Below are positions 1 to 64,000 of a stretch of DNA of 64,000 nt, in pieces. The stretch's first letter is position 1. Every line of letters begins with the position of its first letter. This DNA comes from Brevundimonas huaxiensis (GTDB lineage Bacteria; Pseudomonadota; Alphaproteobacteria; Caulobacterales; Caulobacteraceae), in assembly GCF_014218725.1 (NCBI RefSeq), contig NZ_JABBJE010000001.1, positions 1-64,000 of the forward strand, read 5' to 3'. The notes under the pieces were generated by a model that ran no database searches, was not told the DNA's origin, and was given only the letters and a program-made list of their open reading frames with translations. Made by a program: the position numbers and the translations under genes.

Positions 1-59
1 ACGCCGAACGCCGCCTTCAGATGGGCGACGGCCTGGCGCAGCGCCGCGGGCCCTACCAC
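1..59 (-). CDS. IS3 transposase OrfB, N-terminal fragment (runs off window)
   Basis: In the -1 frame relative to OrfA, the codons after the slippery site read VVGPAALRQAVAHLKAAFG. This matches the usual beginning of IS3 OrfB, just before its HTH_21 region. The DDE integrase core (rve family) would lie beyond base 1 and cannot be judged. Only about 19 codons are visible, so whether the transposase is intact is unknown. Confidence 0.75.
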   Translation of the reverse strand, partial: MVGPAALRQAVAHLKAAFG

Positions 60-319
60 TTTTTTGACAGCAGATCGTTCAACGCGGCTTTGTCGAGCAT
101 GGCGTCGGCCAGCAGGCGCTTCAGCTTTCCGTTCTCGTCTTCCAGGGCCCGGAGGCGCTGGGCGTCCGACACGCTCATCCCGCCGAACTTGGCCTTCCAG
201 GCGTAGATCGTGCCCTCCGACACGCCGTGCTTGCGCGCCAGCTCGCCCGCTTTGGCGCCGGCCTCGTTCTCCCGCAGGATCCCGATGATCTGCTCTTCCG
301 TGAATCTCGCTCGTTTCAT
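53..319 (-). CDS. IS3-family transposase OrfA (helix-turn-helix protein)
   Basis: An 88-residue protein starting MKRARFTEEQIIGIL, typical of the IS407/IS1400-like branch of IS3. An N-terminal helix-turn-helix (about residues 8-45, with GELARKHGVSEGTIYAWK) binds the element ends. A leucine-zipper-like helix (about residues 55-80, with LEDENGKLKRLLADAML) mediates multimerisation. It is normally made alone as a regulator or fused to OrfB by -1 frameshifting to form the transposase. The stop at 53-55 comes just after the slippery A6G run, as expected. Confidence 0.92.
   Translation of the reverse strand: MKRARFTEEQIIGILRENEAGAKAGELARKHGVSEGTIYAWKAKFGGMSVSDAQRLRALEDENGKLKRLLADAMLDKAALNDLLSKKW
59..65 (-). 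other. A AAA AAG programmed -1 frameshift site
   Basis: The minus strand reads TCA AAA AAG TGG TAG at the end of orfA. The heptamer A AAA AAG lies in the X XXY YYZ register, and a -1 slip opens into the OrfB frame. This is the standard IS3-family frameshift signal. Any downstream stimulatory structure lies at the window edge. Confidence 0.8.
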
Positions 320-372
320 TCCGTCCGTCCTTTCAAGGGCCGGACTCTAGCTCCGCGTGGAGGAAATTCTCA

Positions 373-1323
373 GGGGCACGTCACGCCCTCTACATCGGGG
401 CGGTCGAAGGAGAAGAGGGCTGGCTCGGCCCCAAACACGTCTATCGCATGACGGATATCAAGGCGACGCCCGACGCATCGGACGCGGCTCGTCAAACCTA
501 TGCCGCCGACATTCTTAAGCCGGGCGGCTTCGCGGAGGGCGTCCGCTGGTATCAAGACAATACGCGCGAACCGATCCGCGATGAAACTCTGCGCGAGGGT
601 TTGGTCGCAATGGGAGCAGTGATTGAACGCACCGACCTGCCTACTACCTCCAGCAAGCCGCGGTATGCACTTCGGAAAGATTTCGCAGATCTGTTCGATC
701 CTACCCTTGAAGGCGATGTTCTGGTGTCGGCCATTACGGCTTGGAGCCGGGCGCATCTGAACGCCGGGGCGTTGGCGCGGATCGCCATCGTGCGCGGCGG
801 CGCCAGCCAAGCGGACGATCAGGTCTTGGTCAACTTCCCCAATGGCGAAACTCAGCGCATGAAGCCTGGTCCGAGTTCGGTCATCACCAAGGCGGTGATC
901 GAGGAGTTCGCCCCAAGGTTCCTAGCCAGTCCTACAGTCCTGTTTGTTTCAGAGAGCGGGGCGAAGGTCGTGGCCCGCTACGACGACATGGCCCGAAGGA
1001 TCGGTTTGAAAATTCAGGCGGACAAGAACCTACCCGACGTGATCCTTGCCGATATCGACGGCGAACATCCTTTGCTGGTCTTTGTGGAAGTGGTCGCCAC
1101 GGATGGCCCCATCAACGAGCGTCGCAAGTCTGCGCTGGCCGCGTTGGCCTCTGAGGCTGGTTTTCCAGTGGAGCACGTCGCTTATGTCACGGCCTTCCTT
1201 GATCGGAGCCGCGCTCCGTTCAAGAAGGCCGTCGATGGATTGGCATGGGGAAGCTATGCGTGGTTCGCGGCAGAACCAGAGCGACTGGTCGCGTTCTCCA
1301 GCGGTAAGCTAGCCCTGCTATAG
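373..1323 (+). pseudogene. BsuBI/PstI-family type II restriction endonuclease, 5'-truncated by IS
   Basis: Family features are clear: FPNGETQRMKPGPSSVITKAV, then EEFAPRFLASP, VLFVSESGAKVV, and KNLPDVILADID followed by LLVFVEVVATDGPINERR. The acidic and lysine residues in this core are the likely PD-(D/E)XK nuclease centre, cutting an unmethylated hexamer of the CTGCAG type in known relatives. The frame is open upstream of the first ATG (448). From 373 it reads ARHALYIGAVEGEEGWLGPK and onward, which also fits the family. The true N-terminus therefore lay upstream and has been removed by the IS end at 372. The ATG at 448 is an internal Met. The partner methyltransferase is not in the window. 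Activity without the N-terminus is doubtful. Confidence 0.85.
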
Positions 1324-1384
1324 CTGGAGTTGGTCGCCTTCCTGCGCAGCCCTCCAACAAACTTTGAAGGAAATGCGCGGCCAT

Positions 1385-1714
1385 CTACCCCTGCACCGTC
1401 TCCGTGATGAAATGCCTCCCCTGCCGATCCTCGATCTCGACCACCCACAGGTCCGGGTCATACCCGCGCTGGCGGGCGATATAGGCGTCCAGTTCGGTTT
1501 CGCTGTCGGACGTCACCGGCTGGATCCACAGGCGGTCGCCGTCGGGGCCGAAGGCTTCGGTGAACAGGCGGGCGGTGCGGGTGGTGGTGTCGTAGGCCTT
1601 GACGATGACCGAGCCGGCGCGGGCGTCGCCCTTTTTGACGACGGTCGCATAGGCGCCCTCGATCTGGGCGCGGCGGATCAGGGCGCTGACCCACAGGTCG
1701 CTGGAAAGAAGCAA
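1385..1714 (-). CDS. DUF1491 family protein
   Basis: A 109-residue protein matching the alphaproteobacterial DUF1491 family. It has an N-terminal LWVSALIRRAQIEGAYATVV, a central GSVIVKAYD and a C-terminal DPDLWVVEIEDRQGRHFI. It looks cytoplasmic, with no signal or membrane segment. The length is normal for the family. No biochemical role is established. It is divergent from the secreted protein gene at 1770 with about 55 bp between starts, so they share a promoter region. Confidence 0.85.
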   Translation of the reverse strand: MLLSSDLWVSALIRRAQIEGAYATVVKKGDARAGSVIVKAYDTTTRTARLFTEAFGPDGDRLWIQPVTSDSETELDAYIARQRGYDPDLWVVEIEDRQGRHFITETVQG

Positions 1715-1769
1715 TTCGCTAACCCTGCTCGAACACGGAACCCCAACCCTGGCGCGCTAGGGTCGGGGC

Positions 1770-2645
1770 ATGAGGATAGGCCTTTCCCCCCGGCAAGCCA
1801 GAGGTTTCACGTCGGCCGTGCTGATCGCCGCGACGCCCCCCCTGTTCGTTTCGGGCGCAGCCTTCGCCGCGCCGCAGGACCGCTTCTATGAGCGCAGCTT
1901 CGTGCTGGCCGCCAACGACCGCTGCGGCCTGTTCGAGCCGCAGTTGACCGCCGCCCTGACGGCTGCGGCCTGGCAGGCGCGGGGCGCGGCCCTGCGCGCG
2001 GGATCCAGCGACCGGCAACTGGCCGAGACGGCCCAGCGCGCGCGGGCGCGGGCGAATACGACGCCGTGCGGCTCCACCGATCTGAAGACGGTTCAGGGCC
2101 GGGTCCAGACCGCCTTTTCCGGCTGGTCGCGCACGACGCGGATGGAGTTTCCCGGCGATCGCCGAAAGTGGAGCGCGGACCGCGCGGCCTATGCGCGCCC
2201 GACCTGGCGGTTGATGCAGGCGACCGTGACCGGCGCCTCGCCCGTGCGGTTCGGCATGGTCGGCGGCATGGACCGGCCGGATCAACTGGCCGCCGTGGTG
2301 TCCTGGCAGGGGCGCTCGCGGCCGACCGGGGTGCGGGTGGTGATGCGCGACCATACGGTGGCGCCGCGTCCGTGGCTGTCGCACGACCTGCCGCCCGCCG
2401 CGCAGCGCCGCGCCTTTTGGGCCGCCGGCGTGATCAGCGCCGAACCGATGCTGCTGCCCGAAGGCCGTCCGGCCGGTCAGGCCTGGCTGTTCCCCGCCGC
2501 CGCCGCCGACGCCCTCTCGGCCCTGGATCCGCGCGAGGTCTTCACCGTCGAGTTCCTGTTCCGCGACGGCAGCATCGCCCGCTCCACCTTCGAAGCGGGC
2601 GACTTCGCGGCGGGCCGGGCGTTCCTGGCGATGGGGCAGGTTTAG
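1770..2645 (+). CDS. secreted protein of unknown function
   Basis: A 291-residue protein with an N-terminal signal sequence (about residues 12-33, VLIAATPPLFVSGAAFA, cleavage likely after AFA). The mature part has two isolated Cys (in NDRCGLF and TTPCGS) that could form a periplasmic disulfide. The C-terminal half (about 150-290) is rich in beta-type segments such as QLAAVVSWQGR and EVFTVEFLFRDG. The DRCGLF motif recurs in uncharacterised Caulobacterales exported proteins (from memory). It converges with the next gene and overlaps it by 4 bp. Function not recognised. Confidence 0.7.
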   Translation: MRIGLSPRQARGFTSAVLIAATPPLFVSGAAFAAPQDRFYERSFVLAANDRCGLFEPQLTAALTAAAWQARGAALRAGSSDRQLAETAQRARARANTTPCGSTDLKTVQGRVQTAFSGWSRTTRMEFPGDRRKWSADRAAYARPTWRLMQATVTGASPVRFGMVGGMDRPDQLAAVVSWQGRSRPTGVRVVMRDHTVAPRPWLSHDLPPAAQRRAFWAAGVISAEPMLLPEGRPAGQAWLFPAAAADALSALDPREVFTVEFLFRDGSIARSTFEAGDFAAGRAFLAMGQV

Positions 2646-3424
2646 GGGGCGCGTTGCAGCTCTAACGCTGAACGGACCCTCAAGAGTGGGACATAGAGGT
2701 AGGCGACAGCGCCCTCGTAGGCCGCACCGCCGGTGTGGGCGCGTGTCCCGTTCCATCTCGTGGCCTCGCGCCGGGCGCGGGCTTCAGTCTGGCCTTGCAT
2801 CATATGATCGACGCGACAGTCTCGATAGACGTCCCGTCGCACGATGCAACTTACCTCCATTGATCGACCCGGCGCGCCGGCGGTCGAGCTGGAGTCCGAC
2901 GATACGACGACCAGCATCATCGGCGCTCGGGCCAGTGTGTCCCTGTCGTTCGTCAGCGCGTACCCGCAGGCCGTCAGAACGCGATCGACATTGGCATGTT
3001 CGGTCGGCAGTTCGAAGGTTGCCGTGACAGGCGAAGCCTGTCCGACGTCCGAACGCAGTTGCAGGGTGCCGACAGCGCGAAGAAAGCGTGCGTCACGCGC
3101 CGGGGCGGCGCTGAACCATGTACGTCCAGCAGCCACGTCCCATGTCTGAACGTCGGTCAGGCCATCCGCACGTTCGGCCCTCAGCCGATACAACGGGCCC
3201 GGTCGTTCCGGAAATCCCTGCAGAGCGACTTTCAGCTCACCCGCGCTGCATTGCACTATGATCGCTTGCCCTCCGTCGTAGCGAACGGCGGCGACGGACA
3301 GGTTGCGCGCCGCATCCTGGGCGAACTCCCAATCGTCACCCGTCTGTGCGCTGGCGAATGTCGCGTGGCTAAGACCGGCCGTGCTCATCGCGATCGCAAA
3401 AAATGTTGATGCCAAACGGTTCAT
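2642..3424 (-). CDS. secreted protein of unknown function
   Basis: A 260-residue protein with a signal peptide (residues 1-26, ending ATFASAQ). The mature part is mostly beta-like, with Cys at about 59 (IVQCSAG), 153 (LTACGYA), 190 (VSCIVRR) and 203 (RDCRVD), suggesting two disulfides in the periplasm. The end (VPLLRVRSALELQ) resembles the C-terminal strand of TonB-like modules, but this is not enough to assign it. It stands alone, convergent with the gene at 1770. Base composition is slightly less GC-rich than its neighbours. Confidence 0.65.
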   Translation of the reverse strand: MNRLASTFFAIAMSTAGLSHATFASAQTGDDWEFAQDAARNLSVAAVRYDGGQAIIVQCSAGELKVALQGFPERPGPLYRLRAERADGLTDVQTWDVAAGRTWFSAAPARDARFLRAVGTLQLRSDVGQASPVTATFELPTEHANVDRVLTACGYALTNDRDTLARAPMMLVVVSSDSSSTAGAPGRSMEVSCIVRRDVYRDCRVDHMMQGQTEARARREATRWNGTRAHTGGAAYEGAVAYLYVPLLRVRSALELQRAP

Positions 3425-3481
3425 GCCATTCCCTCCCTCATCCCTGCCGCAGGCTGAAAGCGGGTCGCCCAGACGTCAAGC

Positions 3482-5167
3482 CTAGACAGTGACCGGCGTC
3501 GCATCGACAGCCGCCTCGCTAGTCTCCACCACCATCACCGGCAACCGGATCATCACCGCTGCGCCTTCGCCCAGGGTGCTGTCGATGGTCATGCGGCCGC
3601 CGTGCAGTTCGGTCAGGCTGCGGACCAGGGACAGGCCCAGGCCGGTGCCTTGCGCCTTCTGGTCGGCGCCGCCGGCCTGTTCGAAGGGGCGGCCCAGGCG
3701 TTGCAAATCCTGCGGCGCGATGCCGACGCCGGTGTCGGACACGACCAGATCCAGGTCCGGGCCGTCGGCGTCCAGGGTGATGGTGACCGAGCCGCCCGCC
3801 GGGGTGAATTTGACCGCATTGGACAGCAGGTTCAGCGCCATCTGCTTCAGGGCGCGGGCGTCGGCGCGGACTTTGATGGGCTCTGACGGCAGGACGGCGG
3901 CCAGCTCGACCCCCTTGTCGTCGGCCTGAAGCCGGACCAGGGCGACGGCGGCGGACACGGCGTCGCGGGCGTCGAACGTCTCCATCGCCAGCTGGTAGCG
4001 CTCGGCCTCGATCTTGGACAGGTCCAGCACGTCGTTGATCAGGTCCAGCAGATGGCCGCCCGCCTGATGAATGGCGTCGGCGTAGCCAGCGTAGCGCTCG
4101 GGCAGGGGGCCGAACAGCTTCTGGCGCATGATGTCGGCGAAACCGAGCACGGCGTTCAGGGGCGTGCGCAGCTCGTGGCTCATATTGGCCAGGAAACGGG
4201 TCTTGCCGGCCGACTGGGCCTCGGCCTCGACGCGGGCGGTCTCCAGCCCCAGCTCGCGGGCGAACTGGGCCGTGCCGTCGAACGCCTGGGCGATCAGGCG
4301 CGGGCGGTCCGTCTCGTGCTGGAACGGGCCCAGGATCATGACGACCCGGCGGTCCAGGGCGATGCGCGGCGTGAACTGGACCTCGACCGACTGGCCCGAC
4401 AGGGCGCGGGCCAGGGCCGCGGACACGGCCGGGCGGTCGGGCGCATGGACGGCCGAGATCAGGCCCTGTTCGGTCAGGGCCAGCACCGACAGCGCGGGCG
4501 GCGGCGTGCCCCAGGTGGCGACGGCGCGGCCGGATGGATCGAGCAGCAGCGTCAGGGCCGGCTGATCCTCCAGCAGGGCGGCGATCCGGGCGGCCTGATC
4601 TTCGGCCTCGGCCAGGCGACGCTGGCGCGCGCTCCAGGTCAGGCGCATGGCCGCGATGATCGCGCCCATGGCCAGCAGGCCCGAGACGGCGGCCAGCAAG
4701 GGGCCTTGCGCCTCCGCCCCGTTCAGCCAGGTCGAGATCAGCCCCGCCAGCAGCGGCAGGGCCACCGCAAAGGCGCCCATCCGGGTCAGACGGTCGGCGC
4801 CGACGCGGGCGTGATCGAGGGCGATCCCCGCCGCCAGCGGCGTCAGGATCAGGCCGGGCAGGGCGCCGGTCACGCCGCCGGTCAGGCCGGCCGAGGCGGT
4901 GGCGGCCAGGATCCAGCCGCCCATGACCGCCAGCCTCAGCCCCACGCTGTCGCGCACCATCAGCACGACGCCGAACACGCCGGGGAAGGCCATCAGCAGC
5001 AGGGCGGCCAGCGGCGCGTCCTTCAGCCTGTCCATCATCTGCGCCGCCAGCGCCGTCAGGGCCACCGCCACCGCCCAGATCGCATGCCACAAGGCGACCA
5101 GAGGGGCGCCCAGCGCCGCGTCGTGCGTTGCGTCGTCCTCGTATCTGGCGGGAGCGTCGGGTTTCAA
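3482..5167 (-). CDS. membrane sensor histidine kinase, DivJ/PleC-like
   Basis: About 561 residues. A multi-spanning N-terminal part (about 20-180, six or more hydrophobic segments) is followed by a PAS-like region (190-300). The HisKA domain has the phospho-acceptor in ANMSHELRTPLNAVLGF (about residue 331). The HATPase part shows N-box NLLSNAVKF, DTGVGIAPQDL and GTGLGLSLV. The dimerisation helix HLLDLINDVLDLSKIEAERY strongly resembles the PdhS family, which includes Caulobacter DivJ and PleC and controls DivK phosphorylation. The several membrane spans fit DivJ better than PleC. The first codon shown is TTG with no clear ribosome site, so the start is uncertain. It is divergent from sufE. Confidence 0.8.
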   Translation of the reverse strand: MKPDAPARYEDDATHDAALGAPLVALWHAIWAVAVALTALAAQMMDRLKDAPLAALLLMAFPGVFGVVLMVRDSVGLRLAVMGGWILAATASAGLTGGVTGALPGLILTPLAAGIALDHARVGADRLTRMGAFAVALPLLAGLISTWLNGAEAQGPLLAAVSGLLAMGAIIAAMRLTWSARQRRLAEAEDQAARIAALLEDQPALTLLLDPSGRAVATWGTPPPALSVLALTEQGLISAVHAPDRPAVSAALARALSGQSVEVQFTPRIALDRRVVMILGPFQHETDRPRLIAQAFDGTAQFARELGLETARVEAEAQSAGKTRFLANMSHELRTPLNAVLGFADIMRQKLFGPLPERYAGYADAIHQAGGHLLDLINDVLDLSKIEAERYQLAMETFDARDAVSAAVALVRLQADDKGVELAAVLPSEPIKVRADARALKQMALNLLSNAVKFTPAGGSVTITLDADGPDLDLVVSDTGVGIAPQDLQRLGRPFEQAGGADQKAQGTGLGLSLVRSLTELHGGRMTIDSTLGEGAAVMIRLPVMVVETSEAAVDATPVTV

Positions 5168-5331
5168 GAAGGGCGGGCCATGGGTTTCGTCTGCGCTCAG
5201 ACTAGGGCTGCGGCTGAGTCGGTGCGAGGCCGCTCCCCCCTGAGGCGAACCCCATTGCGGCGTTCACCATGAATATCGGGGGACAAAACGGCCGGTTGTC
5301 GTTAACGGCCGCGCGGCCTATCTGGCGGCCC

Positions 5332-5769
5332 ATGACCAACCGCACGCCGCCGACCGACACCCTGGACCAGACCCTGGCCGAACTGGCCGAGGATTTCGAC
5401 CTGCTGGGCGATTGGGAGCAGCGGATCGAATACGTCATCGAACTGGGCAAGGGGCTGGCCCCGCTGGACGAGGCCGACCGGATCGATGCCAACAAGGTGC
5501 CGGGCTGTGCGGCCCAGGTCTGGCTGGCGACGACCCAGGACGACGGTCGGCTGTGGTTCGCCGCCGACAGCGACAGCGCCCTGTCCAAGGGCAATATCGC
5601 CCTGCTGCTGAAACTCTATTCCGGCCGCACGCCTGACGAGATCCTCGACTTCGACGCCCGCGCGGCGCTGGATCGGCTGGGCCTGCCCTCGGCTTTGACG
5701 CGCCAGCGCGCCAACGGCCTGAACAGCATGGTCGGCCGCATCCGCGAGGCCGCGCTGGCGGTTCAGTAG
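5332..5769 (+). CDS. sufE: SufE family cysteine-desulfurase sulfur acceptor
   Basis: A 145-residue cytosolic protein. SufE takes sulfane sulfur from the desulfurase SufS and passes it to the SufBCD scaffold. The acceptor cysteine is in the conserved KVPGCAAQVW (about residue 59). Upstream GDWEQRIEYVIELGK and downstream GNIALLLKLYSG and NGLNSMVGRIREAA are family motifs. The start MTNRTPPTD is preferred over an upstream ATG at 5269 because homologues begin near the TLDQTLAEL helix. The rest of the suf operon is not nearby. Confidence 0.9.
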   Translation: MTNRTPPTDTLDQTLAELAEDFDLLGDWEQRIEYVIELGKGLAPLDEADRIDANKVPGCAAQVWLATTQDDGRLWFAADSDSALSKGNIALLLKLYSGRTPDEILDFDARAALDRLGLPSALTRQRANGLNSMVGRIREAALAVQ

Positions 5770-5830
5770 TCGGGGCTTGCAACCGCCGGCCCGGCGACCC
5801 ACGATCGCAGGGTCGTAACCGGGGGCGCGA

Positions 5831-6499
5831 ATGGACCTGCTGAAGATCCTGCGCAGTTTCGAGGAGTTTCTCTTCGAGGCGGTCAGCTGGCTGGTCTTCT
5901 ATCCCCTGACCCTGTGGCGGATCTTGCGTGGGCCGCTGGCGGCGATGGACTATTCGGACCGCGAGCAGAGCGACAGCGAGGAGCATCGCTATGACGACGC
6001 GCTCAGCCCGCCGCTGTTCCTTCTGGCCACCATCGTCCTGACCAATCTGCTGTCGATGGCGCTGCATGTGCCACAGCCGCCCGAGGCGACCGACCTCAGC
6101 CGCGTGGTCTATGCGTCCCAGCAGAACCTGGTCCTGTTCCGCTCGCTGGCCTTCAGCCTGATCCCGCTGGTCGCCGCCGTCACCCTGCTGCGCCACGAGA
6201 AGAAGCGTATCGCCCGCGAGACCCTGCGCGCGCCCTTCTATGCGCAATGCTATCTGGCGGCCGTCTGCGTCGCCTTCGTCTCGGTCGGCGGCGCCATCTT
6301 CCAGCGGCCCGAACTGCCCAATGCGGTGGGCGCGGCGATCATGATCGTCGGCGCGGCCTGGTTCCTCTTCGTGCAGTCGCGCTGGTTCGCCCGGCGGCTG
6401 AACGTGTCAAAGGCGCGCGGCGCCGTGATCGCCGTCCTGGCCCTGATCCGGGCGCTGATCTACCTGCTGGCGATCCTGGTCCCCGTATCCCTGATCTAA
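5831..6499 (+). CDS. polytopic inner-membrane protein of unknown function
   Basis: A 222-residue protein with an amphipathic N-terminal segment (EEFLFEAVSWLVFYPLTLW) and about four to five membrane spans, near residues 60-80, 104-122, 140-160, 167-185 and 200-222. A charged loop (about 40-56, DREQSDSEEHRYDD) faces the cytoplasm. It somewhat resembles Yip1-type small permease-like proteins found in Caulobacterales, but no catalytic motif is visible. It follows sufE on the same strand after 60 bp and may be co-transcribed. Confidence 0.7.
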   Translation: MDLLKILRSFEEFLFEAVSWLVFYPLTLWRILRGPLAAMDYSDREQSDSEEHRYDDALSPPLFLLATIVLTNLLSMALHVPQPPEATDLSRVVYASQQNLVLFRSLAFSLIPLVAAVTLLRHEKKRIARETLRAPFYAQCYLAAVCVAFVSVGGAIFQRPELPNAVGAAIMIVGAAWFLFVQSRWFARRLNVSKARGAVIAVLALIRALIYLLAILVPVSLI

Positions 6500-6503
6500 G
6501 GCG

Positions 6504-7244
6504 TCAATAGGGGGCCATCGACCGGACGTTGCCCGCCGCCGTAACGGTGCAAAGCGAGCGGTAGGGTCCCGTGGCCATGGTCAGCTCGAACTCGCCACGT
6601 CCGAGGTCACGCATGCCGATCGGCACACTGGAGCCATAGGGACGATTCTGAAACTCGTCGGCGCGGCGCGAGCAGGCCTGGCGCGCTGCATAGGGGGCGT
6701 TCTGCATCCAGCCGCTGTTGGCGTGGCGACGGTTCTGGCCTTCGTCCTCCCCGGCCAGATAGCCTTCGTGATAACCCTCTGTCTCGTGATTGGCGTCATA
6801 GTCGGCGCCGTGCAGGGCGGCCTCGTAGCCGCGCTGATATTCCCTGTCGTGGTCTGCACCGGCGTCACGGTGGCGGTTGTTGTGAGCGGCGATGGCGGCT
6901 GCCAGGCCGACGATGGCGACCCCGGCCGCAATGGCCGTCGCGTTGGAGCGATCCGAACCGCCCGAGCCGCACTCGCTGCGGCCCGCCTGGTTGATCGAGA
7001 CGTAGCGGCCGTCGCGCGTCATGATCGACACGCAGTCGGCGCCGTTACGCCAATAGGTCATGCGCCCATCGCCCACGACTTCGGACCGATCGGTAGGCTG
7101 ATAGCCGCGACGGTTCAGCTCGCCCTCAGCTTGACCGGCGCGCGCGCCGACAAGGTCGCCGAGAGCCGAGGGCGTTTGCGCCGCCGCAGGCAGGGCGGTC
7201 GCGAGCATCAAAGAGGACATCAGGCAGGCGAGGGGGCGGGACAT
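6504..7244 (-). CDS. secreted or envelope protein of unknown function
   Basis: A 246-residue protein from the chosen ATG at 7244. The first 22 residues form a signal peptide ending LPAAAQ. An earlier ATG at 7286 would add an unlikely polar extension. Residues 28-75 resemble a PepSY- or lysozyme-inhibitor-like small domain (GQAEGELNRRGYQ, MTYWRNGADCVSIMTRDGRY). A short hydrophobic Ala/Gly stretch (about 92-110) and a His/Asp/Tyr-rich segment (about 112-170) follow. The C-terminus (FELTMATGPYRSLCTVTAAGNV) looks like a beta domain with conserved Cys. Function unknown. Confidence 0.7.
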   Translation of the reverse strand: MSRPLACLMSSLMLATALPAAAQTPSALGDLVGARAGQAEGELNRRGYQPTDRSEVVGDGRMTYWRNGADCVSIMTRDGRYVSINQAGRSECGSGGSDRSNATAIAAGVAIVGLAAAIAAHNNRHRDAGADHDREYQRGYEAALHGADYDANHETEGYHEGYLAGEDEGQNRRHANSGWMQNAPYAARQACSRRADEFQNRPYGSSVPIGMRDLGRGEFELTMATGPYRSLCTVTAAGNVRSMAPY

Positions 7245-7352
7245 GGGCGATCTCCGTGTGTCGGGACAACTCAAGGACGATGCCACATGCCAGCGGATTT
7301 CAAAAACCTGCGTTATGGTTAAGCGCGATTTTTTGGGTGCGATCGTTGCCCT

Positions 7353-8075
7353 TCACCCGATCCCATAGTGATCCGCCAGGGCCTGAAGCGCCTGTTTCAG
7401 CACCGTCTTACCCTGGCGGCGGCGTAGGCCCAAGCCCGTTTCGGCCAGTTGCAGGCTGTCGCCGTGGATGCAGATGCGGGTCAGGATGGGGCGAAGGCGC
7501 GGGCCGACGGCGGTCAGGGCCTGTTCGACGCGGCGGGCGGCGGACAGGGCGCGGTCGGTCGGCTCCATCCGGGCGGCGGTTCCCGAGCCGGCGGTCGGCA
7601 GGGCGTCCCAGCGCATGGTGACCGACGCGCCCTTCGTCGCCTGTTCCGCCTCGCGCCGCAGCCGTTCGCCGGCGGCGGCCTCGGCCGGGGTCAGCCAGGG
7701 GCGGCCGGACGCATCCTTGCGTCGCGCCAGCCAGGCGATGGGGCTTTCGCCCAGATTGGCCCGCGCCCGGACCATGCAGCCGTCCGGCTGCATCAGGTCG
7801 CGCTCGCCCGCCACGAAGCCGGGACGGCCAGGGGCGGGGGCAGGGGCGGGGGACGGCTTCGGGTCCGGCTGGGCGCGTCCCGACCAGCCGCCGCCGGGCC
7901 GCACGCGCAGGCCGGGCTGGTCGATCAGGGCGCGAAACTCGGCCTCGGTCAGGGTCAGGCTGATGCGGCTGCGGCGATCGGGCGACAGGCGCAAGGCATA
8001 GGCGCCGCCTTCGGCCGACAGCCAGGCGCCGGGCTTGGCCATCAGATCGCGCGCGCGTTCCAGAAGCCGGCTCAT
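7353..8075 (-). CDS. DUF6456 domain-containing protein
   Basis: A 240-residue protein. The C-terminal half (about 140-240, AGERLRREAEQATKG through TRICIHGDSLQLAETGLGLRRRQGK and LKQALQALADHYG) matches DUF6456, common beside DnaA-domain-like regulators in alphaproteobacteria. A Pro/Ala-rich linker (about 70-90) separates a small N-terminal domain (DPGAWLSAEGG-like region and LTEAEFRALIDQPGL). The start overlaps the stop of the upstream gene as ATGA (8072-8075), indicating translational coupling. Role unknown, with a DNA-related role suggested by context. Confidence 0.8.
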   Translation of the reverse strand: MSRLLERARDLMAKPGAWLSAEGGAYALRLSPDRRSRISLTLTEAEFRALIDQPGLRVRPGGGWSGRAQPDPKPSPAPAPAPGRPGFVAGERDLMQPDGCMVRARANLGESPIAWLARRKDASGRPWLTPAEAAAGERLRREAEQATKGASVTMRWDALPTAGSGTAARMEPTDRALSAARRVEQALTAVGPRLRPILTRICIHGDSLQLAETGLGLRRRQGKTVLKQALQALADHYGIG

Positions 8076-8428
8076 TGCGGCAGCTCCAGGCGGGGCGACT
8101 GATACAGGCCCTGGATGCACCCTTCGAGGTCGTTCATCAGGTCGTCGATGCTGCGCCGTTCGCGCTCGTCCTCGACCCAGCGGCAGGCGGCGCCGACGCT
8201 GGCGCGATTGACGCCGAAGACGTGGCCGACCCGCTCCAACGTCCAGCCATAGGCGACGTGGGACAGATACATGGCCAGCCAGCGCGGGCGGGCCGCGCGC
8301 GGGTTCATGCGGCCCCGGCCGGTCATCTGCGACGGATGGGCGCCGGTGCGCGCCGCGATCAGATGAATGGCCAGCCCGGCCTTGACCTGATCCTCCTCGG
8401 TGACCGGCACCCTGTAGTCCTCCAGCAC
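8072..8428 (-). CDS. helix-turn-helix protein, DnaA domain IV-like
   Basis: About 118 residues. The central part has a helix-turn-helix pattern similar to the DNA-binding C-terminal domain of DnaA: ARPRWLAMYLSHVAYGWT, then LERVGHVFGVNRASVGAACRWVEDERE. A GTG at 8428 is preferred as the start because GAGGGAG lies about 7 nt before it; a GTG at 8446 in the same frame is an alternative. It forms a two-gene unit with the DUF6456 gene and lies upstream of ctrA in divergent orientation. A regulatory role is likely, but targets are unknown. Confidence 0.75.
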   Translation of the reverse strand: MLEDYRVPVTEEDQVKAGLAIHLIAARTGAHPSQMTGRGRMNPRAARPRWLAMYLSHVAYGWTLERVGHVFGVNRASVGAACRWVEDERERRSIDDLMNDLEGCIQGLYQSPRLELPQ

Positions 8429-8569
8429 GAAACGTCTCCCTCTCACGAACTCTCGACGCCGGCATCATAGGCGGCCGTGACGTCGCGATAGGAATATCGT
8501 CCTACTGTGCGCCAAAATCGGTCGTGGCGGCTTAACCGCCTTGCGGTTGCGGGCAGGACATTGTGCGGG

Positions 8570-8656
8570 GTGAGTTGTGAGTGGTGAGTGGTTAGGGGAG
8601 CATTCGTATGCGCTTTTCGGCGTCGCCCACTGACGAGTCACGCATCACCACTCACC
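8570..8656. repeat. GTGAGTGGTGA-type palindromic repeat, copy 1
   Basis: The left arm contains TTGTGAGTGGTGAGTGG and the right arm ACGAGTCACGCATCACCACT followed by CAC, able to form a long imperfect hairpin around a loop of about 40 bp. Related elements occur at 34651, 43833 and 44146. This copy lies in the ctrA upstream region, outside the GANTC cluster. Confidence 0.75.
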
Positions 8657-8688
8657 CTCCGCGCCGACCAACATGGTTAATAAATTTC

Positions 8689-8739
8689 GAATCGTTGACT
8701 CCAGCCCCTCGACGCCGATTCGCAAATCAGCCTAGATTC
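8689..8739. promoter_or_regulatory. cluster of four GANTC (CcrM) methylation sites upstream of ctrA
   Basis: GAATC at 8689, GACTC at 8697, GATTC at 8717 and GATTC at 8735 lie within 51 bp, far denser than chance. In Caulobacter crescentus, methylation of a GANTC site in ctrA promoter P1 by CcrM limits transcription to the hemimethylated state after fork passage. The cluster here probably covers the equivalent promoter. The promoter elements themselves cannot be fixed from sequence alone. Confidence 0.75.
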
Positions 8740-8756
8740 GCCTCAATTGGATGGCG

Positions 8757-8786
8757 TTAACCCTTCTTAAGGTTTTCACGTCTTAA
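8757..8786. promoter_or_regulatory. TTAA-rich CtrA-box-like sites upstream of ctrA
   Basis: GTTAAC at 8756, TTAA at 8767 and TTAAC at 8783 lie 70-100 bp upstream of the ctrA start. CtrA binds TTAA-N7-TTAA and half-sites. The first two TTAA blocks are separated by 6 rather than 7 bp. Autoregulation of ctrA through such sites is known in Caulobacter, and its presence here is inferred. Confidence 0.5.
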
Positions 8787-8855
8787 CTTGCGAACAAGGT
8801 TACCCGGCCGTGTGTCAGGGTGGTTACCGCAAAGCTTTTGCCTGGAGGGGCACGT

Positions 8856-9557
8856 ATGCGCGTCCTGTTGATTGAAGACGATCACGCAACCGCCCAAAGC
8901 ATCGAACTGATGCTGAAGTCGGAAGGCTTCAACGTCTATACGACGGACCTGGGCGAGGAAGGCATCGATCTGGGCAAGATCTATGACTACGACCTCATTC
9001 TTCTTGACCTCAACCTGCCGGACATGAGCGGCCTTGAAGTCCTGCGCCAGCTGCGCGTCGGCAAGGTCAACACCCCGGTCATGATCCTGTCGGGCAGCCA
9101 CGAGATCGAAACCAAGGTCAAGACCTTCGGCGGCGGCGCCGACGACTATATGACCAAGCCCTTCCACAAGGACGAGCTGATCGCGCGCACCCACGCCGTG
9201 GTCCGCCGCTCCAAGGGTCACGCCCAGGCGATCATCCACACCGGCGAGATCGCCGTGAACCTGGACGCCAAGACGGTCGAGGTGAACGGTCACCGCGTCC
9301 ACCTGACGGGCAAGGAATACCAGATGCTGGAGCTGCTCTCGCTCCGCAAGGGCACGACCCTGACCAAGGAAATGTTCCTGAACCACCTGTACGGCGGCAT
9401 GGACGAGCCCGAGCTGAAGATCATCGACGTCTTCATCTGCAAGCTGCGCAAGAAGCTGGCCACCGCCGCCGACGGCAAACACTATATCGAAACCGTCTGG
9501 GGCCGCGGCTATGTCCTGCGCGACCCGGCCGAGGGCGTCGTCACGGTCGCCGCCTGA
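8856..9557 (+). CDS. ctrA: cell-cycle master response regulator CtrA
   Basis: A 233-residue OmpR-type regulator, essentially full length. The receiver domain (1-120) has the acidic pocket EDD, phospho-acceptor Asp in [13 protein letters not shown] (about residue 51) and Lys in [11 protein letters not shown]. The winged-helix domain (about 125-230) has [20 protein letters not shown] and [14 protein letters not shown], then GRGYVLRDP, diagnostic of CtrA. CtrA controls flagellar, pilus and division genes and, in Caulobacter, silences the replication origin. The ATG at 8856 is supported by GGAGGGG 6 nt upstream. The C-terminal tail ends in two Ala (VVTVAA), like the ClpXP-recognised CtrA tail. 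Confidence 0.97.
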
Positions 9558-9580
9558 TCGACCTTCGATCCACGATTTCG

Positions 9581-9609
9581 AAACGCCCGCCGGTGACGGC
9601 GGGCGTTTT
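9581..9609. terminator. intrinsic terminator between ctrA and a convergent gene
   Basis: A 9-bp GC stem, CGCCCGCCG / CGGCGGGCG with loop GTGA, preceded by AAA and followed by TTTT. It can act for ctrA and, on the other strand, for the convergent hydrolase gene. Confidence 0.85.
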
Positions 9610-9620
9610 GCGTTGAGACC

Positions 9621-11024
9621 CTACTGACGCTTGGCCGGCATGTCGCGGCCGCCCTGATGCAGGATCAGGCCCTCGACGGCGCCGGCGGGGTTGCGGGTGA
9701 AGGTGATCTGGGCGTCGACGGCGGTCAGGTAGAAGGCGTCCTCAGCCTCCGCCGTCAGTGCGAAGGCGGGCTGTCCGGTGGCCTGGGCCATCAGCTTGCC
9801 GTCCACGACCGAGATCGTCAGGGCGAAGGTCGGGGCCAGATTATAAACGCCCTCATAAGCCTTCAGCACCTCGGGCGACAGGGCGACCGCGCGGCGTTCG
9901 CTGGGCAGGGTGACGGTTCCGCCGCGCGCCAGGGTGACCAAAGCCGCGCCCAGCTTACCGGGCGCCTCACCGTTCAGATTGCCCAGGACGATGACGGCGG
10001 TCCGGTCGCCCGGGTCATAGGCCATATAGGTGTTGAAGCCCTCGATGGCGCCGTTGTGCCAGACCAGACGCTTGCCGTCGGCCTCCGACACCATCAGCCC
10101 CATGGCGTAGCCGTTGCGGACCGGCGTGGTCAGGGCGGTCATGGACTGGGCGTTCAGCAGTCGTCCGCCGAACAGGCCCTGTTCCCACTTCAGCAGGTCG
10201 CGGGTGGTCGAATACAGGGCGCCGGCCCCGGTCGGGATGCTCATGTCCACATAGTCGGCGTTGACGACGCCGTCGGCGCCCGGCGCATAGCCCGAGGCGC
10301 GGCGGGGCAGGATCACGTCATGGCGGTCGTAACCGCTGTCGCTCATGCCCAGCGGGTGAAACAGATTGGCGGCTATGAAGTCGGCGTAGGTCTGGCCGCT
10401 GGCCGCCTCGATGATGGCGCTGAGCAGCACATAGCCCGAGTTGGAATAGGCGAACCGGGAGCCTGGCGCGAAGTCCAGCGGCCGGTCCCGGAACCGGGCG
10501 ATCAGCTGGCTCATCGTCGCGGGCCGGGTCTTCTGCGCCTCAAAGTCGGAAAAGGCGGTGAAGTTGGGCACGCCCGCCGTGTGGCTGAGCAGGTGGCGCG
10601 GGGTGATCGCATCCCAGGCGGCCGGGGCGTCGGGCAGCCAGGTCTTGATCGGCGCATCCAGATCCAGCCTGCCCTGCTGGTTCAGCAGCATGACCGCGAC
10701 GGCGGTGAACTGTTTCGACAGGGAGCCCAGGCGGAACTTCACATCACCGTCGTTGGGGATGTTCCATTCGCGATTGGCCAGGCCGTAGCCCTGATCCAGA
10801 AGGATGCGGCCGTCGCGGGCGACCAGGACGGCGCCGGAGAAGGCGTCGGCGTCGCTGGAGGCGCGGATCACCTGATCCATGCGCGCCACATCCTGGGCGG
10901 CGGCCGGGCGGCTGGCCAGCGGGCTGAGCGTGAGGGCCAGGGCGCTGGCGGCCAGCAGCAGGAGGGCCGGGCGACGGCGGGCGAGGGGCGACTGAGGCAA
11001 CGGGCGGTCTCCTGAACGCGTCAC
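9621..11024 (-). CDS. serine hydrolase of the class C beta-lactamase / PBP4* type, exported
   Basis: A 467-residue protein with a long signal peptide (about 1-44, ending PAAAQ). The Ser-x-x-Lys nucleophile motif is FRLGSLSKQFTA (about residue 100), and Tyr-x-Asn is FAYSNSGYVLL (about 193). The HNG near KRLVWHNGAIEGF replaces the KTG-type motif. The C-terminal 100 residues resemble the beta-barrel DUF3471-type domain (SPEVLKAYEGVYNL). Such proteins are usually esterases or D-aminopeptidases rather than true beta-lactamases, and substrate cannot be inferred. It stands alone between ctrA and the two-component genes. Confidence 0.88.
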   Translation of the reverse strand: MTRSGDRPLPQSPLARRRPALLLLAASALALTLSPLASRPAAAQDVARMDQVIRASSDADAFSGAVLVARDGRILLDQGYGLANREWNIPNDGDVKFRLGSLSKQFTAVAVMLLNQQGRLDLDAPIKTWLPDAPAAWDAITPRHLLSHTAGVPNFTAFSDFEAQKTRPATMSQLIARFRDRPLDFAPGSRFAYSNSGYVLLSAIIEAASGQTYADFIAANLFHPLGMSDSGYDRHDVILPRRASGYAPGADGVVNADYVDMSIPTGAGALYSTTRDLLKWEQGLFGGRLLNAQSMTALTTPVRNGYAMGLMVSEADGKRLVWHNGAIEGFNTYMAYDPGDRTAVIVLGNLNGEAPGKLGAALVTLARGGTVTLPSERRAVALSPEVLKAYEGVYNLAPTFALTISVVDGKLMAQATGQPAFALTAEAEDAFYLTAVDAQITFTRNPAGAVEGLILHQGGRDMPAKRQ

Positions 11025-11087
11025 GCTAACGCTTTCAGAGAGAGGCGGCGAGCGCGGCGTTCGGATGCAGGCGCCGCGACCTTTTCG

Positions 11088-12416
11088 TCAGGGCTGTCGG
11101 AAGGTCAGGGTCGCCTCCAGCCCGCCGCCGTCGGCGTTGGCGAGCGCCAGATGGGCGCCGGCGCGTTCGGCCATGCGGCGCGCGATGGTCAGCCCCAGGC
11201 CGGAACCGCCGCTGTCGCGCGAACGGGACGGATCGAGGCGGTAGAAGGGCTCGAACAGTTTCTCCAGTTGATCCGGCGCCACGCCGGTCCCGCGGTCGCG
11301 CACGATCAGGCGCACGCAATGGTCGTCGCGCACGGCGCTGACGGCCGCATCGCCGCCGTGGCGGACGGCGTTGTCGATCAGATTGGTCAGGCAGCGGCGC
11401 AGAGCCTGGGGCCGGGTCGGCACGACGGCGTTGCAGCCCTGAACGAACGCGACCGGCTGGCCCGCCTCGGCCGCGTCCTCGCAGATGGCGGACAGCAGCG
11501 CGTCCAGATCGACGGGGGTTGTGGCCTCGACGGTCGTCTCGATCCGGGCCAGGTCCAGCCCCTCGCGGACCAGATGCTGCATGCCCGCCAGATCGCTGAT
11601 GAACTGGCCGCGCAGAGCCTCGTCCTCGATCTTTTCCACGCGCAGCCGCATCCGGGTCAGGGGCGTCTGGAGGTCGTGGGCGACGGCGGCCAGCACGCGG
11701 GTGCGATCCTCTATCAGGGCCTGCAGCCGGGTCTGCATGGCGTTCAGGGCGGCGGCGGCCTCGCGCACCTCGCGCGCGCCCTCCTCGACCAGGGGCGGGC
11801 GATCCAGATCGTGACTGAGGGCGACCGCGCCCTGGGACAGACGGTTCAGCGGCCCGGCCGCCAGCCGAGAAGCCATCCAGCCGGCCAGCAGCAGGGCGGC
11901 CAGACCCGCAAACAGCAGAACGGCGGCCTCGCGGCTGAGCGTCCACGGGCGCGGAGCGGGCGGCAGGCTGATCGCCACCGGGACGGGCGCGCCATTGGCC
12001 GGCCGCAGCACCAGGATGCGACACCGCAGACGATCGGTCGCCGCGCCGCACGCCCCGGCCGAGGCCTCGAACGCCTTGACCGAGACCCCGTCCACGCCCC
12101 GTCGCTTCAGCGCCTCGGCGACCGCATGGGTCAGCGACGGATCGGGCGCGCCCAGCCGCTGACCGGCCGCATCCGGCAGTCCGTCGGTCAGGCCGGCGGC
12201 GGGATCGTCGCTGGAGCCGGCCAGGTCCACGATCCGTTCGGCGGTGGTGAAGTCATGGGCCTGGGACAGGCGATGGCGATGGTTCAGGCCCAGGGCGGCG
12301 AAGGTCACGCCCGCCGCCAGCAGGGCGCCGACCAACAGCAGCAGGAACAGCCGCGTGGTCTCGGCCCCGGCCCGGCCGTGGCGGCTTCTTACGCGCGCCC
12401 CCATCACGCGCGCCAT
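11088..12416 (-). CDS. membrane sensor histidine kinase of a two-component pair
   Basis: About 442 residues: N-terminal membrane segment (about 22-46), periplasmic domain (47-165) with two Cys pairs, second membrane segment (about 170-195), HAMP linker, then HisKA with AAVAHDLQTPLTRMRLR (His about 257). The ATPase domain shows LTNLIDNAVRHGG, DRGTGVAPDQLEKLFEPF and GGSGLGLTIARRM. It is organised like EnvZ/RstB. The first ATG at 12416 overlaps the regulator gene by 13 bp; a second ATG at 12404 gives a TGATG overlap and is equally possible. Its partner is the adjacent regulator. Confidence 0.88.
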   Translation of the reverse strand: MARVMGARVRSRHGRAGAETTRLFLLLLVGALLAAGVTFAALGLNHRHRLSQAHDFTTAERIVDLAGSSDDPAAGLTDGLPDAAGQRLGAPDPSLTHAVAEALKRRGVDGVSVKAFEASAGACGAATDRLRCRILVLRPANGAPVPVAISLPPAPRPWTLSREAAVLLFAGLAALLLAGWMASRLAAGPLNRLSQGAVALSHDLDRPPLVEEGAREVREAAAALNAMQTRLQALIEDRTRVLAAVAHDLQTPLTRMRLRVEKIEDEALRGQFISDLAGMQHLVREGLDLARIETTVEATTPVDLDALLSAICEDAAEAGQPVAFVQGCNAVVPTRPQALRRCLTNLIDNAVRHGGDAAVSAVRDDHCVRLIVRDRGTGVAPDQLEKLFEPFYRLDPSRSRDSGGSGLGLTIARRMAERAGAHLALANADGGGLEATLTFRQP

Positions 12417-13120
12417 GTCACAGGCCCCGCCAGCATATAGCCCAGGCTGCGCACCGTCCGGATCAGGGCCGGGGCCTTGGCGTCGTCGCCCAGCTTCTGG
12501 CGCAGGCGGCTGACCCTCAGGTCGATGGCGCGGTCGTCGGCGTCGGCGACGGTGGACAGGGCGCGGATCCGCTCGCGCGACAGGGGCTTGCCGCCGTTCC
12601 TGACCAGGGCGTGCAGCAGGTCGAAGTCGGCGCCCGACAGCGGGGCCAGCCGTCCGTCCGGCGCCGTCAGGGCCCGCGCGGCGATGTCCAGCGACCAGCC
12701 GGAAAAGTCGGCGTGCCGCCCTTCGACCGCCGTCGCCTCGCCGCCGGTGCGCCGCAGGACGGTGCGGATGCGGGCCACCAGCTCGCGGGGCTCGAACGGC
12801 TTGGCCATATAGTCGTCGGCGCCCATCTCCAGCCCCACGATCCGGTCGATCGGATCGCCGCGCGCCGTCAGGATGATGACCGGCGTTTTGGACGCCGCCC
12901 GGATGCCGCGACACAGCGACAGGCCGTCCTCGTCCGGCAGGTTCAGGTCCAGCACCACCAGATCGACCGGCCCGGCCTCCAGCGCCGCCTTCATCGCCCG
13001 GCCGTCGGCGGCCTTCACCGTGCGAAACCCGTGCTGCTCCAGATGGTCGGACAACAGGTTTCGGATCTCGCGGTCGTCGTCGACGACCAGAAGGACAGGG
13101 GCGGCGGGGGTCTGGGACAT
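12404..13120 (-). CDS. OmpR-family response regulator
   Basis: A 238-residue protein. The receiver domain has VDDD near residue 15, phospho-acceptor Asp in DLVVLDLNLPDEDG (about 57) and Lys in YMAKPFEPRELVAR. The winged-helix domain (about 135-235) includes APLSGADFDLLHALV, GKPLSRERI and AIDLRVSRLRQKLGD. The gene overlaps the kinase gene downstream, so both are translated as one unit. It is divergent from two small secreted basic proteins (13316, 13602), which are likely targets, by analogy with RstAB and Asr in enteric bacteria (inference). Confidence 0.9.
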   Translation of the reverse strand: MSQTPAAPVLLVVDDDREIRNLLSDHLEQHGFRTVKAADGRAMKAALEAGPVDLVVLDLNLPDEDGLSLCRGIRAASKTPVIILTARGDPIDRIVGLEMGADDYMAKPFEPRELVARIRTVLRRTGGEATAVEGRHADFSGWSLDIAARALTAPDGRLAPLSGADFDLLHALVRNGGKPLSRERIRALSTVADADDRAIDLRVSRLRQKLGDDAKAPALIRTVRSLGYMLAGPVTWRA

Positions 13121-13315
13121 TGGCGTTCGGCGAGCGGGAAGAAGCGCGATCTGTCGTCCTGTCTCATGGCCAAAGCGCGGCGGATACAGTCGGACACAAT
13201 TCTCTTCGCCGACGATACGCGGCGACACCGACCGGCCCCGAACCGGCCGGACGCGGGTCCGAAACAGTGACTGTCCGACACGAGGCCGGACGCCAAACAC
13301 ACAGAAAGACCCGCC

Positions 13316-13510
13316 ATGAAGTCCTTCCGTTCCACCGCCGCTTTCGGCGCCGCCGCCTTGGTGATCCTGACCAGCGGCGCAGCCTTCGCCGGTACGCCTT
13401 CGGCCCCGTCGTCGGGCGCTCACGCCCGCCCCGCCGCCTCCGCCCGCGCGCATCATCGGGTCAGCCACGCCCGCACCCACCGCGCCGTGACGCCTGCCAA
13501 GAAGAAGTAA
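13316..13510 (+). CDS. small basic secreted protein, copy 1
   Basis: A 64-residue protein with signal peptide (1-25, LTSGAAFAG) and a short mature part rich in Ala, His and Arg, ending TPAKKK. Its signal peptide and C-terminal KKK are nearly identical to those of the protein at 13602, so they are tandem paralogues. The composition resembles acid-shock protein Asr, but no domain is detectable. Likely periplasmic. It lies divergent from a two-component system with about 195 bp between starts. Confidence 0.75.
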   Translation: MKSFRSTAAFGAAALVILTSGAAFAGTPSAPSSGAHARPAASARAHHRVSHARTHRAVTPAKKK

Positions 13511-13529
13511 GGCCCGACGCCTTGCTGGT

Positions 13530-13554
13530 CCTGCCGGCGTCCCCGGCCGGCAGG
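13530..13554. terminator. GC hairpin after the first small secreted protein
   Basis: CCTGCCGG pairs with CCGGCAGG across a 9-nt loop. There is no T-run afterwards, so it may only attenuate or stabilise mRNA between the two paralogues. Confidence 0.4.
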
Positions 13555-13601
13555 ATCCCCGACACTCCTGAGACTTCGACCTTCAAAAGAAAGACATCGA
13601 C

Positions 13602-13841
13602 ATGAAATCCTACCGCACCGCCGCCGCCGTTTCGGCCGTCGCCTTCGTCGCCCTGACCAGCGGGGCCGCCTTCGCCGGCACGACCCCGGCGCCCTCGACC
13701 GCCATGACCGCTCGTCCGGCCGCGACCGCTTCGGCGACGACCCCTGCGCCGTCGGCCCGCGCCCCGCGTGCGCACCGCCGGGGTCATCAAGCCCAGGCCC
13801 AAACCTCGGTCCAGACGCCGGCGACCGCCAAGAAGAAGTAA
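13602..13841 (+). CDS. small basic secreted protein, copy 2
   Basis: A 79-residue paralogue of the protein at 13316: MKSYRTAAAVSAVAFVALTS versus MKSFRSTAAFGAAALVILTS. Signal cleavage is likely after AFA. The mature part is Ala/Thr/Pro-rich, then RAPRAHRRGHQAQAQ and a KKK end. Intrinsically disordered periplasmic protein by composition. An acid- or cation-stress role is a guess based only on composition and on the divergent two-component system. Confidence 0.75.
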   Translation: MKSYRTAAAVSAVAFVALTSGAAFAGTTPAPSTAMTARPAATASATTPAPSARAPRAHRRGHQAQAQTSVQTPATAKKK

Positions 13842-13870
13842 ACCGGCCGCCCCAACCGGTTCGCAAAGGA

Positions 13871-13903
13871 ACGCCCGGCTGTCGCAAGACGGCCGGGCGT
13901 TTC
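13871..13903 (+). terminator. intrinsic terminator after the second small secreted protein
   Basis: CGCCCGGC pairs with GCCGGGCG across TGTCGCAAGACG, then TTTCC. The T-run is short. It also precedes the stop of the convergent xylanase gene by about 20 bp. Confidence 0.65.
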
Positions 13904-13922
13904 CGTATTCAGAAGCGTGTCG

Positions 13923-15065
13923 TCAGGCGGGGGTCTTGAAGCCCGCCGCGATGGCGGCCGCCATCGGATTGGGACGGCCGAAGCTGTCAAAGGGCAGGGG
14001 CTTGTCCCGGCCGTCGTCCTTGTCGCCCTGACGATACCAGCTGTCGGTGTCGCGCAGGCCCCAGACGGTGAAGGCGAACTGCTGGGCCTTGGGCAGGGCC
14101 GCGAAGGCCGAGGCCAGTTCGGTGACGCGGGCGCCTTGCGCCGCGATCCGGTCGGTCTGGCTGCGGAGGTCCAGCCGGTTTTCGGTGCGCAGGGTGCAGT
14201 CCAGTTCCGACACATGGATCGGCAGGCCGAACTGGCTGATCTCGCGCATATAGGCGGCGATGACGCCCTCGGGGATGTCGATCCACAGGTGGGATTGCAG
14301 GCCCAGCCCCTGCAGCGGACAGCCGGCCTTCAGCAGCCGCTCGACCAGTTTCAGGAACTGCGCGCCCTTGGCCGGCACGCGTTCCTGATTGTATTCGTTG
14401 AGAAACAGGATGGCGTCAGGATCCGCGATCCGGGCCTTTTCGAACGCGCGCAGGATATAGCCGTCGTGGCCGTATCGCGCCGACCAGTGGCAGTCGCGCA
14501 GGCCCGAGCCGTCGTCCAGGATCGGCTCATTGACCACGTCCCAGCTGCGGACCTTGCCGCGATAGCGACTGGCGACCGTGGCGATATAGCCGTCGAAGGC
14601 GCGATCGAAGGCGGCGCCCGACAGGCCGCCAAAGGCCTCCTTGCCTTGCGCGTACCAGATCAGGGTGTGGCCATGCATCGCCATGCCCTCGGCCCGGGCG
14701 AAGGCGGCGATACGGTCCGAGCGGTCGAAGTTGGGCCGGTCCAGGCCGTTCGCCAGGATATATTCCATCTTCATCTCCCACTCGGGCGTGAGTTGAGAGA
14801 CGTTGGCGCGGGCCAGGGCGACCCAGTCCGGGTCGTCGATCTGGCTGGCCTTGATCGCCGTGCCGAAGGGCGCCGGGGCGATGGACTTCAGCGGAGGAAC
14901 GTTGGGCGGCGACGGCTCCGCCGAGGCGAAGCGGTCGCAGGCGGCCAGATTGCTCAAGGAAAGCGCGAGCGGAGCGGCGAGGACGGTGCGGCGGCTAAAG
15001 CCCTTCTCCCCTCGGGGGACAAGGTGGCTCGCGGAGCGAGACGGATGAGGGGGCTGTAGGGTCAT
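13923..15065 (-). CDS. GH10 endo-1,4-beta-xylanase, exported
   Basis: About 380 residues. A twin-arginine SRRTVLAAPLALSLSNLAAC suggests Tat export and possibly lipidation at the Cys. The GH10 barrel shows the substrate motif GHTLIWYAQ, the acid/base Glu in SWDVVNEPILDDG and the nucleophile Glu in PIHVSELDCTLR; the region near the end, VWGLRDTDSWY, is also conserved. It cleaves beta-1,4-xylan chains outside the cytoplasm. The only usable start, ATG 15065, is followed by codons that lie inside a palindromic repeat (15000-15137), so the first 20 residues appear to be repeat-derived. No other xylan genes are nearby. Confidence 0.9.
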   Translation of the reverse strand: MTLQPPHPSRSASHLVPRGEKGFSRRTVLAAPLALSLSNLAACDRFASAEPSPPNVPPLKSIAPAPFGTAIKASQIDDPDWVALARANVSQLTPEWEMKMEYILANGLDRPNFDRSDRIAAFARAEGMAMHGHTLIWYAQGKEAFGGLSGAAFDRAFDGYIATVASRYRGKVRSWDVVNEPILDDGSGLRDCHWSARYGHDGYILRAFEKARIADPDAILFLNEYNQERVPAKGAQFLKLVERLLKAGCPLQGLGLQSHLWIDIPEGVIAAYMREISQFGLPIHVSELDCTLRTENRLDLRSQTDRIAAQGARVTELASAFAALPKAQQFAFTVWGLRDTDSWYRQGDKDDGRDKPLPFDSFGRPNPMAAAIAAGFKTPA

Positions 15066-15137
15066 CCCTGATCTCTCATCTCGAGGCTGGCGCCCCGCAT
15101 CCGAGCCCTTCGGGCCCACCTTCTCCCCGAGGGAAGC
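15000..15137. repeat. palindromic repeat overlapping the xylanase 5' end
   Basis: Two arms, CTTCTCCCCTCGGGGG at the left and CACCTTCTCCCCGAGG at the right, enclose shorter palindromes such as GGCTCGCGGAGCGAG and CGAGCCCTTCGGGC. This resembles dispersed intergenic repeats common in Caulobacterales (recalled). Here it covers the xylanase start region and the fliJ 3' flank. Confidence 0.7.
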
Positions 15138-15145
15138 AGGGAAGA

Positions 15146-15556
15146 TCAAACGGCTCGCTTTCGCAGGCCCAGCTCGTCGAAGGCGGCGGTTTCACGCTTG
15201 GCCAGGGCGATCAGCTGGTTCAGGCGCGTAGTCTCGGCGACGTGTTCGAACTTCTTCAGCTCTTCGAACGCGCCCGTCAGGGCGTCGCGGGCGCCGGCTT
15301 CCTCGGCGTCCAGCACCGACAGGTCGCCTTCGGCTGCGGCCTTCCTGGATTTCCAGCCGTTCAGATAGGCGCCCAGCATCATGCCGGCCTCGGCGTCCAT
15401 GCGGGCGCGGTTGCGTTCGCCCTCGGCCTCGGCGTCCAGCACGGCGATGCGGAGCTCGGCGACGGCGCGACGTTCGGCGATCTCGGCCAGACGCTTCTGC
15501 AGCGTCTCGACTTCATAGTTGGAGATGCGGATCAGGGATTGGGCCCAAGCGGTCAT
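15146..15556 (-). CDS. fliJ: flagellar export chaperone FliJ
   Basis: A 136-residue, almost entirely helical protein (long coiled coil, heptads through LQKRLAEIAERRAVAELRI and LTGAFEELKKFEHVAET), as expected for FliJ. FliJ is the stalk of the flagellar type III export ATPase and links FliI to the FlhA gate. The N-terminus MTAWAQSLIRISNYEVETLQ matches Caulobacter-type FliJ. It lies 8 bp downstream of fliI and is surely in its operon. The C-terminus contains LRKRAV. Confidence 0.9.
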   Translation of the reverse strand: MTAWAQSLIRISNYEVETLQKRLAEIAERRAVAELRIAVLDAEAEGERNRARMDAEAGMMLGAYLNGWKSRKAAAEGDLSVLDAEEAGARDALTGAFEELKKFEHVAETTRLNQLIALAKRETAAFDELGLRKRAV

Positions 15557-15564
15557 CTAAATCA

Positions 15565-16908
15565 TCACTCCCTGATCATGCCTTGGTTCAGGATTGCTTC
15601 CAGCCGGGTAAAGGAATCGGAAAGACGCGTCGCATCGTCCTTGTCCTGACCCAGAAAATCTTCGAGGGCCGGGTTCAGCGCGATGGCCCGGTCCACGATG
15701 GGGTCGGCGCCGGTGCGGTAGGCGCCGATCTTGATCAGCTCTTCCATATTGGCATAGGCGCTCAGACACTGGCGCGCGCGCTTGTTCAGCTCGCGCTCGG
15801 GCGGGGTCTGACAGCCGGGCAGGGTGCGGCTGACCGATTTCAGCACGTCGATGGCGGGAAAGCGCCCGCGCTCGGCGATCTTGCGATCCATGACGATGTG
15901 ACCGTCCAGAATACCGCGCACGGCGTCGGCGATCGGCTCGTCATGGTCGCCGCCGTCCACCAGCACGGTGAACAGGGCGGTGATGGGCGCCGCCGTCGTG
16001 CCGTCGGGCCGGATCGGGCCTGGACCGGCGCGCTCCAGCAGCTTGGGCAGTTCGGTGAAGACGGTGGGAGTGTAGCCCTTGGTCGTCGGCGGTTCGCCCG
16101 CCGCCAGCCCGATCTCGCGCTGGGCCATCGCAAAGCGGGTGACGCTGTCCATCAGGCACAGAACTTCGAGATCCTGGTCGCGCAGATATTCGGCGATGGC
16201 CATGGTCATATAGGCCGACTGACGGCGTTTCAGGGCCGGTTCGTCCGAGGTGGCGACCACGACAACGGCGCGTTTCAGCCCCTCTTCGCCCAGGGTCTCT
16301 TCCACGAACTCGCGCACCTCGCGGCCCCGTTCGCCGATCAGGCCGACGACCACGGCGTCGCAGGTCGCCTCCTTGGCCAGCATGGACAGCAGCACCGACT
16401 TGCCCACGCCCGATCCGGCGAAGATGCCCAGGCGCTGGCCCCGGCAGGTGGTGGTGAAGACGTCCATGGCCCGCACGCCCAGGTCCAGCCGCTCGCCGAC
16501 CCGGCCGCGCGAATGGGCGGGCGGGGGCGGGGCGCGCAAGGGGTAGGGGGCGGGGCCTTGGGGCAGCGGCCCCTTGCCGTCGATCGGCTGGCCGAAGGCG
16601 TCGATGATGCGGCCCAGCCAGGCGGTGGTCGGGCGCACGCTGGCGGCCTGGTCGATGATGCGGATGTCGGCGCCGGGGGCCACGCCCTCGACCGGCCCGA
16701 AGGGCATCAGCAGGGCCTTGGAATCGCGGAAACCGACGACTTCGGCGGGCAGGGGATCATGGCCGCGCCGACCGATCTCGGCCCGGGCGCCGACGGCGAG
16801 GCGCGACAGGCCGCCGCGCGACTCGATCAGCAGGCCCGACACGCCCGCGACCTTGCCGGTCACGACCAGCGGATCGATCGCTTCGACGGCGGCGACGAGA
16901 TTGCGCAA
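15565..16908 (-). CDS. fliI: flagellum-specific export ATPase FliI
   Basis: A 447-residue F1-like ATPase that powers and orders flagellar protein export. Walker A is [14 protein letters not shown] (about 168-175), the catalytic Glu region is [13 protein letters not shown], and Walker B is [14 protein letters not shown]. Other signatures are [20 protein letters not shown] and the C-terminal SRTLPGC with [14 protein letters not shown]. The length fits the family. The first codon is TTG with GGGG about 9 nt upstream; there is no ATG nearby. A GTTAAC half-site about 45 bp upstream could be a CtrA contact, as expected for early flagellar genes. Confidence 0.95.
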
Positions 16909-17111
16909 AAATCAGACCCCAGGAACAGGCCTCAACAGATGCGGCAACGTGGTTAACGACCGATGAAGCGCGGCTGCAACGCGGGGGATACGGCCGCGAT
17001 TATTGCGTCTCGATTGCAACTCAAACGTGAAACGGTTTTTCAACTAATTAGGCGGCTAATCTTGCAACCGAGGCGGGCGGGGGCCGGCCGACAGCGAAGA
17101 GGTTGTGACCT

Positions 17112-18614
17112 ATGTTCGCGCGTAAACCGAAGTCGTCGGACATGCAGGACCGGCTGATCGATCTGGACGGCAAGATGGCCGCCATCGGCCGGTCGCAGGC
17201 AGTGATCGAGTTCAACCTGGACGGCACAATCATCGACGCCAACCAGAACCTTCTGACCACGATGGGCTATAGTCTGGACGAGATCCGGGGCGCCCACCAC
17301 AGGACCTTCATGGACCCGGCCGAGGCGGCCTCGCCCGACTACGCCGCCTTCTGGCGCGAGCTGAATGCCGGCCAGTTCCTGGCGCGCAAGTTCCGGCGGC
17401 TGGCCAAGGGTGGCCGCGAGGTCTGGCTCCAGGCCTCCTACAATCCGGTGTTCGGCCCAGACGGGCGGCCGGTGAAGGTCATCAAACTGGCCATCGACAT
17501 CACCGCCGACGAGCAGGAGGCCGCGCGCCGCGAGGCCGAACGGGTCGAGGCGGAAAGCGCCCAGACCCTGCTGGTCGACGCCCTGGCGGGGGTGCTGAAC
17601 AAGCTGTCGGCCGGGGACCTGACCGCGCGGATCGATGCGCCGGTGAAGGGCGACCATGTGCGGGTGCGCGACGACTATAATGCGGCGGTCGAAAGCCTGC
17701 GCCAGACGATGGGCCAGGCGCTGCGGGCCGTGTCGGGTCTGAGGGGCGGGGTGGGCGAAATCTCCAGCGCGTCCGACGACCTGTCGCGCCGCACCGAACA
17801 GCAGGCCGCCAGTTTGGAAGAAACGGCGGCGGCGCTGGACCAGATTACCGCCACGGTGAAACGCAGCGCGGATGGCGCCAAACAGGCCTCGGCGGCGGCC
17901 CTGGGCGCGCGCGCCGAGGCGGACCGGTCGGGCGAGGTGGTGCGCCAGGCGATCGCGGCGATGGACGGCATCAAGCGCAGCTCGACCCAGATCAGCGACA
18001 TCATCGGGGTGATCGACGAGATCGCCTTCCAGACCAATCTCTTGGCCCTGAACGCCGGGGTCGAGGCGGCGCGGGCGGGCGAGGCGGGGCGCGGCTTCGC
18101 CGTCGTCGCCTCCGAAGTGCGGGCCCTGGCGCAGCGCTCGGCGGAAGCCGCGAAGGAGATCAAGACGCTGATCACCACCTCGGGCCAAGAGGTGGCGCAA
18201 GGGGTCAAGCTGGTCGACGAGACCGGCGCCGCCCTGTCGGCCATTGCGGTCAAGGTGGCGGAGATGGACGCCCTGGTCAGCGAGATCGCCGCCTCGGCTC
18301 AGGAACAGGCGACGGGGCTGAGCCAGGTCAATACGGCCGTCAACCAGATGGACCAGGTCACCCAGCAGAACGCGGCCATGGTCGAACAGACGACCGCCGC
18401 CGCCATGAGCCTAAAGTCCGAAACCGAACAACTGGCCCTGCTGGTCGAACGCTTCGAGACCGGCGAGGCGCCGGCACAGGCCCGCGTCCACGACCTGTCG
18501 CAGGCCGCCGCCCCCGTCCCCCTGGCCCGCGAACGCGCCCGCATCCGGGCCTTCGCCAGCGGCGGCGGCGCCGCGGCGGCGGCGGCATCGAACGCGGGCT
18601 GGGAAGAGTTCTGA
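17112..18614 (+). CDS. soluble methyl-accepting chemotaxis protein with PAS domain
   Basis: A 500-residue receptor without transmembrane segments. A PAS domain (about 25-140, [44 protein letters not shown]) is followed by a HAMP-like region (150-210) and a long signalling coiled coil. The hairpin tip is [20 protein letters not shown] with [25 protein letters not shown]. The protein ends in GWEEF, the pentapeptide that tethers CheR/CheB. It likely senses an internal redox or metabolic cue. No che genes are adjacent, but fliI/fliJ are divergent upstream. Confidence 0.93.
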
Positions 18615-18625
18615 CCACCCCGCCT

Positions 18626-18754
18626 CCGCTCATCCCCGCGAAAGCGGGGACCCAGTCCTTTCGCATGGCAGGGTGCGTAGGATTGGCGGTGTGACCGAAC
18701 TCAAACGATGAAACGCCCAAAGCGCTGGGTCCCCGCTTTCGCGGGGATGAGCGG
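18626..18754. repeat. inverted pair of CATCCCCGCGAAAGCGGGG repeats
   Basis: CCGCTCATCCCCGCGAAAGC and its near-exact reverse complement lie about 100 bp apart, each itself a GC hairpin followed or preceded by the GACCCAG/CTGGGTCC element. This is a typical dispersed alphaproteobacterial intergenic repeat. It sits between the convergent ends of the chemoreceptor and exporter genes and may serve as a bidirectional terminator. Confidence 0.8.
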
Positions 18755-18759
18755 AATCT

Positions 18760-19662
18760 TTAAGCCGGTTCGATCTCAACGCGATCAGCCCGCGTCGTTG
18801 CGATGGCGCCGACCGAGGCGGCGACGATGGCGGCGATGGCGAGCCATTGCTGGCCGGTCAGATGCTCGTGCAGGATCACAAGCCCGGCCAGGGCGCCGAC
18901 GGCCGGCTCGGCGCTGAGCACCACGCCGAAGGTGCGTTTGGGGATGCTGCGCAAGGCGATCATCTCCAGCGAATAGGGCAGGGCGCTGGAGAAGATCGCC
19001 ACCGCCACGCCCGCCAGGATGATGGCGGGGTTCAGCAGGGCGGCGCCCGCATGGGCCACGCCGAACGGCACGACGACAAGGGCCGCCACGCTCATGCCCA
19101 GCGCCACCGACTGGCCGGCGTGCAGGTGCGACAGCCGCTTGCCGAAGACGATGTACAGCGCCCAGCACAGGCCGGCGAAGGCGGCCAGCGCCATGCCGAC
19201 GGGATCCAGCGCGCCGGCCCCGGCCTTCAGCGGCAACAGCAGGCCTAGCCCCACGACCGCCAGACCAATGCAGGCGAAATGAATGGGCTTGCGCGAATGG
19301 ATCAGGGCCAGGGTCAGGGGCCCCATGAACTCGATGGCGATGGCCAGGCCCAGCGGAATGGTGCGCAGGGCCATGTAGAAGCTGAGGTTCATCGCCCCCA
19401 GCACGACGCCATACAGCGCGATGGCGCTCAGGTCCGCGCGGGTCGGGCGGAACCGCCATGGCCGGAACACGGCCACCAGCAGAAGGGCCGAAATCCCGAC
19501 CCGATAGGCCGAGGTCCCCTCCGCCCCGATCACCGGAAACAGGGTCTTGGCGAAGGAGGTGCCGCACGCCAGCGTCACCATGCCCGAAAACAGCGCCAGA
19601 TAGGGGATCAGGCGCGCCGCCAGCGGCGAGTTCAGGTGGGTTTTCAGCGCCAGCGACGTCAT
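18760..19662 (-). CDS. rhtA: EamA-family amino-acid exporter, RhtA-like
   Basis: A 300-residue inner-membrane protein with ten hydrophobic segments arranged as two EamA repeats (about 22-150 and 160-290). The LYGVVLGAMNLSFYMALRTIPLGLAIAIEF and FVGPL-type motifs are those of RhtA, which exports threonine and homoserine, rather than generic drug/metabolite carriers. It is divergent from an Lrp-type regulator, an arrangement often seen with amino-acid exporters. The exact substrate is inferred from similarity. Confidence 0.8.
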   Translation of the reverse strand: MTSLALKTHLNSPLAARLIPYLALFSGMVTLACGTSFAKTLFPVIGAEGTSAYRVGISALLLVAVFRPWRFRPTRADLSAIALYGVVLGAMNLSFYMALRTIPLGLAIAIEFMGPLTLALIHSRKPIHFACIGLAVVGLGLLLPLKAGAGALDPVGMALAAFAGLCWALYIVFGKRLSHLHAGQSVALGMSVAALVVVPFGVAHAGAALLNPAIILAGVAVAIFSSALPYSLEMIALRSIPKRTFGVVLSAEPAVGALAGLVILHEHLTGQQWLAIAAIVAASVGAIATTRADRVEIEPA

Positions 19663-19703
19663 TGCGTAAAGCTAGCGTAACGCCGCTTGCGCTTCCCGGC
19701 GAT

Positions 19704-19726
19704 TTTCCGCTTGAATGCGACGGAAA
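19704..19726. promoter_or_regulatory. inverted repeat between the exporter and Lrp genes
   Basis: TTTCCG-N11-CGGAAA lies about 20 bp upstream of the lrp-like start and 40 bp upstream of the exporter start. Its position makes it a candidate operator for the Lrp protein or part of the shared promoter. Not confirmed by any second copy in this window. Confidence 0.45.
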
Positions 19727-19746
19727 CCGTCACTGGAGGCCCCTTA

Positions 19747-20229
19747 ATGACGAATTTCGTCACCCTCGACGATTTCGACCATAAGCTGCTGATGCGGGTC
19801 CGGCGCAACAATCTGGAGCCGGCGCGGGTGACGGCCGAGGAGGTGGGCCTGTCGGAATCCGCCGTCCTGCGCCGCCTGCGTCGCCTGCGGGCCGAGGGCG
19901 TCATCGCCGCCGACGTCGCCGTGATCGATCCCGCCCGGGTCGAGCCGCGCATCGTCCTGCATGTCCAGGTCGAGATGAACACCCAGGATCGTAAAGTCAT
20001 GGAGGCGTTCCAGCGCGCCATGAAGGCCAGCCCCGAGGTCCAGGGTTGCTGGGACGTGACGGGCGAAACCGACTATCTGCTGACCGTCGCCGTCCGCTCC
20101 ATGCAGGACTATGAGGCCTTCGGCATCCGCGAGCTGGTCCCCGAAAAGGGCGTGCGCGGCTTCAAGAGCATGATTGTCATCCGCGAAGTCGTCGGCTTCG
20201 ACCCCGCCCGCGCCGTGCTGGAGCGCTAG
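19747..20229 (+). CDS. Lrp/AsnC-family transcriptional regulator
   Basis: A 160-residue protein. N-terminal helix-turn-helix (about 8-55, VTAEEVGLSESAVLRRLRRLRAEGVIAADVAV) and C-terminal RAM ligand-binding domain (about 70-150, VEMNTQDRKVMEAFQRAM, GCWDVTGETDYLLTVAV, ELVPEKGVRGFKSMIVIREV). Lrp members sense amino acids. The ATG at 19747 is chosen because GGAGG lies 8 nt upstream. It is divergent from the RhtA-like exporter, its likely target, and its stop overlaps that of the convergent kinase by 4 bp. Confidence 0.92.
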   Translation: MTNFVTLDDFDHKLLMRVRRNNLEPARVTAEEVGLSESAVLRRLRRLRAEGVIAADVAVIDPARVEPRIVLHVQVEMNTQDRKVMEAFQRAMKASPEVQGCWDVTGETDYLLTVAVRSMQDYEAFGIRELVPEKGVRGFKSMIVIREVVGFDPARAVLER

Positions 20230-21560
20230 GTCGCCGGAGCTTCGACCACCAGGATCGCGCCGACGCCCTGGGTTCGGTTCTCGATCGTGCCGCCGATCTG
20301 GCGGACCAGGCTGTCGATGACGCGCATGCCCAGGCTGCGGTCGCTGCGGGCGGCGATCAGGTCGAAACCCTTGCCCTGGTCCGCGACCGTGACGGTCAGG
20401 CGCCCGTCGGCGATGCGGCCGGTGACCGCAACGCCGCCGCCTTCGGGGCCATAGGCGTATTTGATCGCGTTGGTGACCAGCTCGTTGACGATCAGACCGA
20501 GCGGGATGGCGATGTCGGCGCCCAGGGGCGCGTCGGACGCCTCGCAAGTGACGACATGGCGGTCGCTGCCGGCGTCGATGGCTTCGCACAGCTGGCAAAG
20601 GAAGTCGGACAGGATCACGGTCTGGACGTCGGCGCCGCGCCACAGCTGATCATGCACTTCGCTGATGGCCTGGATGCGCGATCCGGCCGTGGCCAGGGCG
20701 GCGCGCACCGCGTCGGAGGCCGCGCCGCGCGCCTGCATCGACAGCAGGCTGGAGACCAGCGACAGGCTGTTCTTGACCCGGTGGCTGACCTCGCGCGTCA
20801 GCAGGGCCTGATGTTCGATGGCGGCCAGAAGCCGCTGCTCGGTCTGCTGGCGGGCGATGGCGGCGCCGACGACGGCGGCGAAGGCGTCCAGGAACAGGGC
20901 GTCGCGGGCGTCGAACTGACCCTCGTCGGGACTGTCAACCTCCAGCACGCCCCAGGGTTCGCCGTCCAGCTCGGGCCGGATCAGGACGTTTATGGCGCGC
21001 CGCACGCCGTGGTCAGCCAGAAGCCTGGGCGTGTGAAAGCGCTGCTCGTTCTCCAGATGGTTGGAGATCAGGGGCTTGCCAGTCTGGAAGGCGTAGCCGG
21101 CCGGCGAATCCAGCTCGACGCTCAGCGAGGCCTGGCCCTCGACCGGCCCCGTCCAGCCGACGCCCGCGATCAGCACCAGCCGGTCGCGCGCCTCGTTATG
21201 GATCAGCACCTTGGACAGCGGCGTCTCCAGCCCGTCGGCGCAGACCGCGCAAGCGGCGTCCAGCAGGGCCTGACGATCGCGCTCGCGCAGGGCCACCTCG
21301 CCGAAGCGCGCCAGCAGCGACTGCTGCTTCAGGCGATAGCGCAGCTCATCGGCGGTGGAGCGGGTTTCGGCGGCCGGCGCATCCTCGATCCTGGGCGCGA
21401 CCGGGGCGTCCATCCGGATCTGGGTTTCGGCGGCCGTATCCGCCTGCACCTCCGCGACCAGTTCGGCGATTTCCGGGGTCAGGCCGGTGTCGGAGAGCGG
21501 ACGGGTATGAGGCAAGGACGGAAATCTCGGTTCGCGCGACGGCGACATATAGGCTGACAT
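20226..21560 (-). CDS. GAF-domain sensor histidine kinase, HisKA_2/HWE type
   Basis: A 444-residue cytosolic kinase. Variable N-terminus (1-75), GAF domain (about 90-235, [45 protein letters not shown]), then a HisKA_2 domain with phospho-acceptor in [20 protein letters not shown] (about 258). The HATPase part has [17 protein letters not shown] and DQGKGFD, with a G2 loop [11 protein letters not shown]. Such kinases often feed general stress or light responses in alphaproteobacteria (PhyR-type), but no PhyR or sigma factor is nearby. A second Met four codons in is an alternative start. Confidence 0.88.
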
Positions 21561-21662
21561 AGCCGCTCTGGAAGGTTTGCGCAGAAATCATCGCGCGTCA
21601 CCCCTTGCGTGAGGCGGCGAGGCCTTATCTGTTGTGCGCCAGCATTCGAGGAGACCTTTTCC

Positions 21663-22643
<981 letters not shown>

Positions 22644-22647
22644 AGGG

Positions 22648-22666
22648 AGCGTGATTCACGCTTTTT
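22648..22666 (+). terminator. short terminator-like hairpin after cysK
   Basis: AGCGT-GATTC-ACGCT followed by TTTT, starting 5 bp after the cysK stop. The stem is only 5 bp. Its loop is a GANTC sequence. Confidence 0.5.
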
Positions 22667-22813
22667 GACGCCGCCGCCGCGCGCCTTCGTCAAAAAACGA
22701 TCAAGCTCCAAGCGCAGCCTTTAGGCCGTTCGCGTGTTCGATAACGGACGCGCGTGCGGCTTCGCTTGGGATGAGGGGCGACGCGCGGCGGATCAACAAC
22801 GCCGGAGCGTTTC

Positions 22814-23392
22814 ATGCCTGTCGCCGCCCTTCGCCTGATCGCCGTCGCCGGGGTCTCGGCCCTGGCGCTCGCTGCCTGTTCCAACAATGACGACAAAGCG
22901 GCGGTCGATCCGTCGATGTCGCCCGAGCAACAGGCCGCCGCCGCCGCCAACACCCCCGTCACCGCCCAGCCGCGCCAGATCCGCAATGTGCCGGTGAATG
23001 TGCAGGGCGTGACCGACGTGGGCGCCACGGTCCGGGTCAAGAACGTCGATCTGGCCGAAGACGCGACCATTCTGGACGTCAGCATCTCGTTCGCCAGCGA
23101 CATGACCAACAGCGTCCAGATGGCGTCCGAGGCCACCTATGTCGAACTGCCGAACGGCCAGAAGCTGCGTCAGAAGCCGCCCGAGGGCAATCCGTACATG
23201 ACCATCGCCAAGGGCGACACGATGAACGGCCGGCTGGTCTTCATGGGCGCGGTGCCGGCCGGGGTGAACCAGATCTCGGTGGTGTTCAACGAAGGCTCGA
23301 CGTCGGACAGCATCATTGGTCCGTTCCTGCGCATGACCATTCCGCTGACCGCCCAGGCCGCCCAGAACCCGACGAGCGGAGCGGTCGGATGA
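22814..23392 (+). CDS. lipoprotein of unknown function
   Basis: A 192-residue protein with a lipobox (SALALAACSNN, Cys about residue 21), so a lipidated envelope protein. The mature part begins with a disordered Ala/Gln/Pro stretch (30-55). A beta-sandwich-like domain follows (about 60-185, TVRVKNVDLAEDATILDVSI; GRLVFMGAVPAGVNQISVVF), resembling DUF4352-type immunoprotective domains. Its stop overlaps the next start as ATGA, so it is co-translated with the OmpA-like protein. Confidence 0.78.
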   Translation: MPVAALRLIAVAGVSALALAACSNNDDKAAVDPSMSPEQQAAAAANTPVTAQPRQIRNVPVNVQGVTDVGATVRVKNVDLAEDATILDVSISFASDMTNSVQMASEATYVELPNGQKLRQKPPEGNPYMTIAKGDTMNGRLVFMGAVPAGVNQISVVFNEGSTSDSIIGPFLRMTIPLTAQAAQNPTSGAVG

Positions 23393-24036
23393 CGGGACGA
23401 CACGCGCCCGCCATGGCGGCGGCGCTGTTGGCCGCAGGTCTGACGCCCTGCGTCGCCTCGGCCCTGACGGTGCGGCTGATGAGCGGCAGCGCCATCGGCC
23501 TGCGCTCAACCTTCGAAAAGGACATGGCCGCGCCCCGGTCCACCTTCGCCAAGGCGGGGGCGGACAGCGCGCTGGAAACCGTGTTCGTCTCGTCCGAGGT
23601 CGCGCCCGAACGGGTCGAGACGACCCGCAGCCTGCTGAGCGAACTGAACGCGCGGCGCACCGACGGTGTGATCGTGATCGACCTGCCGGCCGACGTTCTG
23701 TTCGACTTCGACAAGGCGACGATCCGGCCGGACGCCGAGCCGGCCCTGACGCGGGCGGCGGAACTGCTGAAAAGCTATCCGCAGGCTCAGGTCAGCATCG
23801 GCGGCCACACCGACGCCAAGGGCGACGACTCCTATAACGAAGGCTTGTCGCTGCGCCGCGCGCGCGCGGTGGCGGCGCGGCTGCAACGCGAGGCCGGGCG
23901 CAACCTGTTCGCCGAGGGCTTTGGCGAGCGCAGGCCCGTGGCCCCGAACGTCAAGCCTGACGGCTCGGACGATCCCGACGGGCGTCAGAAGAACCGTCGC
24001 GTCGAAATCCGCATCACGCCGCGCGCGGGAGGCTGA
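23389..24036 (+). CDS. OmpA-family peptidoglycan-binding protein
   Basis: A 215-residue protein with a signal peptide (1-24). The OmpA C-terminal domain covers about 95-210: DVLFDFDKATIRPDAEPALT, VSIGGHTDAKGDDSYNEGLS, RRARAVAARL, and KNRRVEIRI near the end. Asp in TDAKGDD and Arg in the LSLRRA helix bind meso-diaminopimelate. Probably tethers the envelope to peptidoglycan together with the lipoprotein encoded just upstream (4-bp overlap). Confidence 0.9.
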   Translation: MTGRHAPAMAAALLAAGLTPCVASALTVRLMSGSAIGLRSTFEKDMAAPRSTFAKAGADSALETVFVSSEVAPERVETTRSLLSELNARRTDGVIVIDLPADVLFDFDKATIRPDAEPALTRAAELLKSYPQAQVSIGGHTDAKGDDSYNEGLSLRRARAVAARLQREAGRNLFAEGFGERRPVAPNVKPDGSDDPDGRQKNRRVEIRITPRAGG

Positions 24037-24038
24037 AC

Positions 24039-24296
24039 ATGGCCCTGATCCCTTGCCCCGCCTGCGGGCGTCAGGTGTCAGAGGCGGCGGTCGCCTGTCC
24101 CAACTGCGGCCATCCGATCGCGGGCGACGCGGCGCGGCCGCCGGGCACGTTCAAGGAGGCCCTGACGCGGCCCGAAGCGGTCAAGAGCGGCATCACTGTC
24201 CTGGGCGTCTTCGTCACCGCGCCGTGGATCGCGCGGGTGCTTGCTGTGATCGCCTTCGTGATCCTGGCCATCGTGGTGGTGGTCAACAAGAGCTGA
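24039..24296 (+). CDS. small zinc-ribbon membrane protein
   Basis: An 85-residue protein. The N-terminus has a zinc ribbon with two CxxC pairs (CPACGRQVSEAAVACPNCGH, residues 6-25). One or two membrane spans follow (about 50-82, VLAVIAFVILAIVVVV). It lies 2 bp after the OmpA-like gene in the same operon. Function unknown; similar ribbon-plus-TM proteins are common in Caulobacterales. Confidence 0.8.
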   Translation: MALIPCPACGRQVSEAAVACPNCGHPIAGDAARPPGTFKEALTRPEAVKSGITVLGVFVTAPWIARVLAVIAFVILAIVVVVNKS

Positions 24297-24339
24297 TCCG
24301 GCTCACGCCCGGTTAACCGCTCGCTTCTAAGGTGGGGGG

Positions 24340-25557
24340 ATGGGCGATCTGGCAGCCATGATCGGGGAAGAGGCGACGCCGCCGACGCTGCGTGCGCGCC
24401 GGGCGCTGCTGAAGCGTCTGGCCGACGTCGTGTCCCTGCCCGCCAGCCGGATCAACGCCTTCGAGCGGGCGGTGACGGGCGACCTGCTGGTCGAGATGTT
24501 GAGGCTGGCCTCGCACGATGAGCGCAAGCGCGTGGCCGCGCGTCTGGCGCCGCTGGCCGAACTGCCCAACAGCGTGGCGCGCATCCTGTTGCGCGACGAT
24601 CCGGATATCGCCGGCCTGCTGATCGAACAATGCGCCTCGCTGAGCGATGCGGACATCGTCGGCTGCGCGCGCGACGCCAGTTTCGAACACCGGATGCTGC
24701 TGGCGGTGCGCCGGGGTTTGTCGGAGATCGTGACCGAGACCCTGTTCTCCTTCGGCGAGATGGAGGTGATCGAGGCGGTGCTGCGCAATACGACCGCGCG
24801 CCTGTCGCAGCTGGGCATCGAGACGGTGGTGGGCCTGAGCCGCCAGTCGCCGAGCCTGTGCAGCCCCCTGCTGAAGCGGCCCGAGCTGAGGCCGTCGGGC
24901 GCCTATGTCATGTTCTGGTGGTGCGCGCCCGAGGATCGCCGCACCATCCTGCAACGGTTCGCCGTATCGCGCGAAGTCATGCAGGAGGCGTCCGAAGACG
25001 TCTTCGCCATCGCCAGTGATGAAAGCTGGTCCGATCCCGTCGCGCGCAAGGCGCTTCAGTTCATCGAGCGCCGCCAGCGCAATCGCGCCGCCATACAAAA
25101 GAGCCCGTTCGACAATCTGGAACACGCCGTCATGGTCGCCGCCAGCGACGGCCTGACGCGCGAGACGGCGTCCGAGATCGCCTTCCTGGCGGGGATCAAG
25201 CCGCTGACGGGGGCCAAGCTTCTGGGCGATCCGGGCGGCGAGCCGCTGGCGATCCTGTGCAAGGCGACGGGGATGTCGCGCGTCGATCTGACCAATCTGT
25301 GGCGCTCGATGCGGCGACCCGAGACGACGGCGGACGGCAAGATCCATCCCGACTGGGAGCGGGTGCAGATCACCTATGAAATGCTGGCCGTCGATCGCGC
25401 CCAGACGGTGCTGCGTTACTGGAACTGGTCTTTGTCGTCGGCCCTGACGCCCACACTGTTGCGCGCCATTCGCGACGGCGAGGATGACGCCGTCGATGAA
25501 TATTCGGCGCCAGAGCGGGCGGCGATGATGGTGCTGGCCGAAGACTTCGGTCGATAG
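24340..25557 (+). CDS. DUF2336 domain-containing protein
   Basis: A 405-residue, all-helical, HEAT-like cytosolic protein of the DUF2336 family, widespread in Caulobacterales and Rhizobiales. Recognisable parts are DERKRVAARLAPLAELPNSVARILLRDD, then the repeat-like SLSDADIVGCARDAS and a C-terminal part (DGLTRETASEIAFLAGIKPLTGAKLLGD, LAILCKATGMSRVDLTNLWRSM). The last motif is shared with the second DUF2336 protein at 26393. Role not established. The two genes flank mucR. Confidence 0.85.
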   Translation: MGDLAAMIGEEATPPTLRARRALLKRLADVVSLPASRINAFERAVTGDLLVEMLRLASHDERKRVAARLAPLAELPNSVARILLRDDPDIAGLLIEQCASLSDADIVGCARDASFEHRMLLAVRRGLSEIVTETLFSFGEMEVIEAVLRNTTARLSQLGIETVVGLSRQSPSLCSPLLKRPELRPSGAYVMFWWCAPEDRRTILQRFAVSREVMQEASEDVFAIASDESWSDPVARKALQFIERRQRNRAAIQKSPFDNLEHAVMVAASDGLTRETASEIAFLAGIKPLTGAKLLGDPGGEPLAILCKATGMSRVDLTNLWRSMRRPETTADGKIHPDWERVQITYEMLAVDRAQTVLRYWNWSLSSALTPTLLRAIRDGEDDAVDEYSAPERAAMMVLAEDFGR

Positions 25558-25707
25558 GTCTGATCACTAAAGCCGAATGCATGGACGTGCATATCGCACC
25601 GCTTATACGCGTGTTTGCTTTCGCGACGAAACAACCCTATGACGCTATTGGGGTCGTTCGGTTGGAGAATCAGCCGAACTCAATAGATCAGGAAAGCGAA
25701 GCCGATA

Positions 25708-26142
25708 ATGGAAGATAAGCCCGAACTGCTCGAGATGACCGCAGACATCGTGTCGGCCTATGTCGGCAATAACTCGGTCTCCGCAGAGGCCCTGCCTGCG
25801 CTTATCGCCAATATTCACGCCGCACTGTCGGGTGTGTCGAACGGTCCGGTCGAAGCCGAACCTGAACCCAAGGAACCGGCGGTGCCGATCCGCAAGTCGA
25901 TCGCGCCCGATTTCCTGATCTGCCTGGAAGACGGCCGCAAGTTCAAGTCGTTGAAGCGCCACCTGCGCACCAAATACGACATGAGCCCCGAAGAATACCG
26001 CACCAAATGGGGTCTGCCGAAAGACTATCCGATGGTTGCTCCCAACTACGCCAAGGCGCGGTCGGAACTGGCCAAGTCGATGGGCCTGGGCCAGGGCGGC
26101 CGCAAGCCCGCCCGCGCCGCCGGAACCCGCGCGAAGAAATAA
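25708..26142 (+). CDS. MucR/Ros-family transcriptional regulator
   Basis: A 144-residue DNA-binding protein. The N-terminal part (TADIVSAYVGNNSVSAEALP, LIANIHAAL) drives oligomerisation. The Ros-type domain is CLEDGRKFKSLKRHLRTKYD, then MSPEEYRTKWGLPKDYPMVAPNYA. In Caulobacter, MucR works with SciP on CtrA-dependent genes. The zinc site is atypical: the second Cys is Asp and the last His position is Lys/Tyr, leaving Cys, Asp and one His. The C-terminus is basic (RKPARAAGTRAKK). A strong terminator follows. Confidence 0.93.
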   Translation: MEDKPELLEMTADIVSAYVGNNSVSAEALPALIANIHAALSGVSNGPVEAEPEPKEPAVPIRKSIAPDFLICLEDGRKFKSLKRHLRTKYDMSPEEYRTKWGLPKDYPMVAPNYAKARSELAKSMGLGQGGRKPARAAGTRAKK

Positions 26143-26166
26143 ACCGAACCCGTTTTCGGTCTGGAG

Positions 26167-26198
26167 ACGCCTGCTTCCATCAGGAGGCGGGCGTTTTT
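26167..26198 (+). terminator. intrinsic terminator of the MucR gene
   Basis: A 12-bp stem, ACGCCTGCTTCC with GGAGGCGGGCGT (two G-T pairs), loop ATCA, then TTTTT. Confidence 0.85.
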
Positions 26199-26218
26199 GC
26201 TTTGAGGCGCACGATCAT

Positions 26219-26378
26219 TCTCCCTTCCCGTGCCGGGGAGGGTGGCTGAGGCAAAGCCGAAGCCGGGTGGGGACGGTAGGGCGACGTCCCACAGGCTCGC
26301 TTTGATCAAAGGAGTGCGCCCTGTCGGGCCGCCCCCACCCGGTCGCTGCGCGACCACCCTCCCCTGCAGGGGGAGGGA
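26219..26378. repeat. inverted intergenic repeat, CTCCCTTCCCGTGCCGGGGAGGG type
   Basis: The two ends are hairpins, TCCCTTCCCGTGCCGGGGAG and CCCTCCCCTGCAGGGGGAGG, flanking GGGTGGGGACGG and CCGCCCCCACCCGG arms. This is a MITE- or BIME-like element of about 160 bp between mucR and the convergent DUF2336 gene. Similar GC-rich palindromes occur at 36251, 37379, 37785 and 46887. Confidence 0.75.
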
Positions 26379-26392
26379 GAAATCGGTGATGC

Positions 26393-27508
26393 TTACGCCG
26401 CCTGGGCGGTGCGGCGCATGCGCCAGAAGCGCAGGGTGCGCAGGGCGGCGTCGCGGGTCAGTTCGCCGTACATGCGGCCGTAGGCGGCGGCCTTGCCCAT
26501 CGGATTGTCCTCGGCCCCCAGGACGGCGACGGCGTAGGTCAGATAGACGGCGCGGTCCATGTCGGCCGCTTTGCAGACCACCGACAGGGCGTCCAGGTCC
26601 TTGCGCTCGACGATGCCGCGCGCAGTGTGGAAGTCGATGTCGGCCAGCTTGGACAGGGCGATCAGGAAGGGCGTGCGGCCGTTGGAGCGCAGGAAGCGGA
26701 TCAGGGTCTGCGGCGTCAGTTGGCCGGCGGCCTGAAGCTCGTCGATATAGGCCAGGTTCTCGGCATAGTCGGCCGGCAGGGCGCCGTCGTCGGTGGCGAC
26801 GCGGGTGCGGCCGGCGGCCAGCGCCGCCTCCAGCAGGGCCGGATCCATGCGCGCGTTCTGTTCCAGGATCTGGTGACGCAGCCGGGCCTCGACGACGAAA
26901 TACATCTCGTTCAGCAGGTCGGCGGGCAGGCTCTGGCGCTCGACCGTGGCGGCATGCAGGGCCGGGTTGGCCTTGGCGCGCTCGATGGCGGTTTCGGAGG
27001 CGGCGCGCGACAGTTGGGCGCCGTCGTTGCGCAGCAGGGTGTTTAAGGTGTCGTCGTCGCCGTGCTCGACGATGACGTCGGAAACCGCCTCCGACACCGT
27101 CGCGCGGCCCGAGACGGCGCGCAGATGGCCCTGGCTGCGCTTGCGCACGACCTGGATCAGATCTTCATCGGTCAGGACGGTGGAGGCGCGCAGAACCTGT
27201 TCGGCGACCTCGATCTCGTCGTCGGCGAAACGGCGGATCAGGCTGTGGGGGGCGTTGGGGGCCTGGGCGAAACGGGCGGCCAGTTCGGCGCGCACCGCGA
27301 CCTCCATCTCGGCCGACAACTTGGCCAGCACTGTGCCGTAGAGCGCGGTTTCATTGGCGTTGGGCGCCGGCGCGCCAAAGAAGTGGGCCGTCAGTTCGCG
27401 CAGCAGCAGGCGACGCTTTTCGCTGGACTCCTCGCTGGCCAGGGCGATGAGTTCGGGTAGGCGCGAGCCCTTGATCTCGGCAGGTTCGATCACGGCGCGA
27501 TCGTTCAT
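26393..27508 (-). CDS. DUF2336 domain-containing protein, second copy
   Basis: A 371-residue, helical cytosolic protein. DUF2336 features include NETALYGTVLAKLSAEMEVAVRAELAARF, then FADDEIEVAEQVLRASTVLTDEDLIQVV and LNEMYFVVEARLRHQIL. The C-terminal part TPFLIALSKLADIDFHTARG with LSVVCKAADMDRAVYL corresponds to the C-terminal motif of the copy at 24340. The start overlaps the stop of the upstream secreted protein gene by 4 bp (27505-27508). Function unknown. Confidence 0.83.
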   Translation of the reverse strand: MNDRAVIEPAEIKGSRLPELIALASEESSEKRRLLLRELTAHFFGAPAPNANETALYGTVLAKLSAEMEVAVRAELAARFAQAPNAPHSLIRRFADDEIEVAEQVLRASTVLTDEDLIQVVRKRSQGHLRAVSGRATVSEAVSDVIVEHGDDDTLNTLLRNDGAQLSRAASETAIERAKANPALHAATVERQSLPADLLNEMYFVVEARLRHQILEQNARMDPALLEAALAAGRTRVATDDGALPADYAENLAYIDELQAAGQLTPQTLIRFLRSNGRTPFLIALSKLADIDFHTARGIVERKDLDALSVVCKAADMDRAVYLTYAVAVLGAEDNPMGKAAAYGRMYGELTRDAALRTLRFWRMRRTAQAA

Positions 27509-28395
27509 GGCAGGTTGTCGGCTTCAGTCTGTGGCACGGCGCGTAAGCTGCCGTTGGCGTTGCGGATCAGGGCGGGCGGACCGTCCGGCTGGGCCAGATC
27601 GCTGGACTGCGGCGTCTGGGCCATCTGGACAGGCATGGCGTCGAGGTAGGTCTGCTGCGGCGCAGGGATGGCGTCGGGGTGACGGCCGGCCTGGCGGTGG
27701 ACCGAATAGTAGCGCGCGCTGTTGTCGTCGGCTGTGGGCGTCGGGGCGGCCTGGCCGCTGGCGGCGACGGCGGCGGCGTCCAGCGGCGCGCCGGCCTGGG
27801 GCCGTTGCAGGCGATAGATGGGGGCGTCGCGGCGCGGGGCCATCGGGTCGGCGACGGCCGCCTGCGCCGGCTGGGGCGCGGGCGGCGGTTCGGCCTGCGC
27901 GGCCTGTTGCGGAGCGGGCGCCGGCTCGGCCGGCATTTGAAGTTCAGGCTGAGGTTGAGGCGCGGAAGACTCCGGAACATAGGGCGAGGGCGCGACGCGC
28001 GTCGCCGTCGTCTGCGCCGGGGTGGTTTCGACGGGGGCGGCCTCTACGGGCGGGGTCTGCGCGGGCTGGGCCGGTGTCGGCGCGCGCTGGGGCATCCAGG
28101 CGCTGGCGGGCGTCAGGCCGTTGCTGCGCGGCGTGGTGACCGAGGGGGCAGGCGACAGGCGGGCCAGGGGGATGGCGCCGGGCAGGGTGCGATTGGCGGC
28201 GGTCACGGTCGGGGCGGGCGCCTCGGCCTGACTGACGGCGGGCGTCGGGGTCGCGCGCGCGGCGACCGGCGGCTTGCCGGGCCACGACAGGTAGCGCAGG
28301 CCCGACGCGTTGGTCGGAGCCTGTTGCGCCACGGCGGCGCCGGCCGCCAGATTGACGGCGGTCAGGACGATCGAAACTGCGAGGGCGCGGCGCAC
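27505..28395 (-). CDS. Pro/Ala-rich exported protein of unknown function
   Basis: A 296-residue protein starting at a GTG (28395) with GGAGAG 7 nt upstream; a GTG at 28428 is a less likely start. The signal peptide is residues 1-23 (VSIVLTAVNLAAGAAVAQQ). The mature chain is dominated by Pro, Ala and Gln and is probably disordered (about 40-220), with a small recognisable C-terminus (DDNSARYYSVHRQAGRHPD; PPALIRNANGSLRAV). Co-translated with the DUF2336 gene. Function unknown; a periplasm-spanning linker is possible. Confidence 0.7.
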   Translation of the reverse strand: MRRALAVSIVLTAVNLAAGAAVAQQAPTNASGLRYLSWPGKPPVAARATPTPAVSQAEAPAPTVTAANRTLPGAIPLARLSPAPSVTTPRSNGLTPASAWMPQRAPTPAQPAQTPPVEAAPVETTPAQTTATRVAPSPYVPESSAPQPQPELQMPAEPAPAPQQAAQAEPPPAPQPAQAAVADPMAPRRDAPIYRLQRPQAGAPLDAAAVAASGQAAPTPTADDNSARYYSVHRQAGRHPDAIPAPQQTYLDAMPVQMAQTPQSSDLAQPDGPPALIRNANGSLRAVPQTEADNLP

Positions 28396-28490
28396 GGCGG
28401 CTCTCCGGAGAGGAATTCCAGCGCACACACTAGGGCTCGGACCCTTAATCCCGCGCTAATGTGAAGCCAGGATTCGACAACGACCGCGTG

Positions 28491-29531
28491 TCAGCCGCGA
28501 CCGGGCAGATAGTTGTCGGTGAAGGCGTCGCGCCAGTTCAGACCGGCTTCGTAAACCCCGGCTTTCGAGGTCACGTCGAAGAAGGCCTGCCAGCGTTCCT
28601 CGGTCAGGGCGCCCAGGCCGTAAAGCGCCGCGTCGCCGCCATCGACGATGGCGTAGTCGCGCAGGCGTTCGCGGGCCTGATCGAGAACCGCCTGGGTCAT
28701 GTCCGGGTTGTCCTTGCGGATCAGGGCGTCGGCGGCCGAGGCGTCCCCGCGAATATAGTCGCGCCACCCTTCCGCCGAGGCGGCGATGAAGCTGCGTAGC
28801 GCCGCCGCATTGTCGCGGGCGAAGGCGTTGGGCGCCAGGACCATGGCGGCGTAGGAGGGATAGCCCTCGTCGGCCAGCAGGAAGACGCGCGGGTCGAAAT
28901 CGGCGGCCTGTTCGATGGCGTAGGGATCGCTGGTCAGATAGCCCTGCTGCACCGCCCGCGCATTGGCGATGAAGGCGGCGGGGTCGTAGGCGAAGGGGCG
29001 CAGCTGTTCGTCGGTAAAGCCGTATTTGGCCTTCAGCCAGACCCAGAAGGTGCTGATCCCCGCTTCGGACAACAGGAAGGGCCGGCCGGCCAGATCGGCG
29101 ATGGTCTCCAGCGCCGCGTCCGGATGGGCCATCAGGACCTGCGGATCCTTCTGGAAGAAGGCGGCGACCGCCTTCACCGGGGCGCCGGACGCGACCAGGT
29201 TCAGGGGGATGAAGCTGTTGGAGCCCATGCCCAGTTCGACCGCGCCCGAGGCCAGCAGTTGCGGCACGTTCACGCCGGGGCCGCCCTGGACGATCTGGAC
29301 GTTCAGCCCGCGCTTCTCATAGGCCCCGCTGGCGAGGGCCTGATAGAAACCGCCCTGTTCGGCCTGGGCGCGCCAGTCGGTGGCGAACCGCAGCCGCACC
29401 CGGCCCTCTTCGTCGACCGGCGCCTCGGCCCGTCCGCAGGCCCGAAGCCCGATCGCGCCCGCCGCCACAGCCGCCCCGCCCGCGATCAGCGCACGGCGAC
29501 GGGTCAGCAGGCGATTCCCCAACAAGCTCAT
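28491..29531 (-). CDS. ABC transporter substrate-binding protein, NMT1/SsuA-like
   Basis: A 346-residue protein. The twin-arginine signal (LTRRRALIAGGAAVAAGAIG) suggests Tat export; a Cys near residue 32 could be a lipid anchor. The periplasmic-binding fold has FATDWRAQAEQGGFYQALAS, VQIVQGGPGVNVPQLLASG and ELGMGSNSFIPLN, typical of NMT1/THI5-like proteins that bind sulfonates, nitrate or thiamine precursors. No permease or ATPase gene is adjacent, so the partner transporter must be elsewhere. Substrate not assignable. Confidence 0.85.
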   Translation of the reverse strand: MSLLGNRLLTRRRALIAGGAAVAAGAIGLRACGRAEAPVDEEGRVRLRFATDWRAQAEQGGFYQALASGAYEKRGLNVQIVQGGPGVNVPQLLASGAVELGMGSNSFIPLNLVASGAPVKAVAAFFQKDPQVLMAHPDAALETIADLAGRPFLLSEAGISTFWVWLKAKYGFTDEQLRPFAYDPAAFIANARAVQQGYLTSDPYAIEQAADFDPRVFLLADEGYPSYAAMVLAPNAFARDNAAALRSFIAASAEGWRDYIRGDASAADALIRKDNPDMTQAVLDQARERLRDYAIVDGGDAALYGLGALTEERWQAFFDVTSKAGVYEAGLNWRDAFTDNYLPGRG

Positions 29532-30198
29532 GCCCCTGACTTACGGGGCGATAGGGGCCTTGGGAAGGCGGGGCGTCAGTCCGCCGCGTTGTCGGCGCCC
29601 CAATTGAGCGAGGGGACGAAGCGTTCGGGCGGACCCGTCAGCTTCGTCCCCTCGCCAAGTCCGGGTTGGACTTGGCCGTTCGGGTCTGGACCTTGGCGTC
29701 GGCGTCGTTTCGGGCGAACCCGAAAGGGCGGTCGGCTGTATCCTGTCGCGCTCCTGGTCTTCGGCGTTCCGCGGCATTTTAGTCCGCGTCGTCCGTCGAT
29801 CCCGATCCGGTTCTCCTGTCTGTCGTCGATCCGAAGATCGTCGAGGACTGGAGCCTGGATCCCGCCTGTCGCACGTTACGATCCAAAGATCGCCCGAAGC
29901 GCCGGGTCGGAGAGCCGGGCCGGTTCGCTGGAGATCCAGGTCTCCCTGGATTTCCGCTGCCCCGTGTCCCTTGGCCTGTTGACGTTCGGACGAAACCGGC
30001 TATGAGGCAAGCGCCCGAACTCGCCCCGATGTGCACGATTGGCCCGGCGGCGGTGGACAAGCCTGTGAACATCGGTGGACGGATCAAATTCGCGATTGCG
30101 GATCAGCGTCTTGCCTTGTCCACAGAAACGCGGCGATAGAGGCTTATGTCCGGCGTCGGACACATTGCGCTGCAACCCTGCGGCGCGCTTTGGGTTCT
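29532..30198. other. intergenic region without a convincing gene
   Basis: About 670 bp between divergent genes. It contains repeated short motifs around GATCC (29798-29940) and a plus-strand frame open from 29783 to the stop at 30139, with no good start codon or ribosome site. Its first ATG (30002) would give 45 residues. It may hold promoter elements for both flanking genes or decayed coding sequence. No RNA gene was recognised. Confidence 0.4.
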
Positions 30199-33125
<2,927 letters not shown>

Positions 33126-33129
<4 letters not shown>

Positions 33130-34094
33130 AGCCGGGCGTTCAGCCAGGTGCGGATCGCCTTGCGCGCGCCGCGCGCGGCCGGGCCGCCGAAATGCAGGAA
33201 GCCGTGCGGGGTCTCGGGCACGCGGATCAGGTCGGCGTCAGAGGCCTCGCCCCAGCGGGTGGCCATCAACAGACTGTCCTCGAACAGAGGGTCCTGTTCG
33301 CCGGCGAGGAACAGGGCGGGCGGCAGGCCGGTCAGGTCGGCATACAGGGGCGAGACGTCGGGCTGGCGCAAGGCCGCCTCGTCGCGATCCGGCGCCAGGC
33401 GCGCCAGATCGGCCTGCATCGTCGGGCCGTTGAACAGCAGAGTCTCCGGCCCGGCCGAACGCACGCTTTCGGTGCCCGACAGGTCGAAGACGCCATAGGT
33501 GAAGACGCAGCCCTTCACCAGGTCGATCAGCCCCTGGTCGCGCAGGGCGACGGCGGTCAGGGCCGCCAGATGCCCGCCGGCGGATTCGCCCGCCAGAAAC
33601 AGGGTCGAGGCGCCCAGTCGATCGACATTCGTGACCGTCCAATAGGCGGCGGCCAGACAGTCGGCGATGGCGGCGTCGATATAGATCTGGCGCCTTTCGG
33701 ACAGCAGGCGATAGTCCACCGAGACGACGCAGAAGCCGTGGTGCGCCAGATGGGCGTTCAGCCGGTCGTTCAGCCCGGCGCTGCCCAGCACCCAGCCGCC
33801 GCCGTGAATGTCCAGGATCACGGCGCGGGGCGTGCCCGTCGGATGCAGGATGCGCAAGGGAACCGGATGGTCGCCATCGGTCTGGACGATCTCGACCGTG
33901 ACGCCGCGCTTCTTCAGGCGTGGCGTGGTGACCCGACCGGCGGCGGCGTCCAGCCACAGCGACAGCCGCTGGCCCGCATCGATCCGCCAGCCGTCGGTGC
34001 GCAGGCGCGGCGCGCGGGCGAGGATGGCGTTGATCCGCCGCACCGCCGCCTGCTGGGGCGGGGCGAACTCGACGAGGTGGCTGCGAAGGGTCAT
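33126..34094 (-). CDS. alpha/beta hydrolase of the hormone-sensitive lipase type
   Basis: A 322-residue cytosolic esterase. The oxyanion motif is LDIHGGGWVLGS (about 95), the nucleophile Ser is in LFLAGESAGGHLAAL (about 170), and the catalytic acid and His fall in LAGEQDPLFEDS and ETPHGFLHFGG. Such enzymes hydrolyse short acyl esters. ATG 34094 is chosen; a start at 34166 would add 24 polar residues without homology. Convergent with the hybrid kinase, divergent from a small membrane protein. Confidence 0.9.
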
Positions 34095-34186
34095 GAAGCT
34101 TGAGTGTGCGGCGGCGGGTTTGGTTTCAAGTCGGCGCTTTCGGCCGAGCCTCGTCAGCCACGACAAAGCCGGTTATCGTCCGCCCC

Positions 34187-34360
34187 ATGAAACGGCTCAC
34201 CCCCTTCGGCGTCCTGTTGATCTTCGGCCTGATCGGGCTTTTGACGGGCAAGTTCGGCCTGTGGTTCGCGTTCGGCCTGGTCGCCTGCATCGCCGTCAGC
34301 GTGATGCAGAACCGGGGTGCGGCGAAGACGCCGACCGGGGATCCGGACAGTCAGGGTTAG
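34187..34360 (+). CDS. small inner-membrane protein
   Basis: A 57-residue protein with one or two hydrophobic segments (FGVLLIFGLIGLLTG and FGLWFAFGLVACIAV, residues 7-40) and a polar tail (NRGAAKTPTGDPDSQG). The start ATG 34187 is supported by length of the hydrophobic part. Function unknown. Confidence 0.55.
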   Translation: MKRLTPFGVLLIFGLIGLLTGKFGLWFAFGLVACIAVSVMQNRGAAKTPTGDPDSQG

Positions 34361-34402
34361 GACCTGAAGCCGTCCTCGCCAGAGTGACGAGCCGTTCGGT
34401 AT

Positions 34403-36241
<1,839 letters not shown>

Positions 36242-36250
36242 GTGACTTTC

Positions 36251-36418
36251 GATCCTCCCCTGCTGGCGGGGGAGGGGGACCGCGCGTCGCGCGGTGGAGG
36301 GGGCGGAAACGGGTGTGATCTAAGGGTTGTGAGGCGGATATTCCACTGGAAAGGTCGGTGGGGCGTTCGCCCCCTCCACCGCTTCGCGGTCCCCCTCCCC
36401 CGTGAACGGGGGAGGATC
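36251..36418. repeat. inverted pair of CCTCCCCC..GGGGGAGG repeats
   Basis: The left half begins GATCCTCCCCTGCTGGCGGG, the right half ends GTGAACGGGGGAGGATC. Between them are complementary arms GGTGGAGGGGGCG and CGCCCCCTCCACC, so the whole 168 bp forms an inverted repeat. It fills the space between the divergent ABC-F and TetR genes. Confidence 0.85.
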
Positions 36419-36434
36419 AGCCGTGGTTGACAGT

Positions 36435-36450
36435 TACCGTCCGGTTGGTA
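36435..36450. promoter_or_regulatory. TetR-type operator candidate
   Basis: TACCGTCCGGTTGGTA is a near-palindrome of the form TACC-NN-CCGG-NN-GGTA, 10 bp upstream of the tetR start. It matches the spacing and symmetry of AcrR/TetR operators. GTTAC and GTAAC flank it. Confidence 0.7.
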
Positions 36451-36460
36451 TGTAACGCGG

Positions 36461-37039
36461 ATGGACAGCACCACACGCCGTCGCGCGCCTGACGACACCC
36501 GCGCCGAGATTATCGAAAAGGCGCTGGAGGTCGCCGCCGAGCTGGGGGCGTCAGGCTTTACGCTGGATGCGGTGGCGGCGCGGACGAGCGTCAGCAAGGG
36601 CGCCCTGCTGCATCATTTTCCTAGCAAGATCGCGCTGTTGGAAGGGATGGTCGATCATCTGGGGCGGATGCATACGGACACGATCCTGGCCGAGGCCGCG
36701 CGCGATCCCGAACCCTATGGCCGGAATGCGCGGGCCTATCTGAGGGCGACGGTCAATGAGCCGGTGACGCCGCAGGACGTCAGCATCGGTCGGGTCATCA
36801 TGGCCGCCTGCGCCATCGATCCGGCCTTGGCGCAGCGCTGGAACGGCTGGATCGACAAGGTGAAGGTGGACGATCCCAGCGATCCGGTCGGGGCGGACGA
36901 CGCCCTGATGCTGAGGCTGATCGCCGACGGCTTGTGGATGTCGGACCTGTTCGGCACCCATGCGGTGTCGCCGGAACAGAGACAGGCGCTGCTGTCGCTG
37001 CTGACGCCCGGCCATCCGATCACGGCGAACGACGCGTGA
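36461..37039 (+). CDS. TetR-family transcriptional repressor
   Basis: A 192-residue protein. N-terminal helix-turn-helix: EIIEKALEVAAELGASGFTL, then DAVAARTSVSKGALLHHFPSK (residues 16-60). The C-terminal ligand domain (65-190) has the LIADGLWMSDLFG helix. It lies downstream of its likely operator and overlaps the following SMR gene (its stop shares bases with a GTG at 37036), so it probably represses its own operon and senses an efflux substrate. Confidence 0.93.
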   Translation: MDSTTRRRAPDDTRAEIIEKALEVAAELGASGFTLDAVAARTSVSKGALLHHFPSKIALLEGMVDHLGRMHTDTILAEAARDPEPYGRNARAYLRATVNEPVTPQDVSIGRVIMAACAIDPALAQRWNGWIDKVKVDDPSDPVGADDALMLRLIADGLWMSDLFGTHAVSPEQRQALLSLLTPGHPITANDA

Positions 37040-37044
37040 GTCTT

Positions 37045-37374
37045 ATGACCTGGGCCGCGCTGCTGGCCGCCATTGCGCTGGAAGTGGCGGGCACGACGAT
37101 GCTGCAGGCCTCGCACCAGTTCACGCGGGCCTGGCCGACGGCGGGGATGGCGGTCTGCTACGGCCTGGCCTTCTATCTGCTGTCGATCGCCTTGCGGCAG
37201 ATGCCGGGGGGGATCGCCTATGCGATCTGGAGCGGGCTGGGGGTGGTGCTGATCTCGGTGATCGGGACGGTGGTGTTCCGCCAGCGGCTGGACCTGCCGG
37301 CGATGGTCGGGCTGGCGATGATCGTCGGCGGGGTCGTGGTGATCAACCTGTTCTCGAAGACGGTGGGGCATTGA
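37045..37374 (+). CDS. SMR-family multidrug efflux protein
   Basis: A 109-residue protein with four membrane helices. The essential acidic residue is in LLAAIALEVAGTTMLQASHQ (Glu 13). The conserved GIAYAIWSGLGVVLISVIG loop-helix and MIVGGVVVINLFSK are family signatures. SMR proteins form antiparallel dimers exporting quaternary cations, or guanidinium (Gdx subtype), in exchange for protons. ATG 37045 gives standard length; a GTG at 37036 overlapping the TetR stop is an alternative. Operon with tetR. Confidence 0.92.
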   Translation: MTWAALLAAIALEVAGTTMLQASHQFTRAWPTAGMAVCYGLAFYLLSIALRQMPGGIAYAIWSGLGVVLISVIGTVVFRQRLDLPAMVGLAMIVGGVVVINLFSKTVGH

Positions 37375-37378
37375 TGAA

Positions 37379-37406
37379 GATCCTCCCCCGTTCACGGGGG
37401 AGGATC
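37379..37406. repeat. perfect palindrome GATCCTCCCCC..GGGGGAGGATC
   Basis: An 11-13 bp stem with a GTTCAC-like loop, located between the convergent SMR and DUF559 genes; it overlaps the DUF559 stop by a base. Part of the CCTCCCCC repeat family and likely a bidirectional terminator. Confidence 0.85.
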
Positions 37407-37756
37407 TAGAGGGACAGGATAAATTCGGCGACGGCGTCCGGGTCGTCGAGGACGAGGGCGGCGGCGATGCGGATGGTGCGGACGCCCTTTTCGGCAAGCC
37501 AGGCGTCGCGTCTGGCGTCGCGCGCGAGATCGTGCTGCTGGCCGTCGATTTCGATGCAGAGCCGGTCTCTGGCGCGATAGAAGTCCAGGATGAAGGGGCC
37601 GAGGGCGTGCTGGCGACGAAAGCCGTGGCCTCGAATACGCTGCCAGATCAGGACTTCGGGCAAAGACATCGACCGGCGGAGACTTCTGGCGCGTTTTTGG
37701 GTAAGGACCGGCGCTCTCATGGAGCGTATCACCATCACAAGCTGTGCTTTTGGCAA
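37406..37756 (-). CDS. DUF559 domain protein (Vsr/restriction-like nuclease fold)
   Basis: A 116-residue protein. The DUF559 core is RSMSLPEVLIWQRIRG, FRRQHALGPFILDFYRARDRLCIEIDGQQH and DAWLAEKGVRTIRI. The Glu, Asp (in ILDFY) and Glu-x-Asp (IEIDG) positions match the active site of the very-short-patch-repair-like PD-(D/E)XK fold. The family is common near mobile or defence loci, but biological role is not proven. Flanked on both sides by palindromic repeats (37379, 37785). Confidence 0.85.
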   Translation of the reverse strand: MPKAQLVMVIRSMRAPVLTQKRARSLRRSMSLPEVLIWQRIRGHGFRRQHALGPFILDFYRARDRLCIEIDGQQHDLARDARRDAWLAEKGVRTIRIAAALVLDDPDAVAEFILSL

Positions 37757-37784
37757 GGGGATGCGTCGCGCGTGGTGCGGCGTC

Positions 37785-37835
37785 CGCCCCCTCCACCGCT
37801 ACGCGGTCCCCCTCCCCCGCAGGCGTGGGAGGATC
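37785..37835. repeat. CGCCCCCTCCACCGC..CCTCCCCC palindromic repeat upstream of ycgN-like gene
   Basis: Contains CGCCCCCTCCACCGCTACGC, GGTCCCCCTCCCCC and GTGGGAGGATC. Same family as 36251 and 46887. It ends 2 bp before the next start codon, so its GGGAGG serves as that gene's ribosome-binding site. Confidence 0.8.
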
Positions 37836-37837
37836 TG

Positions 37838-38299
37838 ATGGCGTCCTACTGGGAAACCAAGACCCTGGCCGAGATGTCGCCTTCCGAGTGGGAGGGGCTG
37901 TGCGACGGGTGCGGGCTGTGCTGCGTGATCCGGTTCGAGGACGAGGATACGGGCGAGGTCATTCCGACGCGGGTGCACTGCAAGCTGTTCGACCCCGAGG
38001 CCTGCGCCTGTTCGGACTATGCGAACCGCAAGGCCCAGGTGCCGGACTGCATCAAGCTGACGCCCGGCAATATCGAGGCGTTGGAGTGGATGCCCAAGTC
38101 GTGCGCCTATCGCCGGCTGCACGAGGGGCGGCCGCTGGCGAAATGGCATCATCTGATCTCGGGCAGTCGCGAGACGGTGCATACGGCGGGCGTGTCGGTG
38201 CGGGGCCAGACGATTTCGGAGCTGTCGCTGGCCGAGCCGGAAGATGCGCTGGATTTCGAGGCGCCGGAATGGGCGGTCGAACGGGGCCGGGAGCGATAG
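37838..38299 (+). CDS. YcgN/UPF0260 cysteine-cluster protein
   Basis: A 153-residue protein with the family's cysteine clusters: LCDGCGLCCVIRFED (22-36), VHCKLFDPEACACSDYANR (about 47-65), VPDCIKLTP and MPKSCAYRRLHEGRPL. Likely binds a metal or iron-sulfur centre; function unknown. ATG 37838 is preceded by GGGAGGATC from the adjacent palindromic repeat. It is followed after about 115 bp by the GTA-like cluster. Confidence 0.9.
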   Translation: MASYWETKTLAEMSPSEWEGLCDGCGLCCVIRFEDEDTGEVIPTRVHCKLFDPEACACSDYANRKAQVPDCIKLTPGNIEALEWMPKSCAYRRLHEGRPLAKWHHLISGSRETVHTAGVSVRGQTISELSLAEPEDALDFEAPEWAVERGRER

Positions 38300-38415
38300 G
38301 GTAGCACCCCCTAGCCAGCGCAATGACGCTGGTTGAAAACGTGCGAAAACAGACCGTTAACGAATTATGTGGGCGTTGTTCCGGCCTGAGGACGCTGGTC
38401 CGCTATGGTTTGGGC

Positions 38416-38856
38416 ATGACGGGAAATCAGGACGACGAAGAGGGCAGCTGCGGCGGCGCGCGCGCGACGGCTGCGTCCTGCGCGGGGTGGATGGAGCCCC
38501 TGTTCCTGATGATGAAGGCCAAGATCGAGGAGACGGCCAAGAGCGTCTGCGAGACCGACGTCAAGGACGCCGCCGTCGCCGAAAAGGTCGCGCGCCAGAT
38601 CGGGGTGATTGCGCGGTCGGCCAAGGCGGTCGAGGCGATGCGGCTGCTGTGCCTGAGCGACAACGAAGAGGACGAGATGGGTGGACGAACCTACGACCCC
38701 GCCGAGGACGAGCGAATCCGACAGGAACTGGTCGTCGAACACGCGCGGCTTGATCGAATTCTGGAAGAGAAAAACGCCGAAGCTGCTGAAAGAGCGCGGG
38801 CTAAGGCTGCATCGCAATCACTGTCGGCTGGCGAAGCATCAGTTTCCGCCGACTGA
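38416..38856 (+). CDS. small terminase-like GTA protein (g1 candidate)
   Basis: A 146-residue helical protein. After a Cys/Gly-rich start, the core is LFLMMKAKIEETAKSVCETD, VARQIGVIARSAKAVEAMRL and a C-terminal charged helix ERIRQELVVEHARLDRILEE. Position directly upstream of the large terminase suggests the GTA gp1/TerS role, but the sequence is too divergent to be sure. ATG 38416 is preferred over ATG 38323, which would add 31 residues. Its 3' end overlaps the terminase gene by about 176 bp. GTTAAC upstream (38357) may be a regulatory half-site. Confidence 0.6.
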   Translation: MTGNQDDEEGSCGGARATAASCAGWMEPLFLMMKAKIEETAKSVCETDVKDAAVAEKVARQIGVIARSAKAVEAMRLLCLSDNEEDEMGGRTYDPAEDERIRQELVVEHARLDRILEEKNAEAAERARAKAASQSLSAGEASVSAD

Positions 38857-40000
38857 CGACGACCTGAAGACCTGGCTGCTGCTGGGCGGCCGGGGATCGG
38901 GCAAGACCTTCGCCGGGTCGGTCTGGATCGACATCATGGCGCGAGAGCTGCCCGGCATCACCCTGGCCCTGGTCGGCCCCGCCCTGCACGACGTGCGCGA
39001 GGTGATGGTGGAGGGGGCGTCGGGGATCAAGGCGCTGGCGGAGCCGGGCGACCGGCCGCGTTGGGAGGCCGGGCGGCGTCGGTTGGTGTGGGGCAATCAA
39101 TCGGCGGCCTATGCGTTTTCGGCCGAGGATCCCGACAGTCTGAGGGGGCCGCAGTTTCACGCCGCCTGGGCGGACGAATTCTGCGCCTGGCGGCGGCCGG
39201 AGATGGTGCTGTCGAACCTGAGGTTCGGACTGCGGCTGGGGGCCTGGCCGCTGCTGGCGGTGACGACGACGCCCCGGCCGATCCCGGCGCTGAGGCGGCT
39301 GATGGCCGAAGCGGGGACGGTGACGGAACGGGCGGCGACGGCCCTGAACGCGCACAACCTGTCGCCCGGCTTTCTGGCGCATCTGAACGACGTCTATGGC
39401 GGGACGCGACTGGCGGCGCAGGAGCTGGAAGGCGTGGTGGTCGAGGGCGAGGGCGCCCTGTTCCGCATTGCGGACCTGAAGCGGGCCAGGGGCGCGCGGC
39501 CGGCCGAACTGGACCGGATCGTCGTGGCGGTCGATCCGCCGGCGACCGCGACCGGAGACGCCTGCGGCATCGTGGTCGTGGGGCGAAAAGGTCGCCAGGC
39601 CTTCGTGCTGGCCGATCGGACGGTGCAGGGGCGCTCGCCCCGGAGCTGGGGCGGGGCGGTCAGCGCGGCGGCGCGCGAATTCGGCGCGCACGAGGTGGTC
39701 GCCGAGAGCAATCAGGGCGGCGACATGGTGCGCTCGGTCCTGGCCATCAGCGCCTGTCCGTGCCGGATCGAGATGGCCCACGCGTCGCGGTCGAAGGCTG
39801 CACGGGCCGAGCCGGTGGCCCTGCTGTATGAACAGGGGCGGGTGGTCCACTGCGACGCCTTCCCGGCGCTGGAGGAAGAGATGCTGGCGCTGGGCAGCGA
39901 GGGCGGACCCAGCCCGGACCGGGCCGACGCCCTGGTATGGGCGATCACGCGGCTGATGCTGGGGCCGCAGTCGGCGGGACCGCGGTTGCGGGGGCTTTAG
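38681..40000 (+). CDS. GTA/phage terminase large subunit
   Basis: A 439-residue packaging motor. Walker A is LLLGGRGSGKTFAGS (about 67-80), Walker B is HAAWADEFCAW (about 160), and motif III is LLAVTTTPRPIPALRRL. The C-terminal RNase H-like nuclease has VAVDPPATATGDACGIVVVG, VAESNQGGDMVRSVL and SPDRADALVWAITRLML. This is the RcGTA gp2 type, packaging host DNA into heads. GTG 38681 is the only early start (AGAGGA upstream), which makes a long overlap with the preceding gene. Frame appears intact. Confidence 0.93.
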   Translation: MDEPTTPPRTSESDRNWSSNTRGLIEFWKRKTPKLLKERGLRLHRNHCRLAKHQFPPTDDDLKTWLLLGGRGSGKTFAGSVWIDIMARELPGITLALVGPALHDVREVMVEGASGIKALAEPGDRPRWEAGRRRLVWGNQSAAYAFSAEDPDSLRGPQFHAAWADEFCAWRRPEMVLSNLRFGLRLGAWPLLAVTTTPRPIPALRRLMAEAGTVTERAATALNAHNLSPGFLAHLNDVYGGTRLAAQELEGVVVEGEGALFRIADLKRARGARPAELDRIVVAVDPPATATGDACGIVVVGRKGRQAFVLADRTVQGRSPRSWGGAVSAAAREFGAHEVVAESNQGGDMVRSVLAISACPCRIEMAHASRSKAARAEPVALLYEQGRVVHCDAFPALEEEMLALGSEGGPSPDRADALVWAITRLMLGPQSAGPRLRGL

Positions 40001-40033
40001 AGCCTCAAGATTTCAACGACAGGAGAGACGAAT

Positions 40034-40321
40034 ATGCCGGCCATTCCGGAGCGGGACGGATTGCTGAACCATGGGCGCGACGCGGGCGGCCCGCCGAGGC
40101 GCGCGGCGGCGGTCACGCCCAGCGACGCGGCCGATCTGACGACTTACGCCAAGGCGCTGTATATCGGCGGCGCGGGCAATATCCGTGTGCTGACGGTCGG
40201 GGCAGAGGACGGGGACGCCGTGACCTTCGCCAACCATCCGGTGGGGTGGTTGCCGGTGCAGGTGCGCCGGGTGCTGGCGACCGGGACGACGGCGACGCAG
40301 ATCGTGGCGGCCTTCGACTGA
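40034..40321 (+). CDS. GTA head-spike base protein (RCAP_rcc01079-like)
   Basis: A 95-residue protein. AVTPSDAADLTTYAKALYIGGAGNIRVLT and AVTFANHPVGWLPVQVRRVLATGTTA are features of the RcGTA spike base protein that anchors head fibres at the capsid. RcGTA spikes bind host capsular polysaccharide (established for Rhodobacter capsulatus). Its stop overlaps the next start as TGATG. RBS AGGAGAG upstream. Confidence 0.85.
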   Translation: MPAIPERDGLLNHGRDAGGPPRRAAAVTPSDAADLTTYAKALYIGGAGNIRVLTVGAEDGDAVTFANHPVGWLPVQVRRVLATGTTATQIVAAFD

Positions 40322-41449
40322 TGTCGGGTCTCGAGATCGGAGCGGCGACGGCGGCGCCGGGCGGGGTTCTGGGGAGGGCGCGGTTCGCCGTGCCCGACTT
40401 GCCCGTCTGGTCGGCGGCGGTCAGGACCATGCAGGCGGGCGGGCGCGAGGCGCGGCTGCTGTGCATCGGCGACAGCGTGACCCAAGGTTATGGCGCGGTC
40501 CCCGGCGGTTGGACGCCCAACGGTCGGGCGAGCGCCTGGCCCGAACGGCTGGCGGCGATGATGAGTGGTCGGGGCCTGCCGGCCTCGGCGGCCTCGGTGG
40601 CCGGGGCCGGGGCGGCGGATGGTGCCAGCGGAGGCTATCCCGCCTATGACCCGCGCGTGACGATGGGCGCCGGGTGGGGCGTAAACGCCCTGACCGGGAT
40701 TGGCGGCAAGCTGTTCTCGGGCGCGGCCGCGTCGACGGGCGTCTGGAGCTTTCAGCCGGACCGGCCGGTGGATCGGTTCGATCTGTGGGCCGTAACCAAT
40801 ACGGCGCTGGGCGTGCTGACGATCGAGACGGACGGCGCAGTGCGGGCGACGGTGAACACCACCAAGGGCGGCGTCGATGGAGGTCACGACGGTGGCCTTT
40901 CCCGAGACGACCGGGCCTGTGAGCGTGCGCTGGGCCTCGGGAGGAGCGGTGTTCATCGCGGGCGGGGTCGCGTGGCGCTCGGACGTGAAGCGGGCGCGGG
41001 TGATCAACGCCGGGTGGGGCGGGGCCAGGATCGCGGACTGGATCACGACGGATCAGCCGTACCGGGCGTATGGGTCTATCCCGGCGGCGGCGCCTGATCT
41101 GTCGGTCGTGTGTCTGACGATCAACGACTGGAACGCGGGGACGGCGGTGGCGACCTACAAGGCCGGGCTGGGGACGCTGGTGGATCAATGCCTGACGACG
41201 GGGGACGTGCTGCTGATGACCGGATGTCCGTCGGATCCGGCCCAGGGCAAGGCGAGCTATGCCGCGCAAGCCGCGTTGCGGGACGCGGTGTTCGAGGTGG
41301 CGGCGACGCGGGGGCTGGCCGCGCCCGTCGACGGGACGGCCCTGTTCGGCGGCAGCTTCGCCGGCGGGCTGATGTTCGATTCCGTCCATCCCAATGCGGC
41401 GGGCCAGGCGAGGATCGCCGAAGCGGTGCGCGCGCGGGTGATGATCTGA
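40321..41449 (+). pseudogene. SGNH/GDSL hydrolase, interrupted by a +1 frameshift
   Basis: The first part (40321 to about 40872, frame 1) has block I with the nucleophile, LLCIGDSVTQGYGAVPGG. The rest of the protein (from about 40870, frame 2) has VINAGWGGARIADWI, SVVCLTINDWNAG and block V FDSVHPNAAGQARIAEA with the Asp-His pair. Both halves are needed for one SGNH esterase of about 375 residues. The shift falls in AAGGGCGGCGTCG (40866-40878), best explained by one extra G or C. Co-translated with the spike-base gene, so probably a spike-associated polysaccharide esterase before decay. A sequencing error cannot be excluded. Confidence 0.85.
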
Positions 41450-41487
41450 GGTTGTCGTGCGCGCTCGCGCGATGATAATCGTGGCGG

Positions 41488-42558
41488 ATGGGCGAGCGGT
41501 TCTTTGGGGTGCAGGCGCTGCGGTTCGCGGCGGCGACGGCGGTGGTCGTCACGCACGCCGTGGATCTGGCCGGGACGCGGCTGGGGCTGGAGACCGCGCT
41601 GGGCGGCGGGACGCTGGAGAACTTCGGCGCCGTGGGCGTGGACGTGTTCTTTGTCATCAGCGGCTTCATCATCGCCACGACGACGCAGGGGCAGACGGGC
41701 GTGGGCGCGGCCGGGGCCTTTCTGTGGCGGCGGTTTCGGCGGGTGGCGCCGATCTACTGGCTGCTGTCGCTGCCGATCCTGGTCGGGATGGCGCGGGGCG
41801 GGACGCTGAGCCCGGAGGTGGCGGCGGCCACGTTTCTGTTCTGGCCGTTCAGCGGGCTGGAGATGACGTTTCCGGCGTTGGGGCCGGGGTGGACCCTGTG
41901 TTTCGAAATGCTGTTCTACGCCGGGTTTGGGCTGGCGATAGCGGGCGGCCGGCGGGTCGGCTGGGGGCTGGTCGCGGTCTATGCGGCGATGCTGGCGGCC
42001 GGGCTGGTCGTGGCGGCGCCGGTTCTGAGGTTCTGGGGCGCGCCGATCATTCTGGAGTTTCTGCTGGGCGTCGGGATCGCCTCGGTTTGGCGGTTCGCGC
42101 CGCCTCGGTTGGGGCTGTGGGCGGTCGGTCTGGCGATGCTCGGGTTCGGGCTGGGCCTGGTGGTCGGCTATGGCGGCATCGACGATGTGCGGGCGTTGAA
42201 CGATCCGTGGAATGGGTTGAGGCGGGCAGCGGTCTGGGGTCTGCCCAGCGCCCTGCTGGTGTTCGGCGTGGTGCGGATGGAGCGGACGGACCGGGCGCCG
42301 GGGCGGTTGGGGCGGGCGGCCGCCTTCATGGGGGATGCGTCCTATTCGATCTATCTGGTCCATGTGCTGGTGATCCGGGCTTTGGGGCGGATGTTCGAGA
42401 GCGGGATGGTCGCCCTGCCGGGGGATGCGGTGGTGGTGGTGACGGTGCTCGCCAGTCTGGGGGCGGGGGCGGTCGTGCACGTGTGGATCGAGCGGCCGCT
42501 GTTGCGGCTGATGACGCCTTCAAGACACCGCCCCTTGCTTCACACGCCGTCATCCTAG
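41488..42558 (+). CDS. acyltransferase family 3 (OafA/YrhL-like) membrane protein
   Basis: A 356-residue polytopic membrane protein with about ten spans. Family features: GVQALRFAAATAVVVTHAVD (His required for acyl transfer), VGVDVFFVISGFIIA, RRFRRVAPIYWLLSLPILV, and the late ASYSIYLVHVLVI. Such enzymes O-acetylate surface sugars. It is placed inside a GTA head cluster between the SGNH hydrolase and portal genes, which is not usual. It may modify the same surface polysaccharide that the spike recognises (inference). Confidence 0.9.
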   Translation: MGERFFGVQALRFAAATAVVVTHAVDLAGTRLGLETALGGGTLENFGAVGVDVFFVISGFIIATTTQGQTGVGAAGAFLWRRFRRVAPIYWLLSLPILVGMARGGTLSPEVAAATFLFWPFSGLEMTFPALGPGWTLCFEMLFYAGFGLAIAGGRRVGWGLVAVYAAMLAAGLVVAAPVLRFWGAPIILEFLLGVGIASVWRFAPPRLGLWAVGLAMLGFGLGLVVGYGGIDDVRALNDPWNGLRRAAVWGLPSALLVFGVVRMERTDRAPGRLGRAAAFMGDASYSIYLVHVLVIRALGRMFESGMVALPGDAVVVVTVLASLGAGAVVHVWIERPLLRLMTPSRHRPLLHTPSS

Positions 42559-42642
42559 GCCTTGCGCCTAGGATCCATAAACACCGGACTTGAGCGGCGA
42601 GCACCGTGAGTATGGGTCCTCGGGACAAGCCCGAGGATGACG
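42548..42642. repeat. CGTCATCCTAGG..CCGAGGATGACG intergenic repeat
   Basis: Left end CGTCATCCTAGGCCTTGCGC, right end GACAAGCCCGAGGATGACG; each has its own small stem (CCTAGGCC-type and TCCTCGGG/CCCGAGGA). A dispersed repeat type common in alphaproteobacteria, here between the acyltransferase and portal genes. Confidence 0.75.
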
Positions 42643-42663
42643 AACTAAAAGGAAATCGACACA

Positions 42664-43836
42664 ATGGTTTCGATCCGGTGGCCGTTCGGCCAGGCGGGGC
42701 GCGTGGGCGCGCCTGAGGGCAAGCAGAGCCGGGCGGGCGGGGTGATCGCCTTGTCGGGGGTGGGGCGGCCGCGGTGGACGCCCAACGACTACGCCAGTCT
42801 GGCGCGCGAGGGATATCAGAAGAATGCGGTGGCCTATCGCTGCATCCGCATGATCGCCGAGGCGGCGGCGGCTGCGCCGTTCGCGGTGTTCGTGGACGGG
42901 GTGCGCGACGAGGCGCATCCGCTGGCGAAACTGATCCGGCGGCCCAATCCCGAGCAGTCGGGGGCGGAGTTGATGGAGGCGGTCTATGGGGCGTTGCAGG
43001 TGTCGGGCAACGCCTATGTCGAGGCGACCGGCGATGCGGACGGGGACGGGGCGCCGGACGAGCTGTGGCCGCTGCGGTCGGACCGGGTGAAGGTGGTTCC
43101 GGGCCGGTCGGGCTGGCCCGAGGCGTGGGATTATTCCGTGGACGGACGGTCGGTGCGGATCAGGCGAGCGGCGGACGGCTGGGCGCCGGTGATGCACCTG
43201 AAGCTGTGGCACCCGCTGGACGACTGGTACGGGCTGTCGCCGCTGGAGGCGGCGGCGCAAGGGGTGGACGCGCACAATGCGGCCGGCGCCTGGAACAAGG
43301 CCCTGCTGGACAATGCCGCGCGGCCGTCGGGGGCGCTGGTCTATGGGGCGAGGAACGGCGAGCGGCTGACGGACGGCCAGTTCGAGGCGCTGAAGGATCA
43401 GCTGTCGACCGTCTATGCCGGGGCGACGAACGCCGGGCGGCCGATCCTGCTGGAGGGCGGGATGGACTGGAAGCCGCTGAGCCTGACGCCGGCCGAGATG
43501 GATTTCACCGCCGGCAAGCACGCGGCGGCGCGCGAGATCGCTCTGGCGTTCGGGGTTCCGCCGCAACTGCTGGGGATACCGGGCGACGCGACCTACGCCA
43601 ACTATCGCGAGGCCAATGCGGCCTTCTGGCGACAGACGGTGATCCCGCTGGTGAAGAAGGCGGCGGGGGCGATGACGGGCTGGCTGGGCGAGCGGTTCGC
43701 GGGGTGCGAAATCCGCGCGGACCTGGATGCGGTCTCGGCGCTGCAGCCCGAGCGGGACGCCCTGTGGGCGCGGCTGGAGGCGGCGAGCTTCCTGACCGAC
43801 GAAGAGCGTCGGCGAATGGCGGGGTTGGGAGCGTGA
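42664..43836 (+). CDS. GTA/HK97-type portal protein
   Basis: A 390-residue protein. Portal features: YQKNAVAYRCIRMIAEAAAA, HPLAKLIRRPNPEQSGAELM, GALQVSGNAYVEA, LWPLRSDRVKVVPG, HLKLWHPLDDWYGLSPLEAA and IALAFGVPPQLLGIPGDATYANYREAN. It forms the dodecameric vertex channel through which TerL packages DNA. Length is normal and the frame is intact. The stop codon TGA (43834) lies in the first bases of a palindromic repeat. Confidence 0.95.
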   Translation: MVSIRWPFGQAGRVGAPEGKQSRAGGVIALSGVGRPRWTPNDYASLAREGYQKNAVAYRCIRMIAEAAAAAPFAVFVDGVRDEAHPLAKLIRRPNPEQSGAELMEAVYGALQVSGNAYVEATGDADGDGAPDELWPLRSDRVKVVPGRSGWPEAWDYSVDGRSVRIRRAADGWAPVMHLKLWHPLDDWYGLSPLEAAAQGVDAHNAAGAWNKALLDNAARPSGALVYGARNGERLTDGQFEALKDQLSTVYAGATNAGRPILLEGGMDWKPLSLTPAEMDFTAGKHAAAREIALAFGVPPQLLGIPGDATYANYREANAAFWRQTVIPLVKKAAGAMTGWLGERFAGCEIRADLDAVSALQPERDALWARLEAASFLTDEERRRMAGLGA

Positions 43837-43899
43837 GTGGTGATTGGTGATTGGTGACTGGGGTGGCGCCAATCACCAACCACGCGTCACGAGTCACGC
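43833..43899. repeat. GTGAGTGGTGATTGG-type palindromic repeat, copy 3
   Basis: GTGAGTGGTGATTGGTGATT on the left and AATCACCAACCACGCGTCAC plus GAGTCACG on the right form a hairpin. The element starts at the portal stop codon (its GTGA includes the TGA) and ends 17 bp before the next start. Confidence 0.8.
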
Positions 43900-43915
43900 G
43901 GCAAAGGAGAGCGAA

Positions 43916-44149
43916 ATGACCGAACATCAAATCCGGCGCGTGCCGACGGCGCTGCTGATCGCCGTCGTGGTGCAGACGGTGGGCGGCTTGGTCTGGGCCG
44001 GGGGCGCCGCGGCGCGGATCGCGACGCTGGAGCAGCGGGTCGGGGAGCAGAGGCTGGTCGCCGAACGGCTGGCGCGGCTGGAGGTCCAGGGCGAGGCCAC
44101 GGCGGCGGCCGTGGAGCGGATCGAGCGTAGGTTGGAGGGTGGGACGTGA
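43916..44149 (+). CDS. small GTA-cluster membrane/coiled-coil protein (g3.5 position)
   Basis: A 77-residue protein with one hydrophobic segment (PTALLIAVVVQTVGGLVWAG, about 9-28) and a coiled coil (LEQRVGEQRLVAERLARLEV; VERIERRLE). A small gene at this place between portal and protease is usual in GTA clusters. ATG 43916 has AAGGAGAG upstream. Its stop overlaps the next start (GTGA, 44146-44149). Function unknown. Confidence 0.7.
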   Translation: MTEHQIRRVPTALLIAVVVQTVGGLVWAGGAAARIATLEQRVGEQRLVAERLARLEVQGEATAAAVERIERRLEGGT

Positions 44150-44211
44150 GTGGTGAATCGCGATTGGTGACTCGACAGAAGCATTCACGTGTCACGATCC
44201 ACCACTCACCC
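44146..44211. repeat. GTGAGTGGTGAATCG-type palindromic repeat, copy 4
   Basis: GTGAGTGGTGAATCGCGATT on the left pairs with CGTGTCACGATCCACCACTC plus ACC on the right. Like copy 3, it begins at a stop codon (TGA at 44147). It also supplies the start and first codons of the prohead protease. Confidence 0.8.
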
Positions 44212-44616
44212 CTTGAGATCGAAGGCTACGCCTCGCTGTGGGGCGTGGCGGATCTGAACGGGGACGTGGTGCAGGCGGGGGCGTTTGCGGACAGTCTGGC
44301 CAGGACGGGGGTTGAGGGGGTGCGGATGCTGAACCAGCACGATGCGCGGGCGCCGGTCGGGATCTGGGAGCAAATCGTCGAGGATGCGCGCGGCCTCTTC
44401 GTGCGCGGCCGGATCGAGGACTGGTCGGCCGAGGCGCGGTTCGCCGGGGCGCTGAGCCGGGCCGGGGCGCTGGACGGGCTGTCGATCGGCTACCGCACGG
44501 CGCGGGCCCGGCGTCAGGGACGGCTGCGCGTACTGAGCGCGGTCGAGCTGTGGGAGGTGTCGCTGGTGACGTTTCCGATGCTGCCGGGCGCGCGGTTCAG
44601 GGTCGTGACCGAATGA
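44146..44616 (+). CDS. HK97-family GTA prohead protease
   Basis: A 156-residue protease. EGYASLWGVADLNGDVVQAG, LNQHDARAPVGIWE (catalytic His), LSRAGALDGLSIGYR (Ser) and ELWEVSLVTFPMLPGAR are HK97 prohead protease motifs. It processes the capsid N-terminus during head maturation. The GTG start overlaps the stop of the previous gene. The first 20 residues (SGESRLVTRQKHSRVTIHHS) are encoded by a palindromic repeat. The gene's last 37 bp recur at 45633. Confidence 0.88.
   Translation: MSGESRLVTRQKHSRVTIHHSPLEIEGYASLWGVADLNGDVVQAGAFADSLARTGVEGVRMLNQHDARAPVGIWEQIVEDARGLFVRGRIEDWSAEARFAGALSRAGALDGLSIGYRTARARRQGRLRVLSAVELWEVSLVTFPMLPGARFRVVTE
44564..44600 (+). repeat. direct repeat A, 3' end of the prohead protease gene
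   Basis: TGGTGACGTTTCCGATGCTG followed by CCGGGCGCGCGGTTCAG. It recurs at 45633-45668 with one base deleted and one changed. The two copies flank the extra gene at 44674. Confidence 0.9.
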
Positions 44617-44673
44617 CGGCTTTCGACCCTGACCGACGTTGTCATCCAAACGAACGGTGTTCATGATCTTGGA

Positions 44674-45549
44674 ATGAACTGGTTCGCGATTATCGCTGGG
44701 CTAACAGCCTCGCTGACAGCCAACTCCGCACCCGGACTGTCACCCCAACCCCATCCTGCAGTGGGTGAGGAGCACGAGGTCATCATCTCCTATGTGACTT
44801 CCAAGCAGAGTAGCGATGGCTCCTCCAGTAGCTCAAGCGGACAAGACGTTCTGCTGGAGCGGGTGATCGCCGTCAGTAACGCCGGGCTTGAGTTGGAATT
44901 CGATCTACCGAGTGACGCAACCGCTGAGGATAGGGCCCGGGACTGGAAATTTCCGGCGCGGATTCTCCAGCAATCAAACGGCGCCATCCGGCTGCTGAAT
45001 GGCGATAAGCTGGATGAACGCGTCGACCGCTGGCTTAAGGCGTCGGAGATGTCGCGGGACATGTGCGGACGCTGGATTTTTACCTGGAATGCGTTTCGCA
45101 TCGAGTGCGATCCGGAGTCTGTGATCGCCGATATTGCAGCCATCAACCTGCTCAACGTCAATCTGCGGGAGGGTGCAACCTATCGGCATCCCCAAACTGT
45201 CGGTTCCGGGATTTTGTCTCTTACATCCAAGGGGCCGGGCGGCGCGGTCTACTCTGTGAGGTTGGCGGTCGATGCCGACGCTGTCCGCAGGGAGCGCGCC
45301 GAAAGTGACGTGGTCGTCGGCGAAATTACGCAGAATCCGGTGACGTTCGAGGCCGCCTTTAGCGAACGTTCGAAAGAGACTGTCTCTGGAACTGTTGAGG
45401 TCACGTTTGATGTTGATGCTTCGGGGAACCCGATGCGGCGAACGGTCGTAACAACGCTGGATACGGTAAAGCCTGATGGGGTGTCGGAGAAAGATCGGCG
45501 AACCGACACAGTGGAGCGGGTCGCTTCCGGAGGGACAAACCGGTCTTGA
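44674..45549 (+). CDS. exported protein of unknown function inserted in the GTA cluster
   Basis: A 291-residue protein with a signal-like N-terminus (IIAGLTASLTANSAPG, 1-22). A Ser-rich linker (48-58) precedes a beta-rich domain (60-270, VLLERVIAVSNAGLELEFDL; EAAFSERSKETVSGTVEVTF). A Cys pair, MCGRWIF and FRIECDP, is visible. Codon use is clearly less GC-rich than in the flanking GTA genes. It is not a known GTA gene and lies between the two copies of a 37-bp direct repeat, so it was probably brought in by insertion. Function unknown. Confidence 0.7.
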   Translation: MNWFAIIAGLTASLTANSAPGLSPQPHPAVGEEHEVIISYVTSKQSSDGSSSSSSGQDVLLERVIAVSNAGLELEFDLPSDATAEDRARDWKFPARILQQSNGAIRLLNGDKLDERVDRWLKASEMSRDMCGRWIFTWNAFRIECDPESVIADIAAINLLNVNLREGATYRHPQTVGSGILSLTSKGPGGAVYSVRLAVDADAVRRERAESDVVVGEITQNPVTFEAAFSERSKETVSGTVEVTFDVDASGNPMRRTVVTTLDTVKPDGVSEKDRRTDTVERVASGGTNRS

Positions 45550-45632
45550 AGCAGGTTGGCGGCTGTCCGCTTTCCACCCATAACTGACGTTAGCGGCGTC
45601 CGTTGTGGGCGCTCCATCATAGCCGAGAATGG

Positions 45633-45668
45633 TGGTGACGTTCCGATGCTGCCGGGGGCGCGGTTCAG
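45633..45668 (+). repeat. direct repeat B, decayed copy of the protease 3' end
   Basis: TGGTGACGTTCCGATGCTGC followed by CGGGGGCGCGGTTCAG. Compared with 44564-44600 there is one missing T and one C-to-G change, so it no longer encodes the protease end. The stop codon of the minus-strand gene at 45665 lies inside it. Confidence 0.9.
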
Positions 45669-46459
45669 TTTGGCTTGAGGGCCTGAAAAGCGCCGTTGCG
45701 GTCGAGGGTTTCGGCGAGGGCGGCCATCTGGGCGCGGCCCTTCTTGCCGTGGAGATAGCGCAAGGCCCAGCCGGCGAGCACCAGGCCGAAGATCCAGCCG
45801 ACGTGCAGCACCAGGTGGGCGAACAGGATGAAGACGGCCGCCAGCGCATAGGCGCCAAGATAGACCAGGGCCAGCTGGCCGCCGCGCGACGCTGTGGGGT
45901 TGGACAGGCCGGCGATGATCTCGGCCAAGCCCGGTGCCGCTGCGGCGGACGGCAGGGTGTGATCGGAGGTTTTGGGAGCAGGTTTGGGGGCGGGTTTGGG
46001 TTGAGCTTTCGGTGCGGCCTGGGCGGCGGGTTTTGCCTTGGGCGGGATCGGATCGGACGCGCGCCGGGCGGGGCGGAACAGGATCGATCGGCCGGCTTCG
46101 TCGACGGTGAAAATCTCTTCGAAGGCGGTGGTCGAGAAGTCGATGGCGCGGGTGTCCTGGCCGTAGCTCTGGCCATGCAGGGCCGTCAGCCGGCCCTGGC
46201 GCAGCTCGATCTGGAAGCCGACGGGGTCGGGCAGGCCGGCGACCATCGCATGGACCGTGCCGAACAGGCCGGTGGCGTCCGGGTTGGCGGTCGCGCGGTC
46301 CGCATCGACGACGATCTGGGAATAGAGGCCGGCGCCGGTGTTGCGACGCAGCCCCGGCGAACTGGCGGCGACCTGGGCGCGCAGGTCCGGCACGCTGTCG
46401 CCCATCTGCCAGATCATCGCGTCCATGACGGCGCTTTCGAGGGGCGTCAGGTGGGACAT
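45665..46459 (-). CDS. membrane-anchored protein of unknown function
   Basis: A 264-residue protein. An N-terminal soluble domain (1-130, SPLESAVMDAM-like start, GLRRNTGAGLYSQIVVD, GTVHAMVAGLPDPVGFQIEL, YGQDTRAIDFSTTAFEEIFT) is followed by a Pro/Ala/Lys linker (135-175) and two C-terminal membrane spans (about 200-240). Its direction is opposite to the GTA genes around it. I recall similar uncharacterised proteins in Caulobacterales chromosomes. It may be a chromosomal passenger left by rearrangement of the cluster. Confidence 0.7.
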   Translation of the reverse strand: MSHLTPLESAVMDAMIWQMGDSVPDLRAQVAASSPGLRRNTGAGLYSQIVVDADRATANPDATGLFGTVHAMVAGLPDPVGFQIELRQGRLTALHGQSYGQDTRAIDFSTTAFEEIFTVDEAGRSILFRPARRASDPIPPKAKPAAQAAPKAQPKPAPKPAPKTSDHTLPSAAAAPGLAEIIAGLSNPTASRGGQLALVYLGAYALAAVFILFAHLVLHVGWIFGLVLAGWALRYLHGKKGRAQMAALAETLDRNGAFQALKPN

Positions 46460-46465
46460 GGAGCG

Positions 46466-46792
46466 CTAGGACGACTTGGATGCAGCATTGCGACGCAGCA
46501 CCAAAACCACGATGCCGAGGATCAGGACGAGTATGGCGATCTGCGCCGCGCGGTAGGGCAGGCCGCTTTCGCCCTCAGCCTCGGCGCCGCGATGCAGGGC
46601 GGTCAGGACGATATCGGCAACCGTGTAGACGATGACCGGAAAGCCACTGGCCGCCGCCCATGGCCAGCGGGCCAGGCGTCGCGGCCCTGCTGAAAGCGTG
46701 CCGGGCGGAAAGAGGATCGCGAAAAGGATCAGCGCGGCTGCATGAAGCAGCGGGCTGTAGAGATCGGCTTCGACGAAGATCGGCGCGGGCAT
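46466..46792 (-). CDS. small three-span membrane protein
   Basis: A 108-residue protein with hydrophobic segments near 12-30 (LLHAAALILFAILF), 45-65 (WAAASGFPVIVYTVADIVLTAL) and 82-102 (IAILVLILGIVVLVL). It is 6 bp upstream of the gene at 45665-46459 and in the same operon. No family recognised. Confidence 0.6.
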   Translation of the reverse strand: MPAPIFVEADLYSPLLHAAALILFAILFPPGTLSAGPRRLARWPWAAASGFPVIVYTVADIVLTALHRGAEAEGESGLPYRAAQIAILVLILGIVVLVLRRNAASKSS

Positions 46793-46886
46793 GAAACGAG
46801 CCTAGCGGTCGCCTGAAGCCGCCGCAATCACAGGTTTCGGGCGGTCGATGACGGCCGCTCGCGAAATGGGAAGGTCGCGACGCGGC

Positions 46887-46940
46887 CGCCCCCTCCACCG
46901 CCTTCGGCGGTCCCCCTCCCCCGCATCGCGGGGGAGGATC
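46887..46940. repeat. CGCCCCCTCCACCGC..GGGGGAGGATC palindromic repeat
   Basis: CGCCCCCTCCACCGCCTTCG, GCGGTCCCCCTCCCCC and GCGGGGGAGGATC form nested hairpins. Same family as 36251 and 37785. It lies just before the capsid gene, at the right-hand end of the non-GTA insert. Confidence 0.85.
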
Positions 46941-46958
46941 GTTTCAGCAGGAGATATC

Positions 46959-47738
46959 ATGAAAGAGACCAAACAGGCTTCGGGCCAGCCCGAGGCGCGC
47001 GATGTCGTGCGCGAGATGATGGCGGCGTTCGAGGCGTTCAAAGGGGCGAACGACGCCCGGTTGGGCGAGATCGAGAAGAAGGCGGCGGCCGATGTGCTGC
47101 TGGAGGAGAAGGTGGCGCGCATCGACCAGGCGGTCGCCTCGGCCCAGGCGCGGCTGGATCGGATGATGAGTCAGAGCCGTCGACCGGCGCTCGGCGGCGA
47201 ACCGGCCGAACCGGCGTCTGCGCCCGAGGCGAAGGCGGCGTGGGATGGATACTTGAAGACAGGTCAGTCTGGCGCGCTGGAGGTCAAGGCGGGTCTGTCG
47301 GGCGGCGCGACCTCGGGCGGCTATGTCGTGCCCTATGAGACCGAGCGGGCCATCGAGCGGCGTCTGATGGCGGCCAGTCCGATGCGCGAGATCGCGACGG
47401 TCAGGACCGTGGCGGCCGGCGTGTTCAGAAAGCCGGTGTCGACGGCGGGCGTGGCCTGCGGCTGGGTGGCGGAGACGGCCGCGCGGCCCGAGACGGACCC
47501 GGCGACCCTGGCCCTTCTGGAGTTTCCGTCGGCAGATCTCTACGCCAATCCGGCGGCGACACAGGCGTTGCTGGACGACGCCATGGTCGATCTGGACGAA
47601 TGGCTGGCGGCCGAGGTCGAGGACGCCTTTGCGGCGCAGGAGACCCAGGCCTTCGTCAACGGCGACGGGGTGAACAAGCCCAAGGGGCTGCTGTCCTATC
47701 CGACTGTGGCGGACGCGGGCCAGGCCTGGGGCCAATAG
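46959..47738 (+). pseudogene. GTA major capsid protein (HK97 type), frameshifted
   Basis: The first 259 residues of an HK97-type capsid protein. The N-terminal scaffold helix (ARDVVREMMAAFEAFKGAND, 12-60) would be removed by the prohead protease. The mature part begins near GLSGGATSGGYVVPYETE, with typical ASPMREIATVRTV, AAVADE-like CGWVAETAARPETDPA and EVEDAFAAQETQAFVNGDGV. It stops early at GQAWGQ. The continuation GYVPSGAAGGFAATSPADRL, expected in the same protein, is present in the +2 frame just downstream. One missing A in TGGGGCCAATAGG (47727-47739) explains it. ATG 46959 has CAGGAGA upstream. Confidence 0.88.
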
Positions 47739-49564
47739 GCTATGTCCCCTCGGGCGCGGCGGGCGGCTTTGCAGCGACCAGTCCGGCGGATCGCCTGATC
47801 GACCTGATCTATGCGCCCAAGGCCCAGTACCGACCGAACGGCCGGTTCGTGATGAACCGAAAGACGGTCTCGGCCGTGCGCAAGTTCAAGGACGCGGACG
47901 GCAACTATATCTGGCAGCCGGCGACGCGGCTGAACGGACGGCTGGCGGGCGACGGGCGCGATCTGATCGAGGCGGTGCTGGCGCGAGGCGGCTTGTCGCC
48001 CGACGAGATGGCCATCGAGGGCGTCGAGGGGGCGGCGGCCGGCTATGTGATCGACCGACCGATGCGGACGCGGGATGCGCTGGAACCCCTGCTGGCGGCG
48101 TTCGACGCCGTGGCCGCCGAGCGCGACGGGAAGGTCGCAGTCTTGGGGCGGGTGGAGACGGTGGTCGAGATCACGGGCGAGGCGCTGGCTCTGCCCGATG
48201 GCGGGGCGGCGGAAACGACGACGCGGACGCGGGAGCCCCGGGCGAGCGAGGCGCGGGTGCGGTTCATCGACGAGACGGCGGACTATCAGACTGGGGCGGT
48301 GGTCGTGAGGTCGGACGATGCGTCGGCGACGGCGGGCGGGGTCGATCTGGACTTGCCGCTGCTGTGCGGCGGCGGGCTGGCGACGGCGGCGGCGCAGCGG
48401 GCGCTGGACGGCGAGGGCATGGAGGCGAGAACGCTGGCGCTGGGGCCGCTGGAGGCCTTGCGGTTGGAGCCGGGCGACGGGGTGCGGCTGGAGGGTCGGT
48501 CGGGCGACTGGCGCGTGATGCGGGTCACGTCGGATGAGACGCCGTCGGCGGTGCTGGAGCCGGTGACGGCCCGGCGGATGGTCGAGGATGACGGCGTCTG
48601 GCGCGGGGGTGAGACGCCGGTCGTGGTCGGGGCGCCGTTTCTGAAGGTATTGGAGCTGCCGCCCTTGATCGGGAGTGATACGGACGCGCGGCCCCTGATC
48701 GCTGTGGCGACCGAGCCGTGGCGGACGATGCGGCTGCATGCGGGGCCGACCGCTGAGACCCTGACGGCGAGGGGCGATGTGGAGACGCCGGCGACGGTCG
48801 GGGTGCTGCTTGAGGCGCTGGGGCCGGGCGTGCGGCACCGCTGGGACGAGGCCAACGCCATAGTGGTGCGGGTCGAGGGCGAGGCGCCGGAAAGCGCGGT
48901 CGAGGCGGCGGTGCTGGGCGGCGGCAATGCGCTGGCGGTCGAGACGGCTGTGGGCTGGGAGATCTTGCAGTATCGGTCGGCTGTGCTGGTCGGACCGGGG
49001 ACGTGGCGGCTGACGGGTCTATTGCGCGGGCAGCAGGGGACCGAGGTGGAGATGCGGGCGGGCGCCGGGGCGGGGGCGGTCGTGGTCTTTCTGGACGACC
49101 GGCTGGCGCGCGCGGAGATCGGGCGGGGCGAGCGAGGACTGCCGCTGGTCTGTCGCGCGGGGCCGGCTGGCGCGGCGCCGGGCGGTTCGGGTTTCAGCGA
49201 GACCCTGTTCGTGGCGAAGGGCGTGCATGATCGGCCGTGGTCGCCGTGCGGCCTGATGGTCGAGACGTCGGCCGAGGGGCTGGCGATCCGATGGACGCCG
49301 CGCGTGCGGCTGTTCGGCGACAGCTGGGATGGGGAATCGACCACGGTCGATCCGGTGCGGTTCCGGCTGCGCGTGTTTGATAATGACGTCGTGGTTCGGA
49401 CGATGGAGGTCGAGGGGCTGTCGGCATCCTATTCTGCGATCGACTTGGCGGCGGACTTCCCAGAAGGCGCGACATCGACGGCGCGGATCGCCGTGGCGCA
49501 GTGGGGCGAGGGGTTCGGGTGGGGCTCAGAAGCAGAGGTGGAGGCGGAAATCCGGCGGGTCTGA
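47739..49564 (+). pseudogene. fusion of capsid C-terminal fragment to GTA tail protein gp15 C-terminal part
   Basis: One open frame with two unrelated origins. Up to about 47925 it is capsid (DLIYAPKAQYRPNGRFVMNR, KFKDADGNYIWQPA). From about 47930 it is the C-terminal part of the GTA host-specificity/baseplate protein gp15: GRDLIEAVLARGGLSPDEMA, GYVIDRPMRTRDALEPLLAA, TWRLTGLLRGQQGTEVEM and RFRLRVFDNDVVVRTMEVEG. The last third of the capsid, all of g6-g14 and the N-terminal part of gp15 are missing. There is no start codon of its own, so it is a deletion remnant. An assembly collapse would have to be excluded. Confidence 0.82.
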
Positions 49565-49654
49565 CGAAATAGGGCGGGTCCAGCCCTTTGCGCGGGGCGG
49601 GGCATGGCTTAACTGACGGCCTCTCGACGTTTTTCAGCTGGAGTGACAACGGAC

Positions 49655-50581
49655 GTGGCAGGCGACCCCTACAAGGAACTGGGCGTTTCGAAGGGCGCGA
49701 GCGCGGACGAGGTCAAGAAGGCGTATCGCAAGCTCGCCAAGGAGTTGCATCCCGACAAGAACCCCGGCGACAAGATCACCGAGGACAAGTTCAAACGGGT
49801 GACGGCGGCCTTCGACATCCTGGGCGACAAGGAAAAGCGCGCCAAATACGACGCCGGCCAGATCGACGGCGACGGCAACGAACAGTATCGCGGCTTCGGC
49901 GGGGGCGGTCGCGCCGGCGGCAGCCCGTTCGGCCAGGGCGGCAATCCGTTCGGACAAGGCGGCGGGCCGGGCGGCCGGGCCAACTTCGAAGGCGTTGATC
50001 TGGACGAGCTGTTCGGCATGTTCGGCGGGGCCGGGCGTCAGCGCGGCGCGAGGGACTTCACCTCACGCGGTCAGGACGTGAAGGCGACGCTGGACATCAG
50101 TCTGGAAGACGCCATCGCCGGGGCGACGCGGCGGATTCAGTTCTCGGACGGGCGCACTCTGGACGTGACCATTCCAAAGGGGGCGTCGGAAGGCCAGACG
50201 ATCCGCCTGCGCGGCCAGGGATCGCCGGGGCGCGGGGCCGAGAACGGCGACGCCCTGATCGAACTGAGGATCGAACCGCACCCGATCTACAAGCGTGACG
50301 GGGCGGACCTGACGATGGATCTGCCGGTGTCGGTGCCCGACGCGGTGCTGGGCGCCAAGGTGAGGGTGCCGACGCCGGAGGGCGTGGTGCAGATGACGCT
50401 GCCGGCCGGCTCGAACTCGGGCAAGGTGCTGAGGCTGAAGGGGCGCGGCGCGTTCGCGCAAGGCAGGCGCGGCGATCTGCTGGCGCGGGTGATGGTGACG
50501 CTGCCGGATGCGCCGGACGCCGAACTGACCGCCTTCGCAGAGGATTGGCGGGCCAAGCGGCCTTATACGCCGGGGCGGTGA
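49655..50581 (+). CDS. DnaJ-class co-chaperone, CbpA-like
   Basis: A 308-residue protein. J-domain (1-68) with DPYKELGVSKGASADEVKKA and the essential HPD in LAKELHPDKN; Gly/Phe-rich linker (80-125, FGQGGNPFGQGG); two substrate-binding domains (130-300, VKATLDISLEDAIAGATRRI; TIPKGASEGQTIRLRGQG). There is no Cys-rich zinc domain, so class B rather than DnaJ itself. It stimulates DnaK. GTG 49655 (MAGDPYKEL) is preferred; GTG 49643, four codons upstream, is an alternative. Confidence 0.92.
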   Translation: MAGDPYKELGVSKGASADEVKKAYRKLAKELHPDKNPGDKITEDKFKRVTAAFDILGDKEKRAKYDAGQIDGDGNEQYRGFGGGGRAGGSPFGQGGNPFGQGGGPGGRANFEGVDLDELFGMFGGAGRQRGARDFTSRGQDVKATLDISLEDAIAGATRRIQFSDGRTLDVTIPKGASEGQTIRLRGQGSPGRGAENGDALIELRIEPHPIYKRDGADLTMDLPVSVPDAVLGAKVRVPTPEGVVQMTLPAGSNSGKVLRLKGRGAFAQGRRGDLLARVMVTLPDAPDAELTAFAEDWRAKRPYTPGR

Positions 50582-50627
50582 GCGCGCTCAAGCAGCGTGA
50601 AGCGCGGTTGCGCCAAAGGAAGAGAGC

Positions 50628-51788
50628 ATGAGCACGAAGCCTGATGTGAAGCCCGCGCGGCCGTGGTTTTCGGCAGGGCCGACGGCGAAGCGGCCGGGCT
50701 ATGCGCTGGGCGGATTGCCGTCCGACCTGCTGGGACGCGGTATTCGCGCGCCGGAAGTGGTGGAGCGGTTCGCGCATGGCCTGCGGCTGACGCGCGAAGT
50801 GCTGGAAGTGCCTGACAGCCATGTGATGCTGTATACGCCGGGGTCTGACACAGGCGCGGTCGAGGCGGCGCTGTGGGGGATGCTGGGCGCGCGGCCGGTG
50901 CAGGTCGTGGCGTTCGAGAACTTCGGGCTGACCTGGCTGGCCGACGTGAAGGATCATCTGGGGCTGGAGCCCGAGGCCCTGACGGCGCCGTGGGGCGAGC
51001 TGCCGGATCTGAGCCGTGCCGACTGGTCCAAGGACGTGGTGTTCCCGTGGAACGGCACGACCTCGGGCGTGCGGGTGCCGGACGCCGACTGGATCGCCGA
51101 CGATCGCGGTGGGCTGGCGATCTGCGACGCGACCTCCGCCGCCTTCGCCATGCCGCTGCCGTTCGACAAGCTGGATGTCGTGACCTTCAGCTTCCAGAAA
51201 GCGCTGGGCGGCGAGGCGGGGATCGGGGTGATGGTGCTGTCGCCGCGCGCGGTCGAGCGGCTGGATACCTTCCGACCGGATCGGGCGATTCCGAAACTGC
51301 TGCGGCTGACCGACGGCAAGGGACGGTTCGATCGGGCGCTGGCGGACGGGGTGGTGATCAACACCTTCTCGATCCTGACCCTCGAAGACTGGATCGACGC
51401 CCTGGACTGGGCGAAGGACATCGGCGGATTGAGCGAACTGATCCGGCGGACAGACGCCAACTACGCCGCGTTGGCGCAATGGGTGGAGCGGACCGACTGG
51501 ATCGCCTTCCTGCCGGATCGGCCGGAGATCCGGTCGACGACCTCGGTCTGCCTGAAGTTCACCGATGCGCGGATCGCGGCCTTGGACGACAAGGCGCAGA
51601 AGGCCTTCGTCATGCGGTTCAAGGCCCTGCTGGAAGGCGAGGCGGCCGTGTTCGACATGGAGCCGCATCGCAATGCGCCGCCCGGACTGCGCCTATGGTG
51701 CGGATGCACGGTCGAGACGGCCGATGTAGTTGCGGCGACGCCCTGGCTGGAATGGGCGTTCGAGACGGCGGTCGGCGAAGTCGGATAA
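50628..51788 (+). CDS. serC: phosphoserine aminotransferase
   Basis: A 386-residue PLP enzyme of the alphaproteobacterial SerC type. N-terminal RPWFSAGPTAKRPGYALGGL, cofactor region LYTPGSDTGAVEAALWGMLG, Asp of AICDATSAAFAMPL, and PLP Lys in VTFSFQKALGGEAG (about 195). It makes phosphoserine from 3-phosphohydroxypyruvate and glutamate. RBS AAGGAAGAG. In relatives serA often follows; here purA follows instead, about 75 bp downstream. Confidence 0.93.
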   Translation: MSTKPDVKPARPWFSAGPTAKRPGYALGGLPSDLLGRGIRAPEVVERFAHGLRLTREVLEVPDSHVMLYTPGSDTGAVEAALWGMLGARPVQVVAFENFGLTWLADVKDHLGLEPEALTAPWGELPDLSRADWSKDVVFPWNGTTSGVRVPDADWIADDRGGLAICDATSAAFAMPLPFDKLDVVTFSFQKALGGEAGIGVMVLSPRAVERLDTFRPDRAIPKLLRLTDGKGRFDRALADGVVINTFSILTLEDWIDALDWAKDIGGLSELIRRTDANYAALAQWVERTDWIAFLPDRPEIRSTTSVCLKFTDARIAALDDKAQKAFVMRFKALLEGEAAVFDMEPHRNAPPGLRLWCGCTVETADVVAATPWLEWAFETAVGEVG

Positions 51789-51863
51789 ATCCGCCTGACG
51801 GGACGACATCGGACGATTCCCTCGCTATAGGCTGCGCCCGCATTCCAGTGCGGAGAGACGGTT

Positions 51864-53159
51864 TTGGCGAAGGTAGCGGTGGTCGGCGCCCAGTGGGGTG
51901 ACGAGGGCAAGGGCAAGATCGTGGACTGGCTGTCCAACCGCGCCGACGTGGTCGTGCGGTTCCAGGGCGGTCACAACGCGGGCCACACGCTGGTCGTGGA
52001 CGGCAAGGTCTACAAGCTGGCGCTGCTGCCCAGCGGCGTCGTGCAGGGCAAGCCGTCGATCATCGGCAACGGCGTGGTCGTCGATCCGTGGCATCTGGTC
52101 GGCGAGATCGAGAAGATCGCCGCCCAAGGCGTGGCGATCAGCCCTGAAATCCTGACCATTGCGGACAACGCCTGCCTGATCCTGCCCATTCACCCTGCGC
52201 TGGACGTCGCGCGCGAGGCGGCGGCCAGCGCGCCGGGCGCGAAGATCGGCACGACCGGGCGGGGCATCGGCCCGGCCTATGAAGACAAGGTGGGGCGTCG
52301 CGCCATCCGGGTCTGCGATCTGGCCAATGAAGATGATCTGAAGGTCAAGATCGACCGGCTGCGCTCGCACCACGATCCGCTGCGCGCCGGTCTGGGGCTG
52401 GAGCCGATCGATCCCGACGCGCTGCTGGCGCAGTTGCTGGAGATCGCGCCGAAGATTCTGCCCTATGTGAAACCGGCCTGGCGCGTGCTGGATCAGGCGC
52501 AGAAGGACGGCAAACGGGTGCTGTTCGAGGGGGCGCAGGGCGCCTTTCTGGACGTGGATCACGGCACCTATCCCTATGTCACCAGCTCCAACACGGTGGC
52601 CGGCCAAGCGGCGGCGGGTTCGGGCATCGGACCGCGCGGCGTCGGTTATGTGCTGGGCATCGTGAAGGCCTATACGACGCGCGTCGGTGAAGGTCCGTTC
52701 GCCTGCGAACTGAATGATGAGGTTGGCGAGCATCTGGCGACCGTGGGCCGCGAGGTCGGGGTGAATACCGGCCGCGCGCGCCGCTGCGGCTGGTTCGACG
52801 CCGTGTTGGTGCGCCAGTCCGTGGCGATCAACGGCATCGACGGGATTGCGCTGACCAAGCTGGACGTGCTGGACGGGTTGAAGACGCTGAAGATCTGCGT
52901 CGGCTACAAGGTCGATGGCGAGGTGCTGGACTATCTGCCTTCAAGCCTAAAGGCCCAGGGCGCGGCCGAGCCGGTGTTCGAAGAGCTGGAGGGCTGGAGC
53001 GAAAGCACCGCCGGGGTCCGCAGCTTCAAGGACATCAACGCCAACGCCATCAAATATGTGCGCCGAATCGAGGAGTTGATCGGCGCGCCGGTGGCCCTGC
53101 TGTCGACCAGCCCCGAGCGCGACGACACCATTCTGATGCGCGATCCGTTCCAGGGCTGA
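51864..53159 (+). CDS. purA: adenylosuccinate synthetase
   Basis: A 431-residue enzyme of AMP synthesis (IMP + aspartate + GTP). GTP loop [17 protein letters not shown], catalytic His in [51 protein letters not shown] and [12 protein letters not shown] are all present. The start codon is TTG (51864) with GGAGAGA about 6 nt upstream; no ATG is available nearby. Full length. Confidence 0.97.
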
Positions 53160-53265
53160 GGCTTTGGAAGGGGCGGCGTGAGGCGGCGGACTACGCAGAA
53201 AGACCTATTCAACAGGTCTTAACCCGTGGGCGGTAAGGATAACGGCTCCAAACTCGGAGTCTGAT

Positions 53266-54078
53266 GTGTTCGCCGCAAACGCCAGAACCATAAGCCGCAT
53301 GGAGCCTGCGCTTCGTCGGGTGGTCATCGTGGACGCCAATCTGTCGTCGGCGCGACTGCTGACGGACATCGTCAAGGGCATGGGTGCGCGCGAGGTCTAT
53401 GCAGAGGGTGACGAAGAACGCGCGCTGGAGCTGCTGCGCGACGTCGAGCCGGGCGTGATCTTTACAGAACGGTCCGGAGACAGGCTGAACGGCGAGACGC
53501 TGGCGCGGCGCATTCGGCGTTCCAGCATGTCGTGCCGCATGTCGCCGATCATCATGGTGACGGGCGAGGCGACCGCTGCGGCGATCAAGGGCGCGCGCGA
53601 CGCCGGCATCCACGAGTTCCTGAGAAAGCCGTTCACGACGGGCGACCTGTTCAAGCGGGTCGAGAATGTGACGTTGAAGCCCCGGCCCTGGATCGAGGCG
53701 GTGGGCTATGTCGGACCGGATCGTCGCCGGTTTAACTCAGGTGAATATTCAGGCGCCCGCAAGCGCCGCAGCGATGGTGCAGCCGGAGGCGGCGCCGCTG
53801 AAATCCGCGACCAGGCGTCGCGGATCCTGGTTTCGGCCATGTCGCAGTTCGAGCAGGATCCGTCGCAGGCGACGCGCGCCATTCGCCAACAGGCCGAGAC
53901 GCTGAACGGTCTGGCCATCAAGACGGCGGACGCCCGGCTGGCGATGGCTGTCGCGACCCTCCAAGCCTATGTGGCCAGCGGTCAGGTGACGAAGGCGGGA
54001 TTGGCCCAGCCGATCGGCACGGTGGTGGCCGCTGCGAGAGCGGCCAATGAAGCGGCGCCGGTGGCGCGCGCGTCGTGA
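53266..54078 (+). CDS. receiver-domain protein with atypical phospho-acceptor
   Basis: A 270-residue protein. Receiver fold about 15-135: VVIVDANLSSARLLTDIVKG, GVIFTERSGDRLNGETLARR, IIMVTGEATAAAIKGARDAG, FLRKPFTTGDLFKRV. The usual Asp of the TD(x)xMP motif is replaced, with Glu in IFTERSG, and the acidic pair is reduced to one Asp, while the Lys is kept. A C-terminal helical part (170-270) follows with no known output domain. GTG 53266 has GGAG upstream; ATG 53299 is the alternative. Likely a phosphorylation-independent adaptor. Confidence 0.75.
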   Translation: MFAANARTISRMEPALRRVVIVDANLSSARLLTDIVKGMGAREVYAEGDEERALELLRDVEPGVIFTERSGDRLNGETLARRIRRSSMSCRMSPIIMVTGEATAAAIKGARDAGIHEFLRKPFTTGDLFKRVENVTLKPRPWIEAVGYVGPDRRRFNSGEYSGARKRRSDGAAGGGAAEIRDQASRILVSAMSQFEQDPSQATRAIRQQAETLNGLAIKTADARLAMAVATLQAYVASGQVTKAGLAQPIGTVVAAARAANEAAPVARAS

Positions 54079-54125
54079 CGATAGACGGTCCGCGGCGCCG
54101 TTGAAGGCGAAGCGGACCGAGTTGC

Positions 54126-55013
54126 TCAGGCGTCGACCAGGTTCCGCTCTTCGGCCGCGGCGCGCATGGCCTTTTGCAGCTTCTCGAAGGCGCGGACCTC
54201 GATCTGACGCACGCGCTCGCGCGAGACGCCGTACTGGCCGGCGAGCTCTTCCAGCGTGACCGGATCGTCCTTGAGGCGACGTTCCGTGAGGATGTGCTTC
54301 TCACGATCGGTCAGCTCTTCCATGGCCTCCTGAAGGAGGCTCATGCGGATGCCCTTTTCCTCGTCGTCGGCGAGCTGGGTTTCCTGGGACACGGCCGTGT
54401 CGTCGGCCAACCAGTCCTGCCACTCGCTTTCGCCGTCGGCGCGCAGAGGGGCGTTCAGGGAGGCGTCGCCGCCGAGACGGCGGTTCATGTTGGTGACCTC
54501 TTCCTCCGTCACGCCCAATTTGGTGGCGATGGCGGCGAGGTGTTCAGGATGCAGATCGCCTTCCTCGAAGGCCGAGATCTGGCTCTTGGCCTTGCGCAGG
54601 TTGAAGAACAGCTTCTTCTGCGCCGCGGTGGTGCCCATCTTCACGAGCGACCAGCTGCGCAGGATGTATTCCTGGATCGAGGCGCGGATCCACCACATAG
54701 CGTAGGTCGCCAGGCGGAAACCCTTGTCGGCGTCGAACTTCTTGACGGCCTGCATCAGGCCGACGTTGCCCTCGGAAATGACTTCGCCGATCGGCAGGCC
54801 GTAGCCGCGATACCCCATGGCGATCTTGGCCACGAGACGAAGGTGCGAGGTGACGAGTCGATGCGCGGCTTCGGGGTCCTGGTGCTCGGACCAACGCTTG
54901 GCGAGCATGAACTCCTCATCCTTGGTCAGCATCGGAAACTTGCGGATTTCCGTCAGATAACGCGACAGGCCTTGTTCAGGCGACATCACCGCGAGCGTAC
55001 TATTGGCAGCCAT
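54126..55013 (-). CDS. rpoH: heat-shock sigma factor sigma-32
   Basis: A 295-residue sigma-70 family protein. Region 2: VTSHLRLVAKIAMGYRGYGL, LPIGEVISEGNVGLMQAVKK, FRLATYAMWWIRASIQEYIL. The RpoH box follows, QKKLFFNLRKAKSQI, and region 4 ends LAGQYGVSRERVRQIEVRAF. It directs RNA polymerase to heat-shock promoters. ATG 55013 has GGAGGGACC upstream. It lies about 230 bp downstream of rluD on the same strand, a conserved pairing in alphaproteobacteria. Confidence 0.96.
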   Translation of the reverse strand: MAANSTLAVMSPEQGLSRYLTEIRKFPMLTKDEEFMLAKRWSEHQDPEAAHRLVTSHLRLVAKIAMGYRGYGLPIGEVISEGNVGLMQAVKKFDADKGFRLATYAMWWIRASIQEYILRSWSLVKMGTTAAQKKLFFNLRKAKSQISAFEEGDLHPEHLAAIATKLGVTEEEVTNMNRRLGGDASLNAPLRADGESEWQDWLADDTAVSQETQLADDEEKGIRMSLLQEAMEELTDREKHILTERRLKDDPVTLEELAGQYGVSRERVRQIEVRAFEKLQKAMRAAAEERNLVDA

Positions 55014-55243
55014 ATACAGGTCCCTCCGACCGTGTTGAACGAGCGGGCTCTTCGTCATCGGCCACGGTGTGTGCGCCGACGTCTCACCCCTCAACCGGTA
55101 AAGTAGCGATGGGTTGCCGCCATTTTTAGAGGCGGATCGTCACACGAAAGCGTGACCGTTGCCCTGGCGCCACTTGCGCCGATCGCCGTCCTATATAGAA
55201 CTTTGTCAGTTGCTATTCAAGACCGGCCCAGACCGGCCGCTGT

Positions 55244-56263
<1,020 letters not shown>

Positions 56264-56346
56264 GTCGTCTCCCTAGCACGACCGGCCGCTTGCGCGAGGG
56301 GCGCGGGTGAGGTGATAGTCAAGCTTGGGGGCGTAGGGGACATCCG

Positions 56347-56982
56347 ATGAAGCGGTTGATGATCGCCGGGGGCGCGTTCGCCGCAGCGGCGCTGCTGAGC
56401 AGCTGCACCACCATGAGCAAGGACGAATGCCTGGCCGGGGCCTGGGGCGAGAAGGGCTATGCGGACGGGGCGTCAGGCTATCCGATGACGCGACTGGACG
56501 ACCACGCCAAGGCCTGCGCCAAGTTTCAGATCGCACCCAACCCGGCTGCCTATGGCTCGGCGCGTGAAGATGGCTTGCGGACCTACTGCACCTTCCAGCG
56601 CGGCTGGGAGGAGGGGCGGGCGGGCAATACCTATTATGGCGTCTGTCGGCCGGAGGAGGAGCAGGCGTTTCTGCCGGCCTATCGTGACGGCCGACTGCTG
56701 CATGAGGTCGAGGACGCGTACCAGACGGCGGAAAGCGCGCTGAACAGCGCCGAGGCCCGGATCGAGAACCGCGAAGACAAGCTGGAGGCCAAGGAGCGCG
56801 AACTGCGTGGCGAAGGCCTGACGGACGAGGAGCGGGAGCGCATTCGTGACCGCATTCAGGAGGTCAGAGGCGAGATCCGCGATGCGCGTCGCAATGCCCG
56901 GGAGGCCCGCGACGCGCTGGATCAGGCGGAATGGGACGTTCGACGGGTACGGCGCGAACTGAGCGGCCGCTACCCGGTCTAA
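56347..56982 (+). CDS. DUF2799 lipoprotein
   Basis: A 211-residue lipoprotein (lipobox ALLSSCTTM, Cys about 20). DUF2799 part (25-110): DECLAGAWGEKGYADGASGY, GWEEGRAGNTYYGVCRPEE. The C-terminal half (118-205) is a long charged coiled coil (SAEARIENREDKLEAKEREL). Envelope-located; function unknown. Divergent from rluD. Confidence 0.85.
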   Translation: MKRLMIAGGAFAAAALLSSCTTMSKDECLAGAWGEKGYADGASGYPMTRLDDHAKACAKFQIAPNPAAYGSAREDGLRTYCTFQRGWEEGRAGNTYYGVCRPEEEQAFLPAYRDGRLLHEVEDAYQTAESALNSAEARIENREDKLEAKERELRGEGLTDEERERIRDRIQEVRGEIRDARRNAREARDALDQAEWDVRRVRRELSGRYPV

Positions 56983-56991
56983 ACGACGGTC

Positions 56992-58077
56992 CTAGGCGGC
57001 CTTGACGGCGGCGCCGCGGAAGGACGGATCCAGGTCGCCCGAGGCGTAGCGCTTCGCCATCTGGGCGGTGGAGAGGGGACGAATCTTGGAGGCCTGACCC
57101 TCGCAGCCGAACTGCTGGTAGCGCTCCATGCAGAGCTTCTTCATCGCCTCCTTGGCGGGCTTCAGATAGTAGCGCGGATCGAACTCGCCCGGCTTCTCCA
57201 TCAGGGCCTTACGGATGGCGCCGGTGATGGCCATGCGGTTGTCGGTGTCGATGTTGACCTTGCGCACGCCGTGCTTGATGCCGCGCTGAATTTCCTCGAC
57301 CGGCACGCCCCAGGTCTGAGGCATTTCGCCGCCGTACTGGTTGATGATGTCCTGCAGGTCCTGCGGCACCGAGGATGAACCGTGCATCACCAGATGGGTG
57401 TTGGGCAGGCGGCGGTGGATTTCCTCGATCACGTTCATGGCCAGGACCTCGCCGTCCGGCTGACGCGTGAACTTGTAGGCGCCGTGGCTGGTGCCCATGG
57501 CGATGGCGAGGGCGTCGACCTTGGTGGCGGCGACGAAGTCGACGGCCTGATCCGGGTCGGTCAACAGTTGCGAATGGTCCAGCTTGCCTTCGAAGCCGTG
57601 GCCGTCCTCGGCCTCGCCCATGCCGGTTTCCAGCGAGCCCAGCACGCCCAGTTCGCCCTCGACCGAGACGCCGCAGGCGTGGGCCATTTCGGTGACGCGA
57701 CGGGTGACGTCGACGTTGTATTCATAGCTAGCGGGGGTCTTGGCGTCCTCCTCCAGCGAGCCGTCCATCATCACGCTGGTGAAGCCATACTGGATGGCGG
57801 TGGCGCAGGTCGCCGGGCCATTGCCGTGATCCTGGTGCATACAGACCGGGATGTGCGGATAGAGTTCGGCCAGGGCGTCGATGAGCTTGGCCAGAACGAT
57901 GTCGTTGGCGTAGGTCCGGGCGCCGCGCGAGGCCTGGATGATGACGGGGGCGTTGACCTCGTGGGCCGCCTCCATGATCGCCAGACCCTGTTCCATGTTG
58001 TTGATGTTGTAGGCGGGCAGGCCGTAGTCATTCTCTGCCGCGTGGTCGAGCAGCTGTCGCAGCGTGATGCGCGCCAT
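56992..58077 (-). CDS. fba: class II fructose-bisphosphate aldolase
   Basis: A 361-residue zinc aldolase of glycolysis and gluconeogenesis. Zinc and catalytic residues appear in [19 protein letters not shown] (Asp and His), [29 protein letters not shown] (His) and [11 protein letters not shown] (His); [15 protein letters not shown] binds phosphate. This longer form is the CbbA-like IIB type. Downstream of pgk with a hairpin in between. Confidence 0.95.
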
Positions 58078-58187
58078 GGGGTAGTCTCCTGAGCCGAAAA
58101 GTCTTTTTGGTTGGGCGAGAGATTAGACGCCGGACAGCGCGAAGTCACGCCGTGTTACAGCCGTTTCAACGCCGATTTCAAAGACAG

Positions 58188-58212
58188 GATGCAGGCGTGA
58201 TCCGCCTGCATC
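58188..58212. terminator. 10-bp perfect hairpin between pgk and fba
   Basis: GATGCAGGCG-TGATC-CGCCTGCATC, 10 bp after the pgk stop on the minus strand. The following CTGTCTTTG is only weakly U-rich. It may be a terminator or an RNA-processing structure. Confidence 0.55.
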
Positions 58213-58221
58213 GCTGAGCCT

Positions 58222-59418
58222 TCAGGCCCGCAGGGCCTCGACGCCGGGCAGGGGTTTGCCCTCCATCCATTCCAGGAAGGCGCCGCCGGCGGTGGACACG
58301 AAGGTCAGGTCCGCCGCGACGCCGGCATGACCGACCGCCGCGACCGTGTCGCCGCCGCCCGCCACCGCGATCAAGGCGCCGGCCTTGGTGCGCTCGGCGA
58401 CGTGCTTGGCGGCCGCGACCGTGGCGGCGTCGAAGGGCGGCACCTCGAACACGCCCAGCGGGCCGTTCCAGATCAGGGTCTTGGAGCCGTCGATGGCGGC
58501 GTTCAGGCGCGCGACGGTGTCGGGGCCGGCGTCCAGGATCTTGTCGTGAGCGGACAGGGCCTCGCCGGTCTTGACGGTGCGGGCCTCGGCGCCGGGCTTG
58601 ACCTCGGTCGCCACCACGACATCGACGGGCAGCAGGATGTCGCAGCCCTTGGTCTCGGCTTCCGCCAGGATTTCGCGCGCCGTGTCCGCCATATCCTTTT
58701 CGGCCAGCGAGCCGCCGATATCGACGCCTTGGGCATACAGGAAGGTGTTGGCCATGCCGCCGCCGATAGCCAGCGTGTCCAGCTTGCCGACCAGGTTCTT
58801 CAGCAGGTCCAGCTTGGTCGAGACCTTGGAGCCGCCGACGATGCCGACGACCGGCTTCTGCGGATTGCCGAGCGCGGCGTCGAGCGCATCGAGTTCGCGG
58901 CGCATGGACTCGCCGGCATAGGCCGGGATGTGGTGGGCGACGCCTTCGGTCGAGGCGTGGGCGCGGTGCGCGGCCGAGAAGGCGTCGTTGACATAGAGAT
59001 CGCCGAGATCCGCCAGCTTCTGGGCGAAGACCGGATCATTGGCCTCTTCCGCCGCATGGAAGCGCACGTTTTCCAGCAGGACAACGCCGCCCGCATCCAG
59101 GTCGCGAATGGCCTCCACGGCGTCAGGGCCGATGCAGTCGTCGGCGAAGCGGACGGGGGCGCCGAGCAGCGCTTCCAGCGGCTGGACGATCGGCTTCAGG
59201 CTCATCGACGGAACGCGCTGGCCCTTGGGACGGTCGAAGTGGGCCAGCAGGGCGACCTTGGCGCCGGCATCGCGCAGGCGCTGGATCGTCGGCAGGGCGA
59301 CCCGCAAACGGGTGTCGTCGGTGACCTTGCCGCCCTCCATCGGGACGTTGAAGTCCACGCGGACCAGCGCGGTCTTGCCGGCGAGATCCTTGGCGTCGTC
59401 GAGGGTGCGGAAGGTCAT
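58222..59418 (-). CDS. pgk: phosphoglycerate kinase
   Basis: A 398-residue glycolytic kinase. N-terminal [51 protein letters not shown], then the hinge GGSKVSTKL and nucleotide domain with [15 protein letters not shown] and [17 protein letters not shown] 59418 is the correct start. It overlaps the stop of the upstream small gene (ATGA, 59415-59418), so pgk may be translationally coupled to it. Confidence 0.96.
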
Positions 59419-59867
59419 TGGTCGGCTCCAGTTAGGAGTTGATTGCGCTGAAAAGAACTCTCGAAGTTTCGGCATTGGTCGGACCGACATGCAGAGAACT
59501 CGACGCCTGAGGTGCCCACATGCGGCTCCCACATCTCATTCGCACGCACGACAGTTGACCCAGACCGACACTCCCAGTGATGAAACAGGTTGGAGTCAGA
59601 ATAAGCTTTGACGTTCGTCCCTAGGTGACGCCAGCGCCTGAACTCACACTGTCCAAGCGCTGTGCTGGCGGTCTGCAAGCTAACACCAGCTAGGCGAAAA
59701 TCCGGATCGCGCCCGAAGGGGGCTAACTGTGGGTTCGTTTGGTAGGTCTCAAGCGACATACGAAACAAGCCAGCAGGCGTCAGCAATTGCGTAGTAGATC
59801 TAACGAACACAACCAAAGCGATGGCGGCCCCGATCAGTGCGATCCAAGCCCAAAAATTGAGGCGCAC
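59415..59867 (-). CDS. small single-span membrane protein between gap and pgk
   Basis: About 150 residues from a GTG at 59867. One N-terminal membrane span ([19 protein letters not shown]) is followed by a polar domain with three or more Cys ([33 protein letters not shown]), probably periplasmic with disulfides. GC content is visibly lower than in gap and pgk. The start lies 15 bp after the gap stop, and its own stop overlaps the pgk start. Family not recognised. It looks like a gene inserted into the gap-pgk operon. Confidence 0.65.
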
Positions 59868-59881
59868 CGATTCATCGCGAT

Positions 59882-60889
<1,008 letters not shown>

Positions 60890-61147
60890 GGGAAGCTCCT
60901 CTGAACGGTAGGGTGTTGTGCGCTACATATACGTTGGCGTCTCAATGGAGCGGTCGCGGACGGGTTTCAACCCCGCGCACGTAACATGATGTGATGGACG
61001 GTTACGCTTCGTCGGCTGTCCAAATGTAGCAGCGGCAAGAAACACCCTTGTTTCGATCATTTTGCTTTCGTGACGCAAAATTATTGCGACGGGGGTTGTG
61101 CGACTCCGGCGGCTATGGTTTCTTGGCGTCAGAACAGGGAGCCGCCC

Positions 61148-61300
61148 GTGGCCACGATGACGCGCGACATAACGAAGGGACGCACCGCCAAGGCGGTCGC
61201 AGCCGTTCGCGCGCCGGTCGGCCTGGAAAGCCCCGTATTCCTCATTACGCTCGTACTTCTCGGCCTGCTTACGCAAGCGGCGTGGATGCACGCGACCTGA
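61148..61300 (+). CDS. ilvD leader peptide candidate
   Basis: A 50-residue peptide starting at GTG 61148 (GGGAG 6 nt upstream) or ATG 61157. Near the end is VFLITLVLLGLLT, with nine Leu, Ile or Val codons in 13, followed by QAAWMHAT and stop. The run overlaps the first arm of an RNA hairpin (61265-61280), and the stop is 31 bp before a terminator. This is the layout of branched-chain amino-acid leader peptides. It is longer than most, and a small membrane protein is the alternative. Confidence 0.6.
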   Translation: MATMTRDITKGRTAKAVAAVRAPVGLESPVFLITLVLLGLLTQAAWMHAT

Positions 61301-61341
61301 CCTTAGACACACTCAGGATCGCCTCGCACCACCCCGCCTCC
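61265..61341 (+). promoter_or_regulatory. predicted transcription attenuator of ilvD (alternative stems)
   Basis: Stem 1:2 is CTGCTT (61265-61270) with AAGCGG (61275-61280), loop ACGC, covering the Leu-Leu codons. Stem 2:3 is GCGGCGTGG (61277-61285) with CCACCCCGC (61329-61337), 8 pairs and one mismatch; it uses the 5' arm of the terminator. Ribosome stalling at the Leu codons would free arm 2 to form 2:3 and prevent termination. Confidence 0.65.
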
Positions 61342-61360
61342 GAAAGGAAGCGGGGTTTTT
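61332..61360 (+). terminator. intrinsic terminator in the ilvD leader
   Basis: CCCCGCCTCC pairs with GGAAGCGGGG (nine pairs, one C-A mismatch) across a GAAA tetraloop, followed by TTTTT. It lies 32 bp upstream of the ilvD start and downstream of the leader peptide, so it acts inside the leader. Confidence 0.85.
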
Positions 61361-61391
61361 AGTGCGCGGCGGTTCGAAACGAACCGGACCG

Positions 61392-63131
61392 ATGACGCAA
61401 AATTCTACCTCCCAGCCCAGAAAGCCCAACGCGCGCAGCGCGGCGGTGACGGCTGGCCCGAACCGGGCGGCCGCCCGCTCATATCTGCGCGCCGCCGGCA
61501 TGCAGGACGCCGACTTCGACAAGCCGATGATCGGCATCGTCAACACCTGGTCGACCGTCACGCCGTGCAACATGCACCTGGATCGGCTGGCCAAGGATGT
61601 GCGCGCCGGCATCGTCGCGGCGGGCGGCTATCCGGTCGATTTCAACACCATCGTCGTGACCGACGGCATCTCGATGGGCACGGCGGGGATGAAGGCCTCG
61701 CTGATCAGCCGTGAGGTGGTCGCCGACTCCATCGAACTGGCCATCGAAGGCCACCAGCTGGACGGCGTGGTCTGCATCGTCGGCTGCGACAAGACGATCC
61801 CGGCGGCGGCCATGGCCTTGGCCCGGATGGATATCCCCGGCCTGGTCTATTATGGCGGCACCATCATGCCCGGCGTGATCGGGACCAAGGAAGTCTCGGT
61901 CCAGGAAGTCTTCGAGGCCATCGGAGCCCATTCGGCCGGGGCCCTGGACGACGAAGGTCTGAAGGCGGTCGAACAGGCCGTCTGCCCCGGCGCGGGGGCC
62001 TGCGGCGGCCAGTTCACGGCCAACACCATGGCCATGGCCCTGTCGATCATGGGCATCTCGCCCATGGGCGCCAACGACGTTCCCGCCGTCGATCCGAACA
62101 AGGCCGCCGAGGGCGAGCGCTGCGGTCGGCTGATCGTCGAGCGCGTCTTTTCCGGCGACACGGCCCGCAAATACATCACTCGCGCCAGTCTGAAGAACGC
62201 CGCCGTCGCGGTCTCTGCCTCAGGCGGATCGACGAATGCGGTCATGCACCTGACGGCCATCGCGGCGGAGGCCGGGGTCGAGTTCGGGGTCGAGGACTGC
62301 CATCAGGCCTGCGTCGAGGCGCCGGTCATCTGCGACCTGAAGCCGGGCGGCCGCTTCCTGGCCTCGCACCTGTTCGCCGCCGGCGGCACCCGTCTGGTCA
62401 CCCAGCGGATGGCCGAGGCGGGTAAGATCGTGAACACCCCGACCGTCACCGGCCGCAGCCTGTTCGCCGAGGCCGCCGAGGCCGAGGAGACGCCGGGTCA
62501 GGTGGTCGTGACCACCTTCGACGCCCCGGTGATGGATCGCGGCAGCTTCGCCGTCATCTATGGCGACGTCGCCCCGGAAGGCGCGGTCATCAAGCTGACG
62601 GGTCACAAGGTCGATACGTTCGAGGGTCCGGCCTGCGTCTTCGACTCAGAGGAAGACGCCTTCCACGCCGTTCAAGACGGATCGGTCGGCGAGGGCGACG
62701 TCATCATCATTCGCTACGAAGGACCCAAGGGCGGTCCGGGCATGCGCGAGATGCTGCAGGTCACCGCCGCCCTGAAGGGTCGCAGGATCGACAATGTCGC
62801 CCTGCTGACCGACGGCCGGTTCTCGGGCGCCAGCTACGGCTTCGTCGCCGGACACGTCTCGCCGGAAGCCGCCGTCGGCGGCCCGATCGCCCTCATTCGC
62901 GATGGTGACCGCATCACCATCGACGTCACCAACCGCCGCATCGACGTCAATGTCGATCTGGCGACGCGCCGGGCGGGCTTTACGCCCCACGTAGTCCGTC
63001 CGGCGCGAGGTGTCTTCGCCAAATACCGCGCCTCGGTCGCCTCGGCCGCCCAGGGCGCCGTCACCATCCCCAACCCGCCGCCGGCCCAAGTCCCGGCAAG
63101 CCACAAAACCAACGCTGCTCAGGACGCCTGA
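61392..63131 (+). CDS. ilvD: dihydroxy-acid dehydratase
   Basis: A 579-residue iron-sulfur enzyme of isoleucine and valine synthesis. Cluster ligands are in WSTVTPCNMHLD, VGCDKTIPAAAMA and GAGACGGQFTANTM. Substrate region GISMGTAGMKASLISREVVA and the late GPKGGPGMREML and TDGRFSGASYGFVAGHVSPE are typical. ATG 61392 is chosen; a GTG at 61362 would extend it by 10 residues. Followed 3 bp later by ilvC, so one operon under the attenuator. Confidence 0.97.
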   Translation: MTQNSTSQPRKPNARSAAVTAGPNRAAARSYLRAAGMQDADFDKPMIGIVNTWSTVTPCNMHLDRLAKDVRAGIVAAGGYPVDFNTIVVTDGISMGTAGMKASLISREVVADSIELAIEGHQLDGVVCIVGCDKTIPAAAMALARMDIPGLVYYGGTIMPGVIGTKEVSVQEVFEAIGAHSAGALDDEGLKAVEQAVCPGAGACGGQFTANTMAMALSIMGISPMGANDVPAVDPNKAAEGERCGRLIVERVFSGDTARKYITRASLKNAAVAVSASGGSTNAVMHLTAIAAEAGVEFGVEDCHQACVEAPVICDLKPGGRFLASHLFAAGGTRLVTQRMAEAGKIVNTPTVTGRSLFAEAAEAEETPGQVVVTTFDAPVMDRGSFAVIYGDVAPEGAVIKLTGHKVDTFEGPACVFDSEEDAFHAVQDGSVGEGDVIIIRYEGPKGGPGMREMLQVTAALKGRRIDNVALLTDGRFSGASYGFVAGHVSPEAAVGGPIALIRDGDRITIDVTNRRIDVNVDLATRRAGFTPHVVRPARGVFAKYRASVASAAQGAVTIPNPPPAQVPASHKTNAAQDA

Positions 63132-63134
63132 CCC

Positions 63135-64000
63135 ATGGCCATCACCATCTACACCAACGAAGACATCAAGCCGGGCGCCATCGCCGGCCAGCGCATCGCC
63201 ATCATCGGCTATGGTTCGCAGGGTCGCGCCCACGCCCAGAACCTGAAGGACAGCGGCCATGACGTGGTCGCCGGCGTCCGTCACGGCGGCACGGGCTGGA
63301 AGCACGCCACCGCCGACGGCGTCCCAACCGCAGAGCCGGCCGAGGCGGTCAAGGGCGCCGACATCATCGCCATCCTGACCCCCGACATGGTTCAGGGCGA
63401 CGTCTATCGCGACATCATCGAGCCGAACGCCAAGGAAGGTTCGGCCCTGCTGTTCGCCCACGGCTTCTCGATCATCTACGAGCGCATTACGCCGCGCGCC
63501 GACATGGACGTGATACTGGTCGCGCCGAAGGGGCCGGGCGACCTGGTCCGCCGCGAGTTCCAGCGCGGGCGCGGCGTGCCCAGCCTGTTCGCCGTCGAGA
63601 AGGACGTCACCGGCAAGGCGCGCGACCGGGCCATGGGTTACGCAAAGGGCAACGGCGGCGCGACCGGCGGCCTGCTGGAAACCACCTTCCGCGAAGAGAC
63701 CGAGACCGATCTGTTCGGCGAACAGGCCGTCCTGTGCGGCGGCGCCAAGGAGCTGGTCATCCAGGGTTTCAACACCCTGGTCGAAGCCGGCTACCAGCCC
63801 GAGATCGCCTATTTCGAATGCCTGCATGAGCTGAAGCTGATCGTGGATCTGTTCTACGAGGGCGGCATCTCCAAGATGCACCACTTCATCTCCGAGACGG
63901 CCAAATACGGCGCGGTCGCCAGCGGCCCGCGCGTCGTGACCGAAGAGACCAAGGCCCGCATGAAGACCATTCTGGACGAGATCCAGGACGGCACCTTCGC
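63135..64000 (+). CDS. ilvC: ketol-acid reductoisomerase, 3' end beyond window
   Basis: The first 288 residues of a class I KARI. NAD(P) loop [19 protein letters not shown], specificity loop [11 protein letters not shown] (unlike the common LRxGSxS), [27 protein letters not shown] and metal ligands in [19 protein letters not shown] (Asp and Glu) and [14 protein letters not shown]. It makes dihydroxyisovalerate for IlvD. The window ends about 50 residues before the expected C-terminus. Confidence 0.96.

Follow-up and report, generated by a model that had tools for sequence, protein, structure and literature searches.

The window, that is, the whole 64-kb stretch of Brevundimonas huaxiensis DNA analysed, carries between 38.3 and 49.56 kb a gene transfer agent (GTA) cluster of the RcGTA type. 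The genes follow the conserved order TerL (Terminase_6N/6C), portal (PF04860), S78 protease (PF04586) and then an HK97-type capsid represented by its N-terminal part (PF05065); homologues from terminase to gp15 keep this order for the genes present, and nine genes (g6-g14) are missing. The features of the locus are:

38323..38856, forward: g1-like ORF, 177 aa, where the small terminase gene would lie; position and sequence conserved in near relatives
38681..40000, forward: g2, large terminase, open, conserved part from about 38850 (PF03237, PF17289)
40034..40321, forward: spike base protein, open (NF048002, RCAP_Rcc01079 family)
40321..41449, forward: SGNH/GDSL hydrolase, frameshifted at about 40.87 kb (pieces 40321-40866 and 40877-41446, PF13472 on both)
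41488..42558, forward: acyltransferase 3 family protein, open (PF01757)
42664..43836, forward: g3, portal, open (PF04860)
43844..44149, forward: small g3.5-like ORF, conserved in relatives
44146..44616, forward: g4, S78 prohead protease, open, last few residues changed (PF04586)
44601..45632, forward: insertion of about 1 kb at the 3' end of the protease gene, with an ORF at 44674-45549 (291 aa); absent from L001
45665..46459, reverse: gene of unknown family, 264 aa, between g4 and g5, present in relatives too
46848..47738, forward: g5, major capsid protein, first piece, running up to a frameshift (PF05065)
47739..47932, forward: g5, second piece, in a different frame and truncated by the deletion (break at about HMM position 326 of 408)
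47928..47932, forward: deletion junction, five bases (GGCTG) common to both parent sites
47933..49564, forward: gp15 (baseplate 'megatron'), C-terminal 543 residues, open (NF048004 profile 753-1297 of 1299; PF13550, PF23666)
49643..50581, forward: DnaJ-like neighbour gene of gp15

Neither the g1-like ORF nor the 264-aa gene matched Pfam or NCBIfam, and the role of the former as small terminase would follow from its position. The NF048004 match of the gp15 remnant scores below the full-length cut-off of that model. In the ORF at 47600-49564, residues 43-112 match capsid PHROGs and residues 63-650 a tail/gp15 PHROG, in agreement with the preliminary description, which had the capsid running into the C-terminal part of gp15; its order of terminase, spike base, portal, protease and capsid is likewise that of the profile matches, its 'spike base' label is matched by NF048002 at 40034-40318, and the terminase, portal and protease frames are indeed open. 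That description overlooked the frameshifts in the capsid and SGNH-hydrolase genes and the insertion of about 1 kb (44.60-45.63 kb).

The cluster was compared with the RcGTA-type agents of alphaproteobacteria, RcGTA of Rhodobacter capsulatus and CcGTA of Caulobacter crescentus, as presented in PMC9632790 and PMC11150451. It resembles them in the order terminase, portal, protease, capsid and, finally, gp15, in its matches to the Rcc01079-family spike base and 'GTA megatron' models, and in having a gafYZ-like activator pair separate from the cluster. Unlike them, the head-tail gene set is incomplete: g6-g14 are absent, the capsid gene lacks its end, gp15 has lost half its length, and frameshifts interrupt two genes. 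Given these lost and frameshifted genes no particle would be possible; without capsid, connector, tail and baseplate, none would form.

The intact clusters of Brevundimonas sp. ASV9 (L001) and B. vesicularis (L002, L003), the three nearest relatives fetched, bear out both that this is a decayed GTA with g6-g14 deleted and that the locus alone yields no complete particle, as had been proposed. Their portal proteins are 97-98% identical to that of the window, and they have the same accessory genes as the window in the terminase-portal interval; in contrast to the window, every core gene is open and gp15 has 1232-1245 residues with no internal stop. The interval corresponding to the deletion spans 7.8-8.3 kb in these relatives, so that about 8 kb was lost in B. 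huaxiensis: the final fifth of the capsid gene, all of g6-g14 and approximately the first 690 residues (the first half) of gp15. No match to g6-g14 was found between the capsid and gp15 of the window. One-base frameshifts lie near 47.73 kb in the capsid gene and near 40.87 kb in the SGNH-hydrolase gene, the latter a single frame in L001-L003 and others, and the protease alignments of the relatives stop at about 44600. The deletion would have arisen through short-microhomology joining. A 15-base microhomology suggested by overlapping blastn pieces was discarded, reading of the flanks having left 5.

The draft assembly, in 35 contigs, and the presence of an identical fusion in none of the best 120 of 714 protein matches leave some room for the deletion being an assembly artefact in a strain with a complete cluster. 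We consider this highly improbable, since the junction overlap is just 5 bases, probably less than an ordinary assembly collapse would need; no contig matches g6-g14, and the genome is rated 100% complete; both frameshifts lie outside the junction; and the single-contig genomes G157, G075, G134, G107, G160 and G088 have internal deletions with other junctions. A capsid-gp15 fusion with a different junction is also found in protein P0096.

The search for displaced genes or a second GTA cluster, either of which would have told against the proposed decay, found neither in the 3.16-Mb genome. A 6,971-base DNA query taken from L003 and reaching from the capsid end into the start of gp15, the sole query for g6, g7, g8, g10 and g14, hit the edge of the capsid gene, short dispersed repeats and nothing else. 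PF09343 (g12) and PF09356 (g13) matched in Caulobacter vibrioides, used as the control genome, and not in B. huaxiensis, and the g9 and g11 proteins of L002, searched without a positive control, had no match in the B. huaxiensis genome.

Two overlapping genes at 7.36-8.45 kb, apart from the cluster, were also found:

7356..8102, reverse: GafZ-like DUF6456 protein, open (PF20057)
8072..8446, reverse: GafY-like small protein with a DnaA-type helix-turn-helix, open (PF08299)

DUF6456 is presumably the GafZ/GafA domain, and the small helix-turn-helix protein would be GafY, judging by its position and size. The pair may constitute a dedicated GafYZ activator, the helix-turn-helix match lying under the Pfam cut-off (28.9 bits, cut-off 31.5). 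Such a switch could at most activate terminase, portal, protease and the accessory genes.

The cluster of this Brevundimonas, close to B. vesicularis, is best read (probability about 0.9) as a vertically inherited GTA cluster inactivated very recently, whose open genes would be passengers that have yet to decay. The dN/dS of the pairs formed by the window and its relatives was 0.140 (0.116-0.167) vs 0.134 (0.109-0.160) among intact relatives; the broken pieces (capsid and SGNH hydrolase) gave 0.167 vs 0.170 for the same pieces among intact relatives; and terminase, portal and protease together gave 0.097 in the window vs 0.077, with overlapping intervals. Because the broken pieces show as clear a mark of purifying selection as the open genes, these values favour a recent decay, occupying no more than some 8-10% of the branch, over continuing selection. 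The preliminary description had offered recent decay or persisting selection; the former is favoured, and persisting selection on the open genes is less likely. Open frames are no evidence for such selection. The low dN/dS, for its part, would fit persisting selection on these genes just as well.

Terminase, portal and protease might alternatively be selected for a partial or new role, for instance with the proteins of another prophage, which we regard as very unlikely. These genes are open with low dN/dS; a GafZ-like gene is still present in damaged genomes; and the sole other portal-like match in the B. huaxiensis genome is a distant protein (28% identity) on contig C8. In other internal-deletion genomes, the dN/dS of the four retained genes tested was not above that of intact genomes (one-sided rank tests: terminase p = 0.68, 56 genomes, 10 with deletions; portal p = 0.74, 70 genomes, 9 with deletions; protease p = 0.38, 70 genomes, 9 with deletions; capsid p = 0.90, 66 genomes, 5 with deletions), although G160 and G025, at the 55th-85th percentile of intact genomes, run counter to this flat trend. 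Against a retained role, the certainly broken capsid and SGNH pieces are equally constrained, frameshifts arise in the genes retained by other deletion genomes (the protease of G075, the portal of G160, the terminase of G088), and the set of genes kept varies among genomes.

Recent inactivation of an inherited cluster can be placed in the context of the genus. A stretch was fetched from 124 of 131 Brevundimonas genomes (7 were not retrieved), and 28 of the 124 were not assessable (21 with a contig or region end, 4 with N runs, 3 divided between contigs), so that 96 remained. Terminase was excluded from the count, as some stretches end before it. The g3-g15 set was intact in 61 and damaged in 35: 16, including the window, lacked at least two internal genes, 5 lacked left-hand genes and 14 had smaller lesions, of which single-base ones elsewhere (e.g. 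G068) may be sequencing errors. G027 (g14 lost, g13 and gp15 cut) was counted under the smaller lesions, and its addition to the 16 gives 17 deletion events. Other damaged clusters, such as those of G157, G075, G025, G107 and G031, resemble the window in an internal deletion that spares the left-hand genes and the gp15 end, but their left and right end points vary by genome (compared in profile coordinates, not by alignment of every junction). A rule of in-frame junctions was rejected: a first few junctions looked mostly in frame, but several of the larger set (G075, G157, G107, G072, G020) join different frames.

A gp15 match was present in 126 of the 131 genomes, and a DnaJ-like gene lay beside gp15 in all 19 damaged genomes checked (the window and 18 others, the latter with a gap of 66-112 bp), as expected for one inherited locus. 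The cluster thus appears to be vertically inherited at a fixed chromosomal place and not a mobile prophage; its near-universal presence in the genus speaks against an ordinary prophage remnant. The 3' end of gp15 was kept in the damaged genomes found, which were located through a gp15 match, so that loss of this end would escape. Fourfold-site identity in the gp15 alignment was 0.744 at columns 1250-1300, 0.58-0.72 in the five preceding 50-column blocks and 0.715-0.830 over the first 650 columns, and the interval 49.0-49.8 kb yielded no sigma-70-like promoter; no conclusion on selection for the gp15 end was drawn from either.

Under a uniform loss rate, the probability that all 17 internal-deletion events fall on terminal branches is about 0.003, on a tree built from the GTA proteins themselves, which have many gaps in damaged genomes, and with the caveats that a deletion can mask an older one and that the 5 genomes of 131 lacking a gp15 match, outside this test, may be old total losses; the terminal-branch excess is a hint only. 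Since end points differ, no relaxation of selection is seen in the retained genes and this probability is low, it can be proposed, as a speculative and somewhat unlikely reading, that the GTA is often lost in the genus by short-microhomology deletions and that the losses do not persist, GTA-less lineages then tending to be short-lived. If true, this would be a comparative sign of a lineage-level advantage that keeps GTA production, which kills the producing cell. The locus itself is an ordinary decayed GTA; the repeated, young-looking losses across the genus are the more interesting part. With 61 intact and 35 damaged clusters, a single genus offers a natural experiment on the keeping of genes that kill their producer, in which recombination, DNA repair and survival can be contrasted between close relatives whose clusters are intact and those whose clusters are not.

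The GTA cluster spans 38.3-49.56 kb on the + strand of contig C1, which opens with the window and belongs to a genome assembly of 3.16 Mb in 35 contigs with a completeness rating of 100%. Its nearest relatives with intact clusters are the loci of Brevundimonas sp. ASV9 (L001) and B. vesicularis (L002, L003), whose portal proteins are 98%, 98% and 97% identical to that of the window.

Table. Features of the GTA cluster, in cluster order.
+ strand: g1-like ORF, first in the cluster, before the large terminase
+ strand: large terminase, after the g1-like ORF
+ strand: spike base protein (RCAP_Rcc01079 family), after the terminase
+ strand: SGNH hydrolase, split over two frames, after the spike base
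+ strand: acyltransferase 3 protein, between SGNH hydrolase and portal
+ strand: portal, after the acyltransferase
+ strand: small g3.5-like ORF, between portal and protease
+ strand: S78 protease, after the g3.5-like ORF
44601-45632: insertion of ~1 kb, 3' end of the protease gene
45665-46459, - strand: antisense gene, 264 aa, unknown family, between protease and capsid
+ strand: capsid, split over two frames, after the antisense gene
+ strand: gp15, C-terminal 543 residues (NCBIfam name: baseplate megatron), last in the cluster

The preliminary description had proposed a decayed head cluster lacking g6-g14, and comparison with the intact relatives, in which the core genes g2-g15 are all open, bore this structure out. 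The capsid is missing beyond profile position ~326 of 408, g6 to g14 are lost, and gp15 is missing up to position ~690 of 1222 (the gp15 proteins of L001, L002 and L003 have 1232, 1232 and 1245 residues, without internal stop). At the junction, five bases (47928-47932) are common to both parent sites as read from the intact relatives; these sites lie 7.2 to 9.1 kb apart in the 12 loci holding both sides in order (~7.8, 8.3 and 8.0 kb in the three nearest relatives, computed from coordinates). The frame is also lost in the capsid near 47.73 kb and in the SGNH hydrolase gene near 40.87 kb; at either frameshift, seven of the eight relatives in the aligned set agree with one another and differ from the window, and the remaining one has no aligned sequence at that spot. 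Among the compared loci, the SGNH hydrolase and acyltransferase genes (40321-42558) between terminase and portal occur in nearer relatives only, and their products may modify a surface polysaccharide receptor.

The insertion at 44601-45632 is missing from the protease 3' end of L001. A single 37-base stretch of the L001 protease end matches both flanks, so an imperfect repeat of the protease end brackets the insert, and the last residues of the protease are new, supplied through the insertion. Its 291-aa ORF had no Pfam or NCBIfam match and belongs to a widespread family (782 proteins at E <= 0.001). The 264-aa antisense gene, likewise without a Pfam or NCBIfam match, was also found in some Brevundimonas loci. 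REP-like palindromic short repeats with many genome copies lie at 36266-36418, 37785-37836 and 46882-46943, and such repeats occur between GTA genes of relatives too.

The genome was searched for displaced genes. A 6,971-base L003 DNA query gave 74 matches, all of them to the capsid edge (47825-47942) or to dispersed short repeats. The profiles PF09343 (g12) and PF09356 (g13), both of which matched Caulobacter vibrioides in a set of 14 control genomes, had no match in the own genome, and nor had the L002 g9 and g11 proteins, in searches run without a positive control. A DNA query across the junction matched 52 of 61 genomes, the own included, and only there, among the matches listed, were both halves matched in one piece. 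A second portal-like protein (L037, G000:C8:78323-79210, 28% identity) probably belongs to another prophage. A passage in PMC9632790 describes C. crescentus as making particles, yet earlier bioinformatics had suggested an incomplete cluster; that case is a caution about absence by homology, and in the window both flanks are physically joined.

Selection was measured by pairwise codon comparison of the window with its intact relatives L001, L002 and L003, using a custom script with counts of the Nei-Gojobori type. Taken together, terminase, portal and protease had a dN/dS of 0.097 (95% 0.066-0.135) between window and relatives versus 0.077 (0.052-0.112) among relatives; in the broken set (capsid, gp15 remnant and SGNH hydrolase) the values were 0.167 (0.132-0.205) and 0.170 (0.133-0.210). 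Because certainly broken genes show the same degree of constraint in the window as among the intact relatives, low dN/dS is no argument that the open genes still work. The excess dN of the window against two outgroups was 0.0025 (-0.0012 to 0.0063), corresponding to ~3% of its branch without constraint, with an upper bound of 8% (10% for either data half). Recent decay and continued selection had been rightly offered as alternatives; on these codon comparisons, recent decay is the better reading.

The gp15 search matched 126 of 131 Brevundimonas genomes, and g3-g15 could be judged in 96 of the 124 with a fetched stretch: 61 were intact, 16 (window included) lacked at least two internal genes, five lacked left-hand genes despite at least 4 kb of upstream sequence, and 14 carried smaller lesions. 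Deletion end points, in profile coordinates, vary from genome to genome, indicating separate events or separately extended ones; a further capsid-gp15 fusion (protein P0096) has a junction different from that of the window. The beginning of gp15 is lost in 17 genomes, and in seven (L102-L107, L076) the remnant starts at profile position 1047-1068, within ~20 residues and with different left ends, although sequence variability ahead of position ~1068 also makes the start less sharp. Junction DNA inspected near there is rich in GGCGCGG-like words, as would fit a possible microhomology hot spot for deletions. A FastTree phylogeny built from the GTA proteins of these 96 genomes has 0.706 of its length in terminal branches, and the probability of all 17 events (the 16 internal deletions plus G027, with g14 lost and g13 and gp15 cut) being terminal at a uniform rate is 0.0027. 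The dN/dS of kept terminase, portal, protease and capsid was no higher in deletion genomes than in intact ones. Damage is frequent in the window's clade: the neighbouring genomes G106, G157, G075, G158 and G077 all fall into damaged classes, and G155 (L002), G113 (L001) and G156 (L003) are intact. In genome G028 (L058, L089) the terminase is truncated and fused to the SGNH gene, g13 is interrupted, and gp15 is split within one contig, its larger part lying ~1.5 Mb off; 100 N occur in the first stretch.

Elsewhere in the window, two overlapping genes on the - strand encode a DUF6456 protein (7356-8102), whose domain we take to be GafZ, and a small protein with a helix-turn-helix of the DnaA type (8072-8446). 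Of 37 genus genomes, 36 had a match to the GafZ-like protein, in some cases truncated at a contig end or interrupted by stops (e.g. G027, G035, G030). In the damaged genomes G011, G020, G025, G028 and G031 the match is near full-length and without stops, indicating that the presumed on-switch persists where particle genes are gone.

An RcGTA-type particle requires capsid, connector, tail tube, tape measure, tail tip and baseplate. With such components gone, the cluster would be inert as a transfer device; terminase, portal and protease are perhaps still expressed; such expression would bring no benefit or a slight cost, and the genes would be expected to decay. According to PMC9836097, the gene set shows varying degrees of conservation in roughly half of the Rhizobiales, Sphingomonadales and Caulobacterales examined. 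No description of GTA decay within Brevundimonas was found in literature titles and abstract starts, a scope mostly outside subscription papers. Taken alone, this decayed locus is ordinary; what merits proper study is the recurrence of apparently young losses throughout the genus.
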